Shown here: positions 1 to 64,000 of the stretch, one piece after another
How positions within the stretch are numbered: the first letter of the stretch is position 1
Layout: each line of letters begins with the position of its first letter
Source of the DNA: Acidobacteriota bacterium
GTDB taxonomy: Bacteria; Acidobacteriota; Vicinamibacteria; Vicinamibacterales; UBA2999
Assembly (NCBI GenBank): GCA_021730945.1
Contig: JAKFYH010000019.1
Location: forward strand, 1 to 64,000
Reading direction: 5' to 3'
Length of the DNA stretch: 64,000 nt
Position numbers and translations under genes: made by a program
Notes under the pieces: model-generated
Databases searched by the model: none
What the model was told of the DNA's origin: nothing
The model's input: only the letters and a program-made list of their open reading frames with translations

Positions 1-1424
1 GCCCCACCCGCCTGACCAGCCCCAATTGACTGACCAGCCCCAATTGACTGAACCGGCCGCAACTCGTAAGCAACCCGCTTGATGTTGAGGAGGTGCTTGG
101 GGGAAATGTTGTCCGACGTGATGTTGCCGCCAAAGCCGCCGCATCCGAGGGTCATCGCCGGGTCCAACCCCGTGGTGAGGCCAATCGACCCATGGGTCGT
201 GGGCGTGTTGACGCAGATGCGATAGGCCGGCTTGTGCAGGCCAAACTCGAGAATCACCGCGTCGTTCTGGGAGTGAATCGACATGGTGTGGCCCATGCCG
301 CCGTATTTCAGGATCTGCTTGCAACGCTCGCAGCCCTCGCGCCAGTCCTTCACCACGTAATACGACAACACCGGGCACAGCTTTTCGATCGAGAGCGGGA
401 AGTCGCGGCCCACGCCCTTGAGCTCGGCGATCAGGGCGCGCGTATGGGGAGGCACGGTAATGCCGCATTGCCCGGCGATGTGTACCGCCGACTTGCCGAC
501 AAACGCCGGATTGGGCAGCCGTTGCGGTGTCACCAGGTGGCTGGCCAGCACCTCAGCTTGCGCTGGCGAGAGGAAATAGCCGCCCTGATCGGCGAACTGA
601 CGCCTGGCCTCTGCTGCCACTGCTTCGTCGACCACGACCGAGTTCGGGCTGGAGCAGAGTACGCCGTTGTCGAAGGCCTTGCCGGTGAGAATGTCGTTGG
701 CGGCCTTGCGCACGTCGGCGCTTGACTCGATGTAGCACGGGGCGTTGCCGGGACCCACACCGTAGGCCGGCTTGCCGGCGCTGTAGGCTGCCCGAACCAG
801 GCCCAGGCCGCCAGTGGCCAGGATGACTGAGACCTCGCGGGCCTTCATCAACTCCTGCGTGCCCTCGAGCGTGACGGCCGTCATCCAGCCGATCGCGCCG
901 TCGGGTAGGCCTGCACGGCGGCCGGCCTCGTTCATGATGTCGGCGGTGCGAGTGATGCAGCGGGCGGCCGACGGATGCGGCGTCATGACCACCGCACAGC
1001 GCGCCTTGATGGCAATCAGGATCTTGTAGATGGCGGTGGAGGTGGGGTTGGTCGACGGAATGATCGCGGCCACCACGCCGAACGGCTCGGCGATCTCGAT
1101 GATCTTCCGGTCGTCGAGGCGGTTGATCACGCCCACTGTCTTCATGGGCTGGATGAACTCGAACACGCGCTCGGCGGCGAACCGGTTCTTCTGAATCTTG
1201 TCCTCGACCACCCCGAAGGTGGTCTCCTCAACAGCCAGGCGGGCCAGCGCCTCGGCATGCGGCGCCACGGCGCCGGCCATGGCGGCGACGATGCGGTCGA
1301 TTTGATCCTGGGACAGTTCGGCGAGTGTGGCCTGGGCCAGCTTCGCCCGGCGGGCGAGCGCCCGCGCCTCGGCGATCGAGGCCAGGTCCTTGTCGGTCTG
1401 GGGTGCTGATGCGGCGGCGGCCAA
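1..1424 (-). CDS. CoA-acylating aldehyde dehydrogenase, BMC-associated (EutE/PduP/AdhE-N type), C-terminus off the left edge
   Basis: The frame is open to the left edge, so the stop is not in the window; about 474 codons are present. Acetylating aldehyde dehydrogenases convert an aldehyde, CoA and NAD+ to acyl-CoA and NADH. Visible motifs are the nucleotide-binding [14 protein letters not shown] stretch typical of the AdhE/EutE group, the catalytic Cys in FDNGVLCSS, and the C-terminal [16 protein letters not shown] and [11 protein letters not shown] blocks usual in microcompartment aldehyde dehydrogenases. I chose the TTG at 1424, 4 nt after the upstream shell-gene stop; an ATG at 1280 would remove N-terminal helix sequence. 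The gene is translationally close to a BMC shell gene, so an encapsulated aldehyde-oxidising step is likely. Oddity: after the conserved C-terminal block the frame runs into an 18-bp tandem repeat (12-50). The substrate aldehyde cannot be told from the sequence. Confidence 0.9.
12..50. repeat. 18-bp tandem repeat at the 3' end of the aldehyde dehydrogenase frame
   Basis: The unit CTGACCAGCCCCAATTGA occurs twice in a row (12-29 and 30-47), followed by a CTG remnant. Read on the minus strand in the dehydrogenase frame it encodes two QSIGAG hexapeptides. It looks like an intergenic word-type repeat into which the coding frame has run. Confidence 0.85.
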
Positions 1425-1428
1425 AGCC

Positions 1429-1725
1429 CTAAGCCTTCGGCAGAATTCTTTCGACCTCGGCGTGCGGCCGGGGGATCACGTGCACCGACACCAGCTCGCC
1501 CACCCGGCGGGCGGCGGCGGCACCGGCATCGGTCGAGGCCTTGACCGCGCCCACGTCGCCGCGGATGAGCACGGTAACGTAGCCGGCGCCGATGTATTCG
1601 GTGCCAATCAAGGCCACATTTGCGGCCTTGACCATGGCGTCGGCCGCCTCCACCGAGCCAATAAAGCCCTTGGTTTCGACCATGCCGAGAGCGTCTCGTG
1701 GAGTGTCCATCTGATTGGACTGCAT
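1429..1725 (-). CDS. BMC-domain microcompartment shell protein (hexameric, PduA/EutM type)
   Basis: This 98-aa protein contains essentially one BMC domain. The characteristic start [20 protein letters not shown] and the core [20 protein letters not shown] are present, followed by the [23 protein letters not shown] tail. Such proteins form hexagonal tiles of the protein shell around a microcompartment. I chose the ATG at 1725 because a GAGAA Shine-Dalgarno lies 5 nt upstream; an in-frame start 27 nt further up has no such signal, and an ATG at 1710 would also keep the whole domain. The gene leads an operon with the aldehyde dehydrogenase. The rest of the BMC locus should lie to the left. The neighbouring gene at 1762 diverges from it with only 36 nt between starts. 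Confidence 0.93.
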
Positions 1726-1761
1726 GATATTCTCGTTTGGAACCCTATGCAACGGAGAGAC

Positions 1762-2640
1762 ATGGAAAGACGAGTGCGGACAGTTGCTGTACTGCTGGCC
1801 CTGACGGCAACCGTGGCGGCCTGCGGCCGGGCCGAAGATACCACCCCCCCGGTCGGCACCCTGCAGGTGTCGTTATCGCGCGCGAAAGTGGCGCTCGGCA
1901 GCCCGGTGGAGATCACCTATAAGTTCACCGTGGCCGCCAACGCCCCCGACCTCGGCGGGCGCAGCGTGTTCGTGCACTTCCTCGATGCAGACGAGGAAAT
2001 GATGTGGACCGACGACCACGAGCCACCGACGCCGACCTCCGGGTGGAAGCCCGGACAGACCATCGAATATACCCGCCTGATGTTCGTGCCCAGTTACCCC
2101 TACGTCGGGCCCGCCAAGATCGTGGCCGGCGTCTACTCGCCCGGCAGCAACGATCGACTCAAGCTGACCAACGAGGATCGCGGCGACCGTTCCTACAAGG
2201 TGGTCGATTTCGAGCTGCTGCCGCAGACCGAGAATATCTTCGTGATCTTCAAGGACGGCTGGCACCCGGCCGAAGTGGTGTCGGAAGGCGCCGGCCGCGT
2301 GGAGTGGCAGTGGACGAAGAAGGACGCAACCCTGGCTTTCCGCAACCCCAAGCGCGACGTGGTGCTCTACTTACAAGCCGACAATCCGGCGACCGGACCC
2401 AATGCGGCGCAGCAGTTGACGTTGAGCGTGGGCGACCAGGTGCTGGCCACCGTGCCGCTGAGCGCCACTGAATCGCCGGTGCGCACCTACACCATTACCG
2501 CGGCCCAACTGGGCCAGGGCGACATGGTGGAAATGAAGTTCACCGCCGATAAGACCTTCGTGCCGGCCCTCGACGCCGCGATGAAGAGCGCCGATCCGCG
2601 CGAGCTGGGCGTGCGGGTCTTCCACGCCTTTATTCAGTAG
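1762..2640 (+). CDS. predicted lipoprotein of unknown function
   Basis: The 292-aa product starts with a positively charged n-region and a hydrophobic core ending in the lipobox TVAAC, so it should be lipid-modified at Cys21 and anchored on the periplasmic side. The remainder looks like beta-rich sandwich domains: a first half with [14 protein letters not shown] and [14 protein letters not shown], and a second half around VVLYLQADN and [16 protein letters not shown] do not recognise a named family. The ATG at 1762 follows CGGAGAG closely and gives a clean signal peptide. It is transcribed away from the BMC operon and toward the transglycosylase, whose first possible start lies only 3 nt after this stop. 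Confidence 0.75.
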
Positions 2641-2650
2641 TCATGGTTGT

Positions 2651-2724
2651 GAAGAACGAAGAACGAAGCATGAAGACCAAGGGACTCCTGTTCTTCGTCC
2701 TGTGTTCTTTGTTGTTCGTCCTTC
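2651..2724. repeat. GAAGAAC-type repeat and its imperfect inverted copy, overlapping a signal-peptide coding region
   Basis: Positions 2651-2668 read GAAGAACGAAGAACGAAG. The segment 2691-2724 is an imperfect inverse complement of the same word (TTCTTCGTCC, then TTCTTTGTTGTTCGTCC). The two arms flank the start codon of the transglycosylase gene, and the second arm encodes the hydrophobic core of its signal peptide. A transcript could fold here over the ribosome binding region. Confidence 0.7.
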
Positions 2725-3371
2725 CGGCGCCTGCCCGTGCCGACATCCTGGTCTTTACGACCGGGCGGACCATGTCGGTGCAGTCGTATCGCGTCGACGG
2801 CGAGATGGCCACGGCGGTGCTGCGGGCCGGCGGCGCCGTCACGTTTCCGGCGGCGATGGTCAGCCGGGTCGACCCTGATGAGGTGCCGTATCCGTCACCG
2901 GTCAGTGAGGCCTCCGGGGAGGCCTCCGTGGAGGCCGCGGTCGAGGCGGCCGCCCCGCTCGTTTCGGTATCAACGGCACTGGGTGATGCCGAACTGGCCG
3001 CCCGGCCCTTCGCCGGCCTGATTGCCGCGGCCGCAGCCAGCCACAACCTGGATGCCCGGCTGATTCACGCCGTGATCGAGCAGGAATCCAACTACGAGGC
3101 CCGTGCCCGGTCCAAGAAGGGCGCGCGAGGCCTGATGCAGCTGATGCCGGCCACGGCCCGCCAATACGGGGTGGGCAACTCCTACGACCCGAAGGCGAAC
3201 ATCGAGGCCGGCGTGCGCCACCTGAAAGACCTGCTGAGCCGGCTGGAACTGCCGACCGCCCTGGCTGCCTACAACGCCGGGGAGGGCACCGTCCGGCGCT
3301 ACGGTGGCCTGCCGCCCTTTCCCGAGACCCAGAACTACGTCCGCCGCATCCTGCAGCGGGCGGGCCGCTAG
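2670..3371 (+). CDS. lytic transglycosylase, SLT domain, secreted
   Basis: The 233-aa product has a signal peptide (MKTKGLLFFVLCSLLFVL, then APARA), a variable Ala/Glu-rich segment, and a C-terminal SLT domain from about residue 110. The domain shows the catalytic Glu in EQESNYEARA (Glu139), the GARGLMQLMPATARQYGV block and the AYNAGEGTVRRYGGLPPFPET block. The enzyme cleaves the MurNAc-GlcNAc bond of peptidoglycan with formation of 1,6-anhydro-MurNAc. I prefer the ATG at 2670 over one at 2643 because it places the signal peptide at the N-terminus. It directly precedes the pilus/secretion operon, and such enzymes often open the wall for envelope-spanning machines, so a role in assembly is plausible. 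Confidence 0.9.
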   Translation: MKTKGLLFFVLCSLLFVLPAPARADILVFTTGRTMSVQSYRVDGEMATAVLRAGGAVTFPAAMVSRVDPDEVPYPSPVSEASGEASVEAAVEAAAPLVSVSTALGDAELAARPFAGLIAAAAASHNLDARLIHAVIEQESNYEARARSKKGARGLMQLMPATARQYGVGNSYDPKANIEAGVRHLKDLLSRLELPTALAAYNAGEGTVRRYGGLPPFPETQNYVRRILQRAGR

Positions 3372-3424
3372 ACTTTTCCGCCAGCCCGGCCGTCTAAAGG
3401 GTGGGAATACAGGTCCCATTTCCT

Positions 3425-3430
3425 TATAAT
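3425..3430 (+). promoter_or_regulatory. putative sigma-70 -10 element (TATAAT) of the pilus/secretion operon
   Basis: A perfect TATAAT lies 24 nt before the PilC/GspF start, in an 83-nt gap after the transglycosylase stop. Seventeen nt upstream the -35 position reads TGGGAA, a poor match. In a genome this GC-rich a perfect -10 in a gap is suggestive but not proof. Confidence 0.45.
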
Positions 3431-3454
3431 CCCCTGTGGGTCAATCTTTTAGGG

Positions 3455-4663
3455 ATGGAATTCCGCTGCCGGCTCGGCACCACATCGGGTGAGATCATCG
3501 AGGGCGTCTACGTGGCCCAAAGCGAAGCTGCCCTCAGGCGCGAGCTCGAGGACAAGGGGCTGCACGTTCTGGCACTGCGCCCGCGGCTGGGCCTTGGCAG
3601 CCTGAACTTTTCCACCGGCCGCAAAATCACCCGGCACGAATTCCTGGTGTTCAACCAGGAGCTGGCCACGCTGCTCAAGGCCGGCATGCCGCTGGTGCAG
3701 TCGCTCGACATCCTCCGTTCGCGTCTCACCAACCCCTTGTTCAAGTCGGTGCTGGACGACATCCACGAAAAGGTGCGCAGCGGCACGGCGTTGTCGGATG
3801 CCTTTGCGGCGCACGGCGAGTTGTTCCCGAACGTGTACACCGCGTCGCTGATGGCGGGCGAGCGCGCCGGCAATCTCGACGCGGTCTTGCGGCGCTACGT
3901 CGCCTACTCAAAGACGGTCGACACGGTCCGCTCGAAGACCATCTCGGCCATGATCTACCCGGCGATCCTGATCGGCCTGGCCGTCGTGCTGGTATCGGTG
4001 ATTGTCCTGAAGGTGGTGCCGACCTTTTCGGAGTTCTACCTGAGCTTCGGCGCGCAACTGCCATGGTCGACGCGCGTGATCGTCGCCTTCTCCGACGTGG
4101 TGCGGGCGCAGTTCTGGTTGATCCTGGTCGCGCTCGGCGCCGCGGTCGCGGCCTTCTGGAGCTGGGTCAAGCAGCCCGGGCATGGCTCCAAGTTCGATCG
4201 CCTGTTGTTGAAGATGCCGTTCATCGGGCCGTCGGTCCACAAATTCGCCACTACGCAAATGGCCCGCACGCTGGCCACGCTCCTCGGCGGCGGCATTCCC
4301 CTGGTGAACGCGCTTGAGATCGCCTCGCGCTCGACGGGCAATCGCCACATGGGCGAGGAGCTCGCGATTGTCGCCACCAAGGTTCGGGAAGGGCAGAGTT
4401 TTTCGGCGACGATCTTCGAGCGCCAGACGCTCCCTGATGTGGCGGTCAAGATGATCGAGGTGGGGGAGTCGACCGGCGCGCTCACCGAGATGCTCAACAG
4501 CCTGGCCGATTTCTACGATGAAGAAATCGACACCGATGTCGCCCGTTTCGTAACCGTGATCGAGCCGGCCATGCTGGTGTTCATGGGGGCGGTGATTGCC
4601 GGCATCGTGCTGGCCCTCTACATGCCGCTGTTCCAATTGACGTCCGTGATCGGCGGCTCATGA
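3455..4663 (+). CDS. type II/IV secretion inner-membrane platform protein (PilC/GspF)
   Basis: The 402-aa protein has the usual family length and two repeated T2SF domains, about residues 65-190 and 270-390. The first contains FNQELATLLKAGMPLVQSLD, the second TTQMARTLATLLGGGIPLVNALEIAS. Transmembrane segments follow each domain (around AMIYPAILIGLAVVLVSVIV and ending MLVFMGAVIAGIVLALYM). It is the polytopic platform on which the assembly ATPase acts to push pilins or pseudopilins out of the membrane. The ATG at 3455 is preceded by AGGG and a TATAAT box. It is the first gene of the operon, 16 nt before the ATPase gene. Confidence 0.93.
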   Translation: MEFRCRLGTTSGEIIEGVYVAQSEAALRRELEDKGLHVLALRPRLGLGSLNFSTGRKITRHEFLVFNQELATLLKAGMPLVQSLDILRSRLTNPLFKSVLDDIHEKVRSGTALSDAFAAHGELFPNVYTASLMAGERAGNLDAVLRRYVAYSKTVDTVRSKTISAMIYPAILIGLAVVLVSVIVLKVVPTFSEFYLSFGAQLPWSTRVIVAFSDVVRAQFWLILVALGAAVAAFWSWVKQPGHGSKFDRLLLKMPFIGPSVHKFATTQMARTLATLLGGGIPLVNALEIASRSTGNRHMGEELAIVATKVREGQSFSATIFERQTLPDVAVKMIEVGESTGALTEMLNSLADFYDEEIDTDVARFVTVIEPAMLVFMGAVIAGIVLALYMPLFQLTSVIGGS

Positions 4664-4679
4664 CCAAGGAAGGGTCCAC

Positions 4680-6341
4680 GTGGACGTAACTCCGGACGAC
4701 GGGCTCGACCCGGCGGCATTGATCGAGGAGACCGCGCCGCCGGAAGTGTCGGCGGCCGAGCGCAGCGCCGAAGAGGCGGCCGCGCGCCGACTCGCCGAGC
4801 GCTACCGGCTCGAGTTCCTCGACATGCACGAGTTCCGGATCGACCAGGAGTTGTTCCGCACGATCCCGGCCGACCTGATGCTGCGCTACGGCTTCGTCCC
4901 GTATCGCCGCGACGGGCGCGCGCTGGTCATCGTGGTCTCGGATCCGACCGACCTGCCGATGATCGACGAGCTGGGGGTGATTCTCGGCACCACGGTGCGG
5001 GTGATGGTCGGGGCCCGGTCGGCGATCGAGGGCATGCTGAAGAAGAGCGAAAGCTCGCAGCGGGTGCTCGACGAGGCGACCGAGGAATTCCAGATTCAGG
5101 TCCTCAAAGACGACGAGCTGGGCGACGACAACCTGACCGTCGAGCGATTGACGAGCGACAGCAGCCCGATCATCCGGTTGGTGGACTCGACCATCTACAC
5201 GGCCATTCAGCGCCGGGCCAGCGACATCCACATCGAGACGCAGGATGACGCGGTGTATGTGAAGTACCGCATCGACGGCGTCCTGCAGTCGGCGATGCGG
5301 CCGATCGCCAAGCGCTTTCACAGCTCGATCCTGTCGCGCATCAAGGTGATGGCCGAACTGGACATCGCCGAGAAGCGGGTGCCACAGGACGGCCGCTTCC
5401 GCCTGCGCGTGCCGGGCAAGACGATCGACTTCCGCGTGTCGGTCATGCCGAGCGTGCACGGCGAGGACGCGGTCATCCGCATTCTCGACAAGCAGTCGAT
5501 GAGCGAGCAGTTCACCGAGCTGCGCCTCGACATCCTGGGGTTTCCCGCCGAAGAGCTCAAGCGGTTCCGCAAGTACATCCGTGAGCCCTACGGCATGGTG
5601 CTGGTCACCGGCCCCACCGGCAGCGGCAAGACGACGACGCTTTACGCCGCCCTGGCCGAGATTCGCACGATCGAAGACAAGATCATTACGATCGAGGACC
5701 CGGTCGAGTACCAGTTGAAGGGGATCACGCAGATTCCGATCAACGAAAAGAAGGGCCTGACCTTCGCGCGCGGCCTGCGGTCGATCCTGCGCCACGATCC
5801 CGACAAGGTGATGGTCGGCGAGATTCGCGACCCCGAGACGGCGCAGATCGCGATCCAGTCGGCGCTGACCGGCCACCTGGTCTTCACGACCGTCCACGCC
5901 AACAACGTGTTCGACGTGCTCGGGCGCTTCCTTAACATGGGCGTCGAGCCCTACCAGTTCATTTCGGCGCTCAACTGCGTGATGGCGCAGCGGCTGGTGC
6001 GCAAGATTTGCGAGTCGTGCAAGCAGGCGGCGGTGATCGACCCGGCGCTACTGGCCGAGTCGGCCATCGACCCCGCGATCGCGGCGCGCTACACCTTCTA
6101 CGAAGGCGCCGGTTGCATTGAATGCGGTGGCACCGGGTTCAAGGGCCGCATGGCGATCTGCGAGCTGCTGGACCTGACCGACCACATCCGCGAAATCATC
6201 CTCGACAAGCGGCCCATCTCCGAGGTGAAGCGGGCCGCGAAAGAACAAGGCATGCGATTGTTGCGCGAGTCGGCGGTCGAACGCGTGCTGAGCGGCGAAA
6301 CCACGCTGCGCGAGATCAACAAGGTGACGTTCGTCGAATGA
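4680..6341 (+). CDS. pilus/secretion assembly ATPase (PilB/GspE)
   Basis: The 553-aa cytoplasmic ATPase has an N-terminal T2SSE-N domain (about residues 30-150) and a C-terminal motor domain. The Walker A motif GPTGSGKTT is at 311-319, followed by the Asp box (TIEDPVEYQL), Walker B (KVMVGEIRDPETAQIA) and the His box (LTGHLVFTTVHANN). A zinc-binding tetracysteine is present as C444-C447 and C479-C482, as in PilB/GspE and unlike PilT. It hexamerises at the membrane and powers extension. The start is GTG at 4680 with GGAAGG about 7 nt upstream. No PilT retraction ATPase is in the window. Confidence 0.95.
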   Translation: MDVTPDDGLDPAALIEETAPPEVSAAERSAEEAAARRLAERYRLEFLDMHEFRIDQELFRTIPADLMLRYGFVPYRRDGRALVIVVSDPTDLPMIDELGVILGTTVRVMVGARSAIEGMLKKSESSQRVLDEATEEFQIQVLKDDELGDDNLTVERLTSDSSPIIRLVDSTIYTAIQRRASDIHIETQDDAVYVKYRIDGVLQSAMRPIAKRFHSSILSRIKVMAELDIAEKRVPQDGRFRLRVPGKTIDFRVSVMPSVHGEDAVIRILDKQSMSEQFTELRLDILGFPAEELKRFRKYIREPYGMVLVTGPTGSGKTTTLYAALAEIRTIEDKIITIEDPVEYQLKGITQIPINEKKGLTFARGLRSILRHDPDKVMVGEIRDPETAQIAIQSALTGHLVFTTVHANNVFDVLGRFLNMGVEPYQFISALNCVMAQRLVRKICESCKQAAVIDPALLAESAIDPAIAARYTFYEGAGCIECGGTGFKGRMAICELLDLTDHIREIILDKRPISEVKRAAKEQGMRLLRESAVERVLSGETTLREINKVTFVE

Positions 6342-7321
6342 GCTTCCGCGCCCTCTTCCAAACGCCGCCGCCCGACGTGGCCATTGAAATCGATCACGCG
6401 CATGTTGGCGGCGCGCGCTTGATGTGGCGCGGCGGCCAGGCCGTGATCGCCGCCCATGCCCACGAAGCGTTGCCGGCCGGCACGGTGGTGCCGGCGCTGG
6501 CCGCGGCCAACCTGGCTGACGTGCCCGCCGTGAGCAGGGCCATCGAACGGGTGCTGGGCGAGCTGGGCAAGCCATCGCGGGTGGCCCTGGTCGTGCCCGA
6601 CTCGGTTGCCAAGGTGTCGCTGCTCCGCCTGGACAAGATCCCGGCCAAGGCGGCCGACCTGGAGGAAATCGTCCGCTGGCAGGTGCGCAAGACCGCGCCG
6701 TTCCCGATCGAGCAGGCGGTGCTCAGCGTGTCGCCCGGCGGCGCCGGCAGCGACGGCAGTCGCGAACTGGTGGTGTCGCTGGCGCGCGCCGACGTGATCC
6801 AACAGTACGAGCAGGCCTGCCTGATGGCCGGCGCCCAGGCCGGACTGGTGGATATCGCGACCTTCAGCGTGATCAATGCCATTTTGGCCTCGCCTGGCGC
6901 CGCCGCGATCGGCCACCTCTCGCCCGAGGACACGCCACGAGGCGACTGGCTGCTGGTTCACATCACCGACACCTACCTCACGCTGGCCGTCATGCGCGAT
7001 CAGTCGCTGCTGTTCTTCCGTCACCGGGGCGAAGAGGCCGAGGGCACGCTCGCCGACCTGATTCACCAGACCGCGATGTACTACGAGGATCGGCTCCACG
7101 GCGGCGGCTTCGGCCGGGTGTTGATCGCGGGCGGCGCCCGCCTGCCCGGCGGCGCCGAGAGCGTGCGCCGCGGGCTGGAGGAACGGCTGGGCATCGGTGT
7201 CGAGTCGGTCGACCCGCGTCAGGCGGCCGCCCTGGTCGACCGCATCGACGCCGCGCCCGAGTTGCTCGACCTGCTGGCGCCCCTGGTGGGGATGCTGCTG
7301 CGTGAAGGACGGGTGGACTAG
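6338..7321 (+). CDS. PilM-like cytoplasmic actin-fold protein of the assembly complex
   Basis: The 327-aa protein starts with a beta-strand-type region (PDVAIEIDHAHVGGARL) and contains the PilM-like stretch LRLDKIPAKAADLEEIVRWQ plus a later glycine-rich ATP-fold block (RVLIAGGARLPGG). PilM is the cytoplasmic ring component that binds the PilN N-terminus. The ATG overlaps the ATPase stop as ATGA, so the two are translationally coupled. The sequence is divergent from classic PilM and the call rests partly on its place before PilN and PilO. Confidence 0.78.
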   Translation: MSFRALFQTPPPDVAIEIDHAHVGGARLMWRGGQAVIAAHAHEALPAGTVVPALAAANLADVPAVSRAIERVLGELGKPSRVALVVPDSVAKVSLLRLDKIPAKAADLEEIVRWQVRKTAPFPIEQAVLSVSPGGAGSDGSRELVVSLARADVIQQYEQACLMAGAQAGLVDIATFSVINAILASPGAAAIGHLSPEDTPRGDWLLVHITDTYLTLAVMRDQSLLFFRHRGEEAEGTLADLIHQTAMYYEDRLHGGGFGRVLIAGGARLPGGAESVRRGLEERLGIGVESVDPRQAAALVDRIDAAPELLDLLAPLVGMLLREGRVD

Positions 7322-7324
7322 GCC

Positions 7325-7978
7325 ATGTTGCATACCAACCTGTCGACGCGCCCGTTCTACAACACCCGCCTCGTCCGCATCGGCCTGATCGCCGCCGCGG
7401 TGGTGGCGGTCGGCCTCACGGTGTTCAATGCGGTTGAGCTCTGGCGGCTGCAGCGCGCCAATCGCGACCTCGGGCAGGCCGTCAGCCAGAACGAGAACGA
7501 CGCCCGCGAGCTGCGCCAGAAGGCGCGCACGGTGCAGCAGTCGATCGACCGGTCGCAACTGTCGCTGGTTGATGCCGCGGCGCGCGAGGCGAATGCACTG
7601 ATCGACCGGCGGGCGTTTTCCTGGACCGAGTTGCTCAACCAGTTCCAGGACACCCTGCCGCCCTCGGTGCGCATTGTCTCGGTGCAGCCCCAGGTGGATC
7701 AGGCCGGGCGGGTGATGGTGGCGATTCGGGTGCTGTCGCGCCGGCAGGAGGATCTGGATAGTTTCATCGAGGCGCTCGAGCAGTCGGGTGTGTTCCGCGA
7801 CGTGCTGTCACGGTCGGATTCGAGCGTGGAGGATGGCGCGCTGGCGTCGGTACTCCAGGCGTATTACAACGCGGCGGCCCCGCCGGCGGCCATCACGACC
7901 CCGCCGGCGTCTGAACCGGGTAGCGAGGCGCCGGCCAACCGGACGCCGTCCAACGTGATCGCGGGAGGCCGGCGATGA
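7325..7978 (+). CDS. PilN-like fimbrial assembly protein
   Basis: The 217-aa single-pass protein has a short cytoplasmic N-terminus (NLSTRPFYNTRLVRIG), which in this family docks in PilM, one transmembrane segment around residues 17-38, a coiled coil (about 40-95) and a ferredoxin-like periplasmic domain ending near residue 180. The C-terminal 30 residues are Pro/Ala-rich and look disordered. Start ATG 3 nt after the PilM stop. The stop overlaps the next gene by 4 nt. Confidence 0.85.
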   Translation: MLHTNLSTRPFYNTRLVRIGLIAAAVVAVGLTVFNAVELWRLQRANRDLGQAVSQNENDARELRQKARTVQQSIDRSQLSLVDAAAREANALIDRRAFSWTELLNQFQDTLPPSVRIVSVQPQVDQAGRVMVAIRVLSRRQEDLDSFIEALEQSGVFRDVLSRSDSSVEDGALASVLQAYYNAAAPPAAITTPPASEPGSEAPANRTPSNVIAGGRR

Positions 7979-8577
7979 GGGCGCTGTTCGCGCTCGGCGG
8001 CGACGTGCCGCTGTCGCGGGTGCTGTCGGAACACCGGCGGGTGCTGGCGCCCCTGGTCGCGCTACTGGCCGTCAACATGGCCGTGCTGGTGGCGCTGGTG
8101 TTGCCCCTGCGGGCGGTGGTGGAAAGCGGCGGCGCCCGCGCGCAGGCATCGGTTCGCGCGGTGACCGAGGCGCGCGCCGAGCTGGCAGCGGCCGAGGCGA
8201 CGCGCGCTGGGCAGGCGCAGGCGACCCGTGACCTCGACAAGTTTTACCGCGAGGTGCTGCCGGCCGACGTCAGCGCGGCGCAGCGGCTGACGCACTCGAA
8301 GTTGAGCTTGCTGGCGCGTTCGCACGACGTCGTGTTCCTGCAGAGTTCGACCACGCCGGAGACCTTGCGCGACTCGTCGCTCGAGCGGCTGGTGGTCAAC
8401 TACAACCTGTCGGGCAGTTGGGAAGATGTGCAGCAGTTCATTCATACGATTGAGACGCTGCCGGAGTTTGTCGTGATCGATAACCTGGCGCTCAGTGAAA
8501 GTGGCGACGGCAACGCGCCGCTGTCGCTGACGCTGGCGGTGTCGACCTACTACCGCGCGAGGCGCGATGTTCGCTGA
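7975..8577 (+). CDS. PilO-like assembly protein
   Basis: The 200-aa single-pass protein has the PilO plan: a transmembrane helix at about residues 22-45, a coiled coil (about 48-85), and a periplasmic ferredoxin-like domain (about 95-200, with VVNYNLSGSWEDVQQFIHTIE). PilO pairs with PilN to form the inner-membrane alignment complex linking platform and secretin. The ATG overlaps the PilN stop (ATGA) and the 3' end overlaps the next frame by 11 nt, so the operon is strongly coupled. Confidence 0.83.
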   Translation: MRALFALGGDVPLSRVLSEHRRVLAPLVALLAVNMAVLVALVLPLRAVVESGGARAQASVRAVTEARAELAAAEATRAGQAQATRDLDKFYREVLPADVSAAQRLTHSKLSLLARSHDVVFLQSSTTPETLRDSSLERLVVNYNLSGSWEDVQQFIHTIETLPEFVVIDNLALSESGDGNAPLSLTLAVSTYYRARRDVR

Positions 8578-9121
8578 CCGACGGCGCCTGATGATCGGCG
8601 CCGCCGTCATCGTCGTGATTGCGCTCGGCGTGTGGTGGCAATCTGGACCGGTGGCCACGCCGGGCGCGCCGGTGCCGGCCCGGGTGCGGACACCGCGCGC
8701 GCCGGTGGCGGCCACGGCCGAAGGCTCGGTGGATCCTTTGCGGCTTGAGGCGTTGGCCGGCGAACGGGCGGAGCCGAGCGGAACGCCACGCAATCCGTTC
8801 CGCTACCAGCCCAAGGTGGTGGCGGCGCCGGCCCGGCCGGCGCGGCCGGTGGAGACCGAGCCGGCAGCTCGTCCGGCAGGACCGACCGTGCCACCGGGAC
8901 CGCCGCCGGCGCCGCCGATTGCGTTGAAGTTCATTGCCCTGGTCGAGCGGGCGAGCGGCGTGAAGTGGGCGGTGTTGAGCGACGGGAAGGTCACGATGTA
9001 CGGCCGGGACGGCGATACCATTGATGGCCGCTACCGGATTGTCAAGATCGGCGCCGAATCGGTTGAAGTGTCGCACCTCGATGGGCGCGGCCGGCAGGTG
9101 ATTCGGCTGACGGGGCAGTAG
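8567..9121 (+). CDS. GspC/PilP-like secretin-linking protein
   Basis: The 184-aa protein has one N-terminal transmembrane helix (about residues 9-24), a long Pro/Ala-rich linker (with RNPFRYQPKVV and a polyproline run near 105-115) and a small C-terminal beta domain (KFIALVERASGVKWAVLS, then GDTIDGRYRIVKIGAESVEV). That layout matches the HR domain of GspC and PilP, which touches the secretin N-domains. PilP is usually a lipoprotein; here there is a membrane anchor without a lipobox, so it is closer to GspC in topology. It lies directly before the secretin gene. Confidence 0.75.
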   Translation: MFADRRRLMIGAAVIVVIALGVWWQSGPVATPGAPVPARVRTPRAPVAATAEGSVDPLRLEALAGERAEPSGTPRNPFRYQPKVVAAPARPARPVETEPAARPAGPTVPPGPPPAPPIALKFIALVERASGVKWAVLSDGKVTMYGRDGDTIDGRYRIVKIGAESVEVSHLDGRGRQVIRLTGQ

Positions 9122-9127
9122 AGCGAA

Positions 9128-11614
9128 ATGATGATGAGGCGTTTGGCAAGCAGAGTCGTGTGGGTGGCCCTGGCGGCGCTCTTGGCGGCCGGCTGCGCGA
9201 CCGGCCGGGCGTTCGCCCGCGGCGAGGCAGCGGGACACGCCGGCGACTGGGAAGCGGCGGTCGGCTTTCACCGGCAGGCGCTTCAGGACGATCCGGATCG
9301 GCCCGACTACAAGATTGCCCTGGAGCGGGCCATGGTGGCCGCGGCCGCGATGTACACCGCGCGCGGCCAGCAGTTCGAAGCGGCGGGGCAGCCGGAAGAG
9401 GCGCTGCGCGCCTATCGCAAGGCGCAGGAGTTCGAGCCGTCGAACCGCACGCTGGGGGCCAAGGCCGCCGAGATCGAGCGCATGCTCCGCGATCGGATTG
9501 AAGCCGCGACGCCGCGCCCGGAAATCGACAAGATGCGCGCCGCCGCCCGCCGCAGCATCGAGCCGGTGCTCAGCCCGACCAACCCCGAGCCGCTGATTGT
9601 CAACCTGATCAACACCAGCCTGCGGGAGATCCTGACCTTCATCGGCAACTACAGCGGCATCAACGTCACCTTCGATCGCGACTTCCAGGACCGTGCGATC
9701 ACACTCAAGCTCGAGGGCGTGTCGCTCGAGCAGGCGCTGCAGCAGATCATGATCTCGAATCAGCTCTTCTACAAGGTGCTGAACGAGCGGACCATCATCG
9801 TCGCCGCCGACAGCACGCAAAAGCGCGTGCAGTACGAAGACCAGGTCATTCGCACCTTCTTCATTTCCAACGCCGATGCGACCGAGATGCAGACGCTGCT
9901 GACCGGCCTGATTCGGGTGGCCGGCATGGCGATTCAGCCGCAGATCATCGCCAACAAGACCGCGAACACCCTGACCATCCGCGGCACCGCGCCGGTGGTA
10001 CAGATCGCCGAGCGGATCATCGAGTCCAACGACAAGCCGCGCGCCGAGGTGTCGGTGGATGTGCAGATTCTCGAGGTCAGCCGCGAACGCGCGCAGCGCT
10101 ACGGCCTCGACCTGGGCAGTTACTCGGCGGCGTTGAACTTCTCGCCCGAAGCCGCGCCTGGCACCGATAGCAAGCCGTTCAACCTCAACACCATCTCGCA
10201 GGGGGTGAGCACGGCCGACTTCTACCTGTCGGTGCCGTCCGCCGTGATCCGCTTCCTCGAAAGCGATTCACAGACCAAGGTGCTGGCCAAGCCGAACCTG
10301 CGCGGCACTGAGGGACAGAAGCTGTCGCTCAATCTTGGCGAAGACGTGCCGGTGCCGAGCACCACGTTCACGCCGATCGCCACCGGCGGCCCGACCACCA
10401 ATCCGCTGGTGTCCTACGGCTATCGCACCATCGGCATCATCGTCGACATGACCCCGCGCGTGACCTACGACGGCGACATCATCCTTGAGATCAGCGTTGA
10501 GAACAGCGCCCGCGGCCAGGATACCAACATCGCCGGGCAGAACCTGCCGTCGTTCTTCTCGCGCAAGGTGCAGACGCGGTTGCGCTTGCGCGACGGCGAG
10601 TCCAACCTGCTGGCCGGCCTGCTGCGCGAGGACGAACGGCGTTCGCTGACCGGGTTCCCCGGCATCATGCGGCTGCCAATCGTGAAGCAGCTGTTTTCGA
10701 ACAACGACAAGACCATCAAGCAGACCGACATCGTGATGCTGCTCACGCCACGGATTGTGCGCACGCATGAGTTGCGCACTTCCGACCTGAGCCCGATCTA
10801 CATCGGCACGCAGAGCAACATGTCGCTGGGCGGACCGCCGGCCGTGATTGGCGGAGACGTGGCGGCGCCGCCGGCCGCGGTCGAAGCTCCCGCCCCGGTG
10901 CCGCCCGCCAGTGTGCCGTCCACTCCGGGTGTGGCGCCGTCACCGAGCGCCGATGTGATCGGCACGCAGCAGGCGGTTGCGCCGGTGCTGCCACCGGGCA
11001 GCCCCCGGCCGGTGGCCCCGCCCGGCAGCTCTCCGGTGCCCGGCATGGTCATGCCGCCCCCCACCGCGCTGGCCGCCGCGCCGAGCAACGTCGTCATCTC
11101 GCCGCCGCTTGCCGAGCCCCCGGTGGCCGAGCCGACGCCACCGCCAGCGACCACCGGCGCCGTCGCGCCAGTGGCGGTCGCACCCGCGAGTGGTGCCTCA
11201 GCGCCGGCCCGGCTGACCTTGAGTCCGCCAAGCGAGATGCGGTTGGGCAGCGGCCCGTACACCGTGCCGATTTCCATCGCCGGCGCCTCGCGTTTGTCGA
11301 CGGTGACGATTTCGGTTACCTACAACCCAGCCCTGGTTCGCGTGCGCAGCGTGCAGGAAGGCACGTTTATGCGACAGGGCGGCGCGGCGCCGGCCTTCAG
11401 TAGCCAGGTTGACGAGAAGAGTGGCCGCGTCGACATCGTGATCAGCCGGCCCGGCGACCAGACTGGCGCGTCGACCGCCGGCCTGCTGGCGGCGCTTCTG
11501 GTCGAGCCGGTAGCGGCGGGCACCGGGTCGCTGTCGGTGACCGGTTCGGGCAGCGTGCCCGGCGGGGCGAGCGCGCCGCTGCAGTTTGCGCCGGCCGGTG
11601 TGACGGTGCGCTAA
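9128..11614 (+). CDS. lipoprotein secretin with N-terminal TPRs and C-terminal cohesin domain (GspD/PilQ-like)
   Basis: The 828-aa product forms the outer-membrane channel. Parts in order: a lipoprotein signal (LLAAGC, Cys22); TPR-like helices about 30-115; the STN/N0 domain about 155-230 (TSLREILTFIGNYSGINVTF); an N1-type domain to about 305; the secretin beta-barrel domain about 310-545, with VLAKPNLRGTEGQKLSLNLG and GFPGIMRLPIVKQLFSNN; a Pro/Ala linker about 565-695; and a C-terminal cohesin-like beta-sandwich about 697-828 (VTISVTYNPALVRVRSVQEG). Cohesins are dockerin-binding or carbohydrate-binding modules in other proteins, and their place on a secretin is unusual. The lipid anchor could make it self-piloting. 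The stop and the next start overlap (TAATG). Confidence 0.93.
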   Translation: MMMRRLASRVVWVALAALLAAGCATGRAFARGEAAGHAGDWEAAVGFHRQALQDDPDRPDYKIALERAMVAAAAMYTARGQQFEAAGQPEEALRAYRKAQEFEPSNRTLGAKAAEIERMLRDRIEAATPRPEIDKMRAAARRSIEPVLSPTNPEPLIVNLINTSLREILTFIGNYSGINVTFDRDFQDRAITLKLEGVSLEQALQQIMISNQLFYKVLNERTIIVAADSTQKRVQYEDQVIRTFFISNADATEMQTLLTGLIRVAGMAIQPQIIANKTANTLTIRGTAPVVQIAERIIESNDKPRAEVSVDVQILEVSRERAQRYGLDLGSYSAALNFSPEAAPGTDSKPFNLNTISQGVSTADFYLSVPSAVIRFLESDSQTKVLAKPNLRGTEGQKLSLNLGEDVPVPSTTFTPIATGGPTTNPLVSYGYRTIGIIVDMTPRVTYDGDIILEISVENSARGQDTNIAGQNLPSFFSRKVQTRLRLRDGESNLLAGLLREDERRSLTGFPGIMRLPIVKQLFSNNDKTIKQTDIVMLLTPRIVRTHELRTSDLSPIYIGTQSNMSLGGPPAVIGGDVAAPPAAVEAPAPVPPASVPSTPGVAPSPSADVIGTQQAVAPVLPPGSPRPVAPPGSSPVPGMVMPPPTALAAAPSNVVISPPLAEPPVAEPTPPPATTGAVAPVAVAPASGASAPARLTLSPPSEMRLGSGPYTVPISIAGASRLSTVTISVTYNPALVRVRSVQEGTFMRQGGAAPAFSSQVDEKSGRVDIVISRPGDQTGASTAGLLAALLVEPVAAGTGSLSVTGSGSVPGGASAPLQFAPAGVTVR

Positions 11615-12081
11615 TGATGGCGCGGGGCTTCACCTTCGTTGAGCTGCTGGTGGTGACGACCATTGTCCTCATCCTGGCCTCGGCGGTGCAGCCGCTGGCG
11701 AGGGTCACCATTCAGCGGACGCGTGAGGCCGAACTGCGCCGCGTGCTGCGCGAGATGCGCTCGGCGATCGACAAGTTCAAGGACGCGGCCGACGCCGGCC
11801 AGATTCCGACCACCGAACTGAAGGCCAATAGCGAAGGCTACCCACCCGATCTGCAGGCGCTGGTCGACGGGGTATCGGTGGCCAACGATGCTACCGGCCG
11901 CAAGCTGAAATTCCTGCGCAAGGTGCCCCTGGACCCGACGATGGGCAACGACGACTGGGGCTTTCGCGCCTACCAGGACAAGCCCGATTCGACCAGTTGG
12001 AGCGGGCAGAACGTCTACGACGTCTACTCCAAGAACCAGGGCACCGCGCTTGACGGCACGAAATACCGCGATTGGAACTGA
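11614..12081 (+). CDS. major-pseudopilin-like protein (GspG type)
   Basis: The 155-aa product starts with a short leader and the prepilin peptidase site MMARG/FTFVE, with the canonical Phe+1 and Glu+5. The hydrophobic N-terminal helix is LLVVTTIVLILASAVQPLA. The C-terminal domain resembles GspG (RKVPLDPTMGNDDWGFRAYQ, then VYDVYSKNQGTALDGTKYRDW), including a late acidic loop that in GspG binds calcium. No prepilin peptidase is encoded in the window. The start overlaps the secretin stop. Confidence 0.9.
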   Translation: MMARGFTFVELLVVTTIVLILASAVQPLARVTIQRTREAELRRVLREMRSAIDKFKDAADAGQIPTTELKANSEGYPPDLQALVDGVSVANDATGRKLKFLRKVPLDPTMGNDDWGFRAYQDKPDSTSWSGQNVYDVYSKNQGTALDGTKYRDWN

Positions 12082-12086
12082 CAGAC

Positions 12087-12125
12087 AGTTGAAAGTTGAA
12101 AGTTGAAAGTTGAAAGTTGAAAGTT
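12087..12125. repeat. heptanucleotide tandem repeat (AGTTGAA)5 between the two pseudopilin genes
   Basis: Five perfect copies of AGTTGAA plus a partial AGTT fill the gap between the two GspG-like genes and end 13 nt before the second start codon. The repeat is AT-richer than everything around it, and there are no spacers. Confidence 0.95.
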
Positions 12126-12138
12126 ACGGGAGTCGACG

Positions 12139-12549
12139 ATGCTGAGAGCCCTACGCCAACGCCGGTCGCAGCGCGGCTTCACGATCATCGAGATGCTGGT
12201 CATCATGACCCTGATCGTGGTGCTGGCCAGCATGGGCATGACGCAGTACCGCAACAGCGTCACCCGCGCCGAAGAGGCCGTGCTCAAGGAAAACTTGTTC
12301 CGGATGAACGACGCTATCGACCAGTACTATGCCGACAAGAACCAGTGGCCGGCCGACCTGGCCGACCTGGCGGCGAGCGGGTATATTCGCGAAATCCCGA
12401 TCGACCCGATGACCAAGTCGAAGGATTCCTGGACGACAACACAGGCGGAGCCGGATCCGAATAACCCGGCGTCGCAGACCGGCATCTACGCGGTGAAGAG
12501 CGGTTCGGATCGCGTGGCGCTCGACGGCACGCGGTACGCCGACTGGTAG
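12139..12549 (+). CDS. second GspG-like pseudopilin
   Basis: The 136-aa product has a longer basic leader (MLRALRQRRSQRG) and the cleavage site G13/FTIIE with Glu+5. A hydrophobic helix (MLVIMTLIVVLASMGM) follows. The body has the GspG-like pattern LKENLFRMNDAIDQYYADKN, then IREIPIDPMTKSKDSW, and ends VALDGTRYADW, nearly the same ending as the upstream pseudopilin. The two are probably ancient duplicates. The start has a GGGAG Shine-Dalgarno just after the heptamer repeat. Confidence 0.9.
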   Translation: MLRALRQRRSQRGFTIIEMLVIMTLIVVLASMGMTQYRNSVTRAEEAVLKENLFRMNDAIDQYYADKNQWPADLADLAASGYIREIPIDPMTKSKDSWTTTQAEPDPNNPASQTGIYAVKSGSDRVALDGTRYADW

Positions 12550-12589
12550 CCCGGCGACGGCAGGCTTACCGTAGAGTGGTACAAAGAAG

Positions 12590-12620
12590 AAGGGCCAGGG
12601 TGCGATGCACCCTGGCCCTT
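12590..12620. terminator. bidirectional hairpin terminator between convergent genes
   Basis: A 14-bp perfect stem (AAGGGCCAGGGTGC and its complement) closes on a 3-nt GAT loop. It sits between the second pseudopilin (stop 12549) and the convergent Ig/PKD lipoprotein (stop 12652). On the plus strand the stem ends CCCTT without a true U run; on the minus strand it is followed by CTTCTTTGT. It would stop both transcripts. Confidence 0.85.
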
Positions 12621-12651
12621 CACTGTCTGGAAACCACTCGCGAGCGATGGC

Positions 12652-14145
12652 TTACTGAACTACGAGCTGAGTGGTTGAAGAATTGCCGGACGAGTCAGTC
12701 GCCTTCGCCGTGAGGATGTCCCCAGCAGTCAGGGTCGAGTTCGCGAAGGTTCCGCCGCCGTTACCGTCGTAGAGCACGTCACCATTCGCCTTGGTGACGA
12801 CAATGCTCCGGATGGTGAGTCCGCTCGCCGCCGTCGCTGAAACCGAGAACGTCTCTGCCACGCCGGGCGTCGCCGCGGGCGTCGTGTTGCTGGTCTGGGT
12901 AAAGGTAATCGTGGGTGACGCGGAACGGGAAATGGTAATCGCGGCCGACACCCGTCCCTGCTGTCCGCTGGCGTCAGTGATGACGGCGGTCACAATGTAG
13001 CCGCCTTCTGAGGCGTACGATCTGGTGAAGCCCTGTGTGCCGCTGACCGCGCCCAGGTTCCTGGTCGTTCCGTCGCCAAACTCAATTGTCACATTAGTGA
13101 TGGGCTGAGGCGGAGATCCAGGCGCGAAGCTCATGGCGACAGCGACGCCAACCGTGCCGGTGGTGGGAACCGTAAGAGTACCCGTCGGCAATACGCGATT
13201 GACGACGAACGCAATCGATGCCGAACCTCGCTGTGCATTCAGGTCAATCGCCGTTGCCGTCATGGTGTAGGTGCCGGGCGCGGTGTAGGTGTGCGAGGCC
13301 GAGGTGGCGCTGGTATTTCCGCCCAGGGGCTGCTCACCGGTGTTGTCGCCCCAGTTCACCGTCATGTTCTGAATCGGGACGTCGCTGGCCGGCGTCGGGG
13401 TAATCGTGCAGTTCACCGACACACCCACCGATTGTGTCGCCGTGCAGGTGGTGATCGCCACCGTCGGCGCCTGCAGGGCTGTGACCGTGAATTCGCCGGT
13501 CTTGGCGCCCGACGCCGCGGTCACCTTGGACGTGCGGTTGGTTGTGAGGGTCACGCGGACTTCGCCGTTGGCGTCGGTGACACCGGAACTGGACGACAAC
13601 GATCCGAAGTCGAGCGTGAACGATACCGGCGCATTGGGCAAGGGATTGCCGCTGATGTCGCTGACGGTCGTGATGACCTGGACCGTGCCGCCGGTTCGCG
13701 GAATCGTCGCCGGTTCGGTGCGAACCGTCACGCGTTCGGTGGCTGCCGCGCCGACCTTGACCTCAAGTTCGGTGGCGACGCGCGCGCCGCCGGAAAACGC
13801 GCCGAGTTTCGCCGTGCCGGAAGACGTACCGATGAATCGCGCAACCGCCTTGCCACCGGAAGTCGGTGCCTCGATCGGATCCATACGGCCGAAAGACGAC
13901 GTGAAGGTCACCATGGTGCCGTTGTGCACCGCGGTGCCGCCAGCTTCGGTGACCACGGCCACGACTTCGGCAGACCCATTGATGGGGACCACCGTCGTAT
14001 TCACTGTGAGTGCAATGGTCGAGGCAGTAGGCGCCGTCAGCGCGACCTTCTCGCAGGCCCATGACGTGCACACCGCGAACGCGACCAAAACATGGAGCAG
14101 ACGGAAACGTGACACTGGAAGGCCTGTTAAGGATAATAGACTCAT
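12652..14145 (-). CDS. secreted lipoprotein with bacterial Ig-like and PKD repeats
   Basis: The product is up to 497 aa. It has a signal peptide ending in a lipobox-like SWAC, then Ig-like (Big-1 type) beta domains (VVPINGSAEVVAVVTEAGG; GNPLPNAPVSFTLDFGS with SGVTDANGEVRVTLTTNRTS). PKD-like repeats follow, with the typical NWGDNTGEQ, SHTYTAPGTYTMTATAID and EFGDGTTRNLG motifs. Such repeats are adhesive or spacer modules on the cell surface. It is the only gene transcribed against the pilus/secretion operon in this stretch. The ATG at 14145 has no clear Shine-Dalgarno; a GTG at 14115 also yields a good signal peptide. It could be a surface adhesin or substrate of the adjacent machine, but that is inference. 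Confidence 0.82.
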   Translation of the reverse strand: MSLLSLTGLPVSRFRLLHVLVAFAVCTSWACEKVALTAPTASTIALTVNTTVVPINGSAEVVAVVTEAGGTAVHNGTMVTFTSSFGRMDPIEAPTSGGKAVARFIGTSSGTAKLGAFSGGARVATELEVKVGAAATERVTVRTEPATIPRTGGTVQVITTVSDISGNPLPNAPVSFTLDFGSLSSSSGVTDANGEVRVTLTTNRTSKVTAASGAKTGEFTVTALQAPTVAITTCTATQSVGVSVNCTITPTPASDVPIQNMTVNWGDNTGEQPLGGNTSATSASHTYTAPGTYTMTATAIDLNAQRGSASIAFVVNRVLPTGTLTVPTTGTVGVAVAMSFAPGSPPQPITNVTIEFGDGTTRNLGAVSGTQGFTRSYASEGGYIVTAVITDASGQQGRVSAAITISRSASPTITFTQTSNTTPAATPGVAETFSVSATAASGLTIRSIVVTKANGDVLYDGNGGGTFANSTLTAGDILTAKATDSSGNSSTTQLVVQ

Positions 14146-14947
14146 GCAGTTAGCGGGTCAAGGATTGCCCGCCGGGGCACGGCGGGAGTGGGGCGGTCAG
14201 TCCCGTGGCTACGCCATGGCCGCGCTGCTGGTGGCCATGACCGTGATGGCCGTCCTGCTGGGCGCCTTGATGCCGCAGTGGACCACCCTGGCCACCCGGG
14301 AGAAGGAACAGGAACTGGTGTTCCGTGGCAACCAGTACGCCCGCGCCATTGGCCTGTTCCAGCGCAAATACGCCAATACCGCGCCGCCGTCGATAGATGT
14401 CCTGGTTGAGCAACGCTTTCTCCGCAAGAAATATAAAGATCCGATCACCAACGACGACTTCCAGCCGATCTACGCCAACCAGGCCGCCCAGGGCGTCAGT
14501 GCCCCGACCGGCGCCGCCCGCCCCGGCCAGCAGGGGACTGCCAGGCTGAGCACCCCGGCCCAACAGACCCTGCAACAGGGGTTTGGCAGCACCGGCGCCA
14601 CCGCCGCTGGCGGCATTATCGGCGTCACGTCCAAGAGCACCGAAACGTCCCTGAAGCACTACAACGGCCGCGACAAGTACAACGAGTGGGCGTTTGTCTA
14701 CGTTCAGACGGCGCAGAGGCCGCAAGGGCCGGGTCAAGGTCAGCCAGGCGCCGGGGGGCCAGGAGGGACCGGACAACCGCAGACGCCGGGCCCATTTGGC
14801 ATGACCCCTGGTTCGTTCCCCGGTCAGCGGCCCGGAGGCGGCCAGTCGTCGCCGTTTGGGCAGAACCCGCAGTCGCCCTTCGCGCCCGGGGCCGGACAGC
14901 CTAACCGTCCGCCGGTGCCAGACCTGCCGCGCCGGCCGGGAGGCTAG
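14144..14947 (+). CDS. atypical pilin-like secretion protein with Pro/Gly/Gln-rich tail
   Basis: The 267-aa product has an N-terminal segment SRGYAMAALLVAMTVMAVLL, pilin-like in position but lacking the conserved Glu at +5 after Gly. A charged helix (TTLATREKEQELVFRGNQYA) and a globular part ending KDPITNDDFQPIYANQ follow, as in minor pseudopilins. Residues from about 120 contain low-complexity Gln/Ala and, near the end, Pro/Gly/Gln-rich sequence. The ATG follows AAGGA by 9 nt. It overlaps head-to-head with the start codon of the reversed lipoprotein gene. A tip-like minor pseudopilin resembling GspK (which also lacks Glu+5) is the best guess. Confidence 0.72.
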   Translation: MQLAGQGLPAGARREWGGQSRGYAMAALLVAMTVMAVLLGALMPQWTTLATREKEQELVFRGNQYARAIGLFQRKYANTAPPSIDVLVEQRFLRKKYKDPITNDDFQPIYANQAAQGVSAPTGAARPGQQGTARLSTPAQQTLQQGFGSTGATAAGGIIGVTSKSTETSLKHYNGRDKYNEWAFVYVQTAQRPQGPGQGQPGAGGPGGTGQPQTPGPFGMTPGSFPGQRPGGGQSSPFGQNPQSPFAPGAGQPNRPPVPDLPRRPGG

Positions 14948-15975
14948 CGCCCCGCCAAATCGGCAACCACCGCGTCGTGCACCGCGCGACGCACCTCCTG
15001 GATCCCGTCACCGTCGCGGGTGGGGTGCACGCGGTTCGAGAGCAGCACCACATACAAATCCTGATCGGGATCGATCCAAAGCGACGTGCCCGTGAATCCA
15101 GTGTGGCCAATCGCGCGCGGCGACAGGCGGGTGCCGCACGACGAGGTGGGTAGCATGGTGTCCCACCCAAGCGCGCGCGAACTGCCAGGGGTGCGGCTCT
15201 TGTGCGCGAAGAGCGACCAGGCCGGCGAGGCGAGCCACCACCGCGCGCACGCGCCGACCGCGGCAGCCGTGCCGAAGAGCCCGGCATGTCCGGCGACGCC
15301 GCCGAGCGCGGCACAGTTCTCATCGTGCACGTCACCGCGGCGCTCCCCGCCATCGGACGTGTCCTCGGTCGGTGCAATGCGGTCGCGCCATGACGCCGGC
15401 GGTCGAAAGGCGATCGCCGAGCCCGGTCCCAACTCACGATCGCGCCATTGGTCGAACAGCCGGTCGAGCGTAGCCGACGAGGCATTCTCGATAGCAAAGC
15501 CCAGCAACATGAATCCCGGGTCGCTGTAGATGGACTGGGCGCGCGGCAGGTAGGCCAGCGGCTCTTCGGCGATGGCCAGCTCGAACGAGGCGCGGCCCTG
15601 GCGATGCTCCCAGTAGGGCCGATGACCCGGCAGGCCGGAACAATGCTCCAGTAAGTCCCGGATCGTCACCGGCTGGCGCTCGTCACCCGTCCACGCGGCA
15701 ATCCAGTGCCGCACGCGATCGTTGAGGCGCATGCGGCCGGCATTGACCTCGCCCATCATCAGCGTTGTCGTGGCCAGGACCTTGGTGAGCGAGGCCAGAT
15801 CGTAGACAGTGTCGGCGGAGACCGCCGGGGCGTCGGCCGCGTAGGTCTGCGCGCCCGACGCCAGCGTCGATACCGTGCCGGAGGCCCGGCCCACCTCGAC
15901 GATCGCGCCTGGAAACACGCGCGCGGCGATCGCGCGCTCCAGCACCGCCGCCACGCCGGGCAGGGGCGCACTCAC
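14944..15975 (-). CDS. serine hydrolase of the beta-lactamase/penicillin-binding family
   Basis: The 343-aa product has the SxxK motif in DLASLTKVLATTT, the Tyr-containing second motif in QSIYSDPGFMLLG (YSD) and the third motif in IGHTGFTGTSLWIDP (HTG). It belongs to the class C beta-lactamase/D-aminopeptidase-like group. No signal peptide is obvious from the chosen GTG at 15975, which overlaps the symporter stop as GTGA; longer frames upstream lie inside the symporter gene. In muropeptide-salvage clusters such enzymes act on peptides or amidated sugars, so with its neighbours a role in cleaving cell-wall-derived material is likely. The stop overlaps the convergent pilin-like gene by 3 nt. 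Confidence 0.85.
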   Translation of the reverse strand: MSAPLPGVAAVLERAIAARVFPGAIVEVGRASGTVSTLASGAQTYAADAPAVSADTVYDLASLTKVLATTTLMMGEVNAGRMRLNDRVRHWIAAWTGDERQPVTIRDLLEHCSGLPGHRPYWEHRQGRASFELAIAEEPLAYLPRAQSIYSDPGFMLLGFAIENASSATLDRLFDQWRDRELGPGSAIAFRPPASWRDRIAPTEDTSDGGERRGDVHDENCAALGGVAGHAGLFGTAAAVGACARWWLASPAWSLFAHKSRTPGSSRALGWDTMLPTSSCGTRLSPRAIGHTGFTGTSLWIDPDQDLYVVLLSNRVHPTRDGDGIQEVRRAVHDAVVADLAGR

Positions 15976-17420
15976 GGTCGGGACATGGCGGCGGCCGGCC
16001 GCGCCGTGGTGGCGGACATGATGAGCGCCACGCCGCACGTGGTCACCGCGCCGATCAACACATACCAGGTGAAGGCGACTGGCGTGGCCCACCATACGGC
16101 GGTCATCACGGCCAGTCCGGCGACCATGCCGGTAAAAGTGTCACGTTCGCTCACCTTCGGCGCGAGGGTGCCGAGCAGGAAGGCGCCGAGCACCGAGCCC
16201 GAGGCGAACGACAGCACCGCCAGGCCGGCGTCGAGCACCGAGCGGTCCATCCATTGAGCGCCGATCGCCACACCCAGTTGCACGATGCCCCAGGCCACCG
16301 TCGCCAGCTTCGACACCCGCATCTGGGTGGCCTGGTCGGCGGCCGGGTTGACGTAGGGCAGATAGAAGTCGCTCACCGTGGTGGCGGCCATGGCATTGAG
16401 CGACGGCGACAGGGCCGCGGCCACGATGGCGGCGACAATAAAGCCGGCCAGGCCGTTGGTGAGTTCACTGACCACGAAGACGGGCAGAATCTGATCCTGC
16501 CGCGCCAGCGTCACCGGCAGCGGCACGTGCTGGTAGAACGCAAACAGCATCACCCCAATCAACAGGAACAGGATGAACTGGGCAAACACGATAAAGCCGC
16601 TCAGGATCAGGCCGCGCGATGCCTCCCGGGCGCTGCGTGCCGAGAGCAGTCGTTGGACCAGAAACTGATCGGTGCCGTGGGTCGACAGCGTCAGCGCGAC
16701 GCCGCCCAGCAACCCCGCCCAGACGGTGTAGGCCTTGGTGAGGTCGAAGGCCGAGTCGAGGAACACGAAGCGGCCCGTCTCCCGGCCGACCTGGACCACC
16801 TCGGCCCAACCGCCCGGAATCCGGTTCAACAGCGCGATGGCGATGGCGCCGGCGCCGGCGATGTAGATGAACATCTGCACCACGTCGGTCCAGATCACGG
16901 CCGAGACGCCGCCGCGCATCGTGTAGATGATCATGGCGGCGCCCAGCACGAGTACCACCCAGGTGACCGGTACCTGGGTCACGATCGAAATCACCAGGGC
17001 AGTGGTGAACAGCCGGATGCCGTCGGCCAGCGACCGCGTGATCAGGAAGATCACCGCCGCCAGTGTCTTGACGCGCGTGCCGAACCGGCGTTGCAGCAGT
17101 TCGTAGGAGGTGAACAGCTCGCCGCGAAAGTAGGCCGGGATGAAGAGCAGGCTGACCAGCATGCGGCCGATGATGTAGCCGGCAGCCAGCTGCAGGAACG
17201 TCATGTTGCCGCCGTAGGCCTGGGCGGGGATGCCGATGAAGGTCAGCGTGCTGGTCTCGGTAGCGACGATCGTGAAACAGATCGCCCACCAGGGCACGCT
17301 GCGGTCGGTCAGAAAATAATCGCGGGTGGTCTTCTGGTAGCGCGCAAACCACGATCCGAAGGCGGTAATGGCGAGCAGGTAGGCGCCGATGACGGCGTAG
17401 TCGACTGCGGACAGCGACAT
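15972..17420 (-). CDS. sodium:solute symporter (SSS family)
   Basis: The 482-aa protein has about 13 transmembrane segments, as is typical of the SSS family (PutP/SGLT-like). Recognisable pieces are the start SAVDYAVIGAYLLAITAFGS, the TM2 segment WWAICFTIVATETSTLTFIG with its Na+-site region, and RSLADGIRLFTTALVIS. It imports a solute with Na+. Its place between a serine hydrolase and a glycosidase-like gene, beside amino-sugar catabolic genes, suggests a sugar, amino sugar or muropeptide substrate. The ATG at 17420 gives the usual length, and the product ends on the next gene's start. Confidence 0.9.
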   Translation of the reverse strand: MSLSAVDYAVIGAYLLAITAFGSWFARYQKTTRDYFLTDRSVPWWAICFTIVATETSTLTFIGIPAQAYGGNMTFLQLAAGYIIGRMLVSLLFIPAYFRGELFTSYELLQRRFGTRVKTLAAVIFLITRSLADGIRLFTTALVISIVTQVPVTWVVLVLGAAMIIYTMRGGVSAVIWTDVVQMFIYIAGAGAIAIALLNRIPGGWAEVVQVGRETGRFVFLDSAFDLTKAYTVWAGLLGGVALTLSTHGTDQFLVQRLLSARSAREASRGLILSGFIVFAQFILFLLIGVMLFAFYQHVPLPVTLARQDQILPVFVVSELTNGLAGFIVAAIVAAALSPSLNAMAATTVSDFYLPYVNPAADQATQMRVSKLATVAWGIVQLGVAIGAQWMDRSVLDAGLAVLSFASGSVLGAFLLGTLAPKVSERDTFTGMVAGLAVMTAVWWATPVAFTWYVLIGAVTTCGVALIMSATTARPAAAMSRP

Positions 17421-17433
17421 GGATGACGGCAGT

Positions 17434-18711
17434 TTAGTGCGATCCGGCTCCAAACGCCGCACGTCCCAGCTCGCTCAGGGTCCCGGCACTATTGGGTGGC
17501 GCGATCAGGGCGTCGTAGGAAAACAGGATGATGCCGGCGGTGCCGAGCTTGCCGGCGGCGGCAATGTGCTGCAGCGTCTGCTGCGACGTCAGGCGATAGG
17601 CGCCGATGCCGGCCCACACCGGGACGTCGCCGGCGTAGGCGCGCGCGGCGGCCACCTGCTGTTGGAACACCTCCGCGTCGGTGGTGTAGGCCATCGGGCA
17701 CAGCACGTCGAGCAGCGATTGGTCGAGCCAGCCGCGCCAATCCTGCAAACGGCCATCGGTGGCCTGCGCGGCATCGGGCACCACCGCGGCGCTCAGCACG
17801 GCGGCGGGCCGGGCGGCCTTGACCGCGGCCCGCACCTTCACCACCAAATCGGTCAGTCCGTTGCGCCGAAACTGGTTCCAGCGATCGGCAAACAGGTTGG
17901 GATAAGCCGCCGGATCGATCAGCTCGCGGGCAGCCGCCTCGCGGCGCTCCTGGTCGGTGAGGTCGGGCAGGATCATCGACTTGAACAAATCGATCGCCGC
18001 CGGACTGTAGTCGAAGCGGTCACTCGGGAAACGCACGTAGTCGAGATGAACGCCGTCGACGGCGTAGTTGGCCACCATCTCGCCAATGACGGCAGCGACG
18101 TGCGCCTGCACACCCGGATGAACCGGCGAGGTGTAGAGGCCCTCGACCTCGCTCGCGTGGGCCCGCGTCCACCGCGCGAGCCGGCCGATGTAGGCGGGGC
18201 TGCGGACGTCAACCTTCTTCATCTCCGCCGCCAACTCGAGCGGTACCATCAGCCAGTCGGGCTGGCGATAGACAATGTGTTCGCGCGACGCCGGGAGCGT
18301 GACCGAACTGGAGACCAGGTTGACGCCGACCCAGGCGTGGACCTTCAAGCCGGCGGCATGGGCCTGTTCCAGCACGGTGGCAAGCGGATCGAAGCCGGGC
18401 TTCGAGGCGAGCTCCGATGCGCGCGGTTCGAGCGTGCCGCCGTAGTAGGCATCGCCGCGTCCGCGCACCTGGACCATCACGGTGTTGAAGCCACCGGCCT
18501 TGGCCGCACTCACCATCTGCTGGATGCCCTCGGTCGACCCCAGGGTCGCCCTCGTGACCCACAGCGCGCGGGTCTGTTCCGGGGCGGCGCTCGCGCGAAA
18601 GGCAGTCGTGCCGGCGATCATGGCGATCAGCAACCAGAAGGCGAATCGCCCGAATCGGCGCGGCCCGGCTGAGGCCGGTCGTGCCACCACGGTGGAGGTG
18701 GTGTGAAACAT
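17434..18711 (-). CDS. secreted glycoside hydrolase-like family 10 (GHL10) protein
   Basis: The 425-aa product has a signal peptide (FAFWLLIAMIAGTTAFRASA) and a TIM-barrel-like domain of the GHL10 group: EQTRALWVTRATLGSTEGIQ, AKAGGFNTVMVQVRGRGDAY, VANYAVDGVHLDYVRFPS, and LLDVLCPMAYT near the end. Members are predicted glycosidases and often sit with cell-wall or polysaccharide genes. I chose the ATG at 18711 because it puts the signal peptide close to the N-terminus. It heads the minus-strand operon with the symporter and the serine hydrolase. Substrate not determinable. Confidence 0.86.
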   Translation of the reverse strand: MFHTTSTVVARPASAGPRRFGRFAFWLLIAMIAGTTAFRASAAPEQTRALWVTRATLGSTEGIQQMVSAAKAGGFNTVMVQVRGRGDAYYGGTLEPRASELASKPGFDPLATVLEQAHAAGLKVHAWVGVNLVSSSVTLPASREHIVYRQPDWLMVPLELAAEMKKVDVRSPAYIGRLARWTRAHASEVEGLYTSPVHPGVQAHVAAVIGEMVANYAVDGVHLDYVRFPSDRFDYSPAAIDLFKSMILPDLTDQERREAAARELIDPAAYPNLFADRWNQFRRNGLTDLVVKVRAAVKAARPAAVLSAAVVPDAAQATDGRLQDWRGWLDQSLLDVLCPMAYTTDAEVFQQQVAAARAYAGDVPVWAGIGAYRLTSQQTLQHIAAAGKLGTAGIILFSYDALIAPPNSAGTLSELGRAAFGAGSH

Positions 18712-18776
18712 GTGAACATCCCAATTTAGCACGCCTCGCACGCAGCCGGACCGGGCGCGGGTTGTAAGCTAGATGG

Positions 18777-19751
18777 ATGCACGTGCTGGGCATCGACGCC
18801 GGGGGCTCCAAGACCGTGGCCCTGCTGGCCGACGGCGAGGGCCGCGTGGTCGGTGAGGGCCGGGGTGGTGGCGCCAACCTGCAGGCCCACGGCGAGCTTG
18901 AAGTGGAGAAGGTCCTGCACGCGGTGATCGATCAGGCGGTGGCGACCGCGCCGGCATCGCCGGCGGCGGTGTGCCTGGGGATGGCCGGTGTCGATCGCGA
19001 AGGTGATGGCCGCGTGATCGCCGGCATCATGCGCCGCCTGGGTTTTCGCGACCGCACGCTGATCGTCAACGACGCGCTGATTGCGCTGGTGGCGGGCGTC
19101 GGGATTCCGGCGGGGGCGGGCGTGAGCCAGGGGGTCGTGCTGATTTCCGGCACCGGCTCGATCGCCTACGGCGTCAACCAGCGCGGCGAGGCGGCGCGCG
19201 CCGGCGGATGGGGCTCAGCGCTCGGCGACGAGGGGTCCGGCTACTGGATTGGCCGGCGTGCCCTCGAAGCCGTGGCCCGTGATACCGATGGCCGCGGTCC
19301 CCGTACCGGCCTGACGGCGTTGGTGCTGGCGCATTTTGCGTTGACCCGTGCCGAGCAGTTGGTGCCGGAGATTTATGATCACGCGCAGGGCAAGCGCGCC
19401 ATCGCCTCACTGGGCGCCACCGTCGAACGCGCCCGCGCCGACGGCGACGCCGTCGCCACCGAGATCATGCGAACGGCTGCCGACGAGCTGGCGCTGGCGG
19501 CGGCCTCGGTGATCCGCCGGCTCGACATGCGGGGCGAACCGTTTCCGGTGCTGCTGTCGGGTGGCATGATCCGGCAAGCGCAGTGGCTCGCCGATGCGGT
19601 CACCGCGCGCATGGCCGAGGTGGCACCGCGCTGCACCGTCGCCGTCCTCCACGAAGAACCCGCCATCGGCGCGGTCCGCCTGGCCCTGGCCGAGGCGCGC
19701 GGCGGTGTGCGGGTGCCTCCTTACCTCGATGCGTTTCGTCCGGCTACCTAG
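18777..19751 (+). CDS. BadF/BcrA-type sugar kinase, probable N-acetylglucosamine/N-acetylmuramic acid kinase
   Basis: The 324-aa ASKHA-fold kinase shows the phosphate-1 motif GIDAGGSKTVALL, the phosphate-2 region VLISGTGSIAYGVN and the GWGSALGDEGSGYWIGRRAL motif typical of BadF-type N-acetylglucosamine kinases. These phosphorylate GlcNAc at O6; the clostridial MurK member of the family also accepts MurNAc. NagB directly follows (start overlaps the stop by 1 nt, TAGTG) and MurQ lies convergent next to it, so feeding amino sugars into both enzymes is likely. The ATG at 18777 lies 65 nt from the divergent GHL10 start. Confidence 0.9.
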   Translation: MHVLGIDAGGSKTVALLADGEGRVVGEGRGGGANLQAHGELEVEKVLHAVIDQAVATAPASPAAVCLGMAGVDREGDGRVIAGIMRRLGFRDRTLIVNDALIALVAGVGIPAGAGVSQGVVLISGTGSIAYGVNQRGEAARAGGWGSALGDEGSGYWIGRRALEAVARDTDGRGPRTGLTALVLAHFALTRAEQLVPEIYDHAQGKRAIASLGATVERARADGDAVATEIMRTAADELALAAASVIRRLDMRGEPFPVLLSGGMIRQAQWLADAVTARMAEVAPRCTVAVLHEEPAIGAVRLALAEARGGVRVPPYLDAFRPAT

Positions 19752-20482
19752 TGAATATTGAACGATTCGACAACGAAGATGTCCTGGCCTCGGCGCTTGC
19801 CGTGCGACTGATCGAAGCCATCAGCCTCAAACCGCGCATCGTCCTGGGTCTGCCCACGGGCCGCACACCGGTGGCGCTGTATCGCGAGGTGCGCACCCGC
19901 AGCCGTCGTGGCCATGTTGACTGGTCGCAGGTGCGCACCTTCAACCTTGACGAGTTCGTGGGGCTGGGCGCCGGCGATGCCGGCAGCTATCGCACCTACA
20001 TGCAGGGCGAGCTGTTCGACCATGTGCGCATTGAACCGATCAATATCGGCATGCTCGATGGCCGCGCCGCCAACCTGGCGGCCGAATGCGCCCGCTACGA
20101 ACTGGCGATCGAGGCTGCGGGTGGCATCGACATTCAGGTCCTGGGCATTGGCGCCAACGGCCACATCGGGTTCAACGAGCCGGCCGACACGCTGGATGCC
20201 GAGACCCATGTCGCGGTGCTGCAGGCCGAAACGCGGGCGGCCAACGCCGGGCTGTTTGACGGCGACCTGACGCGCGTGCCGACCCATGCCTTATCGATGG
20301 GCATGGCGACCATCCTTCACGCGCATGAAATTGTCTTGATGGCGACCGGCGCCGAGAAGAGCAGTGCCGTGGCCGGGATGATCGACGGGCCGATTACCAC
20401 CCGGTTGCCGGCCTCGTTCCTGCAGGTACATCCACGGGTCACGGTCCTGCTGGACCGCGGCGCGGCCGCCCGGCTCGCCTAG
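19751..20482 (+). CDS. nagB: glucosamine-6-phosphate deaminase
   Basis: The 243-aa enzyme converts glucosamine-6-phosphate to fructose-6-phosphate and ammonia. It shows the family landmarks LGLPTGRTPVALYREV (phosphate loop), TFNLDEFVGLGAGDAGSYR (catalytic Asp-Glu region), LGIGANGHIGFNEPAD with the catalytic His, and THALSMGMATILHAHE. The GTG start overlaps the kinase stop by one base. The length suits NagB without the C-terminal allosteric extension. It finishes amino-sugar breakdown after the kinase. No NagA deacetylase is seen here, which the pathway needs, so that must be encoded elsewhere. Confidence 0.93.
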   Translation: MNIERFDNEDVLASALAVRLIEAISLKPRIVLGLPTGRTPVALYREVRTRSRRGHVDWSQVRTFNLDEFVGLGAGDAGSYRTYMQGELFDHVRIEPINIGMLDGRAANLAAECARYELAIEAAGGIDIQVLGIGANGHIGFNEPADTLDAETHVAVLQAETRAANAGLFDGDLTRVPTHALSMGMATILHAHEIVLMATGAEKSSAVAGMIDGPITTRLPASFLQVHPRVTVLLDRGAAARLA

Positions 20483-21432
20483 GACTGGCCGGCGATCAGC
20501 GCGCGCAGGCGCGGCTCGATGTCCTCGCCAATCGCGTCGCGGATCAGGTCGTCGGACTTGCGCAGCCGCGCGAGGGCCTTGACGTAGGTCAGACCGGTCT
20601 TCTGCATGACGATGGCGGCCTTGACGTGCCAGTGGGCTTTCTTCAGCAGCTTCTCGGCCTCGTCGTAATCGAGGTCGGTGACGATGTGCACGATCCGGCG
20701 GGCGCGATCGCGCAGCTTGTCCGACCCGAGCGCATTGACGTCGACCATCAGGTTGCCGTAGGTCTTGCCAATCAGGATCATGGCCGAGGTCGTCAACATG
20801 TTGAGGACGATCTTGGTGGCCGTGCCGGCCTTGAGCCGGGTCGAGCCGGCGATGATTTCCGGGCCGACCGCCGGGGCAATGGTCAGGTCGACGAAGGCCT
20901 GCAGTTCGTTGCGCGGATCGCAGGTGACGAAGATGACCCGCGACCCCGCCTTGCGGGCGCTGGTGAGCGCACCGCGCACAAACGGCGTCATGCCGCTGGC
21001 CGAGACGCCTATGACGACGTCCTTCTTGGTCGGGTCGAGCCGCGTGAGAGCGCGGGCCCCCTCCTCGAAATTGTCTTCGGAGCCTTCCTTGGCCTTGATG
21101 ATGGCGTTCTTGCCGCCGGCCATGATGCCCTGGACCAACTGCGGGTTGGTGCCAAAGGTCGGCGGCATCTCGGCCGATTCCACCACCCCCAGGCGTCCAC
21201 TGGTGCCGGCGCCGACAAAGACGAGCCGGCCGCCCCTGCGCAGCGCCTTCGAGCACATGTCGGCACCGAGCACGACGCGGTCGCGCTCCTTCTGCACCGC
21301 TGCCAGCATGCGGCGGTCCTCGGCCAGCATGAGGTCGACAATGCCGCCGGCATCCAACTTGTCGACGTTGAGCGACGCGGGATTAATGGCTTCGGTAGGG
21401 AGCGACTGCCATCGCGAACGGGGTGCGGCCAC
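20479..21432 (-). CDS. murQ: N-acetylmuramic acid 6-phosphate etherase
   Basis: The 317-aa SIS-domain lyase shows the family start TEAINPASLNVDKLDAGGIV, RLVFVGAGTSGRLGVVESAE with the phosphosugar loop, PPTFGTNPQLVQGIMAGG, and VVIGVSASGMTPFVRGAL. It cleaves the lactyl ether of MurNAc-6-phosphate to GlcNAc-6-phosphate and lactate. I chose the GTG at 21432; a longer in-frame extension upstream is a shadow of the recombinase gene on the other strand. It converges with nagB, the stops overlapping by 2 nt. Together with the BadF kinase and NagB it makes a murein-sugar salvage route. Confidence 0.95.
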   Translation of the reverse strand: MAAPRSRWQSLPTEAINPASLNVDKLDAGGIVDLMLAEDRRMLAAVQKERDRVVLGADMCSKALRRGGRLVFVGAGTSGRLGVVESAEMPPTFGTNPQLVQGIMAGGKNAIIKAKEGSEDNFEEGARALTRLDPTKKDVVIGVSASGMTPFVRGALTSARKAGSRVIFVTCDPRNELQAFVDLTIAPAVGPEIIAGSTRLKAGTATKIVLNMLTTSAMILIGKTYGNLMVDVNALGSDKLRDRARRIVHIVTDLDYDEAEKLLKKAHWHVKAAIVMQKTGLTYVKALARLRKSDDLIRDAIGEDIEPRLRALIAGQS

Positions 21433-21519
21433 TAGCGTGTGTTGTTCTCGACCACTGGAAAAACTGATGCTAGTCCCCACTGTTCCTGCTGTCAATGACG
21501 CATCGGCTAAGCTAGCCGG

Positions 21520-22407
21520 GTGAGCGCGCTGGTCGACGCCTATTTGTCCCACCTGGCCGTGGAGCGCCGCCTGTCGCCGAACACCGTCGAGAGCTATCGC
21601 CGCGACCTGGCGCACCTGCAGCAATTCGCCGCGGGCCTGGAGCGGGCGGTCGAAGACCTCGACCGCCGCGACCTGGAGGCGCTGGTGCGGCAGTTGATGG
21701 GCGAGGGGCGCGCGCCGACCTCGGTCGCCCGCGCGGTCGCCTGCTTTCGGGGTTTCTACCGCTTTCTCATCGTCTCCAGCCACCGCGCCGTGAATCCGTC
21801 GGCCGACCTGGAGGCGCCTCGCGCGTGGAAGACGCTGCCCAAGTTCCTGTCGATGGCCGATGTCGACCAACTGCTGGCGGCGCCCGATCCGGCCACGCCG
21901 CGTGGGCTGCGCGATCGGGCCATGATCGAGGTGCTCTATGCCACCGGCCTGCGCGTTTCAGAGTTAATCCACCTGAAGCCGCAGGATGTGAACCTGGAGA
22001 GCGGTTTCCTCACCACGACCGGCAAGGGACGCAAGCAGCGGTTGGTGCCACTGGGCGACGAGGCGGCGGCGTGGGTGGTGCGCTATCTCAAGGAGGCCAG
22101 GCCGGCGTTGCTGAAGAAGCGGACGTCCCCGCGCCTCTTCGTGAACGCCCGAGGTGGAGCGGGACTGAGCCGGATCGGATTCTGGAAGATTCTCACGGCC
22201 TACGGGCGCCAGTGCGGGCTCGGCGGCTCGCTCAGCCCACATGTCCTGCGGCATTCGTTCGCCACCCATTTGCTCGAACGTGGCGCCGACTTGCGAGCCA
22301 TCCAGATGATGCTCGGCCACAGTGATCTCTCGACCACGCAGATCTATACGCATATTCTGGAGGCGCGGCTGCGGGCGGTGTACGACAAGTTTCACCCGCG
22401 CACCTGA
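21520..22407 (+). CDS. site-specific tyrosine recombinase (XerD-like)
   Basis: The 295-aa length and the full catalytic set match XerC/XerD: Arg145 (ATGLRVSEL), Lys in TTGKGRKQRLVPLG, His241-x-x-Arg244 (HVLRHSFATHLLERG), His267 (LGHSD) and Tyr276 (IYTHI). The N-terminal SAM-like core-binding domain covers about residues 1-105 (DAYLSHLAVERRLSPNTVES). XerCD resolves chromosome dimers at dif. The start is GTG at 21520. No integrase hallmarks, attachment sites or mobile genes are nearby, so it is a housekeeping recombinase rather than a phage integrase. XerC and XerD cannot be separated with certainty by eye; XerD is favoured. Confidence 0.92.
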   Translation: MSALVDAYLSHLAVERRLSPNTVESYRRDLAHLQQFAAGLERAVEDLDRRDLEALVRQLMGEGRAPTSVARAVACFRGFYRFLIVSSHRAVNPSADLEAPRAWKTLPKFLSMADVDQLLAAPDPATPRGLRDRAMIEVLYATGLRVSELIHLKPQDVNLESGFLTTTGKGRKQRLVPLGDEAAAWVVRYLKEARPALLKKRTSPRLFVNARGGAGLSRIGFWKILTAYGRQCGLGGSLSPHVLRHSFATHLLERGADLRAIQMMLGHSDLSTTQIYTHILEARLRAVYDKFHPRT

Positions 22408-22422
22408 GCCGCGGATGTCGGG

Positions 22423-22470
22423 CCACAGATGACACAGATGACGCGCCGCAGATGACACAGATGACGCAGA
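22423..22470. repeat. CAGATGACACAGATGACGC repeat running into the start codon of the next gene
   Basis: Two copies of a roughly 20-nt word (ACAGATGACACAGATGACGC, then GCAGATGACACAGATGACGC) follow each other, each itself made of the 9-mer CAGATGACA/G. The second copy supplies the start codon and the first residues (MTQMTQ) of the PHP-domain protein. The same word recurs at 49112-49276. Confidence 0.9.
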
Positions 22471-24185
22471 AGGTGGGAAGTCGGCGGCGACTGAAGGTCG
22501 CGGTCGTCCTGGCCGTGAGCCTGGCGGCGGGTTGGTGGGCGCTGCTGCCGGCGGCGCCGGCGGCCACGGCGGTTGTGACCGGCGGCGGGCCGACCGCGCG
22601 CGGCGCGTACCACGTGCATTCCGATCGGTCCGACGGCAGTGGCACGGCCGATGAGATCGCGGCCGCGGCCGCCCAGGCCGGATTGCAGTTCGTCATCCTG
22701 ACCGACCACGGCGACGCGACTCGTCCACCCGACGAGCCGCACTATCGCCATGGCGTCCTGGTGATCGACGCGGTCGAGATCAATACCAGCGGGGGACACC
22801 TGGTGGCGTTGGGACTGCCAGCGGCGCCGTATCCGTTGGCGGGCACGGCGGCTGATGTACTCGAGGACGTGCGGCGCCTGGGCGGGCGCGGCCTTGCCGC
22901 TCACCCCGAATCGCCGCGGCCGGGCTTGCAGTGGACGGCCTGGGACGCGCCAGTGGACGGAATCGAGTGGCTCAACGGCGACAGCGACTGGCGCGACGAG
23001 GCCGGCGGGTCGCTGGCACGCGCCGTCCTGGCATTTCCGTGGCGCCCGGCCGGCGCCATGGCGTCCTTGCTGGATCGGCCGGTCGCACTGCTTGCGCGCT
23101 GGGACGCGATGGGATTGTCGCGACCGGTCCCGGCGCTGGCGGCGGCCGACGCGCACGCGCGCCTCAGTCCACGGCGGGCCGCCGATCCCGACAGCTCGGC
23201 GTGGCACCTGCCGATCCCCGGATACGAGGCGAGCTTTCGAGCCTTCTCCAATCATGTCGTGCTTGAACGGGCCTTGAGCGGTGACGGCCCAGCCGATGCG
23301 GCCGCCGTACTCGCGTCGATCGCCGCCGGCCGCGCCTTCACCGTGATCGACGCCCTGGCGACACCGGGAGGTCTCGTGTTTACCGCGACTGGCTCGGGGC
23401 GAACGGTGGGGATGGGCGAGAGCATCGAGGCCGGGGACGATCTCACACTATCGGCTCGCATCGGCAGCGTCCCCGGCGGCCGGCTCGTGCTGCTACGCGA
23501 CGGCGCCACGATGCAGGAGACGACGGCCGGTGAACTGCGGGTGACGATCGGCCGCGAGCCGGGTGTCTATCGAGTCGAAGGGCATCTTGCCGGCGCCCCG
23601 GGCACGCCGCCAGTGCCGTGGCTGCTGTCCAATCCCATCTATGTCGGACCAGCCTGGCCGGCCGGCGGGCTGGCGGCACCGGATGAACCGGTGTCGCGCA
23701 TTCCGGTGCGAACAGACGAGACCACCGTCGAACACGGCAGCGGCGACACCAGCGAACTGGTCACGACGCCAGCAGCGGACGCGAGGGCGCGCCGGTTGGC
23801 GGGGGAGCCGCCGATCGGGTGGCACTTCGCGCTGTCGGCCGGAGCGCCCGACGGGCAGTTCGCGGCGATCCAGTTGCCGACGCTCGGTGGACTCGCGGTC
23901 TTCGATCGCGTCAGGTTCCGTGTGACCGCGGAGGCGCCGGCCCGGTTGTGGGTGCAGTTGCGCGCTGATCGCGGGACCGAGCGCTGGGGGCGAACCTTCT
24001 ATGCCGACGCCACCACGCGACTGGTCGACCTGCCGCTGCGCAGCTTCCAGCCGATCGGTGAGACATCGGCGCAAGCGCCGCCACTCGAGCGGATGCGGTC
24101 GTTGTTGTTCGTGGTGGACACCCTGAATCACCGGCCCGGATCGTCGGGCCGGCTGATCATCACCGAGCCGGCGTTTGTGCGGTAG
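22452..24185 (+). CDS. PHP-domain metallohydrolase, CehA/McbA-like, membrane-anchored or secreted
   Basis: The 577-aa product has an N-terminal hydrophobic segment (VAVVLAVSLAAGWWALLPAA) and then a PHP domain with the metal motifs AYHVHSDRSDGSGTADEI, FVILTDHGDA and later RGLAAHPESPR and ALAAADAHARLSPR. A beta-rich C-terminal part (about 300-577) lacks a recognisable catalytic signature. PHP proteins of the CehA group are phosphoesterase or carbamate-hydrolase-like; the substrate is unknown. The start is uncertain because ATGs at 22452 and 22461 both lie in the CAGATGAC repeat. No Shine-Dalgarno is evident, consistent with a start created by the repeat. Confidence 0.85.
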   Translation: MTQMTQKVGSRRRLKVAVVLAVSLAAGWWALLPAAPAATAVVTGGGPTARGAYHVHSDRSDGSGTADEIAAAAAQAGLQFVILTDHGDATRPPDEPHYRHGVLVIDAVEINTSGGHLVALGLPAAPYPLAGTAADVLEDVRRLGGRGLAAHPESPRPGLQWTAWDAPVDGIEWLNGDSDWRDEAGGSLARAVLAFPWRPAGAMASLLDRPVALLARWDAMGLSRPVPALAAADAHARLSPRRAADPDSSAWHLPIPGYEASFRAFSNHVVLERALSGDGPADAAAVLASIAAGRAFTVIDALATPGGLVFTATGSGRTVGMGESIEAGDDLTLSARIGSVPGGRLVLLRDGATMQETTAGELRVTIGREPGVYRVEGHLAGAPGTPPVPWLLSNPIYVGPAWPAGGLAAPDEPVSRIPVRTDETTVEHGSGDTSELVTTPAADARARRLAGEPPIGWHFALSAGAPDGQFAAIQLPTLGGLAVFDRVRFRVTAEAPARLWVQLRADRGTERWGRTFYADATTRLVDLPLRSFQPIGETSAQAPPLERMRSLLFVVDTLNHRPGSSGRLIITEPAFVR

Positions 24186-24197
24186 CCGGTGGCAGCC

Positions 24198-24446
24198 CTA
24201 GTGCCGCACGCCGTGACGCACGCTCATCTCCCAGATCATCAGCGCGATCCCCATCCCGAGTAACCCGCCGCCGACCGCCAGCCACACGATCGGAAGAGTC
24301 AGGCTGGACGTGCCATAGCCGCCGCGTTGCAGGGCCAGGATCATCTGGATAAAGCCGGCCGGCAGACAGACCATGGCGCCCATCAGGCAGACGCCGGCGG
24401 TGACGTAGCGAGCGGGTGACGGCTTCTGTGGTGTGGGCGTGTTCAT
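24198..24446 (-). CDS. small two-helix membrane protein of unknown function
   Basis: The 82-aa protein has two hydrophobic helices (about residues 13-37 and 46-70: VTAGVCLMGAMVCLPAGFIQ and LPIVWLAVGGGLLGMGIALM) with short polar ends. Its ATG overlaps the stop of the Lpt permease fusion as ATGA, so it is translated with that gene. I do not recognise a family. It may be an accessory of the LPS exporter, but only the coupling suggests this. Confidence 0.65.
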   Translation of the reverse strand: MNTPTPQKPSPARYVTAGVCLMGAMVCLPAGFIQMILALQRGGYGTSSLTLPIVWLAVGGGLLGMGIALMIWEMSVRHGVRH

Positions 24447-26812
24447 GTGCGTACTGTGAGGAGCAGGAAAGCCGCGGCGGCGCCAAACACCAGGTTCGGC
24501 GCCCAGGCGGCCAGCATCGGGTCCAGCAGCCCGCCCGCGCCAAAGGCCGCGAACACGCTGATCATCAAATAGTAGACCAGGGCCAGCACGATGCCGATGC
24601 CGATGCCGTACATGGCGCCGCGCTTGCCGGTCGAGACAGCAAATGGCACTGCGATCAGCGTCATGACCAGCGTGACGAACGGGAAGGCGACCTTGCGGTA
24701 GAGCCCGACCTCATGTTCGAGCACGTTGTAGCCACTGGCGCGCAGTTCGGCAATGTAGCCGCGGAGTTGACCGTAGTTCATCAGATCTGGCTCGCGCGCC
24801 TCGGTCACGAAATAGTCAGCCGGCTCGAGCGTGACCGTGCGGTCGGCGAACTGCGCGAATTCGTTCACCTGGGTCCGGGCGCCGAACTGGCGTGACCAGC
24901 CCTGTTCCAGCCGCCACTGCGCTAGTGGGCCGCCGGGGCCGGCCGCCGGGTCGTAGGTCGCCTTGACCGCGAACAGGCGCGACCGAATGGTGCGCGCCTT
25001 CTGGTCGAACTCGAACACCGACAGGCTGTTCAGTTCCTGCCGGCGGGGATCGTAGAACTGGTAGTGATAGACCTCGCCGTTGCGGCCGACGATCCACTTG
25101 CGGTTCAGTACGCCGAAGGTCTGGGGTGACCCGGTCCTGATGATGTGCCGCAGGCGGTCGGCATTGCGGTTGGCCGTAGCCAGCACGCGCTCCTCCATGG
25201 CAAACAGGAGCGCGCTGGCGATCAAGGCAAACGCGACCAGCGGCAGCGCCGTGCGATACAGGCTGATGCCGCAGGCGCGCATGACGATGAGCTCGCTGTT
25301 CTTGGTGAGCAGCCCGATGGTGACCAGCGCCGACAGCAACACCGCCAGCGCCAGGATGTAGGTCAGCCACTCGGGCGTCGACCAGAGCAGGAACTGCGCC
25401 AGCATGCCGAACGAAGCCTGGCCCTTGAACCATTTATCGGACAGGTCGATGAAGGTCGAAATGTAGAACAGCCCCAGCAGGCCGATTGTGGTCATGCCGA
25501 ACACGCTCAGGTACTGCCGGGCCAGGTAGACGTCGAGGAGCCGGGGTCCCGGCAGCGAGAACTGCGGCAACTTGATCACCACGACGACACGGCCGGTGCG
25601 CCGGCCGTTGGCCGTGGGGCCCGGCGCGATGGCGCCGGTGGCATCGAAGGGCGCCGGTGCGCGCCGCGTGGCCCAGGTGGGCAGCGACACACGAATGGGG
25701 GAGCCGGCCGACCGCGCGCGTGACGCCAGCATCGCGAGGCCGGCGAAGCCGAGCACGAAGTTGGGCAGCCACATGGCCAGCCACGCCGGCAACCAGTGGC
25801 CCTTGGCCAGCGCCTCGCCGCCGTACATCACCACGTAGTAGGCGAAGATGACGCCGATCCCGAGCACAAACGCCGCCAGCTTGCCATCCTTGCGGCTGCT
25901 GGCGCCGAGCGCCAGGCCGAGGAGGCCGAAGACAAAGCACGCCACCGGGATGGAGAACTTCTTGTGAATCTCCATGACCTGGTTGTGCGGCGACAGGCCC
26001 TGGGCCCGCATCTCCTCGCCCTTGGCATTCAGCTCCGCGATCGATAACTCACGGTCGCCGCGAGCGGGGCCGGTGCGCGGGAAGACGCTTTCCGGATCCA
26101 GCGTCACAATGGTCTGGTCGAAGCGCAAGACTTCGTAGGCCGCCGGGTCGTCCAGCCGGGTGCGATGCCGCGTCCCGTCTTCGAGCACCATCTGGATGGT
26201 GCGGGCGTTGCGATCAATCACCATGCGGCCGCGCTTGGCCAGGTAGATGATGGGTTGCGCCGGGTTCGACGAGTCGGCCGCCAGCACGTCGGTCCAGCCC
26301 GTGCCGCCGGCCGGGACCTCGTTGACGTACAGGACAATGCCGGGAAAGTCCTCGAAGAAGACGCGCGGCCGCACCTCGCCTTCGGCCCGGTCCATCACGA
26401 TCTTGGTCGAGATCTCGCGAAACGTCTGGTTCGCGTTGGGCATGGCCTCAAGCATCACCCACGAGGCCAGCCCCCAGCAGATGACGCCCATGAACAGAAT
26501 GGGATGCAGCAGCCGGTACGGGCTGACGCCGCAGGCCATCAAGACGACCACCTCCCGATCGGCCGACAACCGGCCCATGGCCACCAGGATCCCGATCAAC
26601 AGGGCCATCGGAATGGTCAGCGCCGCCACGCCCGGCACCAGCGTCGCCATCAACTGCAGCAGCGTGCCCCAGGGCACCCCCTTCGCAATCATCTGTTCTG
26701 CCAGACCGATGATGTTGGGGATAATCAGGATGAAGGTGAAGACCAGCAGGGCAATCAGGAACGGCGGGAGGACTTCCCGAATGACGTACCGGTCGAGGAT
26801 GCGCATTCGCAT
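24443..26812 (-). CDS. fused LPS-export permease LptF-LptG
   Basis: The 789-aa product is continuous and holds two YjgP/YjgQ permease domains. Residues about 1-365 match LptF (ILDRYVIREVLPPFLIALLV, then MGRLSADREVVVLMACGVSP) and about 415-789 match LptG (LLDVYLARQYLSVFGMTTIG, then LLTKNSELIVMRACGISLYR). A Pro/Ala/Arg-rich linker of about 50 residues joins them. Each half has the six-helix plan around a large periplasmic beta-jellyroll domain. With LptB (46241-46969) and LptC it would extract LPS from the inner membrane. The usual arrangement is two separate genes. Start ATG 26812 (or 26806). The divergent GH57 gene starts only 27 nt away. Confidence 0.93.
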   Translation of the reverse strand: MRMRILDRYVIREVLPPFLIALLVFTFILIIPNIIGLAEQMIAKGVPWGTLLQLMATLVPGVAALTIPMALLIGILVAMGRLSADREVVVLMACGVSPYRLLHPILFMGVICWGLASWVMLEAMPNANQTFREISTKIVMDRAEGEVRPRVFFEDFPGIVLYVNEVPAGGTGWTDVLAADSSNPAQPIIYLAKRGRMVIDRNARTIQMVLEDGTRHRTRLDDPAAYEVLRFDQTIVTLDPESVFPRTGPARGDRELSIAELNAKGEEMRAQGLSPHNQVMEIHKKFSIPVACFVFGLLGLALGASSRKDGKLAAFVLGIGVIFAYYVVMYGGEALAKGHWLPAWLAMWLPNFVLGFAGLAMLASRARSAGSPIRVSLPTWATRRAPAPFDATGAIAPGPTANGRRTGRVVVVIKLPQFSLPGPRLLDVYLARQYLSVFGMTTIGLLGLFYISTFIDLSDKWFKGQASFGMLAQFLLWSTPEWLTYILALAVLLSALVTIGLLTKNSELIVMRACGISLYRTALPLVAFALIASALLFAMEERVLATANRNADRLRHIIRTGSPQTFGVLNRKWIVGRNGEVYHYQFYDPRRQELNSLSVFEFDQKARTIRSRLFAVKATYDPAAGPGGPLAQWRLEQGWSRQFGARTQVNEFAQFADRTVTLEPADYFVTEAREPDLMNYGQLRGYIAELRASGYNVLEHEVGLYRKVAFPFVTLVMTLIAVPFAVSTGKRGAMYGIGIGIVLALVYYLMISVFAAFGAGGLLDPMLAAWAPNLVFGAAAAFLLLTVRT

Positions 26813-26839
26813 GGGGCTGGGCTGCCACCATTATCGTCC

Positions 26840-28930
26840 ATGGTGAACCTGGCGCTGCTATGGCACATGCACCAGCCCTACTACGAGGATCTCGCGACCG
26901 GCGAGCACATCCTGCCGTGGGTGCGGTTGCACGCCGTCAAGGACTACTGGGGCATGGTCGCCATGCTCGAGGAGTTTGCCCGCGTCCGCGTGACGTTCAA
27001 CCTCGTGCCGTCGCTGGTGGTCCAGGTCCAGGCCTTTGCCGAGGAGCGTGCCCGTGACCGGCACCTGGCAATCGGGCTGAAGACGGCCGCGGCGTTGGGT
27101 GCCGATGAGGCCCGGTGGCTGGTGGCCAACGGGTTTCATGCCCCCTATGCGCGAATGATTGGCCCCTACCCTCGCTACGCCGAGCTGCACGCCGCCAAGA
27201 CGGCGGGCCGGCCCTTCGAGCTGGATGAGCTGCTCGACCTTCAGGTCTGGCACAAGCTCGCCTGGATGGATCCGGACTGGTTGACGCGCGACGTCCGGCT
27301 GCTGGCACTGGTGGCCAAGGGCCGCGACTTTACGGAAGCCGACAAGGCGACACTTCGCGAGGTCGAACTCGAGCTGCTGCGCCTGGTGGTGCCGGCGTAT
27401 CGGTTGGCCGCCGAGCGGGGGCAGGTCGAGTTGTCGTGCTCGCCCTTCTATCACCCGATCCTGCCGCTGCTGTACGACAGCGACACCGCGGTGCGGACCC
27501 AGCCCCATGCCGAGCGCCCCCGCACCCGATTCGCGCGGCCGGAGGACGCCCGCGCGCAGGTGGAGCGGGCCCTGGCTTTCCACGAGCGGACCTTCGGGCG
27601 CCGGCCCGCAGGCATGTGGCCGTCGGAAGGATCGGTGTCGGATGAAGCGGTCACGATTATGGCCGCCGCCGGCGTCAACTGGATCGCCACCGACGAGGAC
27701 ATCCTGGCGCGATCGCTCGGCGTGGCCATGCCGCGCGACGAGTACGGACACGCCATGCAGGCCAACGTCCTGTATCGCCCGTATCAACTTGGTGCCGGCG
27801 GCCCGGTCGCGCTGTTCCGGGATCACGCCTTGTCCGATCGGATTGGCTTCCACTACCAGTCGTGGGACGCCGGCGCGGCGGCCGCGGATTTCCTGGAGCG
27901 GGTGCGCGAGGCCGGCCGGCGATTCGCGACGGGAAGCGGCGGGGAAGTGGCCACCGTGAGCGTAATCCTCGACGGCGAGAACGCGTGGGAGCACTACCCC
28001 GGTGGCGGACGTCCGTTCTTGCGCGCCCTCTACCGCGCGCTCGATGAGGCCACGGACATCCGGACGGTCACCATGACCGAGGCGGCCCGGGCGCCGGCGG
28101 CGCCGCTGGCACATGTGCACCCGGGGTCGTGGATCAACGCCGACTTCTATATCTGGATTGGCCACCGCGACGACCATCGGGCGTGGTCGCAACTGGCCGA
28201 AGCGCGGGCGGTGTTCGATGACCGCGCGGCGTTGGTGGCGCCTGCCGATCGTGACCGGGCGTTCGAGGAACTGCTGATTGCCGAAGGCAGCGACTGGTTC
28301 TGGTGGTACGGCGACGATCATTCCTCGGACCACGACCGCGACTTCGACGAGCTGTTCCGGGCCCACTTGCGCAACGCCTACGCGGCGCTCGGCGTGGCCG
28401 TCCCTGGCGAGTTGTACGCCTCGAACATCTCGACCGGACCGGGGTCCGACTACCTGAAGCCGGTTGGCCGGGTGTCGGTGACGCTTGATGGCCGGGCGAC
28501 GAGCTTCCTGGAATGGGTGGGGGCGGCGCGGCCGGCGCTCTCTCGGCCGGGGGGCGCCATGCACGAGGTGGCCGCCGCGTCCACGGTGACTGAGCTCCTC
28601 GTCGGGTTCGACCGCGACTGCGCACTCTGCCTCCGTCTCGCCGGACCCATCGTCGGGTTGGTCGGCACAGGTTCGGCCCTCCTGACCGTGGTGGCCGGCA
28701 GGCCGGAGGTTCGCATCCTGCCATTGCCGTTGGGCGTGCTCGCCGTGGACCAGGTCGTTGAGGCGGTCATCCCCTTGGCCGACCTGGGCGGCCAGCCGGG
28801 TCGGGACCTCGAGTTTTCGATTCTGCTTCGCGAGCCTTCGGGCTCGATTCTCGAATCGTTTCCGGCGGCGGGGTCGTGGACGGTTCGTGTTCCCGAAGCG
28901 GCGCCGAGTTCAAGCGACTGGCATCTCTAG
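26840..28930 (+). CDS. glycoside hydrolase family 57 enzyme (alpha-glucan active)
   Basis: The 696-aa product has the GH57 N-terminal motif LALLWHMHQPYYEDL, the catalytic nucleophile region MWPSEGSVSDEAV (Glu263), and later the second acidic site region VSVILDGENAWEHYPGGGRP. The C-terminal 200 residues form a beta-rich extension including WWYGDDHSSDHDRDFDELFR. Family members include amylopullulanases, 4-alpha-glucanotransferases and branching enzymes. The start is ATG 26840 without a Shine-Dalgarno. The first half of a larger open frame upstream lies antisense to the Lpt gene and was excluded. Role: probably glycogen or alpha-glucan turnover. Confidence 0.9.
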   Translation: MVNLALLWHMHQPYYEDLATGEHILPWVRLHAVKDYWGMVAMLEEFARVRVTFNLVPSLVVQVQAFAEERARDRHLAIGLKTAAALGADEARWLVANGFHAPYARMIGPYPRYAELHAAKTAGRPFELDELLDLQVWHKLAWMDPDWLTRDVRLLALVAKGRDFTEADKATLREVELELLRLVVPAYRLAAERGQVELSCSPFYHPILPLLYDSDTAVRTQPHAERPRTRFARPEDARAQVERALAFHERTFGRRPAGMWPSEGSVSDEAVTIMAAAGVNWIATDEDILARSLGVAMPRDEYGHAMQANVLYRPYQLGAGGPVALFRDHALSDRIGFHYQSWDAGAAAADFLERVREAGRRFATGSGGEVATVSVILDGENAWEHYPGGGRPFLRALYRALDEATDIRTVTMTEAARAPAAPLAHVHPGSWINADFYIWIGHRDDHRAWSQLAEARAVFDDRAALVAPADRDRAFEELLIAEGSDWFWWYGDDHSSDHDRDFDELFRAHLRNAYAALGVAVPGELYASNISTGPGSDYLKPVGRVSVTLDGRATSFLEWVGAARPALSRPGGAMHEVAAASTVTELLVGFDRDCALCLRLAGPIVGLVGTGSALLTVVAGRPEVRILPLPLGVLAVDQVVEAVIPLADLGGQPGRDLEFSILLREPSGSILESFPAAGSWTVRVPEAAPSSSDWHL

Positions 28931-29092
28931 GGCAGTTGCCCGTTCTGCCGCCCCTAATTCCACACAAACCGTCCACAATCGATGTTTATTGGTGTTTTCG
29001 ATTAAGTCCGATAATACATCTTATGTTAACTAAATGGCCTGAGACGGGAAACACGCTTGGGAATCCGCGTGCGACGCCGGGCCCTTGAGGCC
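28931..29092. other. AT-rich gap between convergent GH57 and parB genes
   Basis: In 162 bp there is an unusually AT-rich island at about 28975-29040, including GATAATACATCTTATGTTAA and a preceding TTTATTGG. I see no open frame of note, no strong hairpin with a U run and no match to the parS consensus. A sigma-70-like TTGGTG to GATAAT pair with a 15-bp spacer exists on the plus strand but leads into no gene. An unannotated small RNA, a terminator or a protein-binding site is possible. Confidence 0.5.
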
Positions 29093-29914
29093 CTACTTCG
29101 CGTGCTTTAGTTCCAGCAGAATGTTCTCGAGCGCGGCAATCACTTCGTCCTTGCTCGCGTTCTTCTTGTTGAAGCTCAGGCGCAGGTTGAAGGCCTTGCT
29201 TGGCGGCCGGAACGCAAACACGAAGGCCTTTGGCCGCCCCGGTTTCACCTTCTGAGTGTCCTTGCGTAACTGATCCCTCGTGGCGCCCTGGCTGGCAATC
29301 TTCTCGACCAGCGCCAGCATCTTCTGAGCGTCGCCCTGGCGAACGACCTGCAATAACAGAGACCGGCTGGTGATGCCCGCCAGCCGGCAGACCTTCCGGA
29401 CTTCCGGCGGAATGCCGTTCAGCGACAGGCCTTCGGTAATCGTGCTCCTCGACTTGCCCAGCCGCTTGGCCAGGTCTTCGTGGGTGTAGCCACAGCGCTG
29501 CGCCAGGGCCTGCATGGCCTCGGATTCTTCAAATGGCGTCAGGTCCTTGCGCTGAATGTTCTCAACCAGGGCCAGTTCGAGCATCTCCCGGTCGTCGACG
29601 TCGCGAATAACGACCGGCAGCTCGGTCAGGCCGGCCTGCACCGATGCGTGGTAGCGGCGTTCGCCGGCGATGATCTGGTAGCGCGGTCCGCGCTGGCGCA
29701 CGACCAGTGGCTCGATGATGCCCTTTTCGGTGACCGACGAGATGAGTTCGGCCAGGTCGCCCATGGCCTGGCGCGGCTGGTCGGGATTGGGGTCGATCTG
29801 GTCGATCGGCACCATCCGGCCGACCGGGGCCCCGGCCGACGCCGCCAGGGTTTCGACGTAGTGCGCGTCGTGGCGCATCCGCAGGTTGTCTGGCAATCCG
29901 CGAGGCTTAGGCAC
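29093..29914 (-). CDS. parB: chromosome-partitioning protein ParB
   Basis: The 273-aa product has the ParB N-terminal CTPase/nuclease-like fold with IDQIDPNPDQPRQAMGDLAE, the GERRYHASVQAGL motif (in the place of GERRYRA) and LVENIQRKDLTPFEESEAMQ. A helix-turn-helix segment (CGYTHEDLAKRLGKSRSTIT) follows, and a C-terminal dimerisation region. It binds parS and spreads. The start is GTG 29914, overlapping the ParA stop by 8 nt. I could not find an obvious parS nearby. Confidence 0.93.
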   Translation of the reverse strand: MPKPRGLPDNLRMRHDAHYVETLAASAGAPVGRMVPIDQIDPNPDQPRQAMGDLAELISSVTEKGIIEPLVVRQRGPRYQIIAGERRYHASVQAGLTELPVVIRDVDDREMLELALVENIQRKDLTPFEESEAMQALAQRCGYTHEDLAKRLGKSRSTITEGLSLNGIPPEVRKVCRLAGITSRSLLLQVVRQGDAQKMLALVEKIASQGATRDQLRKDTQKVKPGRPKAFVFAFRPPSKAFNLRLSFNKKNASKDEVIAALENILLELKHAK

Positions 29915-30662
29915 GGTCGATCACCTCCTCACACAAACTGTAGTACTCGGTGGCGCCGGTGGATTCAGGCGCAAAGGTAAAAATGGACTCCCGGTAGGCC
30001 GGGCTTTCTTCGAGGCGCACGCTCTTGCTGATGACGGTGCGGAAGACCTTCTCGCCAAACACCTTGCGGATCTGTTCCTGGATGTCGCGGGCCAGCGCCG
30101 TCCGCTTGTCGTGCATCGTGATCACGACGCCCAGAATCTGCAATTCGGGGTTAGGCCGCTGGCGGACCTTCTCGATGGTCTCCAGCAGGTCGTCGGTTCC
30201 CTCGAGGGCGAAGTACGACGACTGGATGGGAATCAGCAGATGAGTCGAGGCCACCAGGGCATTAATCGTCAGCAGCCCGAGGGCTGGTGGGCAGTCAATG
30301 ACGATGTTGGCGAACTGACCGTTGAGGGCGGCCAACTCGTCCTTCAACCGGAATGGCGCATCAAGCTCCCCGACCAGCCGAGACTCGAGCTTGGCCAGGG
30401 CGATGCGGGCCGGTGCAATCGACAGGTTGGGCAAGCTCGCCGGTACGATGACGTCGGCCAGGTGGACGGTATTGTCGACGAACACGTCGTACATGCTCTG
30501 GTTGGCGGTCCGGATGTCGATGAACGACATGCTGCTGTTGCCCTGTGGATCGAGATCGATCAACAGGGTCGGCTTGCCCCGCATGGCCAGCGCGGCCGCG
30601 AGGTTGATGGCGGTGGTGGTCTTCCCCACTCCGCCCTTCTGGTTGGCAATACTGAGAATCAT
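29907..30662 (-). CDS. parA: chromosome-partitioning ATPase ParA (Soj-like)
   Basis: The 251-aa deviant Walker A ATPase starts MILSIANQKGGVGKTTTAIN (KGGVGKTTT at residues 9-17). The motifs TLLIDLDPQGNSSMSF and FANIVIDCPPALGLLTINAL follow, typical of ParA/Soj. With ParB it segregates replicated origins. I chose the ATG at 30662; an in-frame 10-residue extension upstream lacks family similarity. The upstream 168-bp gap contains a 20-bp palindrome (30797-30816). Confidence 0.95.
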   Translation of the reverse strand: MILSIANQKGGVGKTTTAINLAAALAMRGKPTLLIDLDPQGNSSMSFIDIRTANQSMYDVFVDNTVHLADVIVPASLPNLSIAPARIALAKLESRLVGELDAPFRLKDELAALNGQFANIVIDCPPALGLLTINALVASTHLLIPIQSSYFALEGTDDLLETIEKVRQRPNPELQILGVVITMHDKRTALARDIQEQIRKVFGEKVFRTVISKSVRLEESPAYRESIFTFAPESTGATEYYSLCEEVIDRA

Positions 30663-30796
30663 CGAGCAGGACTGTGCGGGTTTCCCACGCATTCTAGGAG
30701 CGGGAGCGCGTGCGAGTCAAATTGTCGGGTTGGCGCAGGAGGGCGAATTCGCGAAACTACCGCAGCTAAGACGTGAAATGGCAGGCACTTAGGGGA

Positions 30797-30816
30797 AATG
30801 TCGGCGTGCCGACATT
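30797..30816. promoter_or_regulatory. 20-bp palindrome upstream of parA
   Basis: AATGTCGGC and GCCGACATT form a perfect 9+9 inverted repeat around a 2-nt GT centre. It lies 135 bp before the parA start and 15 bp after the DUF151 gene stop (both minus). It is followed on the minus strand by CCCCTAAGTGCC, not a U run, so a protein-binding operator is as likely as a terminator. Confidence 0.6.
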
Positions 30817-30830
30817 GGGGGGAGGTGCAC

Positions 30831-31313
30831 CTACATCTTATATTTGCCCATGTCGTCTGGATCGAGTTGCTCGAGCCACTGCTGCAGGCGATCGCTGTCC
30901 TGCTTCTCGTTCGACAGGTCCACGGTCTTGGCGTGGTCGATCACCTTTTCATCAACCAGGATCGGCGCGCGGGTGCGCAGCGCCAGCGCGATGGCGTCGC
31001 TTGGCCGGGCATCAATCGCCACCGGACCCAGCGGGGTCTGGAGGTGGATCATCGCGTAGAAGGTGTTTTCCTTCAGGTCGCAGACCACGATCTTGTCGAC
31101 CGTTGCCTGGAGGTCCTGGATGATGTTTCGCAAGAGGTCGTGCGTCATCGGCCGCGGCGTCTGGATATTCTCGATCTGCAACGCGATGGCGTTAGCCTCG
31201 AAAACCCCCACCCAGATCGGCAGTACCTTCTGCCCATCGGAATCGCGCAGGATGATGATGGGCATGTTGGTGATGGGATCAACCATCAGGCCCTTGATAT
31301 TCATCTCGATCAT
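30831..31313 (-). CDS. DUF151/bifunctional nuclease-domain protein
   Basis: The 160-aa protein covers the whole BFN domain: VDPITNMPIIILRD, GQKVLPIWVGVFEANAIAL, RPMTHDLLRNII and the conserved core GPVAIDARPSDAIALALRT. The C-terminal segment is acidic and ends in GKYKM. Members were named for nuclease activity in plants and are widespread in bacteria with an uncertain role. It lies between miaB and parA on the same strand with short gaps, which is a recurring neighbourhood. Confidence 0.92.
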   Translation of the reverse strand: MIEMNIKGLMVDPITNMPIIILRDSDGQKVLPIWVGVFEANAIALQIENIQTPRPMTHDLLRNIIQDLQATVDKIVVCDLKENTFYAMIHLQTPLGPVAIDARPSDAIALALRTRAPILVDEKVIDHAKTVDLSNEKQDSDRLQQWLEQLDPDDMGKYKM

Positions 31314-31368
31314 TAACGTTTGCCTCCGCCTGCGCTCGCCAGTTATCCGGCGGCCTCGGCGAGACCCT

Positions 31369-32748
31369 TTAGTGGGGGTCCCCTGCTGCCCGTCCGCCGA
31401 CCGAATTCGGTCCGGCGCGTTCGATTGTCACGTCCACCAGTCGCCCCAGCCAGTCCGGCGGTCCAGGAAAGTTGACCACCGTGTTGCCGCCGGTACGACC
31501 GGTCAGTTCCCATTCGCGCCGGCGACTCGTGGCGTCGACCAGCACTTCGTGTGTCGTCCCAATCGACCGCTGGAAGAGGTCCGATTGAATCGACCGCTGG
31601 AGCGACTGCAGCGCCATAATTCGCCGCTTCTTCTCTGCGTCCGTCACGTCATCCACCATGCGCTTGGAGGCCAGCGTGTTGGGACGCTCCGAATACTTGA
31701 ACGAGTAGATGCTGTGATAGCCCACCCGTTCGGTCAGGCTCAGCGTCTCCTCGAAGTCGGCTGCCGTCTCCCCTGGGAAGCCAACGATCATATCGGTCGA
31801 TAGCTGCACGTTCGGGATAGCTGCGCGAATGCGTGCAACCAGATCGAGATACTCCTCACGCGTGTGCCGGCGCCGCATCATCGCCAGCACGCGCGACGAC
31901 CCCGACTGCACGGGAAGGTGCAGGTGTTTACAGACTTTCGGCAGGTCGCGTACCGCCGCAATCACCCGGTCGCTGGTGTGCCGCGGATGCGGACTCGCAA
32001 AACGAATGCGATCGACCCCCGGCACCTCGTGGACGGCCTCAAGCAGCGCGGGGAAATCACACGACGGGTCGTCCGGGGCCTGGTAGTGGTTCACAATTTG
32101 ACCGAGCAGTTGCACTTCGCGCCGGCCGCTGTCGGCCGCTTCGCGCACGTCAGCCAATATCTCGGCTTTAGACCGCATGCGCTCGTGCCCACGGGTATAC
32201 GGCACGACACAGAAAGCGCAAAAATCGTTGCAGCCTTCGATGATCGTCACATACGCGCGCACCGGATCGCCGCGCCGGACAACGCCGAGCGGGAACGACG
32301 GATCTTCGTAGGGGTTCTCGATGGCGATGCGCCCGTCGCCGCGCCAGGGGCGGCCGTCGACGATGAACTGCTCGGCCTGCGGCCCGCGCGTCGACGCCAC
32401 CTCGGTGACCAGCATCGGCAACATCTTGACCTGCTGGGTGCCGACCACCAGGTCGACGACACCCTTCGAGCGCTTGATCAGCCGGTCGCCTTCCTGCTGG
32501 GCGACGCAGCCGGCGACCACCACCAGCGGGTCGCGGCCCAGCTCGCGGCTCAACTCCTTGATCTCACCGAGCCGGGTATAGAGCTTCTCTTCGGCGCGCT
32601 CGCGCACGCTGCAGGTGTTGACCACGACAATGTCGGCGTCACGGTCCGATTCGGCGGGGTCGTAGCCTGACTGCTCGAGCAGGCCCGCCATGCGCTCGGA
32701 GTCGTGCACGTTCATCTGGCAGCCGTAGGTCTCGATGAAGTACTTCAT
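31369..32748 (-). CDS. miaB: tRNA-2-methylthio-N6-dimethylallyladenosine synthase
   Basis: The 459-aa radical-SAM methylthiotransferase has the N-terminal [4Fe-4S] cysteines Cys10 (YGCQMN), Cys46 (NTCSVRERA) and Cys81 (VAGCVAQQ) and the radical-SAM triad Cys173/177/180 (CNDFCAFCVVPYTRG). A C-terminal TRAM domain (about 390-459) binds tRNA. It adds the 2-methylthio group to i6A37 of tRNAs. The start ATG overlaps the recN stop (ATGA), so the two are coupled. Confidence 0.95.
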   Translation of the reverse strand: MKYFIETYGCQMNVHDSERMAGLLEQSGYDPAESDRDADIVVVNTCSVRERAEEKLYTRLGEIKELSRELGRDPLVVVAGCVAQQEGDRLIKRSKGVVDLVVGTQQVKMLPMLVTEVASTRGPQAEQFIVDGRPWRGDGRIAIENPYEDPSFPLGVVRRGDPVRAYVTIIEGCNDFCAFCVVPYTRGHERMRSKAEILADVREAADSGRREVQLLGQIVNHYQAPDDPSCDFPALLEAVHEVPGVDRIRFASPHPRHTSDRVIAAVRDLPKVCKHLHLPVQSGSSRVLAMMRRRHTREEYLDLVARIRAAIPNVQLSTDMIVGFPGETAADFEETLSLTERVGYHSIYSFKYSERPNTLASKRMVDDVTDAEKKRRIMALQSLQRSIQSDLFQRSIGTTHEVLVDATSRRREWELTGRTGGNTVVNFPGPPDWLGRLVDVTIERAGPNSVGGRAAGDPH

Positions 32749-34439
32749 TTCAGTTTCGCTTTCGCCCGTTTCGGACTTTCGCCTTTCGCTTTCGCCGGGT
32801 GTTCCCCTTTCGCCTCTGCCGCGCCGAGCAGCTCACGCGCGCTTTCAAGCGCCTTGACCCCGGCCGCGGTGCCGCCCATCATCCGCGCCACCTCGGTCAC
32901 CCGCTCCTCGCCCCTCATCCGCGTGACGGTGGTCACCGTGCGGCTGCCCTGCACCCGTTTCTCGATCAGGAAGTGGGTCTGGCCACACACCGCGATCTGG
33001 GGAAGATGGGTGATGCACAACACCTGAAAGCGCTGACCAAGTGCGGCCAGCTTGTCGCCAACCACACTGGCGACCCGCCCGCCGATGCCGGCATCCACCT
33101 CATCAAAAATCAGGGTCTTGCCGGCCATCCCGTCCCGGGCGCCCAGGGTCTTGAGCGCCAGCATGACGCGCGACAATTCGCCGCCCGAGACGATGCGGGC
33201 CAAGGGACGGAGTTCTTCACCGACGTTTGGCGACAGGAAGAATTCGCCGGTGTCGATGCCGGCGTCGGTCCAGCGGTCCTCGGACTCACCGCACGACAGC
33301 CGCACCTCAAAGCGCGTCTTGGCCATGGCCAGGTCGGCCAATTCAGCCTCGATGCTGGCGGCAAAACGGGTGGCCGCCCGGCGGCGTTCGGCCGACAATG
33401 CCGCCGCCTCAGCCAGGAACCGGCGGCCCGCGTCGGTCAGTTGCTGTTCGATCTCGGCCAGGGTGGATTGCCCGCCCGTCAGCGCCTGATGCTCGGCCAA
33501 GAGCCGGTCGCGAACGGCGATGGCCGCTTCCAGGGTGCCGCCGTGCTTGCGCTTCAGGCGTTCGATTACGGCCAGCCGGTCTTCCACCGCCTGCAGCCGC
33601 GCCGGCGAGGCGTCGATGCCGTCGCCAAAGTCGCGCAGCGTGAACGCGAGGTCTTCGAGCTGGGCCTTGATGGCGTCGCGGGCATCGAGATAGGGGGCAA
33701 ACCGCGGGTCGATCGCGGCCAACTCCCCCACCCGCTTCCAGACCCGGCCGAGCGCGACAAGCGCGGCCGTCTCGGTGTCGTACAGCTCCGCGTAGCCCTC
33801 GTTGCACAAGCGGTGAATGGTATCGGCACTGCGCAGCAACTGCCGGTCGCCAGCGAGGGACTCGTCCTCGCCAGGCTGAAGATTGGCGCGCTGCAACTCG
33901 CCCAATTGAAACTCGACCAGTTCGAGCCGCGCGGCCCGCTCGCGGTCGTCCATCCGCAGGCGGTCGAGCTGCTCGCGCAGGCCCCTCACCAAGGCGAATG
34001 CCGCGGCCACGCGACCGCGGGCCTCATCGAGACCGGCAAAGGTGTCGAGCAGGGCAAGGTGCTGGGTTGGATCCAGGAGCTGTTGGTGCTCGTGCTGGCC
34101 GTGCAACTCCACCAGCCGGTTCGAGAGGTCCTTGAGCGCGGCGGCGGTCGCCAGGGCGCCATTGATGAAGGCGCGGCTGCGGCCCTGGGAGGTGATCTCA
34201 CGGCGCACGATCAGCTCATCGCCGTCGGCCGTTTCGAACAGGGCCTCGACGCTGGCCACATCCTCGCCGGTGCGAATGAGGTCCTGGGTGGCGCGCCCAC
34301 CGAGGAGCAGGCCGACGGCCTCGACCAGGATGGACTTGCCGGCGCCGGTTTCACCGGTCAAGACATTGAACGAGTGTTCAAAATCGACCGCGACAGACTC
34401 GATGACCGCGAGGTTGCGGATGGCGAGGTAGCGGATCAT
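32745..34439 (-). CDS. recN: DNA repair protein RecN
   Basis: The 564-aa SMC-like ATPase has Walker A GETGAGKS at 29-36 and a long coiled coil about 150-370. The C-terminal ABC signature is SGGELSRVMLALKTL and Walker B is TLIFDEVDAGIGGRVAS. It acts early in double-strand break repair. The ATG at 34439 gives the standard N-terminus MIRYLAIRNLAVIESVAVDF. A long frame upstream is not conserved. The last residues are Lys/Ala-rich (EAKGEHPAKAKGESPKRAKA) and low complexity, a non-standard tail. Confidence 0.95.
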   Translation of the reverse strand: MIRYLAIRNLAVIESVAVDFEHSFNVLTGETGAGKSILVEAVGLLLGGRATQDLIRTGEDVASVEALFETADGDELIVRREITSQGRSRAFINGALATAAALKDLSNRLVELHGQHEHQQLLDPTQHLALLDTFAGLDEARGRVAAAFALVRGLREQLDRLRMDDRERAARLELVEFQLGELQRANLQPGEDESLAGDRQLLRSADTIHRLCNEGYAELYDTETAALVALGRVWKRVGELAAIDPRFAPYLDARDAIKAQLEDLAFTLRDFGDGIDASPARLQAVEDRLAVIERLKRKHGGTLEAAIAVRDRLLAEHQALTGGQSTLAEIEQQLTDAGRRFLAEAAALSAERRRAATRFAASIEAELADLAMAKTRFEVRLSCGESEDRWTDAGIDTGEFFLSPNVGEELRPLARIVSGGELSRVMLALKTLGARDGMAGKTLIFDEVDAGIGGRVASVVGDKLAALGQRFQVLCITHLPQIAVCGQTHFLIEKRVQGSRTVTTVTRMRGEERVTEVARMMGGTAAGVKALESARELLGAAEAKGEHPAKAKGESPKRAKAKLK

Positions 34440-34591
34440 GCGGGTGGCGTCTCGAGTTGCGGGAATCCCTGTGGCGAGCGGAACCTCCATCGTATCATGG
34501 GTTTGACAGAATTTCGCTGGGCGTGCTACGGTTGCACGGTACGGCGCTTCCCAGCGCGCATTTTCCCAATGGACCTGATTCGGAGGCTTTG

Positions 34592-35347
34592 TTGCCGACG
34601 CCTGGATCGATTGTCCTGGCTTTGCAACTCGAGGGTGGACCACCGCCCGTTCGAGCGGCGGCCGGGGACTTCGCCGACTTAATCTTCTCGGCCAGCCCCA
34701 TCGTGATGGTGGTGATGGCGACCCTGCTCATCTTCTCGGTGATCTCCTGGGGCATCGTGCTCTTCAAGCTGTGGGGATTCCGGGGCATCGAAAAGCAATC
34801 CGCAACCTTCCTCGAGGTCTTCCGCAAGAGCGCCAAGTTTTCGGAAGTGCAGGCGGTCTGCCCGTCGCTGGCGCTTAGTCCGCTGGTGGGCATGTTCCAG
34901 GCCGGCTACGCCGAATTGACTGCCCAGCTGCGACTTTCGCAGGCGGCGGCCAGTCCCGGCACGCCTGCGCCACGTCCAACCTTGAAGAGCATTACCGCGG
35001 TTGACCGCGCGCTGCTGCGCGCTTCGTCGATCGAAGTCAACAAGCTGGAGAAACGGGTGACGTTCCTGGCGACGACTGCGAGCATCACGCCGTTCATCGG
35101 CTTGTTCGGCACGGTGTGGGGAATCATGACGGCTTTCATGAACATTGGTTCGCAGGGCTCGACCGACCTCGCGGTCGTGAGCGGACCCATCGCCGAGGCG
35201 CTGATCGCCACCGCGCTCGGCCTGTTCGCCGCCATTCCGGCCGTCTATTTCTACAACCACTTCACGTCAAAGGTGAAGACCTACGCGTCGGAGATGGACG
35301 ATTTCGCGCTGGAGTTCCTGAACATCTCGGAAAGGAACTTTACCTAG
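34592..35347 (+). CDS. tolQ: TolQ/ExbB proton-channel protein
   Basis: The product is about 251 aa. It has three transmembrane helices, at about 33-53 (SPIVMVVMATLLIFSVISWG), 140-160 (FLATTASITPFIGLFGTVWG) and 185-205 (AEALIATALGLFAAIPAVYF). The GLFGTVWGIMTAF motif is characteristic of ExbB/TolQ. With TolR it forms the proton-driven motor of Tol-Pal. No ATG fits; I choose TTG at 34592 because GGAGG lies 5 nt upstream. It diverges from recN and heads the tol operon. Confidence 0.92.
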   Translation: MPTPGSIVLALQLEGGPPPVRAAAGDFADLIFSASPIVMVVMATLLIFSVISWGIVLFKLWGFRGIEKQSATFLEVFRKSAKFSEVQAVCPSLALSPLVGMFQAGYAELTAQLRLSQAAASPGTPAPRPTLKSITAVDRALLRASSIEVNKLEKRVTFLATTASITPFIGLFGTVWGIMTAFMNIGSQGSTDLAVVSGPIAEALIATALGLFAAIPAVYFYNHFTSKVKTYASEMDDFALEFLNISERNFT

Positions 35348-35805
35348 TGCCGAAGGTCTCGGCCCCGCCCGACGCCAACACGGGCCGCCGCCGCGGCCGC
35401 CGGGTGACGACCTCGCTGGCGGAGATCAACGTCGTCCCGCTGGTGGACGTGATGCTGGTCTTGCTGATCATCTTCATGGTGGCGGCGCCGATGATGCAGA
35501 AAGGCATCGAGGTCAAGCTGCCGGTCTCGCGCCGGGCCGACAAGCTGACGTCGGTGCGCCCGTATGTCAGTGTGCCGATGTCCTATCGCACCGACCAGCG
35601 GGTGTGGATCGACGACGAACCGGTCCGTGCCGACGTGCTCGCCGAACGCATGCGGCAATTGATGGAGTCGCGGACCGACAAAGACGTCTTCCTGCGCGGC
35701 GATGCCGGCGTGACGCTGCAGGAGCTCTACGAAGTGATCGATCATCTCAAGGCCGGCGGGGTGCAGAACGTCGGCGTCACCGCCCAGCCGCGGGCCGGGC
35801 AGTAA
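35347..35805 (+). CDS. tolR: TolR/ExbD-family protein
   Basis: The 152-aa product has the family transmembrane segment EINVVPLVDVMLVLLIIFMV including the essential Asp (in LVDVML), then a periplasmic domain with DVFLRGDAGVTLQELYEVID. It completes the proton channel with TolQ. The GTG start overlaps the TolQ stop by one base (TAGTG). A basic N-terminal extension (NTGRRRGRRVTTS) precedes the helix. Confidence 0.93.
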   Translation: MPKVSAPPDANTGRRRGRRVTTSLAEINVVPLVDVMLVLLIIFMVAAPMMQKGIEVKLPVSRRADKLTSVRPYVSVPMSYRTDQRVWIDDEPVRADVLAERMRQLMESRTDKDVFLRGDAGVTLQELYEVIDHLKAGGVQNVGVTAQPRAGQ

Positions 35806-35809
35806 CCAC

Positions 35810-36583
35810 ATGGACGCCGTCTCCCAGGTCTTGATGACGCGCACGGCCACCTCGGATGGACTGACTTCGATGGTCGGCTGGTCGGCGGTGGTGCACATCG
35901 GGCTGGTCGCCGCCGTGGCGTTGGTGCCGGGCGCGTGGTTCGGCGCCATCAACCGCGAGCCGGAAGTGATCATGCAGATCAGCCTGGGCGGGCCGGTCGG
36001 CCCGGTTGACGGCGGCCTCGCCACGCTCGGCGGGCGCACGGTGCAGCAGGTGGTGGAGACCAAGAAGGCGGTCGAACCAGTGCGGCCGCCGGCGGCCGAG
36101 ACCCCGGCGATGATCGAGCCGACCAAGGCCCCGCCCCGCAAGAACCCGCTGGTCCCCACCAAGACCAACGCCAAGGACCCGCGTGGGGTCACGCCGACCA
36201 AGGGCGCCACGATCGAGAAAGGCACTGCGATCGCCGAGACCGGCGCGAAGGGCCAGGGGTTCGGCCTGTCGTCTGGCGCCGGCGGCAAGGGCGGATATGT
36301 CGACGTGGTCGACTTCTGCTGTCCCGGCTACCTGGCGACGATGAAGGATCAGATCACCCTGAACTGGAGCTCGAAGCAAGGCACGGTGGCCGAGACCAAG
36401 ATGCGTTTCGTTATCCAGCGCGACGGCCGGATCGTCGAGGTGTCGGTCGAGCAGTCAAGCGGACGAGCGGACCTGGACTATCTGGCCTCGCGGGCGCTGC
36501 AGTTGGCCAAGCTGCCGCCGCTGCCGGCGGAGTTCAGCGGCCCGGCACTCCCCGTCCATCTGTGGTTCGAGTATGTGCGGTAA
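35810..36583 (+). CDS. TolA/TonB-like energy transducer with TonB C-terminal domain
   Basis: The 257-aa product has one N-terminal transmembrane helix (SMVGWSAVVHIGLVAAVALV), a Pro/Lys/Thr-rich linker (about 90-150) and a C-terminal TonB/TolA-type domain (LNWSSKQGTVAETKMRFVIQ, then GRADLDYLASRALQLAKLPP). It sits where tolA normally is. It is shorter than proteobacterial TolA and lacks the long Ala-rich helix; the linker looks more like TonB's. A DFCCPGYL cysteine pair before the domain is unusual. Confidence 0.82.
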   Translation: MDAVSQVLMTRTATSDGLTSMVGWSAVVHIGLVAAVALVPGAWFGAINREPEVIMQISLGGPVGPVDGGLATLGGRTVQQVVETKKAVEPVRPPAAETPAMIEPTKAPPRKNPLVPTKTNAKDPRGVTPTKGATIEKGTAIAETGAKGQGFGLSSGAGGKGGYVDVVDFCCPGYLATMKDQITLNWSSKQGTVAETKMRFVIQRDGRIVEVSVEQSSGRADLDYLASRALQLAKLPPLPAEFSGPALPVHLWFEYVR

Positions 36584-36592
36584 CCCGAGAAC

Positions 36593-37969
36593 GTGAGCAT
36601 GACCAACTTCTTGAGAATCAAACTCTCCGGCGCGGTGCTGCTGGCGGCCTCCGCGGTTCTGACCGCTCAGCAGCCGGCGCCGCCGGCGACTTCGCAGCAG
36701 CCCACCAGCGTCGAGTTGCGTCTGACCGGCGAATCGGGCACGCCGCCGCGCCTGGCGGTTCCCGACCTGCTGGCGCTGTCGTCCGATCGGGAAACCCAGG
36801 AGGCGGCGCGGGCCATCAGCCAGGTACTGTGGGACGACCTGAACTTCGAGCGCGAGTTCGCGTTGATTCCGCGCGACACCTACAAGTCGATTCCGGCGGC
36901 CGCGTCGATTGAAGCCGTGCCGTTTGATCGCTGGCGGGAGCTCGGTGCCGACGGAGTGATTATCGGGACCGTGCAGAAGACCGACGCCGGTATCCGCATC
37001 GAGATGCGTCTCTACAACGTGCGCGCGCGCCAGTCGGCGTTCGGACGCGAATACACCGGGTCGGCCGCCAATCCCCGGATTTACGCGCACACGATGGCCG
37101 ATGAATTGCACGATTCGCAGCGCCAGATGCGCGGCGTGGCGCGGACCAAGCTGACTTTTATCTCGGACCGCAACAAAGAGGCCGTGCTGGCCACGGTCGA
37201 GAAGCGAGACGTCAAGGAAGTGTTCATCGCCGATTACGACGGCGCCAACCAGCGGCGGGTCACGATCAACCGGACCATGAACCTGACCCCCAGTTGGTCG
37301 CCCGATGGCCGCTCGATCGCCTACACCTCGTACCGCACCGGGGTGCAGGACATCCTGATCTCAAATATTTTTGCCGGCACGATGGAGTCGCCGACCAAGG
37401 GTGTCGGCCAGAACTGGCTGCCGGTGTTTTCGCCCGACGGAACGCGAATTGCGTTTGTCTCGACCCGCGATGGCAATTCGGAACTCTATGTCATGAATCG
37501 CGATGGCTCGAACATCATGCGGCTCACCAACAACCCGGCGATCGACTCGACGCCGACCTGGTCGCCGACCGGCACCCAGATTGCCTTCACCTCCGATCGC
37601 CGAGGGCTGAACCAGCCGCAGATATTCGTGGTCAATGCCGACGGCACCGGCTTGCGGCAGATCTCGTTCGAGTCGTATGCCGATCGCCCCACCTGGTCGC
37701 CGGCGCCGTACAACGAGATTGCCTTCGCCGCCCGCACCGGGCCCGGCTTCGACATCAAGATTCTCGGCATCGCCTCGGGCGAGACGCGGCAGATTACCTT
37801 TGGCGAAGGCAGCAACGAAAGCCCGGCCTGGTCGCCCAATGGCCGCCACCTGGCGTTTATGTCGACGCGGGCCGGCCGCAGCCAGGTGTTCACGGTCGAC
37901 CGCGATGGCCGCAACTTGCGGCAGGTGACACGGGATGGTAACAACACGATGCCACACTGGTCGCAGTGA
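36593..37969 (+). CDS. tolB: Tol-Pal system protein TolB
   Basis: The product is about 458 aa: a signal peptide (KLSGAVLLAASAVLTA), an N-terminal D1 domain (about 35-190, with LWDDLNFEREFALIPRDTY), and a six-bladed beta-propeller of WSPDG/TPTWSPTGTQIAFTS repeats. It is the periplasmic partner of Pal and TolA. GTG 36593 or ATG 36599 may start translation; GTG follows CGAGA. The propeller is followed by a 14-mer tandem repeat before pal. Confidence 0.93.
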   Translation: MSMTNFLRIKLSGAVLLAASAVLTAQQPAPPATSQQPTSVELRLTGESGTPPRLAVPDLLALSSDRETQEAARAISQVLWDDLNFEREFALIPRDTYKSIPAAASIEAVPFDRWRELGADGVIIGTVQKTDAGIRIEMRLYNVRARQSAFGREYTGSAANPRIYAHTMADELHDSQRQMRGVARTKLTFISDRNKEAVLATVEKRDVKEVFIADYDGANQRRVTINRTMNLTPSWSPDGRSIAYTSYRTGVQDILISNIFAGTMESPTKGVGQNWLPVFSPDGTRIAFVSTRDGNSELYVMNRDGSNIMRLTNNPAIDSTPTWSPTGTQIAFTSDRRGLNQPQIFVVNADGTGLRQISFESYADRPTWSPAPYNEIAFAARTGPGFDIKILGIASGETRQITFGEGSNESPAWSPNGRHLAFMSTRAGRSQVFTVDRDGRNLRQVTRDGNNTMPHWSQ

Positions 37970-37975
37970 GACGAC

Positions 37976-38058
37976 GGTTCAAGCACGGTGGTTCAAGCAC
38001 GGTGGTTCAAGCACGATGGTTCGAGCACGATGGTTCGAGCGTGGCGGTGCGATCACGA
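37976..38058. repeat. 14-bp tandem repeat filling the tolB-pal gap
   Basis: The unit GGTTCAAGCACGGT occurs five to six times in direct contact; later copies drift to GGTTCGAGCACGAT and then decay. It begins 6 nt after the tolB stop and ends 8 nt before the pal start, filling the gap completely. There are no spacers, so it is not CRISPR-like. Confidence 0.93.
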
Positions 38059-38066
38059 GGGTTCTT

Positions 38067-38645
38067 ATGACACGAAAAACGACTGTGTTGATGATTCTGG
38101 CGGTGCTGGTGACGGTCGTGGTGGGGGCGTGTTCGAAGAAGACCCCGCCCGTGGCTCGGCCCATGCCGCCGCCGGCCGCCACCGCGGTCGAGACGCCGCC
38201 GCCGGCGCCTCCCCCGCCACCCATGCCGGTCTCCGAGCCGGTACCGGTGCCGCCCATGCCGGTCGAGGACACGATCGGCTCGCGGTCGCTGGACGACCTG
38301 AACCGCGACTCGCCACTGCAGCCGCTGTTCTTTGAGCTCGACAGCTCGGAGGTCAGCAGCGAGGGCCAGGTAGTGCTGCAGGCCAATGCCGCCGTGTTGC
38401 GAAAGTACCCGGCCTGGCAGGTCACCATCGAAGGGCACTGCGACGAGCGTGGCACGGCCGAGTACAACCTGGCCCTGGGCGAGCGCCGGGCGCTGGCCGC
38501 CCGCACCTACCTGGTCTCGCTGGGGATCCCGGCCGACAAGGTCAAGACGGTCAGCTACGGCAAGGAATTCCCGTTCGATCCGGGTCAGAATGACGCGGCA
38601 TGGGCGAGGAACCGGCGGGCGCATTTTGTGATTACGGCAAAGTAA
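38067..38645 (+). CDS. pal: peptidoglycan-associated lipoprotein Pal
   Basis: The 192-aa product has a lipoprotein signal (VTVVVGAC, Cys22), a Pro-rich linker (about 30-70), and the OmpA-like peptidoglycan-binding domain: VTIEGHCDERGTAEYNLALG with the conserved TIEGHCDERG motif and GERRALAARTYLVSLGIPAD. It tethers the outer membrane to the wall and closes the Tol-Pal complex. The start ATG has GAGGG 6 nt upstream. Confidence 0.95.
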   Translation: MTRKTTVLMILAVLVTVVVGACSKKTPPVARPMPPPAATAVETPPPAPPPPPMPVSEPVPVPPMPVEDTIGSRSLDDLNRDSPLQPLFFELDSSEVSSEGQVVLQANAAVLRKYPAWQVTIEGHCDERGTAEYNLALGERRALAARTYLVSLGIPADKVKTVSYGKEFPFDPGQNDAAWARNRRAHFVITAK

Positions 38646-38646
38646 G

Positions 38647-39543
38647 ATGGGTCGTATGACTCGACGACCGTCCTCACGCGCGCGGCTTTGTGGTGTGCTT
38701 GCCGCGATCCTGCCGCTGGTGCTGCTGGCGGCCGGTCCGGCCGCTGCCCAGTCTCGGCGGGAGATGCAGATGATGGCGGACATCCGCATGCTGCAGGAAC
38801 AGACGCAGCAACTGCAACAGCAACTGCAGGCGGCGCTCGATGGCCTGGCGGCGCAGCTCAAGGCGATTTCATCCCGGGTGGACGAACAGGCCGCCGCCAC
38901 GCGGCGATCGTTTGCCGATCAGAAGCTGGCGGTCGATCAGTTCGGCACCGACTTGCGGGTCGTCCGCGAGCGCATCGACGAAAGCAACGTGCGGATCACG
39001 AGCCTGTCGCAGGAGGTCGAGGCGCTGCGGCTGGCCATGTCAGACCTGCGGACCGCGGCGCTGGTCCCGGTCGACCCCAATGCCCCTCCCAGTGACGTGC
39101 AGGCGCCGCTCACGCCGGCGCCGCCGATCACGATGGCGCCCGGCATGTCGCCGCAGCGGCTCTTCAACACCGCCCTCGCCGATTTCACGGCCGGACAATG
39201 GACGCTGTGCATCGAGGGGTTCAATACCTACCTGAAGAGTTTCTCGCGCACCGATGCGGCGGACGATGCGCAGTGGTACATCGGCGATTGCTACTATTCC
39301 GACGGCAAGTTCGCCGAGGCGATCGACGCCTACAATCGCGTCATCGTCAGCTATCCCAAGGGCGATCGCGTCCCCGATGCCTACTACAAGCTGGGCCTGG
39401 CGCTGACCAGCCAGAAGCAGGCCGATCGCGCGCGCGAGGCCTGGGAGACCCTGGTCAGGGAGTTCCCCGACAGCGACATGGCGCGGCTGGCCAAGCAGCG
39501 GCTCGACAGCATGCCACCCGCCACCAAACCGCCCGGCCGCTAG
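38647..39543 (+). CDS. Tol-Pal coordination protein CpoB/YbgF-like
   Basis: The 298-aa product has a signal peptide (VLAAILPLVLLAAGPAAA), an N-terminal coiled coil rich in Gln (EMQMMADIRMLQEQTQQLQQ) and a C-terminal TPR domain (about 165-290: NTALADFTAGQWTLCIEGFN, VPDAYYKLGLALTSQKQADR). YbgF/CpoB couples peptidoglycan synthesis with Tol-driven constriction. It starts one base after the pal stop region and ends the operon before ssb. Confidence 0.9.
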   Translation: MGRMTRRPSSRARLCGVLAAILPLVLLAAGPAAAQSRREMQMMADIRMLQEQTQQLQQQLQAALDGLAAQLKAISSRVDEQAAATRRSFADQKLAVDQFGTDLRVVRERIDESNVRITSLSQEVEALRLAMSDLRTAALVPVDPNAPPSDVQAPLTPAPPITMAPGMSPQRLFNTALADFTAGQWTLCIEGFNTYLKSFSRTDAADDAQWYIGDCYYSDGKFAEAIDAYNRVIVSYPKGDRVPDAYYKLGLALTSQKQADRAREAWETLVREFPDSDMARLAKQRLDSMPPATKPPGR

Positions 39544-39614
39544 TCGGCGGACCGGGGCGTTCACCACAACTTCAGCGATCGAAGAGCGATAGCACGGTAG
39601 AAAGGCGACCTGAC

Positions 39615-40052
39615 ATGGGCAGTGTGAATAAAGTGATCCTGGTGGGCAATCTCGGCAAGGATGCCGAAGTGCGTGTGACCCCAGGCGGACAGTCGGTGGC
39701 CAGCTTCAGCATTGCCACCACCGAGAACTGGACGTCGAAGGAAGGCGAGAAGAAGGAACAGACCGAGTGGCACCGCATTGTGCTGTGGGGCAAGACCGCC
39801 GACTCGCTGCAGCCGTACCTCGTCAAGGGCAAGCAGATCTATCTCGAAGGCCGCCTGCAGACCCGGCAGTGGGAAAAAGAAGGCCAGAAGCACTACACCA
39901 CCGAAGTGAAAGCGGACAAGATCGTCCTGCTCGGCGGCGGCGGTGGCGGCGGCCGCGGCGGTGATCGCCAGGTCGAGCGCGGTGGCGACAGTGGCTACCA
40001 GGACCCGATGCGCGATCCCGCTCCGGTCACCGACGACGACATTCCCTTCTAG
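39615..40052 (+). CDS. ssb: single-stranded DNA-binding protein
   Basis: The 145-aa protein has an N-terminal OB-fold (SVNKVILVGNLGKDAEVRVT, and EWHRIVLWGKTADSLQPYLV), a Gly-rich tail (GGGGGGGRGG) and the acidic tip DDDIPF that binds partner proteins. It stabilises single-stranded DNA in replication and repair. ATG 39615 gives the usual start. A 71-nt gap separates it from cpoB. The convergent cupin stop lies directly against this stop. Confidence 0.96.
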   Translation: MGSVNKVILVGNLGKDAEVRVTPGGQSVASFSIATTENWTSKEGEKKEQTEWHRIVLWGKTADSLQPYLVKGKQIYLEGRLQTRQWEKEGQKHYTTEVKADKIVLLGGGGGGGRGGDRQVERGGDSGYQDPMRDPAPVTDDDIPF

Positions 40053-40409
40053 CTACGTCCCTTTTCGGCCATATCGATCCTCGAGCCGGACGACATCGTC
40101 CGTCTCGGGGGTCGAGACTTCCAGCACATCCGAATCCTCGATCGCGGTCATGCGATGCACGGTCGGCGGCGTCACGTGCACGGCCTCGCCCGGCCCCATT
40201 TCGGTCGCGACCAGCTTGCCGTCCACCTCCCGCTCGAACAGGATCTTGCCCGACCACACGAAGATCGTCTCGTCCTTCGTGTTGTGGTACTGCAGGCTGA
40301 GCGCATGGCCCTTGTTGATGTGGATCTGCTTGCCGACATAGCGGTCGGTGCGCGCCCACCACAATTCGTATCCCCACGGCTTTTCGACGCGATGCAACGG
40401 TTGACTCAC
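40053..40409 (-). CDS. cupin protein, type II phosphomannose-isomerase-like
   Basis: The 118-aa protein is one cupin barrel: RVEKPWGYELWWARTDRYVG, KGHALSLQYHNTKDETIFVW with metal-ligand histidines, and PGEAVHVTPPTVHRMTA. This is the C-terminal isomerase-like fold of type II mannose-6-phosphate isomerase/GDP-mannose pyrophosphorylase. Its GTG overlaps the EI stop as GTGA, so it is the last gene of the PTS operon. A sugar-phosphate isomerase role is possible; a single-domain cupin may also be regulatory. Confidence 0.83.
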   Translation of the reverse strand: MSQPLHRVEKPWGYELWWARTDRYVGKQIHINKGHALSLQYHNTKDETIFVWSGKILFEREVDGKLVATEMGPGEAVHVTPPTVHRMTAIEDSDVLEVSTPETDDVVRLEDRYGRKGT

Positions 40410-42148
40410 GACAACGGACTCCTTTGAATGGCCGACGCGGCCAGCGCATCGAACAGGTAGTGCTCAATCTCCGCGGCAGTCGCCAGGCGAAGGGCATGCC
40501 CGGCGAGCCGCCGCGCTTCGCCCGCGCTCAGTTCCGCGATCACCTGGCGGACGATCGGGATGGCGCCGGGGGTCATACTGAATTCGGTGAGGCCGAGGCC
40601 GATCAGCAGTCCGACCAGGGCGGGATCCGACGCCATCTCGCCACAGAGGGAAACGGGAATCCGGTGCCGCGCCGCGGCGCGCCGGACCATGCGAATCAAG
40701 CGCAGCACCGCGGGATGCAGCGGCTCGTAAAGATCCGAGACCCGGTCGTCGGTGCGGTCGACGGCGAGGCAGAACTGAATCAGGTCGTTGGTGCCAATGG
40801 TGAAGAAGTCCACCTCCGGCGCCAGCAGGTCGGCGGCCAGCGCCGCCGACGGTACCTCGATCATCGCGCCGACCTTGATCCGCGCCGGGTCGATCTCGTT
40901 GAAGCCGGCTACGACTTCGGCCAGGATCTTGCGAGCGTCGCGGACTTCCTCTACTGCCGTGACGAACGGAAACATGATGCGCAACGGCCCGTGCGCCGAG
41001 GCGCGCACCAGCGCGCGCAACTGCGTGCGCAGGACGGCGGGGTTGGCCAGGCCGAGCCGCAACCCGCGCAGGCCAGGCCGTGTCCGCCGCCGTTCCGGCG
41101 CGCGGCCGGGCCCGGCGAACTGCCGCTCGTCGAGGTCAAACGTCCGGATAGTGACCGGCCGCGGCGCCACCTGCTCGATCAGGCTGCGGTAGAGCGCGTA
41201 CTGATCGTCTTCAGTGACGGTGGCAATTGGCCGGCCCGAGAGCATGAACTCCGAGCGGTACAGGCCGACGCCTTCGGCGCCGTGTTCCTGCAGGAACGGC
41301 AGGTCTTCGAGCAGTTCGATATTGGCCTCGAGCCGTATGCGTACGCCGTCCACGGTCGACACCGGTCCTGGCTCAGGCTGGGACGGTCGCCGGCGGCGCG
41401 GGCGGCTCGCCCGCCGGTGCGCATCGTCGATCTGTTCGGTGGTGGGCGCCACGATCAGCTCGCCGGTTGTGCCGTCCAGGACAACGGGGGTTCCGGCGGC
41501 GACGCGCAGCGACGCGTCGTGCAGGCCGACAATCGCGGGCACCTTGAGTGACCGCGCCAGGATTGCGGTGTGGTAGGTGCGGCTGCCGGCGTCGGTGGCA
41601 AAAGCCTGCACCCGCGTCCAATCGAGTTGCGCCGCGACTGACGCGGTCAGCTCGTCGGCGATCAGCACGGACGGTCCGTCCACCTGGCTGAGCAACTCCT
41701 TGGGGCCCTTGGCGCCGTGCCGCAGGTTGAGGCGCAGGCGCCCGGCGACGTCAGCGACGTCGGTCTCGCGCTCCCGCAGGTAGGGATCCTCCATGGCCAT
41801 GAACACGTGATACAGCTCCTCGTAGGCCCGATGCACGGCCCACGCGGCGTTGACGCGTTCGGCGCGGACGATCGCCTCGGCCCGGCCGACCAGCATCGGG
41901 TCATCGAGCATCAACAACTGCGCGTCGAAGAGCGCGGCCAGTTCGCTGCCCGGCCCGTGCTCGACCCGGGTCTTGATGTCCTGCAACTGCTGCTTCGAGG
42001 CCGCCTGCGCGCGCAGCAGTGCGGCCACTTCCTGCTCCACCCGGTCGGGCGGAATCGGGAACCGCATCACTTCGGTGCGCTGGGTCAGCACCACGGCGCG
42101 GCCGAGGACGACGCCGGGCGACACGCCAATGCCGGTCAGGCGTTCCAC
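40406..42148 (-). CDS. ptsI: phosphoenolpyruvate-protein phosphotransferase (PTS enzyme I)
   Basis: The 580-aa product has the HPr-binding N-terminal domain and the phosphorylated His193 in SRTYHTAILARSLKVPAIVG (Tyr in place of the usual Ser before His). The PEP-binding barrel shows LYRSEFMLSGRPI, VGAMIEVPSAALAADLLAPE, FFTIGTNDLIQFCLAVDRTD and VSLCGEMASDP with the active Cys. It transfers phosphate from PEP to HPr. The GTG at 42148 lies inside the HPr gene (13-nt overlap) with GGAG upstream. A basic insertion (RRASRPRRRRPSQPEPG) lies near residue 256. Confidence 0.93.
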   Translation of the reverse strand: MERLTGIGVSPGVVLGRAVVLTQRTEVMRFPIPPDRVEQEVAALLRAQAASKQQLQDIKTRVEHGPGSELAALFDAQLLMLDDPMLVGRAEAIVRAERVNAAWAVHRAYEELYHVFMAMEDPYLRERETDVADVAGRLRLNLRHGAKGPKELLSQVDGPSVLIADELTASVAAQLDWTRVQAFATDAGSRTYHTAILARSLKVPAIVGLHDASLRVAAGTPVVLDGTTGELIVAPTTEQIDDAHRRASRPRRRRPSQPEPGPVSTVDGVRIRLEANIELLEDLPFLQEHGAEGVGLYRSEFMLSGRPIATVTEDDQYALYRSLIEQVAPRPVTIRTFDLDERQFAGPGRAPERRRTRPGLRGLRLGLANPAVLRTQLRALVRASAHGPLRIMFPFVTAVEEVRDARKILAEVVAGFNEIDPARIKVGAMIEVPSAALAADLLAPEVDFFTIGTNDLIQFCLAVDRTDDRVSDLYEPLHPAVLRLIRMVRRAAARHRIPVSLCGEMASDPALVGLLIGLGLTEFSMTPGAIPIVRQVIAELSAGEARRLAGHALRLATAAEIEHYLFDALAASAIQRSPLS

Positions 42149-42414
42149 AAGTCTTCTCCAAAGCCGCCGTCGACCAGGCGGCACAAGGCCTCGGCAGCGT
42201 CCACTTCATCGACGCCGTCAGCCGTGATCACAATACTCGCGCCGGCCCCCGCGGCCAGCAGCAGGATGCCCATGATGCTCTTGCCGTCCATGGTCCGGCC
42301 ATCCCGCGACACGCGGATGTGCGCGGTAAAGCGCGTGGCCAGGTGCACGAACTTCGCCGCCGCCCGCGCATGCAGGCCCAGACGATTGCGAATCACGCAC
42401 TCGCGCGTGATCAT
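42136..42414 (-). CDS. phosphocarrier protein HPr
   Basis: The 92-aa protein has both regulatory sites: His15 (NRLGLHARAAAKF), phosphorylated by enzyme I, and Ser46 (MDGKSIMGIL), the target of HPr kinase. Its presence beside hprK in the same operon means Ser46 control is available. The ATG overlaps the EIIA stop (ATGA). Confidence 0.96.
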   Translation of the reverse strand: MITRECVIRNRLGLHARAAAKFVHLATRFTAHIRVSRDGRTMDGKSIMGILLLAAGAGASIVITADGVDEVDAAEALCRLVDGGFGEDLWNA

Positions 42415-42851
42415 TCCGCGTCACCGCCGTCCGGTGTCTTCGGCGCGGCGGTGTCCCCGGTCAGCAAGTCAGACGCCACCCAGATCGCATTGCGCCCGTG
42501 CTCCCGCAGCAACCGGGCGACGTCGGTCAGGCGCTGGCCGTCCGGGAGGCTGGCGGCCTTGATCAACATTGGCAGGTTGACACCGGTGACGACCTCGACC
42601 GCATCCTGCTGCAGAAAGGTGATGCCCAGGTTGGACGGCGTCCCCCCGAACATGTCGGTCGCCAGCAGCACGCCGCCCGGCTGGGTGACCCGGGCCATGG
42701 CCGCGGCGATGGCGTCGCGGGCATCCTGCACATCCTCGTGCCATCCGATCGACACCGCGGCAAAATGCGGGAGGTCGCCGACGATGGTCTCGGCGGCGTT
42801 GACCAACTCGGTGGCTAGCTGTCCGTGCGTGACCACGACTACGCCAATCAT
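42411..42851 (-). CDS. PTS EIIA component, mannose family
   Basis: The 146-aa protein has the mannose-type EIIA fold and the phosphorylated His9 in GVVVVTHGQLATELVNA, then GGVLLATDMFGGTPSNLGI. No EIIB, EIIC or EIID gene is in the window. Orphan Man-type EIIA proteins elsewhere act in regulatory phosphorelays. A Pro/Gly/Asp-rich tail ends the protein. The ATG overlaps the rapZ stop. Confidence 0.94.
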   Translation of the reverse strand: MIGVVVVTHGQLATELVNAAETIVGDLPHFAAVSIGWHEDVQDARDAIAAAMARVTQPGGVLLATDMFGGTPSNLGITFLQQDAVEVVTGVNLPMLIKAASLPDGQRLTDVARLLREHGRNAIWVASDLLTGDTAAPKTPDGGDAE

Positions 42852-43744
42852 CTGGGGCCTTTCGCGAGGTCGCGATGCCTGACCCGCACCGCCACGCTCT
42901 TGAGATCCGACAGTTCACGCTTCATCGCCTCGGCGACATAGACTGACCGGTGGCGGCCGCCGGTGCAGCCAATCGCGACCGTCAGGTAGGACTTGCCCTC
43001 CTGGACGTAGAGCGGCACCATCCACCGCAGCAGCGTCGTCAGCTTCTTGATGGTGGCCCGCGCCACCGGTTGGCGGCGGATGTAGGCGGCGACCGCCGGA
43101 TCGCGTCCGGTCTGTGGCCGCAACGCCGGCACCCAGTGCGGGTTCTTCAGAAATCGCACGTCGAAGATCAGGTCGGCCTCGGCCGGGGGCCCGTTCTGGA
43201 ATCCAAAGCTGAGAAAGGTCATTACCAGCTTTGAGGCCTGCCGGCGCCCGGCGACCAGTTCGCCCAGCTGCTGCCGCAGTTCGTGGACGTTCAACTTGGA
43301 GGTATCGACGACCTTGTCGGCCAGCTTACGAATGGGCCGCAGCGAGGCGCGCTCCTCGGCCAGCCCCTCGGTGATCGGCCGATCGGGTGCCAGCGGGTGC
43401 GGCCGCCGGGTCTCGCTGAACCGGCGCACCAGCTCGGCGTGGCCGGCCTCCAGGAAGATCAACCGGGTCCGCAGGCGCTTGTTGGTCTTCAGCTTGCGGT
43501 AGACCCGCGGGAAGTCACTGACGAACCTCGGCTCCCGCACGTCGATGACCACCGCCACGCGGTTGTGCTCGGACTGGCGCTCGCTTAGTTCGGCCAGCAC
43601 CGGCAACAGCGATACCGGCAGGTTGTCGACGCAGTAGTAGCCCAGATCCTCAAGGGCGCGAATGGCCTGTGACTTCCCCGCCCCGGACAGGCCGGTCACC
43701 ACGATGAATCCGGCGCCCTCGACGGGCACACGCGCTTTACTCAC
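42848..43744 (-). CDS. rapZ: RNase adapter protein RapZ (YvcJ/UPF0042)
   Basis: The 298-aa protein has Walker A GLSGAGKS at 18-25, RALEDLGYYCVDNLPVSLLP, IDVREPRFVSDFP, and the C-terminal block VAIGCTGGRHRSVYVAE. RapZ senses glucosamine-6-phosphate precursors through small RNA in enterobacteria; the family also has a nucleotide-binding role. It is here coupled to hprK (GTGA overlap) and EIIA. Confidence 0.95.
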   Translation of the reverse strand: MSKARVPVEGAGFIVVTGLSGAGKSQAIRALEDLGYYCVDNLPVSLLPVLAELSERQSEHNRVAVVIDVREPRFVSDFPRVYRKLKTNKRLRTRLIFLEAGHAELVRRFSETRRPHPLAPDRPITEGLAEERASLRPIRKLADKVVDTSKLNVHELRQQLGELVAGRRQASKLVMTFLSFGFQNGPPAEADLIFDVRFLKNPHWVPALRPQTGRDPAVAAYIRRQPVARATIKKLTTLLRWMVPLYVQEGKSYLTVAIGCTGGRHRSVYVAEAMKRELSDLKSVAVRVRHRDLAKGPR

Positions 43745-44745
43745 AGTTCCTCATCCTCTTCCAGGTGCTTGGCGGCCGCCGCACTCCGATGCTCGGGCGC
43801 GGCCACTCGCAGGCTGGCATCGAGACGGGCAACCAGTTCGCGAGCGGCGTTGATGCCGCGCATGCGCAGCAGCTGGTTACGGGCGGCGACCTCCACGAGA
43901 ATGGCGAGATTGCGCCCGGGCGCCACCGGCATCCGGATCAGCGGCACCTTGATGCCGATCAGCAGGTACGATGCATCGTCGAGACCCAGACGGTCGTACT
44001 CGCGCTCGGGATCCCAGCGGTCCAGCTGCACGACGAGCTCGACCCGCTTCGAGGTGCGGGTTGAGGCGATGCCGAAGAGGTCGCGGATGTTGATCAGACC
44101 CAGTCCGCGCACCTCCATGTGATGGCGCGTCAGGTCGGGACAAGTGCCGATGACAATCGACTCCGCCCGCCGCCGCACTTCGACGGTATCGTCGGCGACC
44201 AGCCGGTGGCCGCGCACGACGAGATCCAGGGCGCACTCGCTCTTGCCGATGCCGCTGTCGCCGACAATCAACACCCCGAGTCCCAGAATGTCGAGCAGGA
44301 CCCCGTGAATCACCTCGCGCGCGGCGAGCCGGTCCTCGAGAATGGCGGTCAGCTTGCCAATGGCGGTGGCGGTGGGCACCGGCGTGCGGAGGACGGGGAC
44401 GCCGGCGCGCTCGCCTTCCAACAGCAGTTCAGGCGGCAGGTCGGCGCCGCCGGTGACGAGCAGGCACGGCAGCGCCTCGTTGAAGCACTTGGCCGACGCC
44501 TGCTGGCGGGCGGCGGCGGTCATGCTTTCAAGGAAGCGCACTTCGCTGTCGCCAAAGAGCAGGATTCGCCCGGCCTGCAGGTACTCGTGAAAGCCGGCCA
44601 GGGCGAGGCCGGTTTTCTGGATGTAGGGGCTGGTGATGTGCCGTTCGAGGCCGGCCGCGCCGGCCAGCAACTCAATCGACAGGCCGACCGATTCGGGCCG
44701 TGCGTCGAGCAAGCCGCGTACGGTGATGGCCGGGGTAATCGACAT
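43741..44745 (-). CDS. hprK: HPr(Ser) kinase/phosphorylase
   Basis: The 334-aa protein has an N-terminal domain (about 1-130) and a kinase domain with the conserved HGVLLDILGLGVLIVGDSG (His147; P-loop 162-169) and LGLINIRDLFG, the signature region. It phosphorylates HPr on Ser46 with ATP and reverses this with phosphate. A TTG at 44757 is an alternative start; ATG 44745 keeps a GGAAG signal. It is the first gene of the six-gene PTS operon, 45 nt after rpoN. Confidence 0.95.
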   Translation of the reverse strand: MSITPAITVRGLLDARPESVGLSIELLAGAAGLERHITSPYIQKTGLALAGFHEYLQAGRILLFGDSEVRFLESMTAAARQQASAKCFNEALPCLLVTGGADLPPELLLEGERAGVPVLRTPVPTATAIGKLTAILEDRLAAREVIHGVLLDILGLGVLIVGDSGIGKSECALDLVVRGHRLVADDTVEVRRRAESIVIGTCPDLTRHHMEVRGLGLINIRDLFGIASTRTSKRVELVVQLDRWDPEREYDRLGLDDASYLLIGIKVPLIRMPVAPGRNLAILVEVAARNQLLRMRGINAARELVARLDASLRVAAPEHRSAAAAKHLEEDEEL

Positions 44746-44789
44746 CGTCTTCCGCAAGTCCGGCAGGCGTCAGCCCGCCTTGCTGGATC

Positions 44790-46223
44790 CTAGAACAACA
44801 CCTTCCGCTGGTTCGAGGTGGGAATCTTCAACTCTTCCCGATACTTGGCAATCGTGCGCCGCGCGAGCATGAGGCCCTCGCGCTGCAGGATGTTGACGAT
44901 CTTGGAGTCGCTCAGCGGCTTCTTGGGATCCTCGCCCTCGATGATCTTCTTGATCCGGTTCTTGATCGTGACCGACGACACCGCGTCGCCGTACGAACTG
45001 CTGATGCCGCTGTGGAAGAAGTACTTCATCTCGAACACGCCCTGCGGCGTGTGCATGTACTTATTGGTCACCACGCGGCTGACGGTGGACTCGTGCATGC
45101 CGATGTCGTTGGCGACGTCGCGCAGCACCAGCGGCCGCAGGTGTTCAATGCCGTGATCGAGGAAGTCGCGCTGGAAGGTGCAGATGCTGTTGGCCACCTT
45201 GTGGATGGTCTTCTGCCGCTGCTCCACCGACTTGATCAGCCAGAGCGCCGAGCGGAACTTGTCCTTGACGTAGGCGCGGGTCTCGTCGGTGTTCTCGGCG
45301 GCGCTCTTGTCGAGCAGCCGGCGATAGGTCGGGCTGATCCGCAATTGCGGCAGGCCGTCCTCATTCAGGACCGCGACGTACTGATCCTCGACCTTGATGA
45401 TGTAGACGTCGGGAATCACGTACTGCGACGGTTGCGGGTTGAAGCGGCTGCCTGGCTTGGGATCGAGATGCTGAATGATCTCGATGTGGCCCTTGAGCTC
45501 CTCGATGGTGAGGCCCAGCTTGCGGGCCAGCTCCGGCATCTGGTGGTTATGCAGCAGGCGCAAGTGCTCGGCGACGATCGCCTCGGTCGGCGTGCCCTCC
45601 AGGTGCAGGTGCTTGATCTGCAGCGACAGGCACTCCTGCAGGTCGCGGGCGGCGACGCCGATCGGGTCGAACCCCTGGATCAGGCCCAGAGCCCGCTCGA
45701 CCTCGGCCAACGGCCACGGGCCCATCGAGGCGATTTCATCGACCGACGCGACCAGGTAGCCATCGTCGTCGAGGTTGCCGATGATGGCCTCGCCGATCTC
45801 GCGGATGTCCTCCGCCTCGGCCTGCAGGGACAACTGCCATTCGAGATGGTCGGTCAGCGACGAGCTGGTCGACAGCGTGTTCTCGATCGGCGGCAGCTCC
45901 TTGACTTCCTGCGGCGCTCGCGGGCGATAGCCGTCGTCGAGGTAATCGCCAAAGAAGTACTCGTAGTCGGCGTCATCCCAGGTGTCGGTCTTGTCGGCTT
46001 TGGCCTTGTCTTCCGCTTCCTTCTCCACCGACGGGGTGGCATCGACCGCCTGCAGATCCTCGGTCGGGACCTCCTCCAGCAATGGGTTCTCGACGACCTC
46101 CTGGTTGAGGAGATCGGCAAGTTCCAGCGTCGACATCGGCAACAGCTTGATCGCCTGCTGCAATGACGGCGTCAGGATCAGCTTCTGCGCGAGCTTGGTT
46201 TGGAGCTTCTGCTGAATGCCCAT
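44790..46223 (-). CDS. rpoN: RNA polymerase sigma-54 factor
   Basis: The 477-aa protein has region I (Gln-rich start LTPSLQQAIKLLPMSTLELA, ENPLLEE) and an acidic region II (about 60-110). The core-binding domain and the C-terminal RpoN box LMLARRTIAKYREELKIPTS ending NQRKVLF follow, with the helix-turn-helix VANDIGMHESTVSRVVTNKY. It directs transcription at -24/-12 promoters with activator ATPases. It lies 17 nt after lptB's stop and 45 nt before hprK. Confidence 0.96.
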   Translation of the reverse strand: MGIQQKLQTKLAQKLILTPSLQQAIKLLPMSTLELADLLNQEVVENPLLEEVPTEDLQAVDATPSVEKEAEDKAKADKTDTWDDADYEYFFGDYLDDGYRPRAPQEVKELPPIENTLSTSSSLTDHLEWQLSLQAEAEDIREIGEAIIGNLDDDGYLVASVDEIASMGPWPLAEVERALGLIQGFDPIGVAARDLQECLSLQIKHLHLEGTPTEAIVAEHLRLLHNHQMPELARKLGLTIEELKGHIEIIQHLDPKPGSRFNPQPSQYVIPDVYIIKVEDQYVAVLNEDGLPQLRISPTYRRLLDKSAAENTDETRAYVKDKFRSALWLIKSVEQRQKTIHKVANSICTFQRDFLDHGIEHLRPLVLRDVANDIGMHESTVSRVVTNKYMHTPQGVFEMKYFFHSGISSSYGDAVSSVTIKNRIKKIIEGEDPKKPLSDSKIVNILQREGLMLARRTIAKYREELKIPTSNQRKVLF

Positions 46224-46240
46224 ATCCGGCTCTTACAATC

Positions 46241-46968
<728 letters not shown>

Positions 46969-46969
<1 letters not shown>

Positions 46970-49089
46970 CACTTGGGGGCACTGGGCGACGGTGCGGCGC
47001 ATTTGCCGCCGCCCTTGGTCTGCGTGCGGATCTCGTCGTTGCCGTCGACTTGGACTCTATCGGACGCCTTGAAGAAGGTCAACGTCTTGCCGCTCAGCTC
47101 CTGGCAATCGGCGTCGATCATGGTGACCGGCGCACCGGTGACCACGTACTTCTCGTCGACCGGCACGTAGGTCAACCGCGCACCCGTGACCGTGCGCTTG
47201 TCGACGATCGCCTTGACCGTTCCCGTCGCGTCGAGCTGGGACAGGCTGTTCTCGCCGGCCGCGAGGCCAATCTCAATCTTGTCGGCGTGCAGGTTGCCGG
47301 TCTCGCCGTCGAGTTGGGCCAGCGTCTGGTAGACCGCGCGGCGCGACTGGTCGGTGTAGGTGAACGATCCGGCGCGGGCAATCGTCGGGGCGGAAGGGGT
47401 GCCGGCCACGGCGTCCCTGCGGATGATGGCCAGCGTGGTCAGCACCTTGCCGTTTGCGATCAAGTCGCCCTTGCTTTCATCAATGGTCAGGGCATCGGCG
47501 GTAATCTGGGTCTGGCCCTGCAGCAGCCGGACTTGCTCCTTGGCGGTACCCTTGTACTCGGCTCGCCGCGCCGATTCGTCGTAGACCAGGGCTTCGGCCA
47601 ACACGCTCACTGGCTCCTTGTCGCCGAGCAGTCCAGGCCGCTTACCCGCCGACTCCCCTGCTGCCGGTTTGCGCGGCGGCTGGAGGACGCTTCTGACTCT
47701 CCCGGCCGCCGCCATCTTTCGTGGACTCAGCGTGATCTCGAGGGCATCAGCGTCGATGGTGACCGACTCATCCTGGATGCGCGGCACGACCGTCCCCTCG
47801 CGCCCGCTGAGCGCCAGGGTGCCGGCAGCGATTTGGTAACGTGCCTGGTGGCTCGCCGCGACCAACGGGCCGTCGGTGAAGGTGAAGCCGCCGATGAACG
47901 TGGCCTCGCTCAAGCCGCCCGACGCCGGATCGAGGGCGGCATCCAGGCTCCGGGCCCGCGCGACCCGCGCGCCCTGGGTGCGGGTGGCCGCCTCGGTGTA
48001 GGTGACGCCTTCCTGGAACTTCATCAACGACAAGCCCTTGGCGCCGCCGGTGGCGATGAGCAGGCTGGACTTGATCGTGCGCGCCGCGGTGTCACGAGCG
48101 CCCGGCAGGGCGACGACGACGTTGTCGCGCGACGAGAGGCTGGTAACGCTGCCATCGGGCGCCAGCGCGACATCGAGCAGATCGCCGCCGAGGCGCTGCC
48201 CAGCCGCGCCGCCGGTGCCGCGCAACTGCAGCGAACCCTGCCCGATGAGAGTGGCCTGCTGCAACGAACGGCCATCGTCACCGTAGTCCAGGTTCATGTC
48301 GCGGGCGGCCATCGACTGCAGGGCGCCCAGCCCGGCGCCGCTGACCCGAGAGTCGCCGCGCAGTTCGATCAGGTCCGGTTCATCACGGTCCGGGAAGAGC
48401 GTCACGACAGCTTCGCCAGCATCGATGATCTGGCCGTCGCGGTCCATGTGCATGTTCCGCTCGAAGCGCATGTAACGGTCGGTCCTGGCAAACTCGAACG
48501 CCCCGGCGGTGACCGCCATGCTGGCGCCGGCCCCGTCTGGCGCGACCTGGACGTCGGCCTGGTCGAGCAACCACAGCGTGTCGCGCTGCTCATCGTAGGA
48601 AAAGCCGATGCCGGCGCCCGACATGCGGCCTCGCGTGAATCGTACCGGGCCGGGCGCGTGCACGATCTTCTCGGCGCTGGTGTACGACGCCTGGTTGGCA
48701 AACGCAATCAGGCCATCGGTGGTCTCGAGCTTGACGTCGCCGGTGACGTCAAAGCTGGCCTGGTCCTTGCCGACCCGCGCCTCCCTGGCCGTGATCACGT
48801 AGTTGCGGCCGGCGCGGTTGTCGATCGAGATCCGGACGCCCATCAACTTGGTGTCGCCGGTCTCGTAGGTGACCTGTCCCTGCGATTCGATCCGCAGATC
48901 CTGGCGGTCCCCTTTCAATTGAATCAGATCGGCCCCGCGCGTTTCGACCGTCGCCGTAGGGTCCAGCCGGTCGACCGGGGGCGGGGCCACGCGCACATCG
49001 CGCGGCCGCAGCGTGTAACCGACCACGCCGATGACGCCGACCGCCACTGCCGCCAGGGCCAGTTGGGCGCGCTTCTGCCAGGAACTCAC
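46969..49089 (-). CDS. LptC-LptA fusion: membrane-anchored LPS transport bridge protein
   Basis: The 706-aa product has one N-terminal transmembrane helix (about 9-26), an LptC-like domain (about 40-220, with [20 protein letters not shown]), at least one further OstA-like beta-jellyroll segment in the middle, and a C-terminal LptA-like domain about 580-690 ([20 protein letters not shown], then [20 protein letters not shown]). Separate lptC and lptA are usually about 190 aa each. Here a single chain would span periplasmic distance from the permease toward LptD. The GTG start 49089 follows the 37-bp repeat cluster. No lptD in the window. Confidence 0.85.
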
Positions 49090-49111
49090 GACTCAGATTG
49101 TACCAATATCT

Positions 49112-49276
49112 CCAGGGCCGCAGATGACACAGATGACGCAGAGGCAGGCCAGGGCCGCAGATGACACAGATGACGCAGAGACAGGCCAGGGCCGCAGGGC
49201 CGCAGATGACGCAAGTCAACGCGGTTCAAGATTAGAGCAGCCTAATCTGTGTTATCTGTGTCATCTGCGGCCCTGG
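49112..49276. repeat. 37-bp direct repeats with an inverted copy forming a 23-bp hairpin, between recJ and the Lpt fusion
   Basis: A 37-bp unit beginning CCAGGGCCGCAGATGACACA occurs at 49112, 49149 and, partly, 49186. The segment 49254-49276 is a perfect 23-nt inverse complement of its first 23 bases. In the minus-strand transcript any copy could pair to form a long stem-loop. The core word is the same as at 22423-22470. Confidence 0.9.
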
Positions 49277-49305
49277 ATGCCTGAAGGCATTCAGCACCAT
49301 CGGTG

Positions 49306-51015
49306 TCAGCGGAAGTCGTCCAATCGGAGTTCGAGATATTTGTCACCGCGGAATTCGTTTTCCTCCACGGTGTAGGCGATCTCGACCCCGGCCTTCTGCG
49401 CGGTGAGGTCGGGCTCCCGCTCAGCCGCGTTCCACTGAATCGCGCGCAGCACGCGGCCGTCCTGCTTGACGCTCATCTTGAGATGCCGTTCCTTCAGCAG
49501 GCGGGGGCCGTCGACGATCGCGACCGGCCCGGTGTGGAAGCGCGGCTTGGGATTGCTGGGGCCGAACGGCGCCAGCGCGGCGAACTCGGCCATCACGCGG
49601 TCGTTCAACTCATTCAGCTTCAGTGGCCCATCGAGCCATAGGCGCGGACGCAGGTCGTCTGGGCCCAGGTGGCCCTCGGCGTGGGCGTTGACCGCCTGGC
49701 GGAACTCCTTGAGGCGCGCGGCCTCGAGCTGCAGGCCGGCGGCCTGCTTGTGGCCGCCGAAGCGGCCGAGCATCGGTGCGCAGGACTCGAGGGCGGCGAG
49801 CATGTCGAATCCGGGAATGCTGCGGCACGACCCGTGGGCCACGCCGTCCTCGATCGACAGCACGATCGCCGGCCGATAGAAGGCATCCACCAGCTTCGAC
49901 GCGACAATGCCGATCACGCCGCGATGCCACCCCTCGCCGGCCACCACCAGCACGCTGCGGGCGCCGATGTCCGGATCCGACGCGACCAGCTTCTTGGCCT
50001 TGGCGAGGATGTCCTGATCCTCGGTGCGGCGGCGCGTATTCTCGGCCTCCAATTGGCCGGCCAGCGCCTTGGCCTCCTCGGCCATCGACTCATCGGCCGC
50101 GAGGAGCAGCCGGGTGGCGATGTCCGGCGTGCTCATGCGGCCGGCGGCGTTGATGCGCGGCGCCACCATGAAGCCAATGTGGTAGCTGTCGATGGTCTTG
50201 CCGGTGAGACCAGCCGCCTCCAGCAGCGCGCGCAGGCCAACCTTGTGCGGCCCCTTCGTCAGCATCTGCAAGCCGAGCTTGGCAATGATGCGATTCTCAC
50301 CCACCAGCGGAACGACGTCGGCGAGAGTGCCGATGGCGGCAATCTTCACGAACGCTGGTAACCACGCCGTCTTGCCCGTGCGCGCGCACAGCGCCTGCAC
50401 CAATTTCAGCGCGACGCCGACGCCGGCCAGGTTCTTGTCGGGATATGGGCAATCGTGACGCTTGGGATTGACCACGGCCACGGCGTCGGGCAACTCGCTG
50501 TCGGGCTCGTGGTGGTCGGTGATGATCAAGTCCACGCCCAGGCCGCGGGCGCGGCGGGCCGCCTCGGCGCCGCGAATGCCGCAGTCGACCGACACCACCA
50601 CCTTCACGCCCTCGCCGTGCAGGCGATCGATGGTCGCCGGCTGCAGGCCGTAGCCGTCGGTCAGGCGCTCGGGAATGAAGTGGCCGACATCGGCGCCCAG
50701 CAGTTCAAGCGCGCGGCGCAGGATTACCGTGGACGTAATGCCGTCGACATCGTAGTCCCCGTGCACCGCGATGCGTTCGCGTGCGGCAATCGCCGCCAGC
50801 AGCCGGTCGGCCGCCTTGCCGACGTCGGTCAGCCGGAAGGGATCGAGCAGTTGGTCGAGCGACGGCTTCAGGAACCGCGCCGCTTCGTCAGGATCGGTAA
50901 GGCCGCGAATGGCGAGCAGCCGTGCGGTGACCGGCGACAGCCCGAGGGCGTGGGCCAGTGCCCCGGCCTGCGCCTCGTCGTGAGGACGCGTGTTCCAGAT
51001 TGGAGGGACCGCCAC
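49306..51015 (-). CDS. recJ: single-stranded-DNA-specific exonuclease RecJ
   Basis: The 569-aa protein has the DHH domain (AVHGDYDVDGITSTVILRRA and the DHH motif in DLIITDHHEPDSE), a middle domain with the DHHA1-type block (GGHKQAAGLQLEAARLKEFR) and a C-terminal OB-like region. It degrades single strands 5' to 3' in recombination and mismatch repair. The GTG at 51015 follows the accA stop by one base. Confidence 0.95.
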   Translation of the reverse strand: MAVPPIWNTRPHDEAQAGALAHALGLSPVTARLLAIRGLTDPDEAARFLKPSLDQLLDPFRLTDVGKAADRLLAAIAARERIAVHGDYDVDGITSTVILRRALELLGADVGHFIPERLTDGYGLQPATIDRLHGEGVKVVVSVDCGIRGAEAARRARGLGVDLIITDHHEPDSELPDAVAVVNPKRHDCPYPDKNLAGVGVALKLVQALCARTGKTAWLPAFVKIAAIGTLADVVPLVGENRIIAKLGLQMLTKGPHKVGLRALLEAAGLTGKTIDSYHIGFMVAPRINAAGRMSTPDIATRLLLAADESMAEEAKALAGQLEAENTRRRTEDQDILAKAKKLVASDPDIGARSVLVVAGEGWHRGVIGIVASKLVDAFYRPAIVLSIEDGVAHGSCRSIPGFDMLAALESCAPMLGRFGGHKQAAGLQLEAARLKEFRQAVNAHAEGHLGPDDLRPRLWLDGPLKLNELNDRVMAEFAALAPFGPSNPKPRFHTGPVAIVDGPRLLKERHLKMSVKQDGRVLRAIQWNAAEREPDLTAQKAGVEIAYTVEENEFRGDKYLELRLDDFR

Positions 51016-51016
51016 G

Positions 51017-51973
51017 CTACGCTTCGACGATGCCGACCGACCCCATTTTGCGGAACTTGGCGTAGCGCTGGTCGAGCCGTTCCTGCACGCCCAGGGCCGC
51101 CACCTCGTTCATGGCGCGCTGGAGGGCGACGTCAAGCAATGCGGCGGCCTGGGCCGGATTGGTGTGGGCGCCGCCGACCGGTTCGATCACGATCTCGTCG
51201 ATGATCTCGAGCGCGAGCAGGTCGGGCGCGGTAATCTTCAGGGCTTCGGCGGCTTCCACCTTCTTGGCCGAGTCGCGCCACAGGATCGCCGCACACCCCT
51301 CAGGCGGAATCACGCTGTAGATCGCAAACTCGTGCATCAGGATGCGATCGCCGACGGCAATGCCCAGCGCCCCGCCGCTGCCGCCCTCGCCGTGCACGAC
51401 GACGATCACCGGCACTTCGAGCATCGCCATCTCGCGCAGGTTGAGCGCGATGGCCTCGGCCACCCCGCGCTCCTCGGACTCGATACCGGGATAGGCCGCC
51501 GGGGTGTCGACAAAGCAGATGATCGGCCGGCCAAACTTTTGCGCCATTTCCATGGTCCGCAGTGCCTTGCGGTAGCCATCGGGCCGCGCATAGCCGAAGT
51601 TGCGATAAATCTTCTGCTTGGTGTCGCTGCCCTTCTGGTGCCCGACCACGAGCACCGGCTGGCCCTTATAAAATGCCGTGCCGGTGACAATCGCGTGGTC
51701 GTCGGCGAAGCGGCGATCACCGTGCAGCTCGACAAAGTCGGTGCAAAGGCGCTCGACGTAGTCGAGCGTGGTCGGCCGCCCCGGGTGCCGCGCCACCTGG
51801 ACCCGCTGCCACGGCGTGAGGTTGCGGTAGAGTTCGCCGCGAATTGCGTCCACCCGTTTTTCGAGCCGGGCGATCTCACGGTCGCGGTCGTCACTGATGG
51901 CGAGCGTCGATAACGCTTCGATCTCCTTCAGCAGGACAGCAATCGGTTCTTCGAATTCCAATAAGTCAGGCAT
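51017..51973 (-). CDS. accA: acetyl-CoA carboxylase carboxyltransferase alpha subunit
   Basis: The 318-aa protein shows the family core: RVQVARHPGRPTTLDYVERL, VLVVGHQKGSDTKQKIYRNF, RPIICFVDTPAAYPGIESEE, and VPVIVVVHGEGGSGGALGIA. With AccD it transfers CO2 from biotin to acetyl-CoA to give malonyl-CoA, the first step of fatty-acid synthesis. It lies 5 nt after dnaE's stop. accB, accC and accD are not in the window. Confidence 0.97.
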   Translation of the reverse strand: MPDLLEFEEPIAVLLKEIEALSTLAISDDRDREIARLEKRVDAIRGELYRNLTPWQRVQVARHPGRPTTLDYVERLCTDFVELHGDRRFADDHAIVTGTAFYKGQPVLVVGHQKGSDTKQKIYRNFGYARPDGYRKALRTMEMAQKFGRPIICFVDTPAAYPGIESEERGVAEAIALNLREMAMLEVPVIVVVHGEGGSGGALGIAVGDRILMHEFAIYSVIPPEGCAAILWRDSAKKVEAAEALKITAPDLLALEIIDEIVIEPVGGAHTNPAQAAALLDVALQRAMNEVAALGVQERLDQRYAKFRKMGSVGIVEA

Positions 51974-51978
51974 GGTGT

Positions 51979-54900
51979 TCAGGAATGCACGGTCACTGAG
52001 CCGGGGCCGCAGATCCGTTCGACATCGGCAACGAACTGTTCCGAAGTGCGCACGCGAATGGACGAGGTGACCTCCGCGCGAACGACGACGTGACGCGAGC
52101 CACCGTTCATCTCCACCTCGACCGCGACGGGCCGATCACCGCGGTGCTTGGTCATCAGCTCCCACAGCGCCTCAATCGTCTCACGCGGGCAGGTCGCCTT
52201 CAACCGGATCCTGACCCCGCGCGACAGCCGCTCCTGGAGCAGCGCCAGGGGCAGGATATCGGTGCACTGGAAGCGGGAATTCTCCTCGTCGCGCTCAAAC
52301 TTGCCCCGGACCAACAGCAGCGCGCCATTTTCGATCAGCGAGCGGTGCTTGCCGTACATCTCCGGGAAGACCACTACCTCGACCGCGCCCTGGTGATCCT
52401 CGAGCGTGAACACGCACATCGGATCGCCCTTCTTGGTCTTGAGCCCGCGGAACCCGCCCACGATACCGCCGACATACACATCGTCGATCACCAGGCGGCC
52501 GGGGGCGCCTTCGACGCCTGGCGGAATGTCGCTCATGGTGAGGTCGCCCACCGTCTTGGCGCCGAACGCGCGCAGGTTGCCGGCGTGGCGGTCGATCGGA
52601 TGGCCGCTCAGGTACAGGCCGAGCGCCTCCTTCTCGTGGGCGAGCAGGTCCATCTCGCTCCACGGTGGCGAGTCTGGCAGCCGGATGATGGACAGGCCCC
52701 CTTCGTCGCCGCCGCCAAACAGGTCAGCCTGTCCCTGTTCGCGGTCGCGCTGGGTGCGATTGCCGTGTTCGATGGCGCTGTCGACCGCGCCGAACAGCTT
52801 GGCGCGCCCGGCCGCCAGCGCCACGCCGTCGGGCAGCAATCCGTCGCTGGCGCCGGACCGCACCAGGGCTTCCAGCACCTTCTTGTTGACCAGGCGGAGG
52901 TCGAGTTCCTCGCAGAGCTGGTGCATGGAGGTGATGCGGCCGGTGCGTTCGCGGACCTCGATCAGGCTGCGGATGGCGCCCTCGCCCAGCCCCTTGATCG
53001 CCGTCAGGCCGAACCGCACGCCCTCGGGTACCACGGTGAAGTGCAACTGGCTCTCGTTGATGTCGGGCGGCAGTACCTTGATGCCGCGCTCGCGAGACTC
53101 GCTGATGTAGACCGCCAGCTTCTCGGTGTTGGCGGCCTCGATCGTGAGCAGCGCGGCGGCGAAATGCCGCGGGAAGTTGGCCTTCAGGTAAGCGGTCTGG
53201 TAGGCCAGGAATGCGTAGGCGGTCGAGTGTGATTTGTTGAAGCCGTAGCCCGCGAAGAACTCCATCAGCTCGAAGATCTTGCTGGCCTTCTTCTCGTTGA
53301 CCCCCTTGGCGAGCGCGCCGGCCATGAAGGCCTCGCGCTGCTTGGCCATGACCTTGGGATCTTTCTTGCCCATGGCCTTGCGCAGCACGTCGGACTGGCC
53401 CATTGTGAAGCCGGCCACCACCGAGGCCATGCGCATGACCTGTTCCTGGTAGGCGATCACGCCGTAGGTGTCGGCGAGAATCGGCTCGAGGGTGGGCAGG
53501 TCGTACTTCACCTGGCTGCGGCCGGCCTTGCGGTTGATGTAGTCGTCCACCATGCCGCCCTTGAGCGGACCGGGACGGTACAGCGCGTTCATGGCAATCA
53601 GGTCCTCGAGCCGCTGCGGCTTGGCGCGCCGCAGGATCTCGCGCATGCCCGAGCTCTCGAACTGGAAGATGCCGTAGGTCTGCCCGTCCACGAACAACTG
53701 GTAGGTGCGGGCATCGTCCAGGGGCACGTTGTCGATGTCGAGGTCGATGTGCTCGGTGCGCTTGATCTCGGCCAGCGCATCCTGGATCAGCGTCAGCGTG
53801 CTGAGGCCCAGAAAGTCCATCTTGAGCAGGCCGACGCGCTCGACCTCCTTCATGGCCCACTGGGTCGTGATTTCGTCGCGGTTGCTCTTGAAGAGCGGCG
53901 CGTAGTCGGTGATGGGGCCGGGCGCGATCACCACGCCGGCGGCATGGACGCCGGCATTGCGCGACACGCCCTCGAGCCGCTTGCCCATCTCGAGCACGTC
54001 GTTGACGCGCGAGTCGGCCCGCGCCATGTCGCGCAGCACCGGGTTCTCGGCCAGCGCCTTCTCGAGCGTCATGTCGAGGGCCGGCGGAATCTGCTTGGCG
54101 ATGCGATCGACATCCGCGTACGGCATGTCCATGACGCGGCCGACGTCACGAATCACCGCCTTGGCCTTCATGGTGCCGAAGGTGATGATCTGCGAGACAT
54201 TCTCGCGGCCGTACTTGGTGGTGACGTACTCGATCACCTCGCCGCGCCGCCGTTCGCAGAAGTCGACGTCGATATCGGGCAGCGACACGCGTTCCGGGTT
54301 CAGAAAGCGCTCGAAAATCAGGTCGTAGTGCAGCGGATCGACGTCGGTAATCCTCAGCGCCCATGCCACCAGGCTGCCGGCCGCCGAGCCGCGGCCCGGT
54401 CCGACCGGAATACCGTGTTCGCGGGCATAGCGGATGAAATCCCACACGATCATGAAGTACCCCGGGTACTCCATCTTCTTGATCATGGCGATCTCGTAGG
54501 CCAGCCGCTCGTCGTATTCGGCCAGCGTGTGGCGCAACTGGCCCTGGGCGTCGAGCTGGCGCAGCCGCTCGAGCCGCGCCTGGTAGCCCTGGCGTGTGAC
54601 GTGCTCGAAGTAGTGGTCGAGCGTGAAGCCCTCGGGCACGGCGAACTTCGGGAGGTGATTCTGTCCCGAGGGAATGGTGACGTTGCAGCGCTCGGCAATC
54701 AGCAGCGTATTGGCCATCGCCTCGGGATAGTCGCCAAACACCTCCGCCATCTGGGCAGCGGTCTTCAGGAAGAACTGGTCGCCGTGGTACTTCAGCCGGT
54801 TCTCATCGTTGACCGACTTGCCGGTGCCGATGCAGAGCAGGATGTCGTGCGGCTTGTGGTCGCCGTGCCGCAGGTAGTGCACGTCGTTGGTGACCACCAG

Positions 54901-55500
54901 CGGCATGTCGAGGTCGCGCGCGATCGGCAGCAGGCCGTTGTTGACAATGCGCTGCTCCTCGATGCCCTGGAACTGCATCTCGAGGAAGAAGTTGCCCGTG
55001 CCGAGAATGTCGCGGTACTGGGCCGCGGCAGCGAGGGCCTTGCCCTGCTGCTCGCTGCGAATGCCAGTGGCCACCTCGCCCTTGAGGCAGCTGCTGAGGC
55101 CAATCAGCCCGGCGGCATGCTGGGCCAGGATCTCCTTGTCGATGCGCGGCTTGTAGTAAAAACCCTCGGTATATCCCGACGACACCAGCTTGATCAGGTT
55201 CTTGAAGCCGATCTCGTTCTCAGCCAGCAGCACCAGGTGATTCGCGGTTTCTCCAGGCGTGCCGCTCTTGTCGCGGCGGTCGCCTGGGGCGACGTAGACT
55301 TCGCAGCCGAGGATCGGGTTGATGCCGCGCTTGCGCGCCGCGTCGTGGAACACCACCGACGAGAACATGTTGCCATGCTCGGTCACGGCCAGCGCCGGCA
55401 TCTTCAGCCGCTCGGCCTCGTCCAGCAGCTCGTCGATGCGGCAGGCGCCGTCGAGCAGCGAGAACTCGGTGTGCAGGTGGAGGTGGACGAAGTCTTTCAT
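51979..55500 (-). CDS. dnaE: DNA polymerase III alpha subunit
   Basis: The 1173-aa replicative polymerase has the N-terminal PHP domain (FVHLHLHTEFSLLDGACRID), the palm with the catalytic Asp pair in LPDIDVDFCERRRGEVIEYV, GPGRGSAAGSLVAWALRITD, the helix-hairpin-helix region, an OB domain (GGFRGLKTKKGDPMCVFTLE) and a C-terminal tail. It copies the chromosome as the core of the Pol III holoenzyme. The length is normal for DnaE. Start ATG 55500 is 13 nt after the guaA stop. Confidence 0.97.
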   Translation of the reverse strand: MKDFVHLHLHTEFSLLDGACRIDELLDEAERLKMPALAVTEHGNMFSSVVFHDAARKRGINPILGCEVYVAPGDRRDKSGTPGETANHLVLLAENEIGFKNLIKLVSSGYTEGFYYKPRIDKEILAQHAAGLIGLSSCLKGEVATGIRSEQQGKALAAAAQYRDILGTGNFFLEMQFQGIEEQRIVNNGLLPIARDLDMPLVVTNDVHYLRHGDHKPHDILLCIGTGKSVNDENRLKYHGDQFFLKTAAQMAEVFGDYPEAMANTLLIAERCNVTIPSGQNHLPKFAVPEGFTLDHYFEHVTRQGYQARLERLRQLDAQGQLRHTLAEYDERLAYEIAMIKKMEYPGYFMIVWDFIRYAREHGIPVGPGRGSAAGSLVAWALRITDVDPLHYDLIFERFLNPERVSLPDIDVDFCERRRGEVIEYVTTKYGRENVSQIITFGTMKAKAVIRDVGRVMDMPYADVDRIAKQIPPALDMTLEKALAENPVLRDMARADSRVNDVLEMGKRLEGVSRNAGVHAAGVVIAPGPITDYAPLFKSNRDEITTQWAMKEVERVGLLKMDFLGLSTLTLIQDALAEIKRTEHIDLDIDNVPLDDARTYQLFVDGQTYGIFQFESSGMREILRRAKPQRLEDLIAMNALYRPGPLKGGMVDDYINRKAGRSQVKYDLPTLEPILADTYGVIAYQEQVMRMASVVAGFTMGQSDVLRKAMGKKDPKVMAKQREAFMAGALAKGVNEKKASKIFELMEFFAGYGFNKSHSTAYAFLAYQTAYLKANFPRHFAAALLTIEAANTEKLAVYISESRERGIKVLPPDINESQLHFTVVPEGVRFGLTAIKGLGEGAIRSLIEVRERTGRITSMHQLCEELDLRLVNKKVLEALVRSGASDGLLPDGVALAAGRAKLFGAVDSAIEHGNRTQRDREQGQADLFGGGDEGGLSIIRLPDSPPWSEMDLLAHEKEALGLYLSGHPIDRHAGNLRAFGAKTVGDLTMSDIPPGVEGAPGRLVIDDVYVGGIVGGFRGLKTKKGDPMCVFTLEDHQGAVEVVVFPEMYGKHRSLIENGALLLVRGKFERDEENSRFQCTDILPLALLQERLSRGVRIRLKATCPRETIEALWELMTKHRGDRPVAVEVEMNGGSRHVVVRAEVTSSIRVRTSEQFVADVERICGPGSVTVHS

Positions 55501-55513
55501 GGCCGCCGGCGCG

Positions 55514-57055
55514 CTACTCCCACTCGATGGTCGACGGGGGCTTCGAGCTGATGTCGTAGACCACCCGGTTGATGCCGCGCACCTCGTTGACGATGCGGGA
55601 CGAGATCGTGGCGAGCAGATCGTGCGGCAGGCGCGCCCAATCGGCGGTCATGCCGTCGAGACTCTCGACGGCCCGCACCGCCACTGTGAACTCGTAGGTG
55701 CGCGCGTCACCCATGACGCCGACACTTTGCACCGGCAGCAACACCGCGAAGCTCTGCCAGATGCGCTCGTACCACCCGGCCTTGCGCACCTCGTCGGCGA
55801 CAATCGCATCGGCCTTCTGCAGCAGGGCGATCTTGTCGCGCGAGACATCGCCGAGGATGCGCACCGCCAGTCCCGGCCCCGGGAACGGCTGGCGCACCAG
55901 GAATTCCTTCTCGATCCCCAGGTCGCGGCCGACCCGCCGCACTTCATCCTTGAACAGTTCCCGGAGCGGCTCGACCAGCTTGAACTTCATGCCCTCGGGC
56001 AGGCCGCCGACATTATGGTGGCTCTTAATGGTGGCCGATGGCCCGCGGACCGACACCGACTCGATCACGTCGGGATAGAGCGTGCCCTGCGCCAGGAAGT
56101 CGAAGTCGCCGAGGGCTTGCGCCTTTTCGTTGAAGACATCAATAAAGGTGGCGCCGATAATCTTGCGTTTCTGCTCGGGGTCGGTGACACCGGCCAGACG
56201 GGTAAGGAAGATGTCGGTGGCGTCGACATGATGCACCGGCAACGCCAGACGCTTGTAGCGCTCAACCACCTGCTGCGCCTCGTTCAGGCGCAACAAACCG
56301 TTGTCGACAAAGATGCACTGCAGGTGATCGCCAATGGCGCGATGAATGATCGAGGCGGCGACCGTCGAGTCGACGCCTCCCGACAGGCCGCAGACGACGC
56401 GGCCCTGCCCGACCTGAGCCTTGATGCGCGCCGTCGCCTCGTCGATGAACGACGCAATCGTCCAGTCGCCGGTGCAGCCGCAGACGTCGAAGGCGAAGTT
56501 GCGGAGCAGGTCGGTGCCACGATCGGTGTGCGCCACCTCGGGGTGGAACAGCATGGCGTAGTAGCCACGGTCGGGCGCTTCCATCACCGCGACCGGCGCG
56601 TTGTTGCTGGTCGCGGCCACCTGGAACCCGGGCGGCGCCGTGGCGACAAAGTCACCGTGGCTCGCCCACACTTTCAGCTCGTCGGGGATACCCTTGAGCA
56701 GCCGCGAGTTCACGGCCGTCTCGCGCCGGACGATGGCGTGACCAAACTCGCGATGGGCCGACCGGCCCAGCGTCCCGCCCAGCATGTCGGTCATCAACTG
56801 CATGCCGTAGCAGATGCCCAGCGTGGGGACGCCGAGGTCGAGCACCGCGCGGTCACAGTGCGGTGCGCCGTCCTCATCGACGCTGCTCGGGCCGCCGGAG
56901 AGGATGACGCCGGTCGGCGCCTTGGCCTTGATGGCGTCGAGCGAAGTGTTGAAGGGCAAGATCTCGCAGTAGACCGACAGCTCGCGTAAGCGCCGGGCAA
57001 TCAGTTGGGTGAACTGCGAGCCGAAATCCAGGACGATGATGGTTTGATGGGCCAC
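55514..57055 (-). CDS. guaA: GMP synthase (glutamine-hydrolysing)
   Basis: The 513-aa protein has a class I glutamine amidotransferase domain with the triad Cys82 (GICYGMQL), His171 and Glu173 (FHPEVAH), an ATP-pyrophosphatase domain with the P-loop CGLSGGVDST (about 222-231), and the C-terminal dimerisation domain ending NEVRGINRVVYDISSKPPST. It aminates XMP to GMP. It is the first gene of the long minus-strand run and carries a strong -10 box upstream. Confidence 0.97.
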   Translation of the reverse strand: MAHQTIIVLDFGSQFTQLIARRLRELSVYCEILPFNTSLDAIKAKAPTGVILSGGPSSVDEDGAPHCDRAVLDLGVPTLGICYGMQLMTDMLGGTLGRSAHREFGHAIVRRETAVNSRLLKGIPDELKVWASHGDFVATAPPGFQVAATSNNAPVAVMEAPDRGYYAMLFHPEVAHTDRGTDLLRNFAFDVCGCTGDWTIASFIDEATARIKAQVGQGRVVCGLSGGVDSTVAASIIHRAIGDHLQCIFVDNGLLRLNEAQQVVERYKRLALPVHHVDATDIFLTRLAGVTDPEQKRKIIGATFIDVFNEKAQALGDFDFLAQGTLYPDVIESVSVRGPSATIKSHHNVGGLPEGMKFKLVEPLRELFKDEVRRVGRDLGIEKEFLVRQPFPGPGLAVRILGDVSRDKIALLQKADAIVADEVRKAGWYERIWQSFAVLLPVQSVGVMGDARTYEFTVAVRAVESLDGMTADWARLPHDLLATISSRIVNEVRGINRVVYDISSKPPSTIEWE

Positions 57056-57082
57056 GAAATCTCGAATGTAAGGTAAGCCACT

Positions 57083-57088
57083 ATTATA
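57083..57088 (-). promoter_or_regulatory. putative -10 element of the guaA operon
   Basis: The minus strand reads TATAAT here, 27 nt before the guaA start, in the 40-nt gap shared with the divergent gene at 57096. The -35 position at a 17-bp spacing reads CGAACA, matching only in the last three bases. On the plus strand the same DNA reads CTATTATAAG, close to the 57096 start. Confidence 0.5.
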
Positions 57089-57095
57089 AGGGCTG

Positions 57096-58178
57096 ATGGG
57101 ATCCCTGTTCGCGGCGCTAATCGCGATTCTTCAAGGCCTGGCGGTGACGGTGGCGCCGCTTGACCCACGCTGGTCGATTCCGTTCGACACGCCCCCGGCC
57201 GCCGCGGCCGGCTTCGACGCCACCACCGCGTATGTGCCGCTCAAGGGCGGCCAGTTGGTCGCGGTCGAGCTCGATCGCGGCACGGTGCGCTGGCGCCTCG
57301 ACCTCGCCACCGCCTTTACGCCGGCGACTGGTGATGGCCTGGTCTTTACCACCGCCGAGGCCTCGATCGAGGCTCGCGACGCCATGACCGGCGCCGTGCG
57401 CTGGCGCACTCCACTCCCCGGCGGCGCTGCCGTGCCGCTCTACTGGGATACCGGGTGGCTGCTGGCGTCAACGCCAAACGGCGATCTCGCCGCCTTTCGC
57501 GCCAGTGATGGCGTGCTGGTGTGGCGCCAACCGCTCGGCGCGCCGCTGGCTGCTGCACCGGCGCCGGCGCTCGATCGCCTGTTCCTGCCGCTGGCCGACA
57601 ATCGGCTCGTCGCGGTCCTGCTGGCAAGCGGCGAGACCGTCTGGAGCCGGACGATGACGGGCCGAATCACCGGACTGCTCGCTCTCGAGGACCAGCTGGT
57701 CTTCGGCACGACGGCCCGCGAGGTGTCGAGTGTACGCGTCAGCGATGGCCGCAATCGCTGGACCTGGGGGGTGGGTGGCGACGTGTCCGGCGTACCTGCG
57801 GCCGACGACAAGCGCATCTATTTCGTCGCGCGCGACAACATCCTGCGAGCCGTCGACCGCCGGAGCGGCAACCTGCGCTGGAAGGCCGCGCTCAGCTCGC
57901 GCCCCGTGGGCGGGCCACTGCCCCTGCCGAATACCGTCTTGATGCCGCTGGTCTCATCCGAGATCGCCGGTTTTGACCTGGAGACCGGCAAGCCGACCGT
58001 GACGGTGAAGGCGGCCGGGGAAATCGGGCCGCAGCCGTTCTTCCGAACGGGCGCGCGCCCGACCGCAGTCAGGCTGGTCGCGGTCAGCCGGGACGGCCGC
58101 CTCCAGGGCTTCGCCGAGCGTTTCGAGCCGGTGCCTGGGCCAATCGATGTGCTGCCGGGACTACCGGCGGTGCCGTAG
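57096..58178 (+). CDS. PQQ-type beta-propeller repeat protein (BamB-like fold)
   Basis: The 360-aa product has a hydrophobic start (LFAALIAILQGLAVTVAPL) that may be a signal peptide, then repeated blades with motifs such as LVAVELDRGTVRWRLDLATA, EARDAMTGAVRWRTPLPGGA and AVLLASGETVWSRTMTGRIT, ending GYLRWKAAL-type repeats. These form a beta-propeller as in BamB and PQQ dehydrogenases. No BamB-specific features are clear, and it stands alone, so function is open. Confidence 0.82.
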   Translation: MGSLFAALIAILQGLAVTVAPLDPRWSIPFDTPPAAAAGFDATTAYVPLKGGQLVAVELDRGTVRWRLDLATAFTPATGDGLVFTTAEASIEARDAMTGAVRWRTPLPGGAAVPLYWDTGWLLASTPNGDLAAFRASDGVLVWRQPLGAPLAAAPAPALDRLFLPLADNRLVAVLLASGETVWSRTMTGRITGLLALEDQLVFGTTAREVSSVRVSDGRNRWTWGVGGDVSGVPAADDKRIYFVARDNILRAVDRRSGNLRWKAALSSRPVGGPLPLPNTVLMPLVSSEIAGFDLETGKPTVTVKAAGEIGPQPFFRTGARPTAVRLVAVSRDGRLQGFAERFEPVPGPIDVLPGLPAVP

Positions 58179-58263
58179 CCGCTGATTCGATTTGCGAATG
58201 GGCGGCCGCAGATTAGGCTGATTCGGTCTGTTTCAGTCCTCACCTGAAAATCGGCGGCTGTGT
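58179..58263. other. short gap with weak hairpins between convergent genes
   Basis: The 85-nt gap has a 6-bp hairpin TTTCAG-tcctcac-CTGAAA at 58231-58249 and a longer-range pair GCCGCTGATT (58178-58187) with AATCGGCGGC (58249-58258), nine of ten bases. GCCGCAGATTAGGCTGATT at 58205-58223 resembles the CAGATGA word. It may act as a weak two-way terminator. Confidence 0.4.
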
Positions 58264-59472
58264 TCAGTCGGTGGCCATAATGGCTGCGGCGAGACGGCCG
58301 ATGCCCTCGGAAATCTGCTCGTGGTTGGCACCTGAGAACGCCAGTCGCGCGAACTGGTGGCCTTGTCCGTTGACAAAGAAGGCGCTGCCCAGCACGAAGC
58401 TCACCTTCGCCTTCAGCGCGCGGTCAAACAGCGCGCAGTCATCCACGCCCGCCGGCAACTCGATCCACAGGAAGAAGCCGCCGCGCGGCGAGGTCCACTT
58501 CACCCGGCCCGCGAGTGTCGCGGTGAGCGCCTGCTCCATCACGGTGCGCTTGGCCTGGTAATGGGCGCGCAGGCCTGGCGCGATCCGATCGACCACGCCC
58601 CGATCCAACGCGCTGTGCACGATGCGCTGGTCAAACGCGCTGCCGCAGATGTCGGCGGCCTGTTTGGCCAGTTCCGCCTTCTGCGCAATCATCCGCGGCG
58701 CCACCATCCAGGCGACCCGCAGGCCCGGGACCAACACCTTGGAGAAGCTGCCCAGGTAGATCACTCGTCCTTCTGCGTCGTCAGCTTTGATCGGCCGGGT
58801 ATCAGCGGCGGTGGTCACATCCTCGAAATAGATCGAGCCGTACGGATCGTCCTCGAGAATCAGCAGGTCATGCCGGCGAGCGGCCTCGAGCAGTGCCAGC
58901 CGTCTTGGACGGCTCATCAAGTTCCCTGCCGGGTTCTGAAAGTTGGGCGTGACGTAGATGAACTTCGCCCGCTGCCCCGTGGCCGAGAGACCGGCGATCG
59001 TGGCATCGAGCGCCGGCAGGTCCAGGCCCTCCGCGTCCTGCGGCACGCCGGCCATCCGTCCTTGCAGGTTATGGAACGCGGAAATCGCGCCGCTGTAGGT
59101 CGGTAATTCGACCAGGATCACATCGCCGGGATCGATCAACACCCGGCCAGCCAGATCGAGCCCCTGCTGCGAGCCGGTGGTGATGATCACGTCCTCGAAC
59201 TGGGCGGCGATGCCGCGGGCCGCCAACGTGCCGGACAGCAGGTGCTCGATCAGCGGCCGGTACCCGCGAGTGGCCCCGTACTGCAGGGTGTTGCCGTCGC
59301 GCCGCGCCAGCAGGTCCGCCGTGATCGACTGCAGGTCGTCCCATGGAAACACTTCGGGCGCGGGATAGCCGGCAGCAAGGGAAATCAGGCCCGGCACCGT
59401 AGCGCCAAGCATGCCGGTCCGGCGAATTGCGGATTCCTGGAATTGTTCGGCGGCGTGGGACAGATGGTTCAT
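58264..59472 (-). CDS. class I/II PLP-dependent aminotransferase
   Basis: The 402-aa fold-type I enzyme has SLAAGYPAPEVFPWDDLQ, the LVELPTYSGAISAFHNLQGR block, NFQNPAGNLMSRPRRLALLE, LILEDDPYGSIYFED and the PLP Lys245 in LGSFSKVLVPGLRVAWMVAP. It looks like the LysN/2-aminoadipate or MocR-aminotransferase-like branch. Substrate unknown. I chose ATG 59472, which overlaps the membrane-protein stop as ATGA. A longer frame upstream is on the neighbouring gene. Confidence 0.9.
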   Translation of the reverse strand: MNHLSHAAEQFQESAIRRTGMLGATVPGLISLAAGYPAPEVFPWDDLQSITADLLARRDGNTLQYGATRGYRPLIEHLLSGTLAARGIAAQFEDVIITTGSQQGLDLAGRVLIDPGDVILVELPTYSGAISAFHNLQGRMAGVPQDAEGLDLPALDATIAGLSATGQRAKFIYVTPNFQNPAGNLMSRPRRLALLEAARRHDLLILEDDPYGSIYFEDVTTAADTRPIKADDAEGRVIYLGSFSKVLVPGLRVAWMVAPRMIAQKAELAKQAADICGSAFDQRIVHSALDRGVVDRIAPGLRAHYQAKRTVMEQALTATLAGRVKWTSPRGGFFLWIELPAGVDDCALFDRALKAKVSFVLGSAFFVNGQGHQFARLAFSGANHEQISEGIGRLAAAIMATD

Positions 59473-60473
59473 GCGCGTGTCACTTGCTCGAGACCGCCGG
59501 CGGGTCGGACCGGCACGGCCGATAATTGCAGCGTGCGATGCAGGCGCACATAGGTCGCTACGCCCGTCAGCCCGACAAACTGAAAGACGACTCCGCGAAC
59601 CAGCCAGGCAAACACCTGCAACGGTAGCGCGGCCAGGCCGACAAACGGCACGAATGCAATCAGGCCGAGTGCGGCCGTGGCGAGAATCGACACGCCGGTC
59701 GCCATCAACATCAAGGCGAGGATGGCGATCAGGACTCGTCCCATCGCCTTGGTGCGCCGCCGCAGCAGGCGCGCCACGTGAGGCACGGCCTCCCACACGG
59801 CGCAATCCTCGGCGGCGACGACGATCTGCAGCAACAGGTACAGGAAATTGACCAGGGTCACCGCGAGGATCAAGCCCAGCGACGCCAGAGATACCACCAG
59901 TGGGCCGGTCAGCGCCGTGGCCGGCGGCCCGAACACGAGTACAAGGTAGCTGCCGGCGAGCGCGGCATAGACCACGGTAAGCCCGATGCCCAGGCGCAGG
60001 TAGCGGCCGAAGAGCGACCGCACGCCGGCGGTGAAGCGATCCACCGTTGCCTGGTTGGCCTGGGTCACCGACGACAGCCGCAGCGGCGGCTGCTCGATCG
60101 GGCCGGCGATGCGCTCGCCCGCCAGCAAGACCGTGACGCTGCCGGCCTTGACCGCGAACATCAAGACCGAGCCGCCACACAAGATGAGGCCGAGCGCCGC
60201 CAGAAACGCGGCCAGGGCCACCGGCTGCGCCAGCAGCACGCTCACCAAGGTGGTGAGAATCTGATTCGGCTCGAGCCGCATCATCTCGAAGGGGTCGCCC
60301 CCTACCACCAGGGCCACCAGCACCAGGCCGCCGACCATGGGGACGGCGAGGAGGGTCTTGAAGAGCGTGTCGGCGACAAACTGGACCACGACCACCGGCC
60401 AGTTGGCGGCAGTGACAAGCGCTCCGCGCTTGAGCGAGAACTTCAACGAACCGGCTGTGCTGGACAGATCCAC
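59469..60473 (-). CDS. multi-pass membrane protein of unknown function
   Basis: The 334-aa protein has about seven hydrophobic segments, among them VVVVQFVADTLFKTLLAVPM, ILTTLVSVLLAQPVALAAFL, LGIGLTVVYAALAGSYLVLV and LGLIAFVPFVGLAALPLQVF. No motif is recognised. GTG 60473 begins it; its start is 8 nt from the divergent kinase start. It overlaps the aminotransferase start by 4 nt, so the two are translated together. I would call it only hypothetical. Confidence 0.72.
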   Translation of the reverse strand: MDLSSTAGSLKFSLKRGALVTAANWPVVVVQFVADTLFKTLLAVPMVGGLVLVALVVGGDPFEMMRLEPNQILTTLVSVLLAQPVALAAFLAALGLILCGGSVLMFAVKAGSVTVLLAGERIAGPIEQPPLRLSSVTQANQATVDRFTAGVRSLFGRYLRLGIGLTVVYAALAGSYLVLVFGPPATALTGPLVVSLASLGLILAVTLVNFLYLLLQIVVAAEDCAVWEAVPHVARLLRRRTKAMGRVLIAILALMLMATGVSILATAALGLIAFVPFVGLAALPLQVFAWLVRGVVFQFVGLTGVATYVRLHRTLQLSAVPVRPAGGLEQVTRA

Positions 60474-60481
60474 ATTCTACA

Positions 60482-63400
60482 ATGGCGGTGCGGATGGTCC
60501 TTCCCACCTTCGTTGCCCGAAGCGCCCGGCGGCTGGCCTTGGGCGGAGCCGTGGCCGCAGTGGCCATCTGGGCCGCCGCCGTGACGGTGGAGCGCGCGCA
60601 GCTTGGGGCCGACCTGGCGGCCTCCCGCGCACGGCTGCAGTCTGAAGTGTCGGACCAGTTCGCTGCCCTGGGCAATCGCCTGGACGAGGCGGTCCGGGGT
60701 GTCGTACTCGATGCCGAAACCGTGCGGTTGGCCGAACAGGGCGACGCCGTCGCCACTCGCCGGCTGTTCGATGTGGCTGCCACCGGCGCCCGCACGTCGC
60801 CCCGCCCGATCGCGATCACCATTTACGGCGCGCGCAATCAGCCGGTAGCCTGGGTCGGGCGATCGGAGAGCGTCCCGAACGCCCGGCTGACTGGCCCGGC
60901 CGACCTCTTCCTGGCGCAAAGCACGCAGGGTCTGCAACTGGTGCGGGTCCAACCGATTGTGGATGCCTCCGACCCGGCGCGCCACGTTGGCGCCGTCGTG
61001 GCCGAGTCGCCCCTGTCGCGCGACGGCCGTCCGCCGATGGCGGGTTCCGAGTTCGCCCTCGAGACCAGCATCGTCCCGGTGTCGCTGCGCCTGCAGTTTG
61101 AAGGGGCGGCCGATGCCGGGCCTGGCGCGTTCATCATTCGCACGCCGGCCGGCGCTCCGTTAGCCGCGGTAGATCTGCCAGACGCCGACCTCGAAGCATC
61201 ACGCCGGCGAGTACACGAATGGCGCATTGCCGCGGAACTGGCGCTGCTCGGTGTGTTGCTGTTGCTGTTCGCCCGATCGCTGCTCGATTGGCGGCGGGTC
61301 ACGCACACCCTCGGCGAGGCGGCGGTCCTGACCGGGGTAACGGCGCTGCTTGTGATCGGGGTCCGCGGGCTGTTCTGGATGGCGGTGCGCCAGGTCGGTC
61401 TGGCGGAACCTGCCCTGGTTCCTGCGGCGACGTGGTCGCCGATCTCGGCCGTGCTGCTGGCGTCGCCGGCGGATTTTCTGTTGACCGGCCTGACGGCGCT
61501 CGCCGTGACGGCACTCCTGACGTCCAGCTTCACCGCGTGGCGTTTGGCCCACCGGCCGGGTGTCGGCGTCGTCGTGGTGGACCGCCCATCTCTGGGGTGG
61601 TGGTTTCTGGTGGCGCAGGCGGCCGCCGGTACCGGCGTCGTGGCGCTGCTCGTCATCTACACGGCGTTCTTGCGCGCCCAGGTGTCGCAGGCATCGGTGG
61701 ATATCCTGCGGTTCGCCATCGAGCCCGGCGAGTGGGCGCGTCTGTTGGTGGTGGTGGGTTTGCTCGCCTTGAACGCCGGCGTAATTGGCCTGGCGGTGTT
61801 GCTGCTGCGGGTGGCCGCCTCGCCCTGGGTGTTTGCCACTTCCAGTGCGGGATGGCGGATGCGCGGAGTCGCGGCGTGGGTGGCCCCGGCTCTGCTGCTG
61901 GCGTGGCCGGGCTGGTCCGATGGGCTTGGGCCACTTGGGCCCACCGTGGTTGCCATCGGAGTTACGGTGGCCACGGCCTGGGCCTGGCACCAATACGGAC
62001 CGGCGCTGCCGCGGGCGTCGCAGGCCGTGCAGTTGCTGGTGGTGTTGTTGGCGATGGTGCTGCCCTCGGTGTTGCTCTACCCGTCACTGGTCGATGCGGC
62101 CAATCGCGCCCGGCGGCAATTGGTCGCTGAACGCTACGCGCCTGAGGTATTGAATCAACGTCCCGATGTGCGGCTGAAACTGTTGCAGGCGCTCGGCGAG
62201 ATCGATCGGCGCGAAGGGCTCGACGCGCTCGTGCAAGCCAGCGAAGTACCGGCGAACGGCCCAATGCCCAGCGAGGCCGCGTTCCTGGTGTGGTCGCAGA
62301 CCAGCCTGGCCACGCAGCGGCTGACGTCCAGCGTGGAACTGCACAACCCCGCCGGTACCATGGTGAGCCGGTTTGCCCTCAACCTGCCCGACAACGCCCA
62401 GGGCCAGGTGTGGCGGGAGTCCTCGTGCGAGTGGGAGATGCTCGAGGAAGTGTCGCCATTTTTCTCGGAGGAACGGCGGCTGCTGCACGCCGGCCGGGCC
62501 ATCTGCACGACCGGCGCCGATGGCCGCCGGGTCATTGCGGGTTCGGTGGTCGTGCACTCGATGCTCGACTACGCCAACCTGTCGTTTATCTCGGCCCAAA
62601 ATCCATACACGGTCTTGATGCGGTCGGGGCAACTGCGGCCTGAGCCGCGCCCGCGAGCCGAGGTCGAGTTGTACGTCTACGGCTGGAGCCGGCGGGTGCT
62701 CTACAGCTCGGCCGAGTCGGCGCCACCGCTCACCGAGGCGGTCTACCGCCGCGCCTACGAATCGCGGGAGCCGTTCTGGGCGACCATCCCCCGCGGGTCG
62801 TCCTCGCTTGACGTCTACGTCATGAGCGACCGGGCGGCGATCTATGTCCTGGGGACCGCGGACCCGACGGCCTTCGGTCACCTGGTGACGATCGCCGAAA
62901 TGGTCACGCTGGGCTTCGTGTGGTTTGTCGTCATGCTGGCGGGCGCGGTGGCGGCCAACGTCCTGCTGGCGCGGACGCCGGCCACCGGTCGAGCGCTGCT
63001 GGCTGAGGTGCGCGCCAGCTTCTATCAGAAGCTGTTCCTGGCCTTTGTGCTGTCGGCCATTGTGCCCGTGCTTGCGCTGGCGTTGGTATCGCGGGCATAC
63101 ATGGCGCGGTTGATGCTGGCGGACATCGAACGGGAAGCCATGCGATTGGCCACGGTCGCCAGCCGCGTGGTCGAAGACGTCGGGGCGCAGATTGGCCAGT
63201 CGGCCGTCGACGACAACATCATCGTGTGGCTCAGCCGCGTCATCGCCCAGGACGTCAATATCTTCGAGGGCGCCACCTTGCTGGCGTCCAGTGAGCGCAA
63301 CCTGTTTGCCTCGGGCCTGCTGCCGACGCGCACGCCGGGCGAAGTGTTCCGCGCCATCCTGCTGGATGGCCAGCCGTCGTATGTGGGTCGCGATGTGGCG

Positions 63401-64000
63401 GGTGGCCTCGAGTACCTGACGGCCGCCACTTCGGTTCGTATTCGCGGCGGCCGCCAGGCCGTGTTGACCGTGCCGTTGACCTCGCGCCAACAGGAGACCC
63501 AGGCGCAGATCGACGACCTCGATCGGCGGGTGCTGCTCGCCGCCCTGGTGTTCATCATGCTCGGGGCCGGCATCGGCTATTACATGGCGGAACGGATCGC
63601 CGATCCGGTGAACCGGCTGATGCGGGCGACCCGGCGCATCGCGCGCGGTGATCTGGACGCGCGTGTGCTCGCCACTTCGTCCGACGAGTTGCGGCGCCTG
63701 GTCGAGGCGTTCAACCAGATGGCGGCCGACCTGCAGCGGCAGCGCCAGGAACTGGAGCGGACCAACCGGCTGGCCGCCTGGGCTGACATGGCGCGGCAGG
63801 TCGCGCACGACATCAAGAATCCCCTCACGCCGATCCAGTTGAATGCGGAGCACCTGCGCCGGGTGCATATCGATCAAGGACGGCCGCTGGGCCCGGTGAT
63901 CGACGACTGCGTCAGCAACATCCTCGGCCAGGTGCGGTTATTGCGGCAAATCTCGTCCGAGTTCTCGAACTTCGCCTCGTCGCCGGAACCCAAGCCGGTG
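60482..64000 (+). CDS. large multi-helix sensor histidine kinase, NtrY-like, C-terminus off the right edge
   Basis: The open frame is 1173 codons long and reaches the window edge. I count about 12 hydrophobic segments. In order: an N-terminal helix (about 20-37), a first extracytoplasmic domain (to about 245), a cluster of eight or so helices (about 248-540), a second extracytoplasmic region with PAS/Cache-like strands (about 545-800), two further helices, a third loop, a final helix (LLAALVFIMLGAGIGYYMAE), HAMP (about 1040-1090) and the H box ARQVAHDIKNPLTPIQLNAE with His1109. The DIKNPLTPIQ sequence is the NtrY type. The catalytic ATPase domain would follow beyond the edge. The ATG at 60482 has no clear Shine-Dalgarno. 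Confidence 0.88.
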   Translation, partial: MAVRMVLPTFVARSARRLALGGAVAAVAIWAAAVTVERAQLGADLAASRARLQSEVSDQFAALGNRLDEAVRGVVLDAETVRLAEQGDAVATRRLFDVAATGARTSPRPIAITIYGARNQPVAWVGRSESVPNARLTGPADLFLAQSTQGLQLVRVQPIVDASDPARHVGAVVAESPLSRDGRPPMAGSEFALETSIVPVSLRLQFEGAADAGPGAFIIRTPAGAPLAAVDLPDADLEASRRRVHEWRIAAELALLGVLLLLFARSLLDWRRVTHTLGEAAVLTGVTALLVIGVRGLFWMAVRQVGLAEPALVPAATWSPISAVLLASPADFLLTGLTALAVTALLTSSFTAWRLAHRPGVGVVVVDRPSLGWWFLVAQAAAGTGVVALLVIYTAFLRAQVSQASVDILRFAIEPGEWARLLVVVGLLALNAGVIGLAVLLLRVAASPWVFATSSAGWRMRGVAAWVAPALLLAWPGWSDGLGPLGPTVVAIGVTVATAWAWHQYGPALPRASQAVQLLVVLLAMVLPSVLLYPSLVDAANRARRQLVAERYAPEVLNQRPDVRLKLLQALGEIDRREGLDALVQASEVPANGPMPSEAAFLVWSQTSLATQRLTSSVELHNPAGTMVSRFALNLPDNAQGQVWRESSCEWEMLEEVSPFFSEERRLLHAGRAICTTGADGRRVIAGSVVVHSMLDYANLSFISAQNPYTVLMRSGQLRPEPRPRAEVELYVYGWSRRVLYSSAESAPPLTEAVYRRAYESREPFWATIPRGSSSLDVYVMSDRAAIYVLGTADPTAFGHLVTIAEMVTLGFVWFVVMLAGAVAANVLLARTPATGRALLAEVRASFYQKLFLAFVLSAIVPVLALALVSRAYMARLMLADIEREAMRLATVASRVVEDVGAQIGQSAVDDNIIVWLSRVIAQDVNIFEGATLLASSERNLFASGLLPTRTPGEVFRAILLDGQPSYVGRDVAGGLEYLTAATSVRIRGGRQAVLTVPLTSRQQETQAQIDDLDRRVLLAALVFIMLGAGIGYYMAERIADPVNRLMRATRRIARGDLDARVLATSSDELRRLVEAFNQMAADLQRQRQELERTNRLAAWADMARQVAHDIKNPLTPIQLNAEHLRRVHIDQGRPLGPVIDDCVSNILGQVRLLRQISSEFSNFASSPEPKPV

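Follow-up and report, generated by a model that had tools for sequence, protein, structure and literature searches.

A palindromic intergenic repeat between recJ and lptCA of an Acidobacteriota bacterium, and its probable kinship with units that enclose GxxExxY genes

Repeats in the recJ-lptCA gap

The window, by which we mean the whole stretch of 64,000 nucleotides of Acidobacteriota DNA that was analysed, carries recJ and an lptCA fusion gene on its minus strand. The gap between them measures 216 bp from ORF end to ORF end (49090-49305), just as the sequence-only reading had given it, and holds the short repeats. The features discussed here are as follows.

22426..22467, plus strand: second cluster of the repeated word, two exact cores, forward only
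46969..49089, minus strand: lptCA fusion gene, with LptC and LptA/LptD_N domains
49097..49102, minus strand: TACAAT, resembling a -10 box and 7 nt upstream of the lptCA start codon, with a putative promoter role
49112..49148, plus strand: arm copy 1, with outer tail CCAGGGC and cores CGCAGAT, CACAGAT and CGCAGAG at 9-nt spacing
49149..49185, plus strand: arm copy 2, in tandem with copy 1, 97% identity
49186..49213, plus strand: third copy, truncated
49246..49277, minus strand: inverted arm of 32 nt with 94% complementarity to copy 1
49306..51015, minus strand: recJ, with DHH, DHHA1 and RecJ_OB domains

The direct 37-bp repeats described from the sequence were recovered, as two full copies and a truncated third. 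The latter comprises a 12-mer at 49186-49197, and its 19 nt at 49195-49213 show 95% complementarity to the inverted copy. An inverted partner is indeed present, but the 23 bp first allotted to it are too few: the real arm extends over 31-32 nt at 94% complementarity. With this arm the unit in the gap is palindromic, its arms facing inwards.

A 19-mer core of the repeat has six matches in the window at up to three mismatches, against 0.01 expected from shuffles. Sharing of the core with 22423-22470, as originally proposed, is borne out, both copies at 22426-22467 being exact; that cluster sits in a 53-nt gap between co-directional genes (these gene calls, like those for the 1.26-Mb sample and the counts of bracketed genes below, were made with a home-made hexamer caller). 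The weaker sharing suggested for 58205-58223 did not survive, since no core match is found there at up to three mismatches. By eye, only CAGATTAGGCTG is common to that segment and the inner end of the inverted arm, making it a decayed copy at best.

The layout had also been read as a switch or attenuator, in which the inverted copy would pair with either direct copy in the recJ-lptCA transcript and thereby control lptCA. Alternative pairing of this sort is possible, and the repeat region folds far beyond shuffled sequences (z -6.0 on the minus strand and -8.2 on the plus strand), although strong folding of both strands is what an inverted repeat of such size is expected to give. Against a switch, the alternative duplexes, at -57.6 and -55.8 kcal/mol, were judged too stable to exchange, no terminator-like site was found, and the arms are not conserved among relatives, many of which lack them. 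Many unrelated genes, moreover, have the word between them, in both orientations and with no strand bias, and the TACAAT box lies downstream of the repeats, separating them from the lptCA start. The combination of conserved leader structure with a terminator or its equivalent, by which attenuators and riboswitches are recognized, was not found, and a search against Rfam returned miRNA models only, below their gathering scores. On these grounds the attenuator was rejected as very improbable; the repeat unit probably does not regulate lptCA.

The TACAAT box precedes lptCA in all nine members of the genus: its distance from the start is 7 nt in eight, as measured by script, and 8 nt in the ninth (L041), as measured by eye; the start-picking script erred at L041 and L043 and returned nothing for L042 and L052. 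In five further loci the box stands 6-11 nt before the start. It may well be the lptCA promoter box, in which case transcripts from it would exclude the repeats, which would lie upstream. A simple sigma-70 scan of the gap found no full sigma-70 promoter.

The word and the GxxExxY gene in the source genome

A genome-wide catalogue of the word and its orientation, proposed as a check in the sequence-only reading, yielded 302 matches at up to three mismatches in the 4.73-Mb genome, 185 forward and 117 reverse with tandem neighbours counted singly, whereas reversed-pattern controls in the same genome gave none and one. Although 92.4% of a 1.26-Mb sample was called coding, 27 of its 32 word clusters are intergenic, and word-bearing gaps are the longer ones, at a median of 184 nt compared with 67 nt for those without. 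Words show no preferred strand relative to co-directional neighbours (nine same, six opposite). Only three of the 32 clusters mix strands, all three forward then reverse. Because the other 29 lie on one strand only, full pairs are rare in the source genome, which counts against the reading that we favour below. The alternative already entertained from the sequence, a mobile word repeat, is supported by the number of matches, by their intergenic position and by the differing inserts in relatives' gaps.

The source genome has one PF13366 gene, at C7, outside the window. It is flanked by six forward and one reverse copies of the word at no more than one mismatch and, among the 1022 genes of the 1.26-Mb sample, is alone in being bracketed inwards by the word; a forward word stands to the left of 21 of those genes, and a reverse word to the right of 11. 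The gene scores 121.3 bits against TIGR04256 (GxxExxY), for which the cut-off is 35. Its predicted structure (pLDDT 91.8) is best matched by 4ic1_G, SSO0001, which we take to be a Cas4, with Z 10.1; other PD-(D/E)XK proteins are tied at 7.6 or below. Among 66 GxxExxY sequences the K of the D, ExK and QxxxY residues never varies, and each of D, E, Q and Y reaches at least 90% conservation. GxxExxY is accordingly predicted to be a nuclease of RecB/Cas4-like PD-(D/E)XK fold. Foldseek returned no match to the model at E ≤0.001, and profile A3 none among PDB sequences at E ≤1. Two proteins submitted to PADLOC gave no match. The single GxxExxY query L111 matched none of 50,697 phage records and 7 of 72,556 plasmid records, all seven predicted to be non-mobilizable.

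Across 30 GxxExxY loci of the source genome and its relatives, core pairs point mostly inwards: 44 left-forward and 43 right-reverse, against four left-reverse and six right-forward in the outward sense, with a background of 0.05 per 600-nt strand in stretches of the source genome. The mismatched-flank control (median 21.5 for own flanks and 12 for mismatched ones, whose 99% level is 129; two of the 30 rows dropped) is a weak one for GxxExxY since the loci share words. Presence of the gene also coincides with abundance of the word: 18 of 25 genomes with GxxExxY are word-rich, against one of 15 without (40 genomes, Fisher 6e-5), and outside the genus the figures are 9/16 and 1/15 (Fisher 0.006), the thresholds for word-rich having been chosen after the counts were known and the genomes compared being related. 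For these relatives' counts the reversed-pattern control is not valid, because a tandem word read backwards nearly equals itself.

Inward arms in relatives and in distant groups

The same gap was compared in the 25 of 30 loci, source genome included, whose stretch held both recJ and lptCA. The aligned ends of the two genes are 18 to 1380 nt apart; short gaps are without words and enlarged ones often have different words. Five of the 44 genomes searched (G001, G008, G017, G032 and G036) have a GxxExxY gene inside the gap, and in four of these inward words can be seen around it by eye, the left arm in G008 having CCAGGGCCGC in common with the window arms and the right arm CCAGGGCC. That of G017 has no words, which speaks against our reading. 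G000 and G006 have an inward arm pair in the gap and no GxxExxY gene. In a GxxExxY tree the gap copies and the C7 copy fall into one group of 14 with support 87/91; its interior is mostly unresolved, so that a single vertical lineage could not be shown. The gap may be a recurrent site of insertion. Other inserts were noted by eye: a CACGGAG word pair near a dioxygenase-like gene piece in G004 (L236/L041), and TTCACCGTTC-type words around a four-helix-bundle-like gene in G034 (L049).

Further afield, we took the best 80 of at least 575 candidates as named GxxExxY loci, which, sorted by record titles, span 20 groups, or about 15 phyla, with archaea among them. Of these best 80, 75 have one inward arm or more and 51 have both; the five with none count against our reading. 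Inward core pairs in this set number 112 + 104 = 216 and outward ones 29 + 29 = 58, while distal windows of 43 of the loci contain 14 in all; the five loci with a flank shorter than 250 nt were dropped from parts of the arm counts. In 58/75 cases the match between left and right arm exceeds the 99% level of shuffles, compared with 0/43 distal pairs. Combining these best 80 with 15 relatives picked for having arms gave 66 two-armed loci, in which three cores per arm is the commonest number (44 left, 40 right) and the arms lie a median of 34.5 nt (left) and 26.5 nt (right) from the matched gene region. The same 66 gene-bearing loci show no target-site duplication, the direct match averaging 2.95, compared with 2.89 after reshuffling. 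That GxxExxY is bracketed inwards in many bacterial groups and in archaea is a strong and checkable regularity. No description of repeats bracketing GxxExxY was found in the literature searched, which did not extend to subscription journals and preprints, and the parts consulted of a paper on GxxExxY (PMC8934634) contain nothing on repeats.

Two order-level relatives, G044 and G040, have respectively at least 15 and at least five neighbouring opposite word pairs within 300 nt, by eye all forward then reverse, and a fixed rule finds both arms in 17 of the 20 fetched, which had been picked for being inward pairs. The palindromes of G044 (L266-L280) form a family of many members, each some 100-150 bp long; they have the tail ACGTACGCCAAC and CACGGAG-type cores, and their loops vary.

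Several observations complicate the link between word and nuclease. All five GxxExxY loci of G044 are without the tail of its dispersed palindromes; in G013 and G020 the GxxExxY arms belong to a different word variant from those genomes' abundant words; and G019, 86% complete, is word-rich with no GxxExxY found. Each of these counts against our reading. Genes of a quite different kind, those for the four-helix-bundle 23S IVS protein PF05635 (L062-L069 and L238-L265), are likewise bracketed by inverted short tandem words: 29 of 35, against 2/30 distal and 83/1190 mismatched pairs, with a different word for most genes (one of 36 loci, L254, was dropped, and two matches, L069 and L257, lie below the Pfam cut-off). 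In the source genome seven of eight such loci are bracketed, the exception being L067. Literature on IVS and four-helix-bundle genes, again searched outside subscription journals and preprints, gave no such link to words. Taken with the tails of G044, the variants of G013 and G020 and the case of G019, the bracketing of PF05635 genes means that the GxxExxY nuclease may be a passenger.

Nature of the unit and comparison with known systems

We consider it fairly probable that the feature in the window is one copy, lacking the gene, of a palindromic, REPIN-like intergenic unit whose fuller form carries GxxExxY. Such a unit, interspersed between genes, has two inward-pointing arms. An arm most often starts on its outer side with a short tail (CCAGGGC in the window), followed by three 7-nt cores (CRCVRAK) at 8-10 nt spacing; in the fuller form the arms enclose one small gene, GxxExxY, some 30 nt from each. 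The units may move or be copied as palindromes, by way of DNA hairpins or single strands, and the RecB/Cas4-like nuclease may help to process or spread them. The window copy could then have arisen from loss of the gene or from spread of arms without it, together with a local tandem duplication of one arm. A bolder proposal, which we hold only tentatively and think rather doubtful, is that palindromic mobile DNA of a class not described before, found across domains, owes its spread to GxxExxY as the enzyme. Encoded between matched three-core arms, the protein would recognize or cut them and scatter gene-less pairs and single arms between genes, much as RAYTs do for REPINs but by unrelated chemistry, and the window copy would be one such offspring or remnant.

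The units might instead be passive palindromic repeats, moved or grown by host replication and repair, with the GxxExxY and four-helix-bundle genes as passengers or settlers. The similar bracketing of PF05635 genes, which do not encode nucleases and each have their own word, fits this well, as do the lack of target-site duplication and the local variation of arm number through tandem duplication. Such an account is nevertheless rather unlikely, given that one core motif is kept at a short distance from the gene in GxxExxY arms across about 15 phylum-level groups, that word-rich genomes coincide with GxxExxY presence and that the nuclease residues are conserved. Even were the gene a passenger, its inward bracketing would stand as a checkable regularity across bacteria and archaea.

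It is much less probable that the repeat is a REP/REPIN element spread by a RAYT (Y1 tyrosine) transposase, despite inverted doublets that are extragenic and of high copy, as REPINs are described to be in the part of PMC3116915 consulted, and despite five Y1_Tnp matches in the source genome. The word is absent from within 1.5 kb of all five at up to four mismatches, leaving a RAYT unsupported as mobilizer; strong inverted repeats of their own accompany three of them; and the arms, by eye, have no GTAG or CGTC end tag, a single arm not being itself palindromic. The Y1_Tnp (RAYT-like) genes with their own inverted repeats are L320-L322, of which L322 has a long array of tandem AGAGCGACGGCTTTAGCCGTCGCT palindromes next to it.

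Among known systems, the bracketed gene itself has a place, as a member of the GxxExxY family (TIGR04256, PF13366), a family known by sequence; if our reading is correct, this uncharacterised family acquires a hypothesis for its role. MITEs are gene-less palindromic units with terminal inverted repeats that occur beside a gene-bearing form, and gene-less palindromic copies accompany a gene-bearing form here too, but our units differ in having no target-site duplication (as tested in gene-bearing units) and no linked DDE transposase. The cyanobacterial STRR are intergenic short tandem words, lineage-specific and of high copy. The same can be said of the TAACTGA heptamer repeats of Beggiatoaceae, going by the portion of PMC4679880 seen; there, however, the repeats are direct, save for one inverted case at most, and that portion links them to neither GxxExxY nor four-helix-bundle genes, unlike the words described here. 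Were our reading true, a class of intergenic words would be tied to a gene.

In the way it works, the unit resembles a REPIN. REPINs and the REP-RAYT system, in the parts consulted of PMC3116915 (Bertels and Rainey 2011) and PMC3733652, share high-copy extragenic short repeats, inverted doublets capable of forming hairpins and one bracketed enzyme gene per system. Inverted, extragenic, high-copy doublets are found here as well, though only 3/32 sampled clusters mix strands. The GTAG (or CGTC) tag on a short self-palindromic repeat, part of the definition as it appears in the portion of PMC3733652 seen, was not found by eye, the arms being tandem 7-nt cores. Nor is any Y1_Tnp gene flanked by the word in the source genome (0/5), and since such a RAYT gene was looked for and not found, we do not file the unit as a member of REP-RAYT. 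The bracketed enzyme is instead the PD-(D/E)XK-type GxxExxY rather than a Y1 transposase, so that the units, if rightly interpreted, would offer a testable counterpart of REPIN-RAYT that uses a different enzyme fold.
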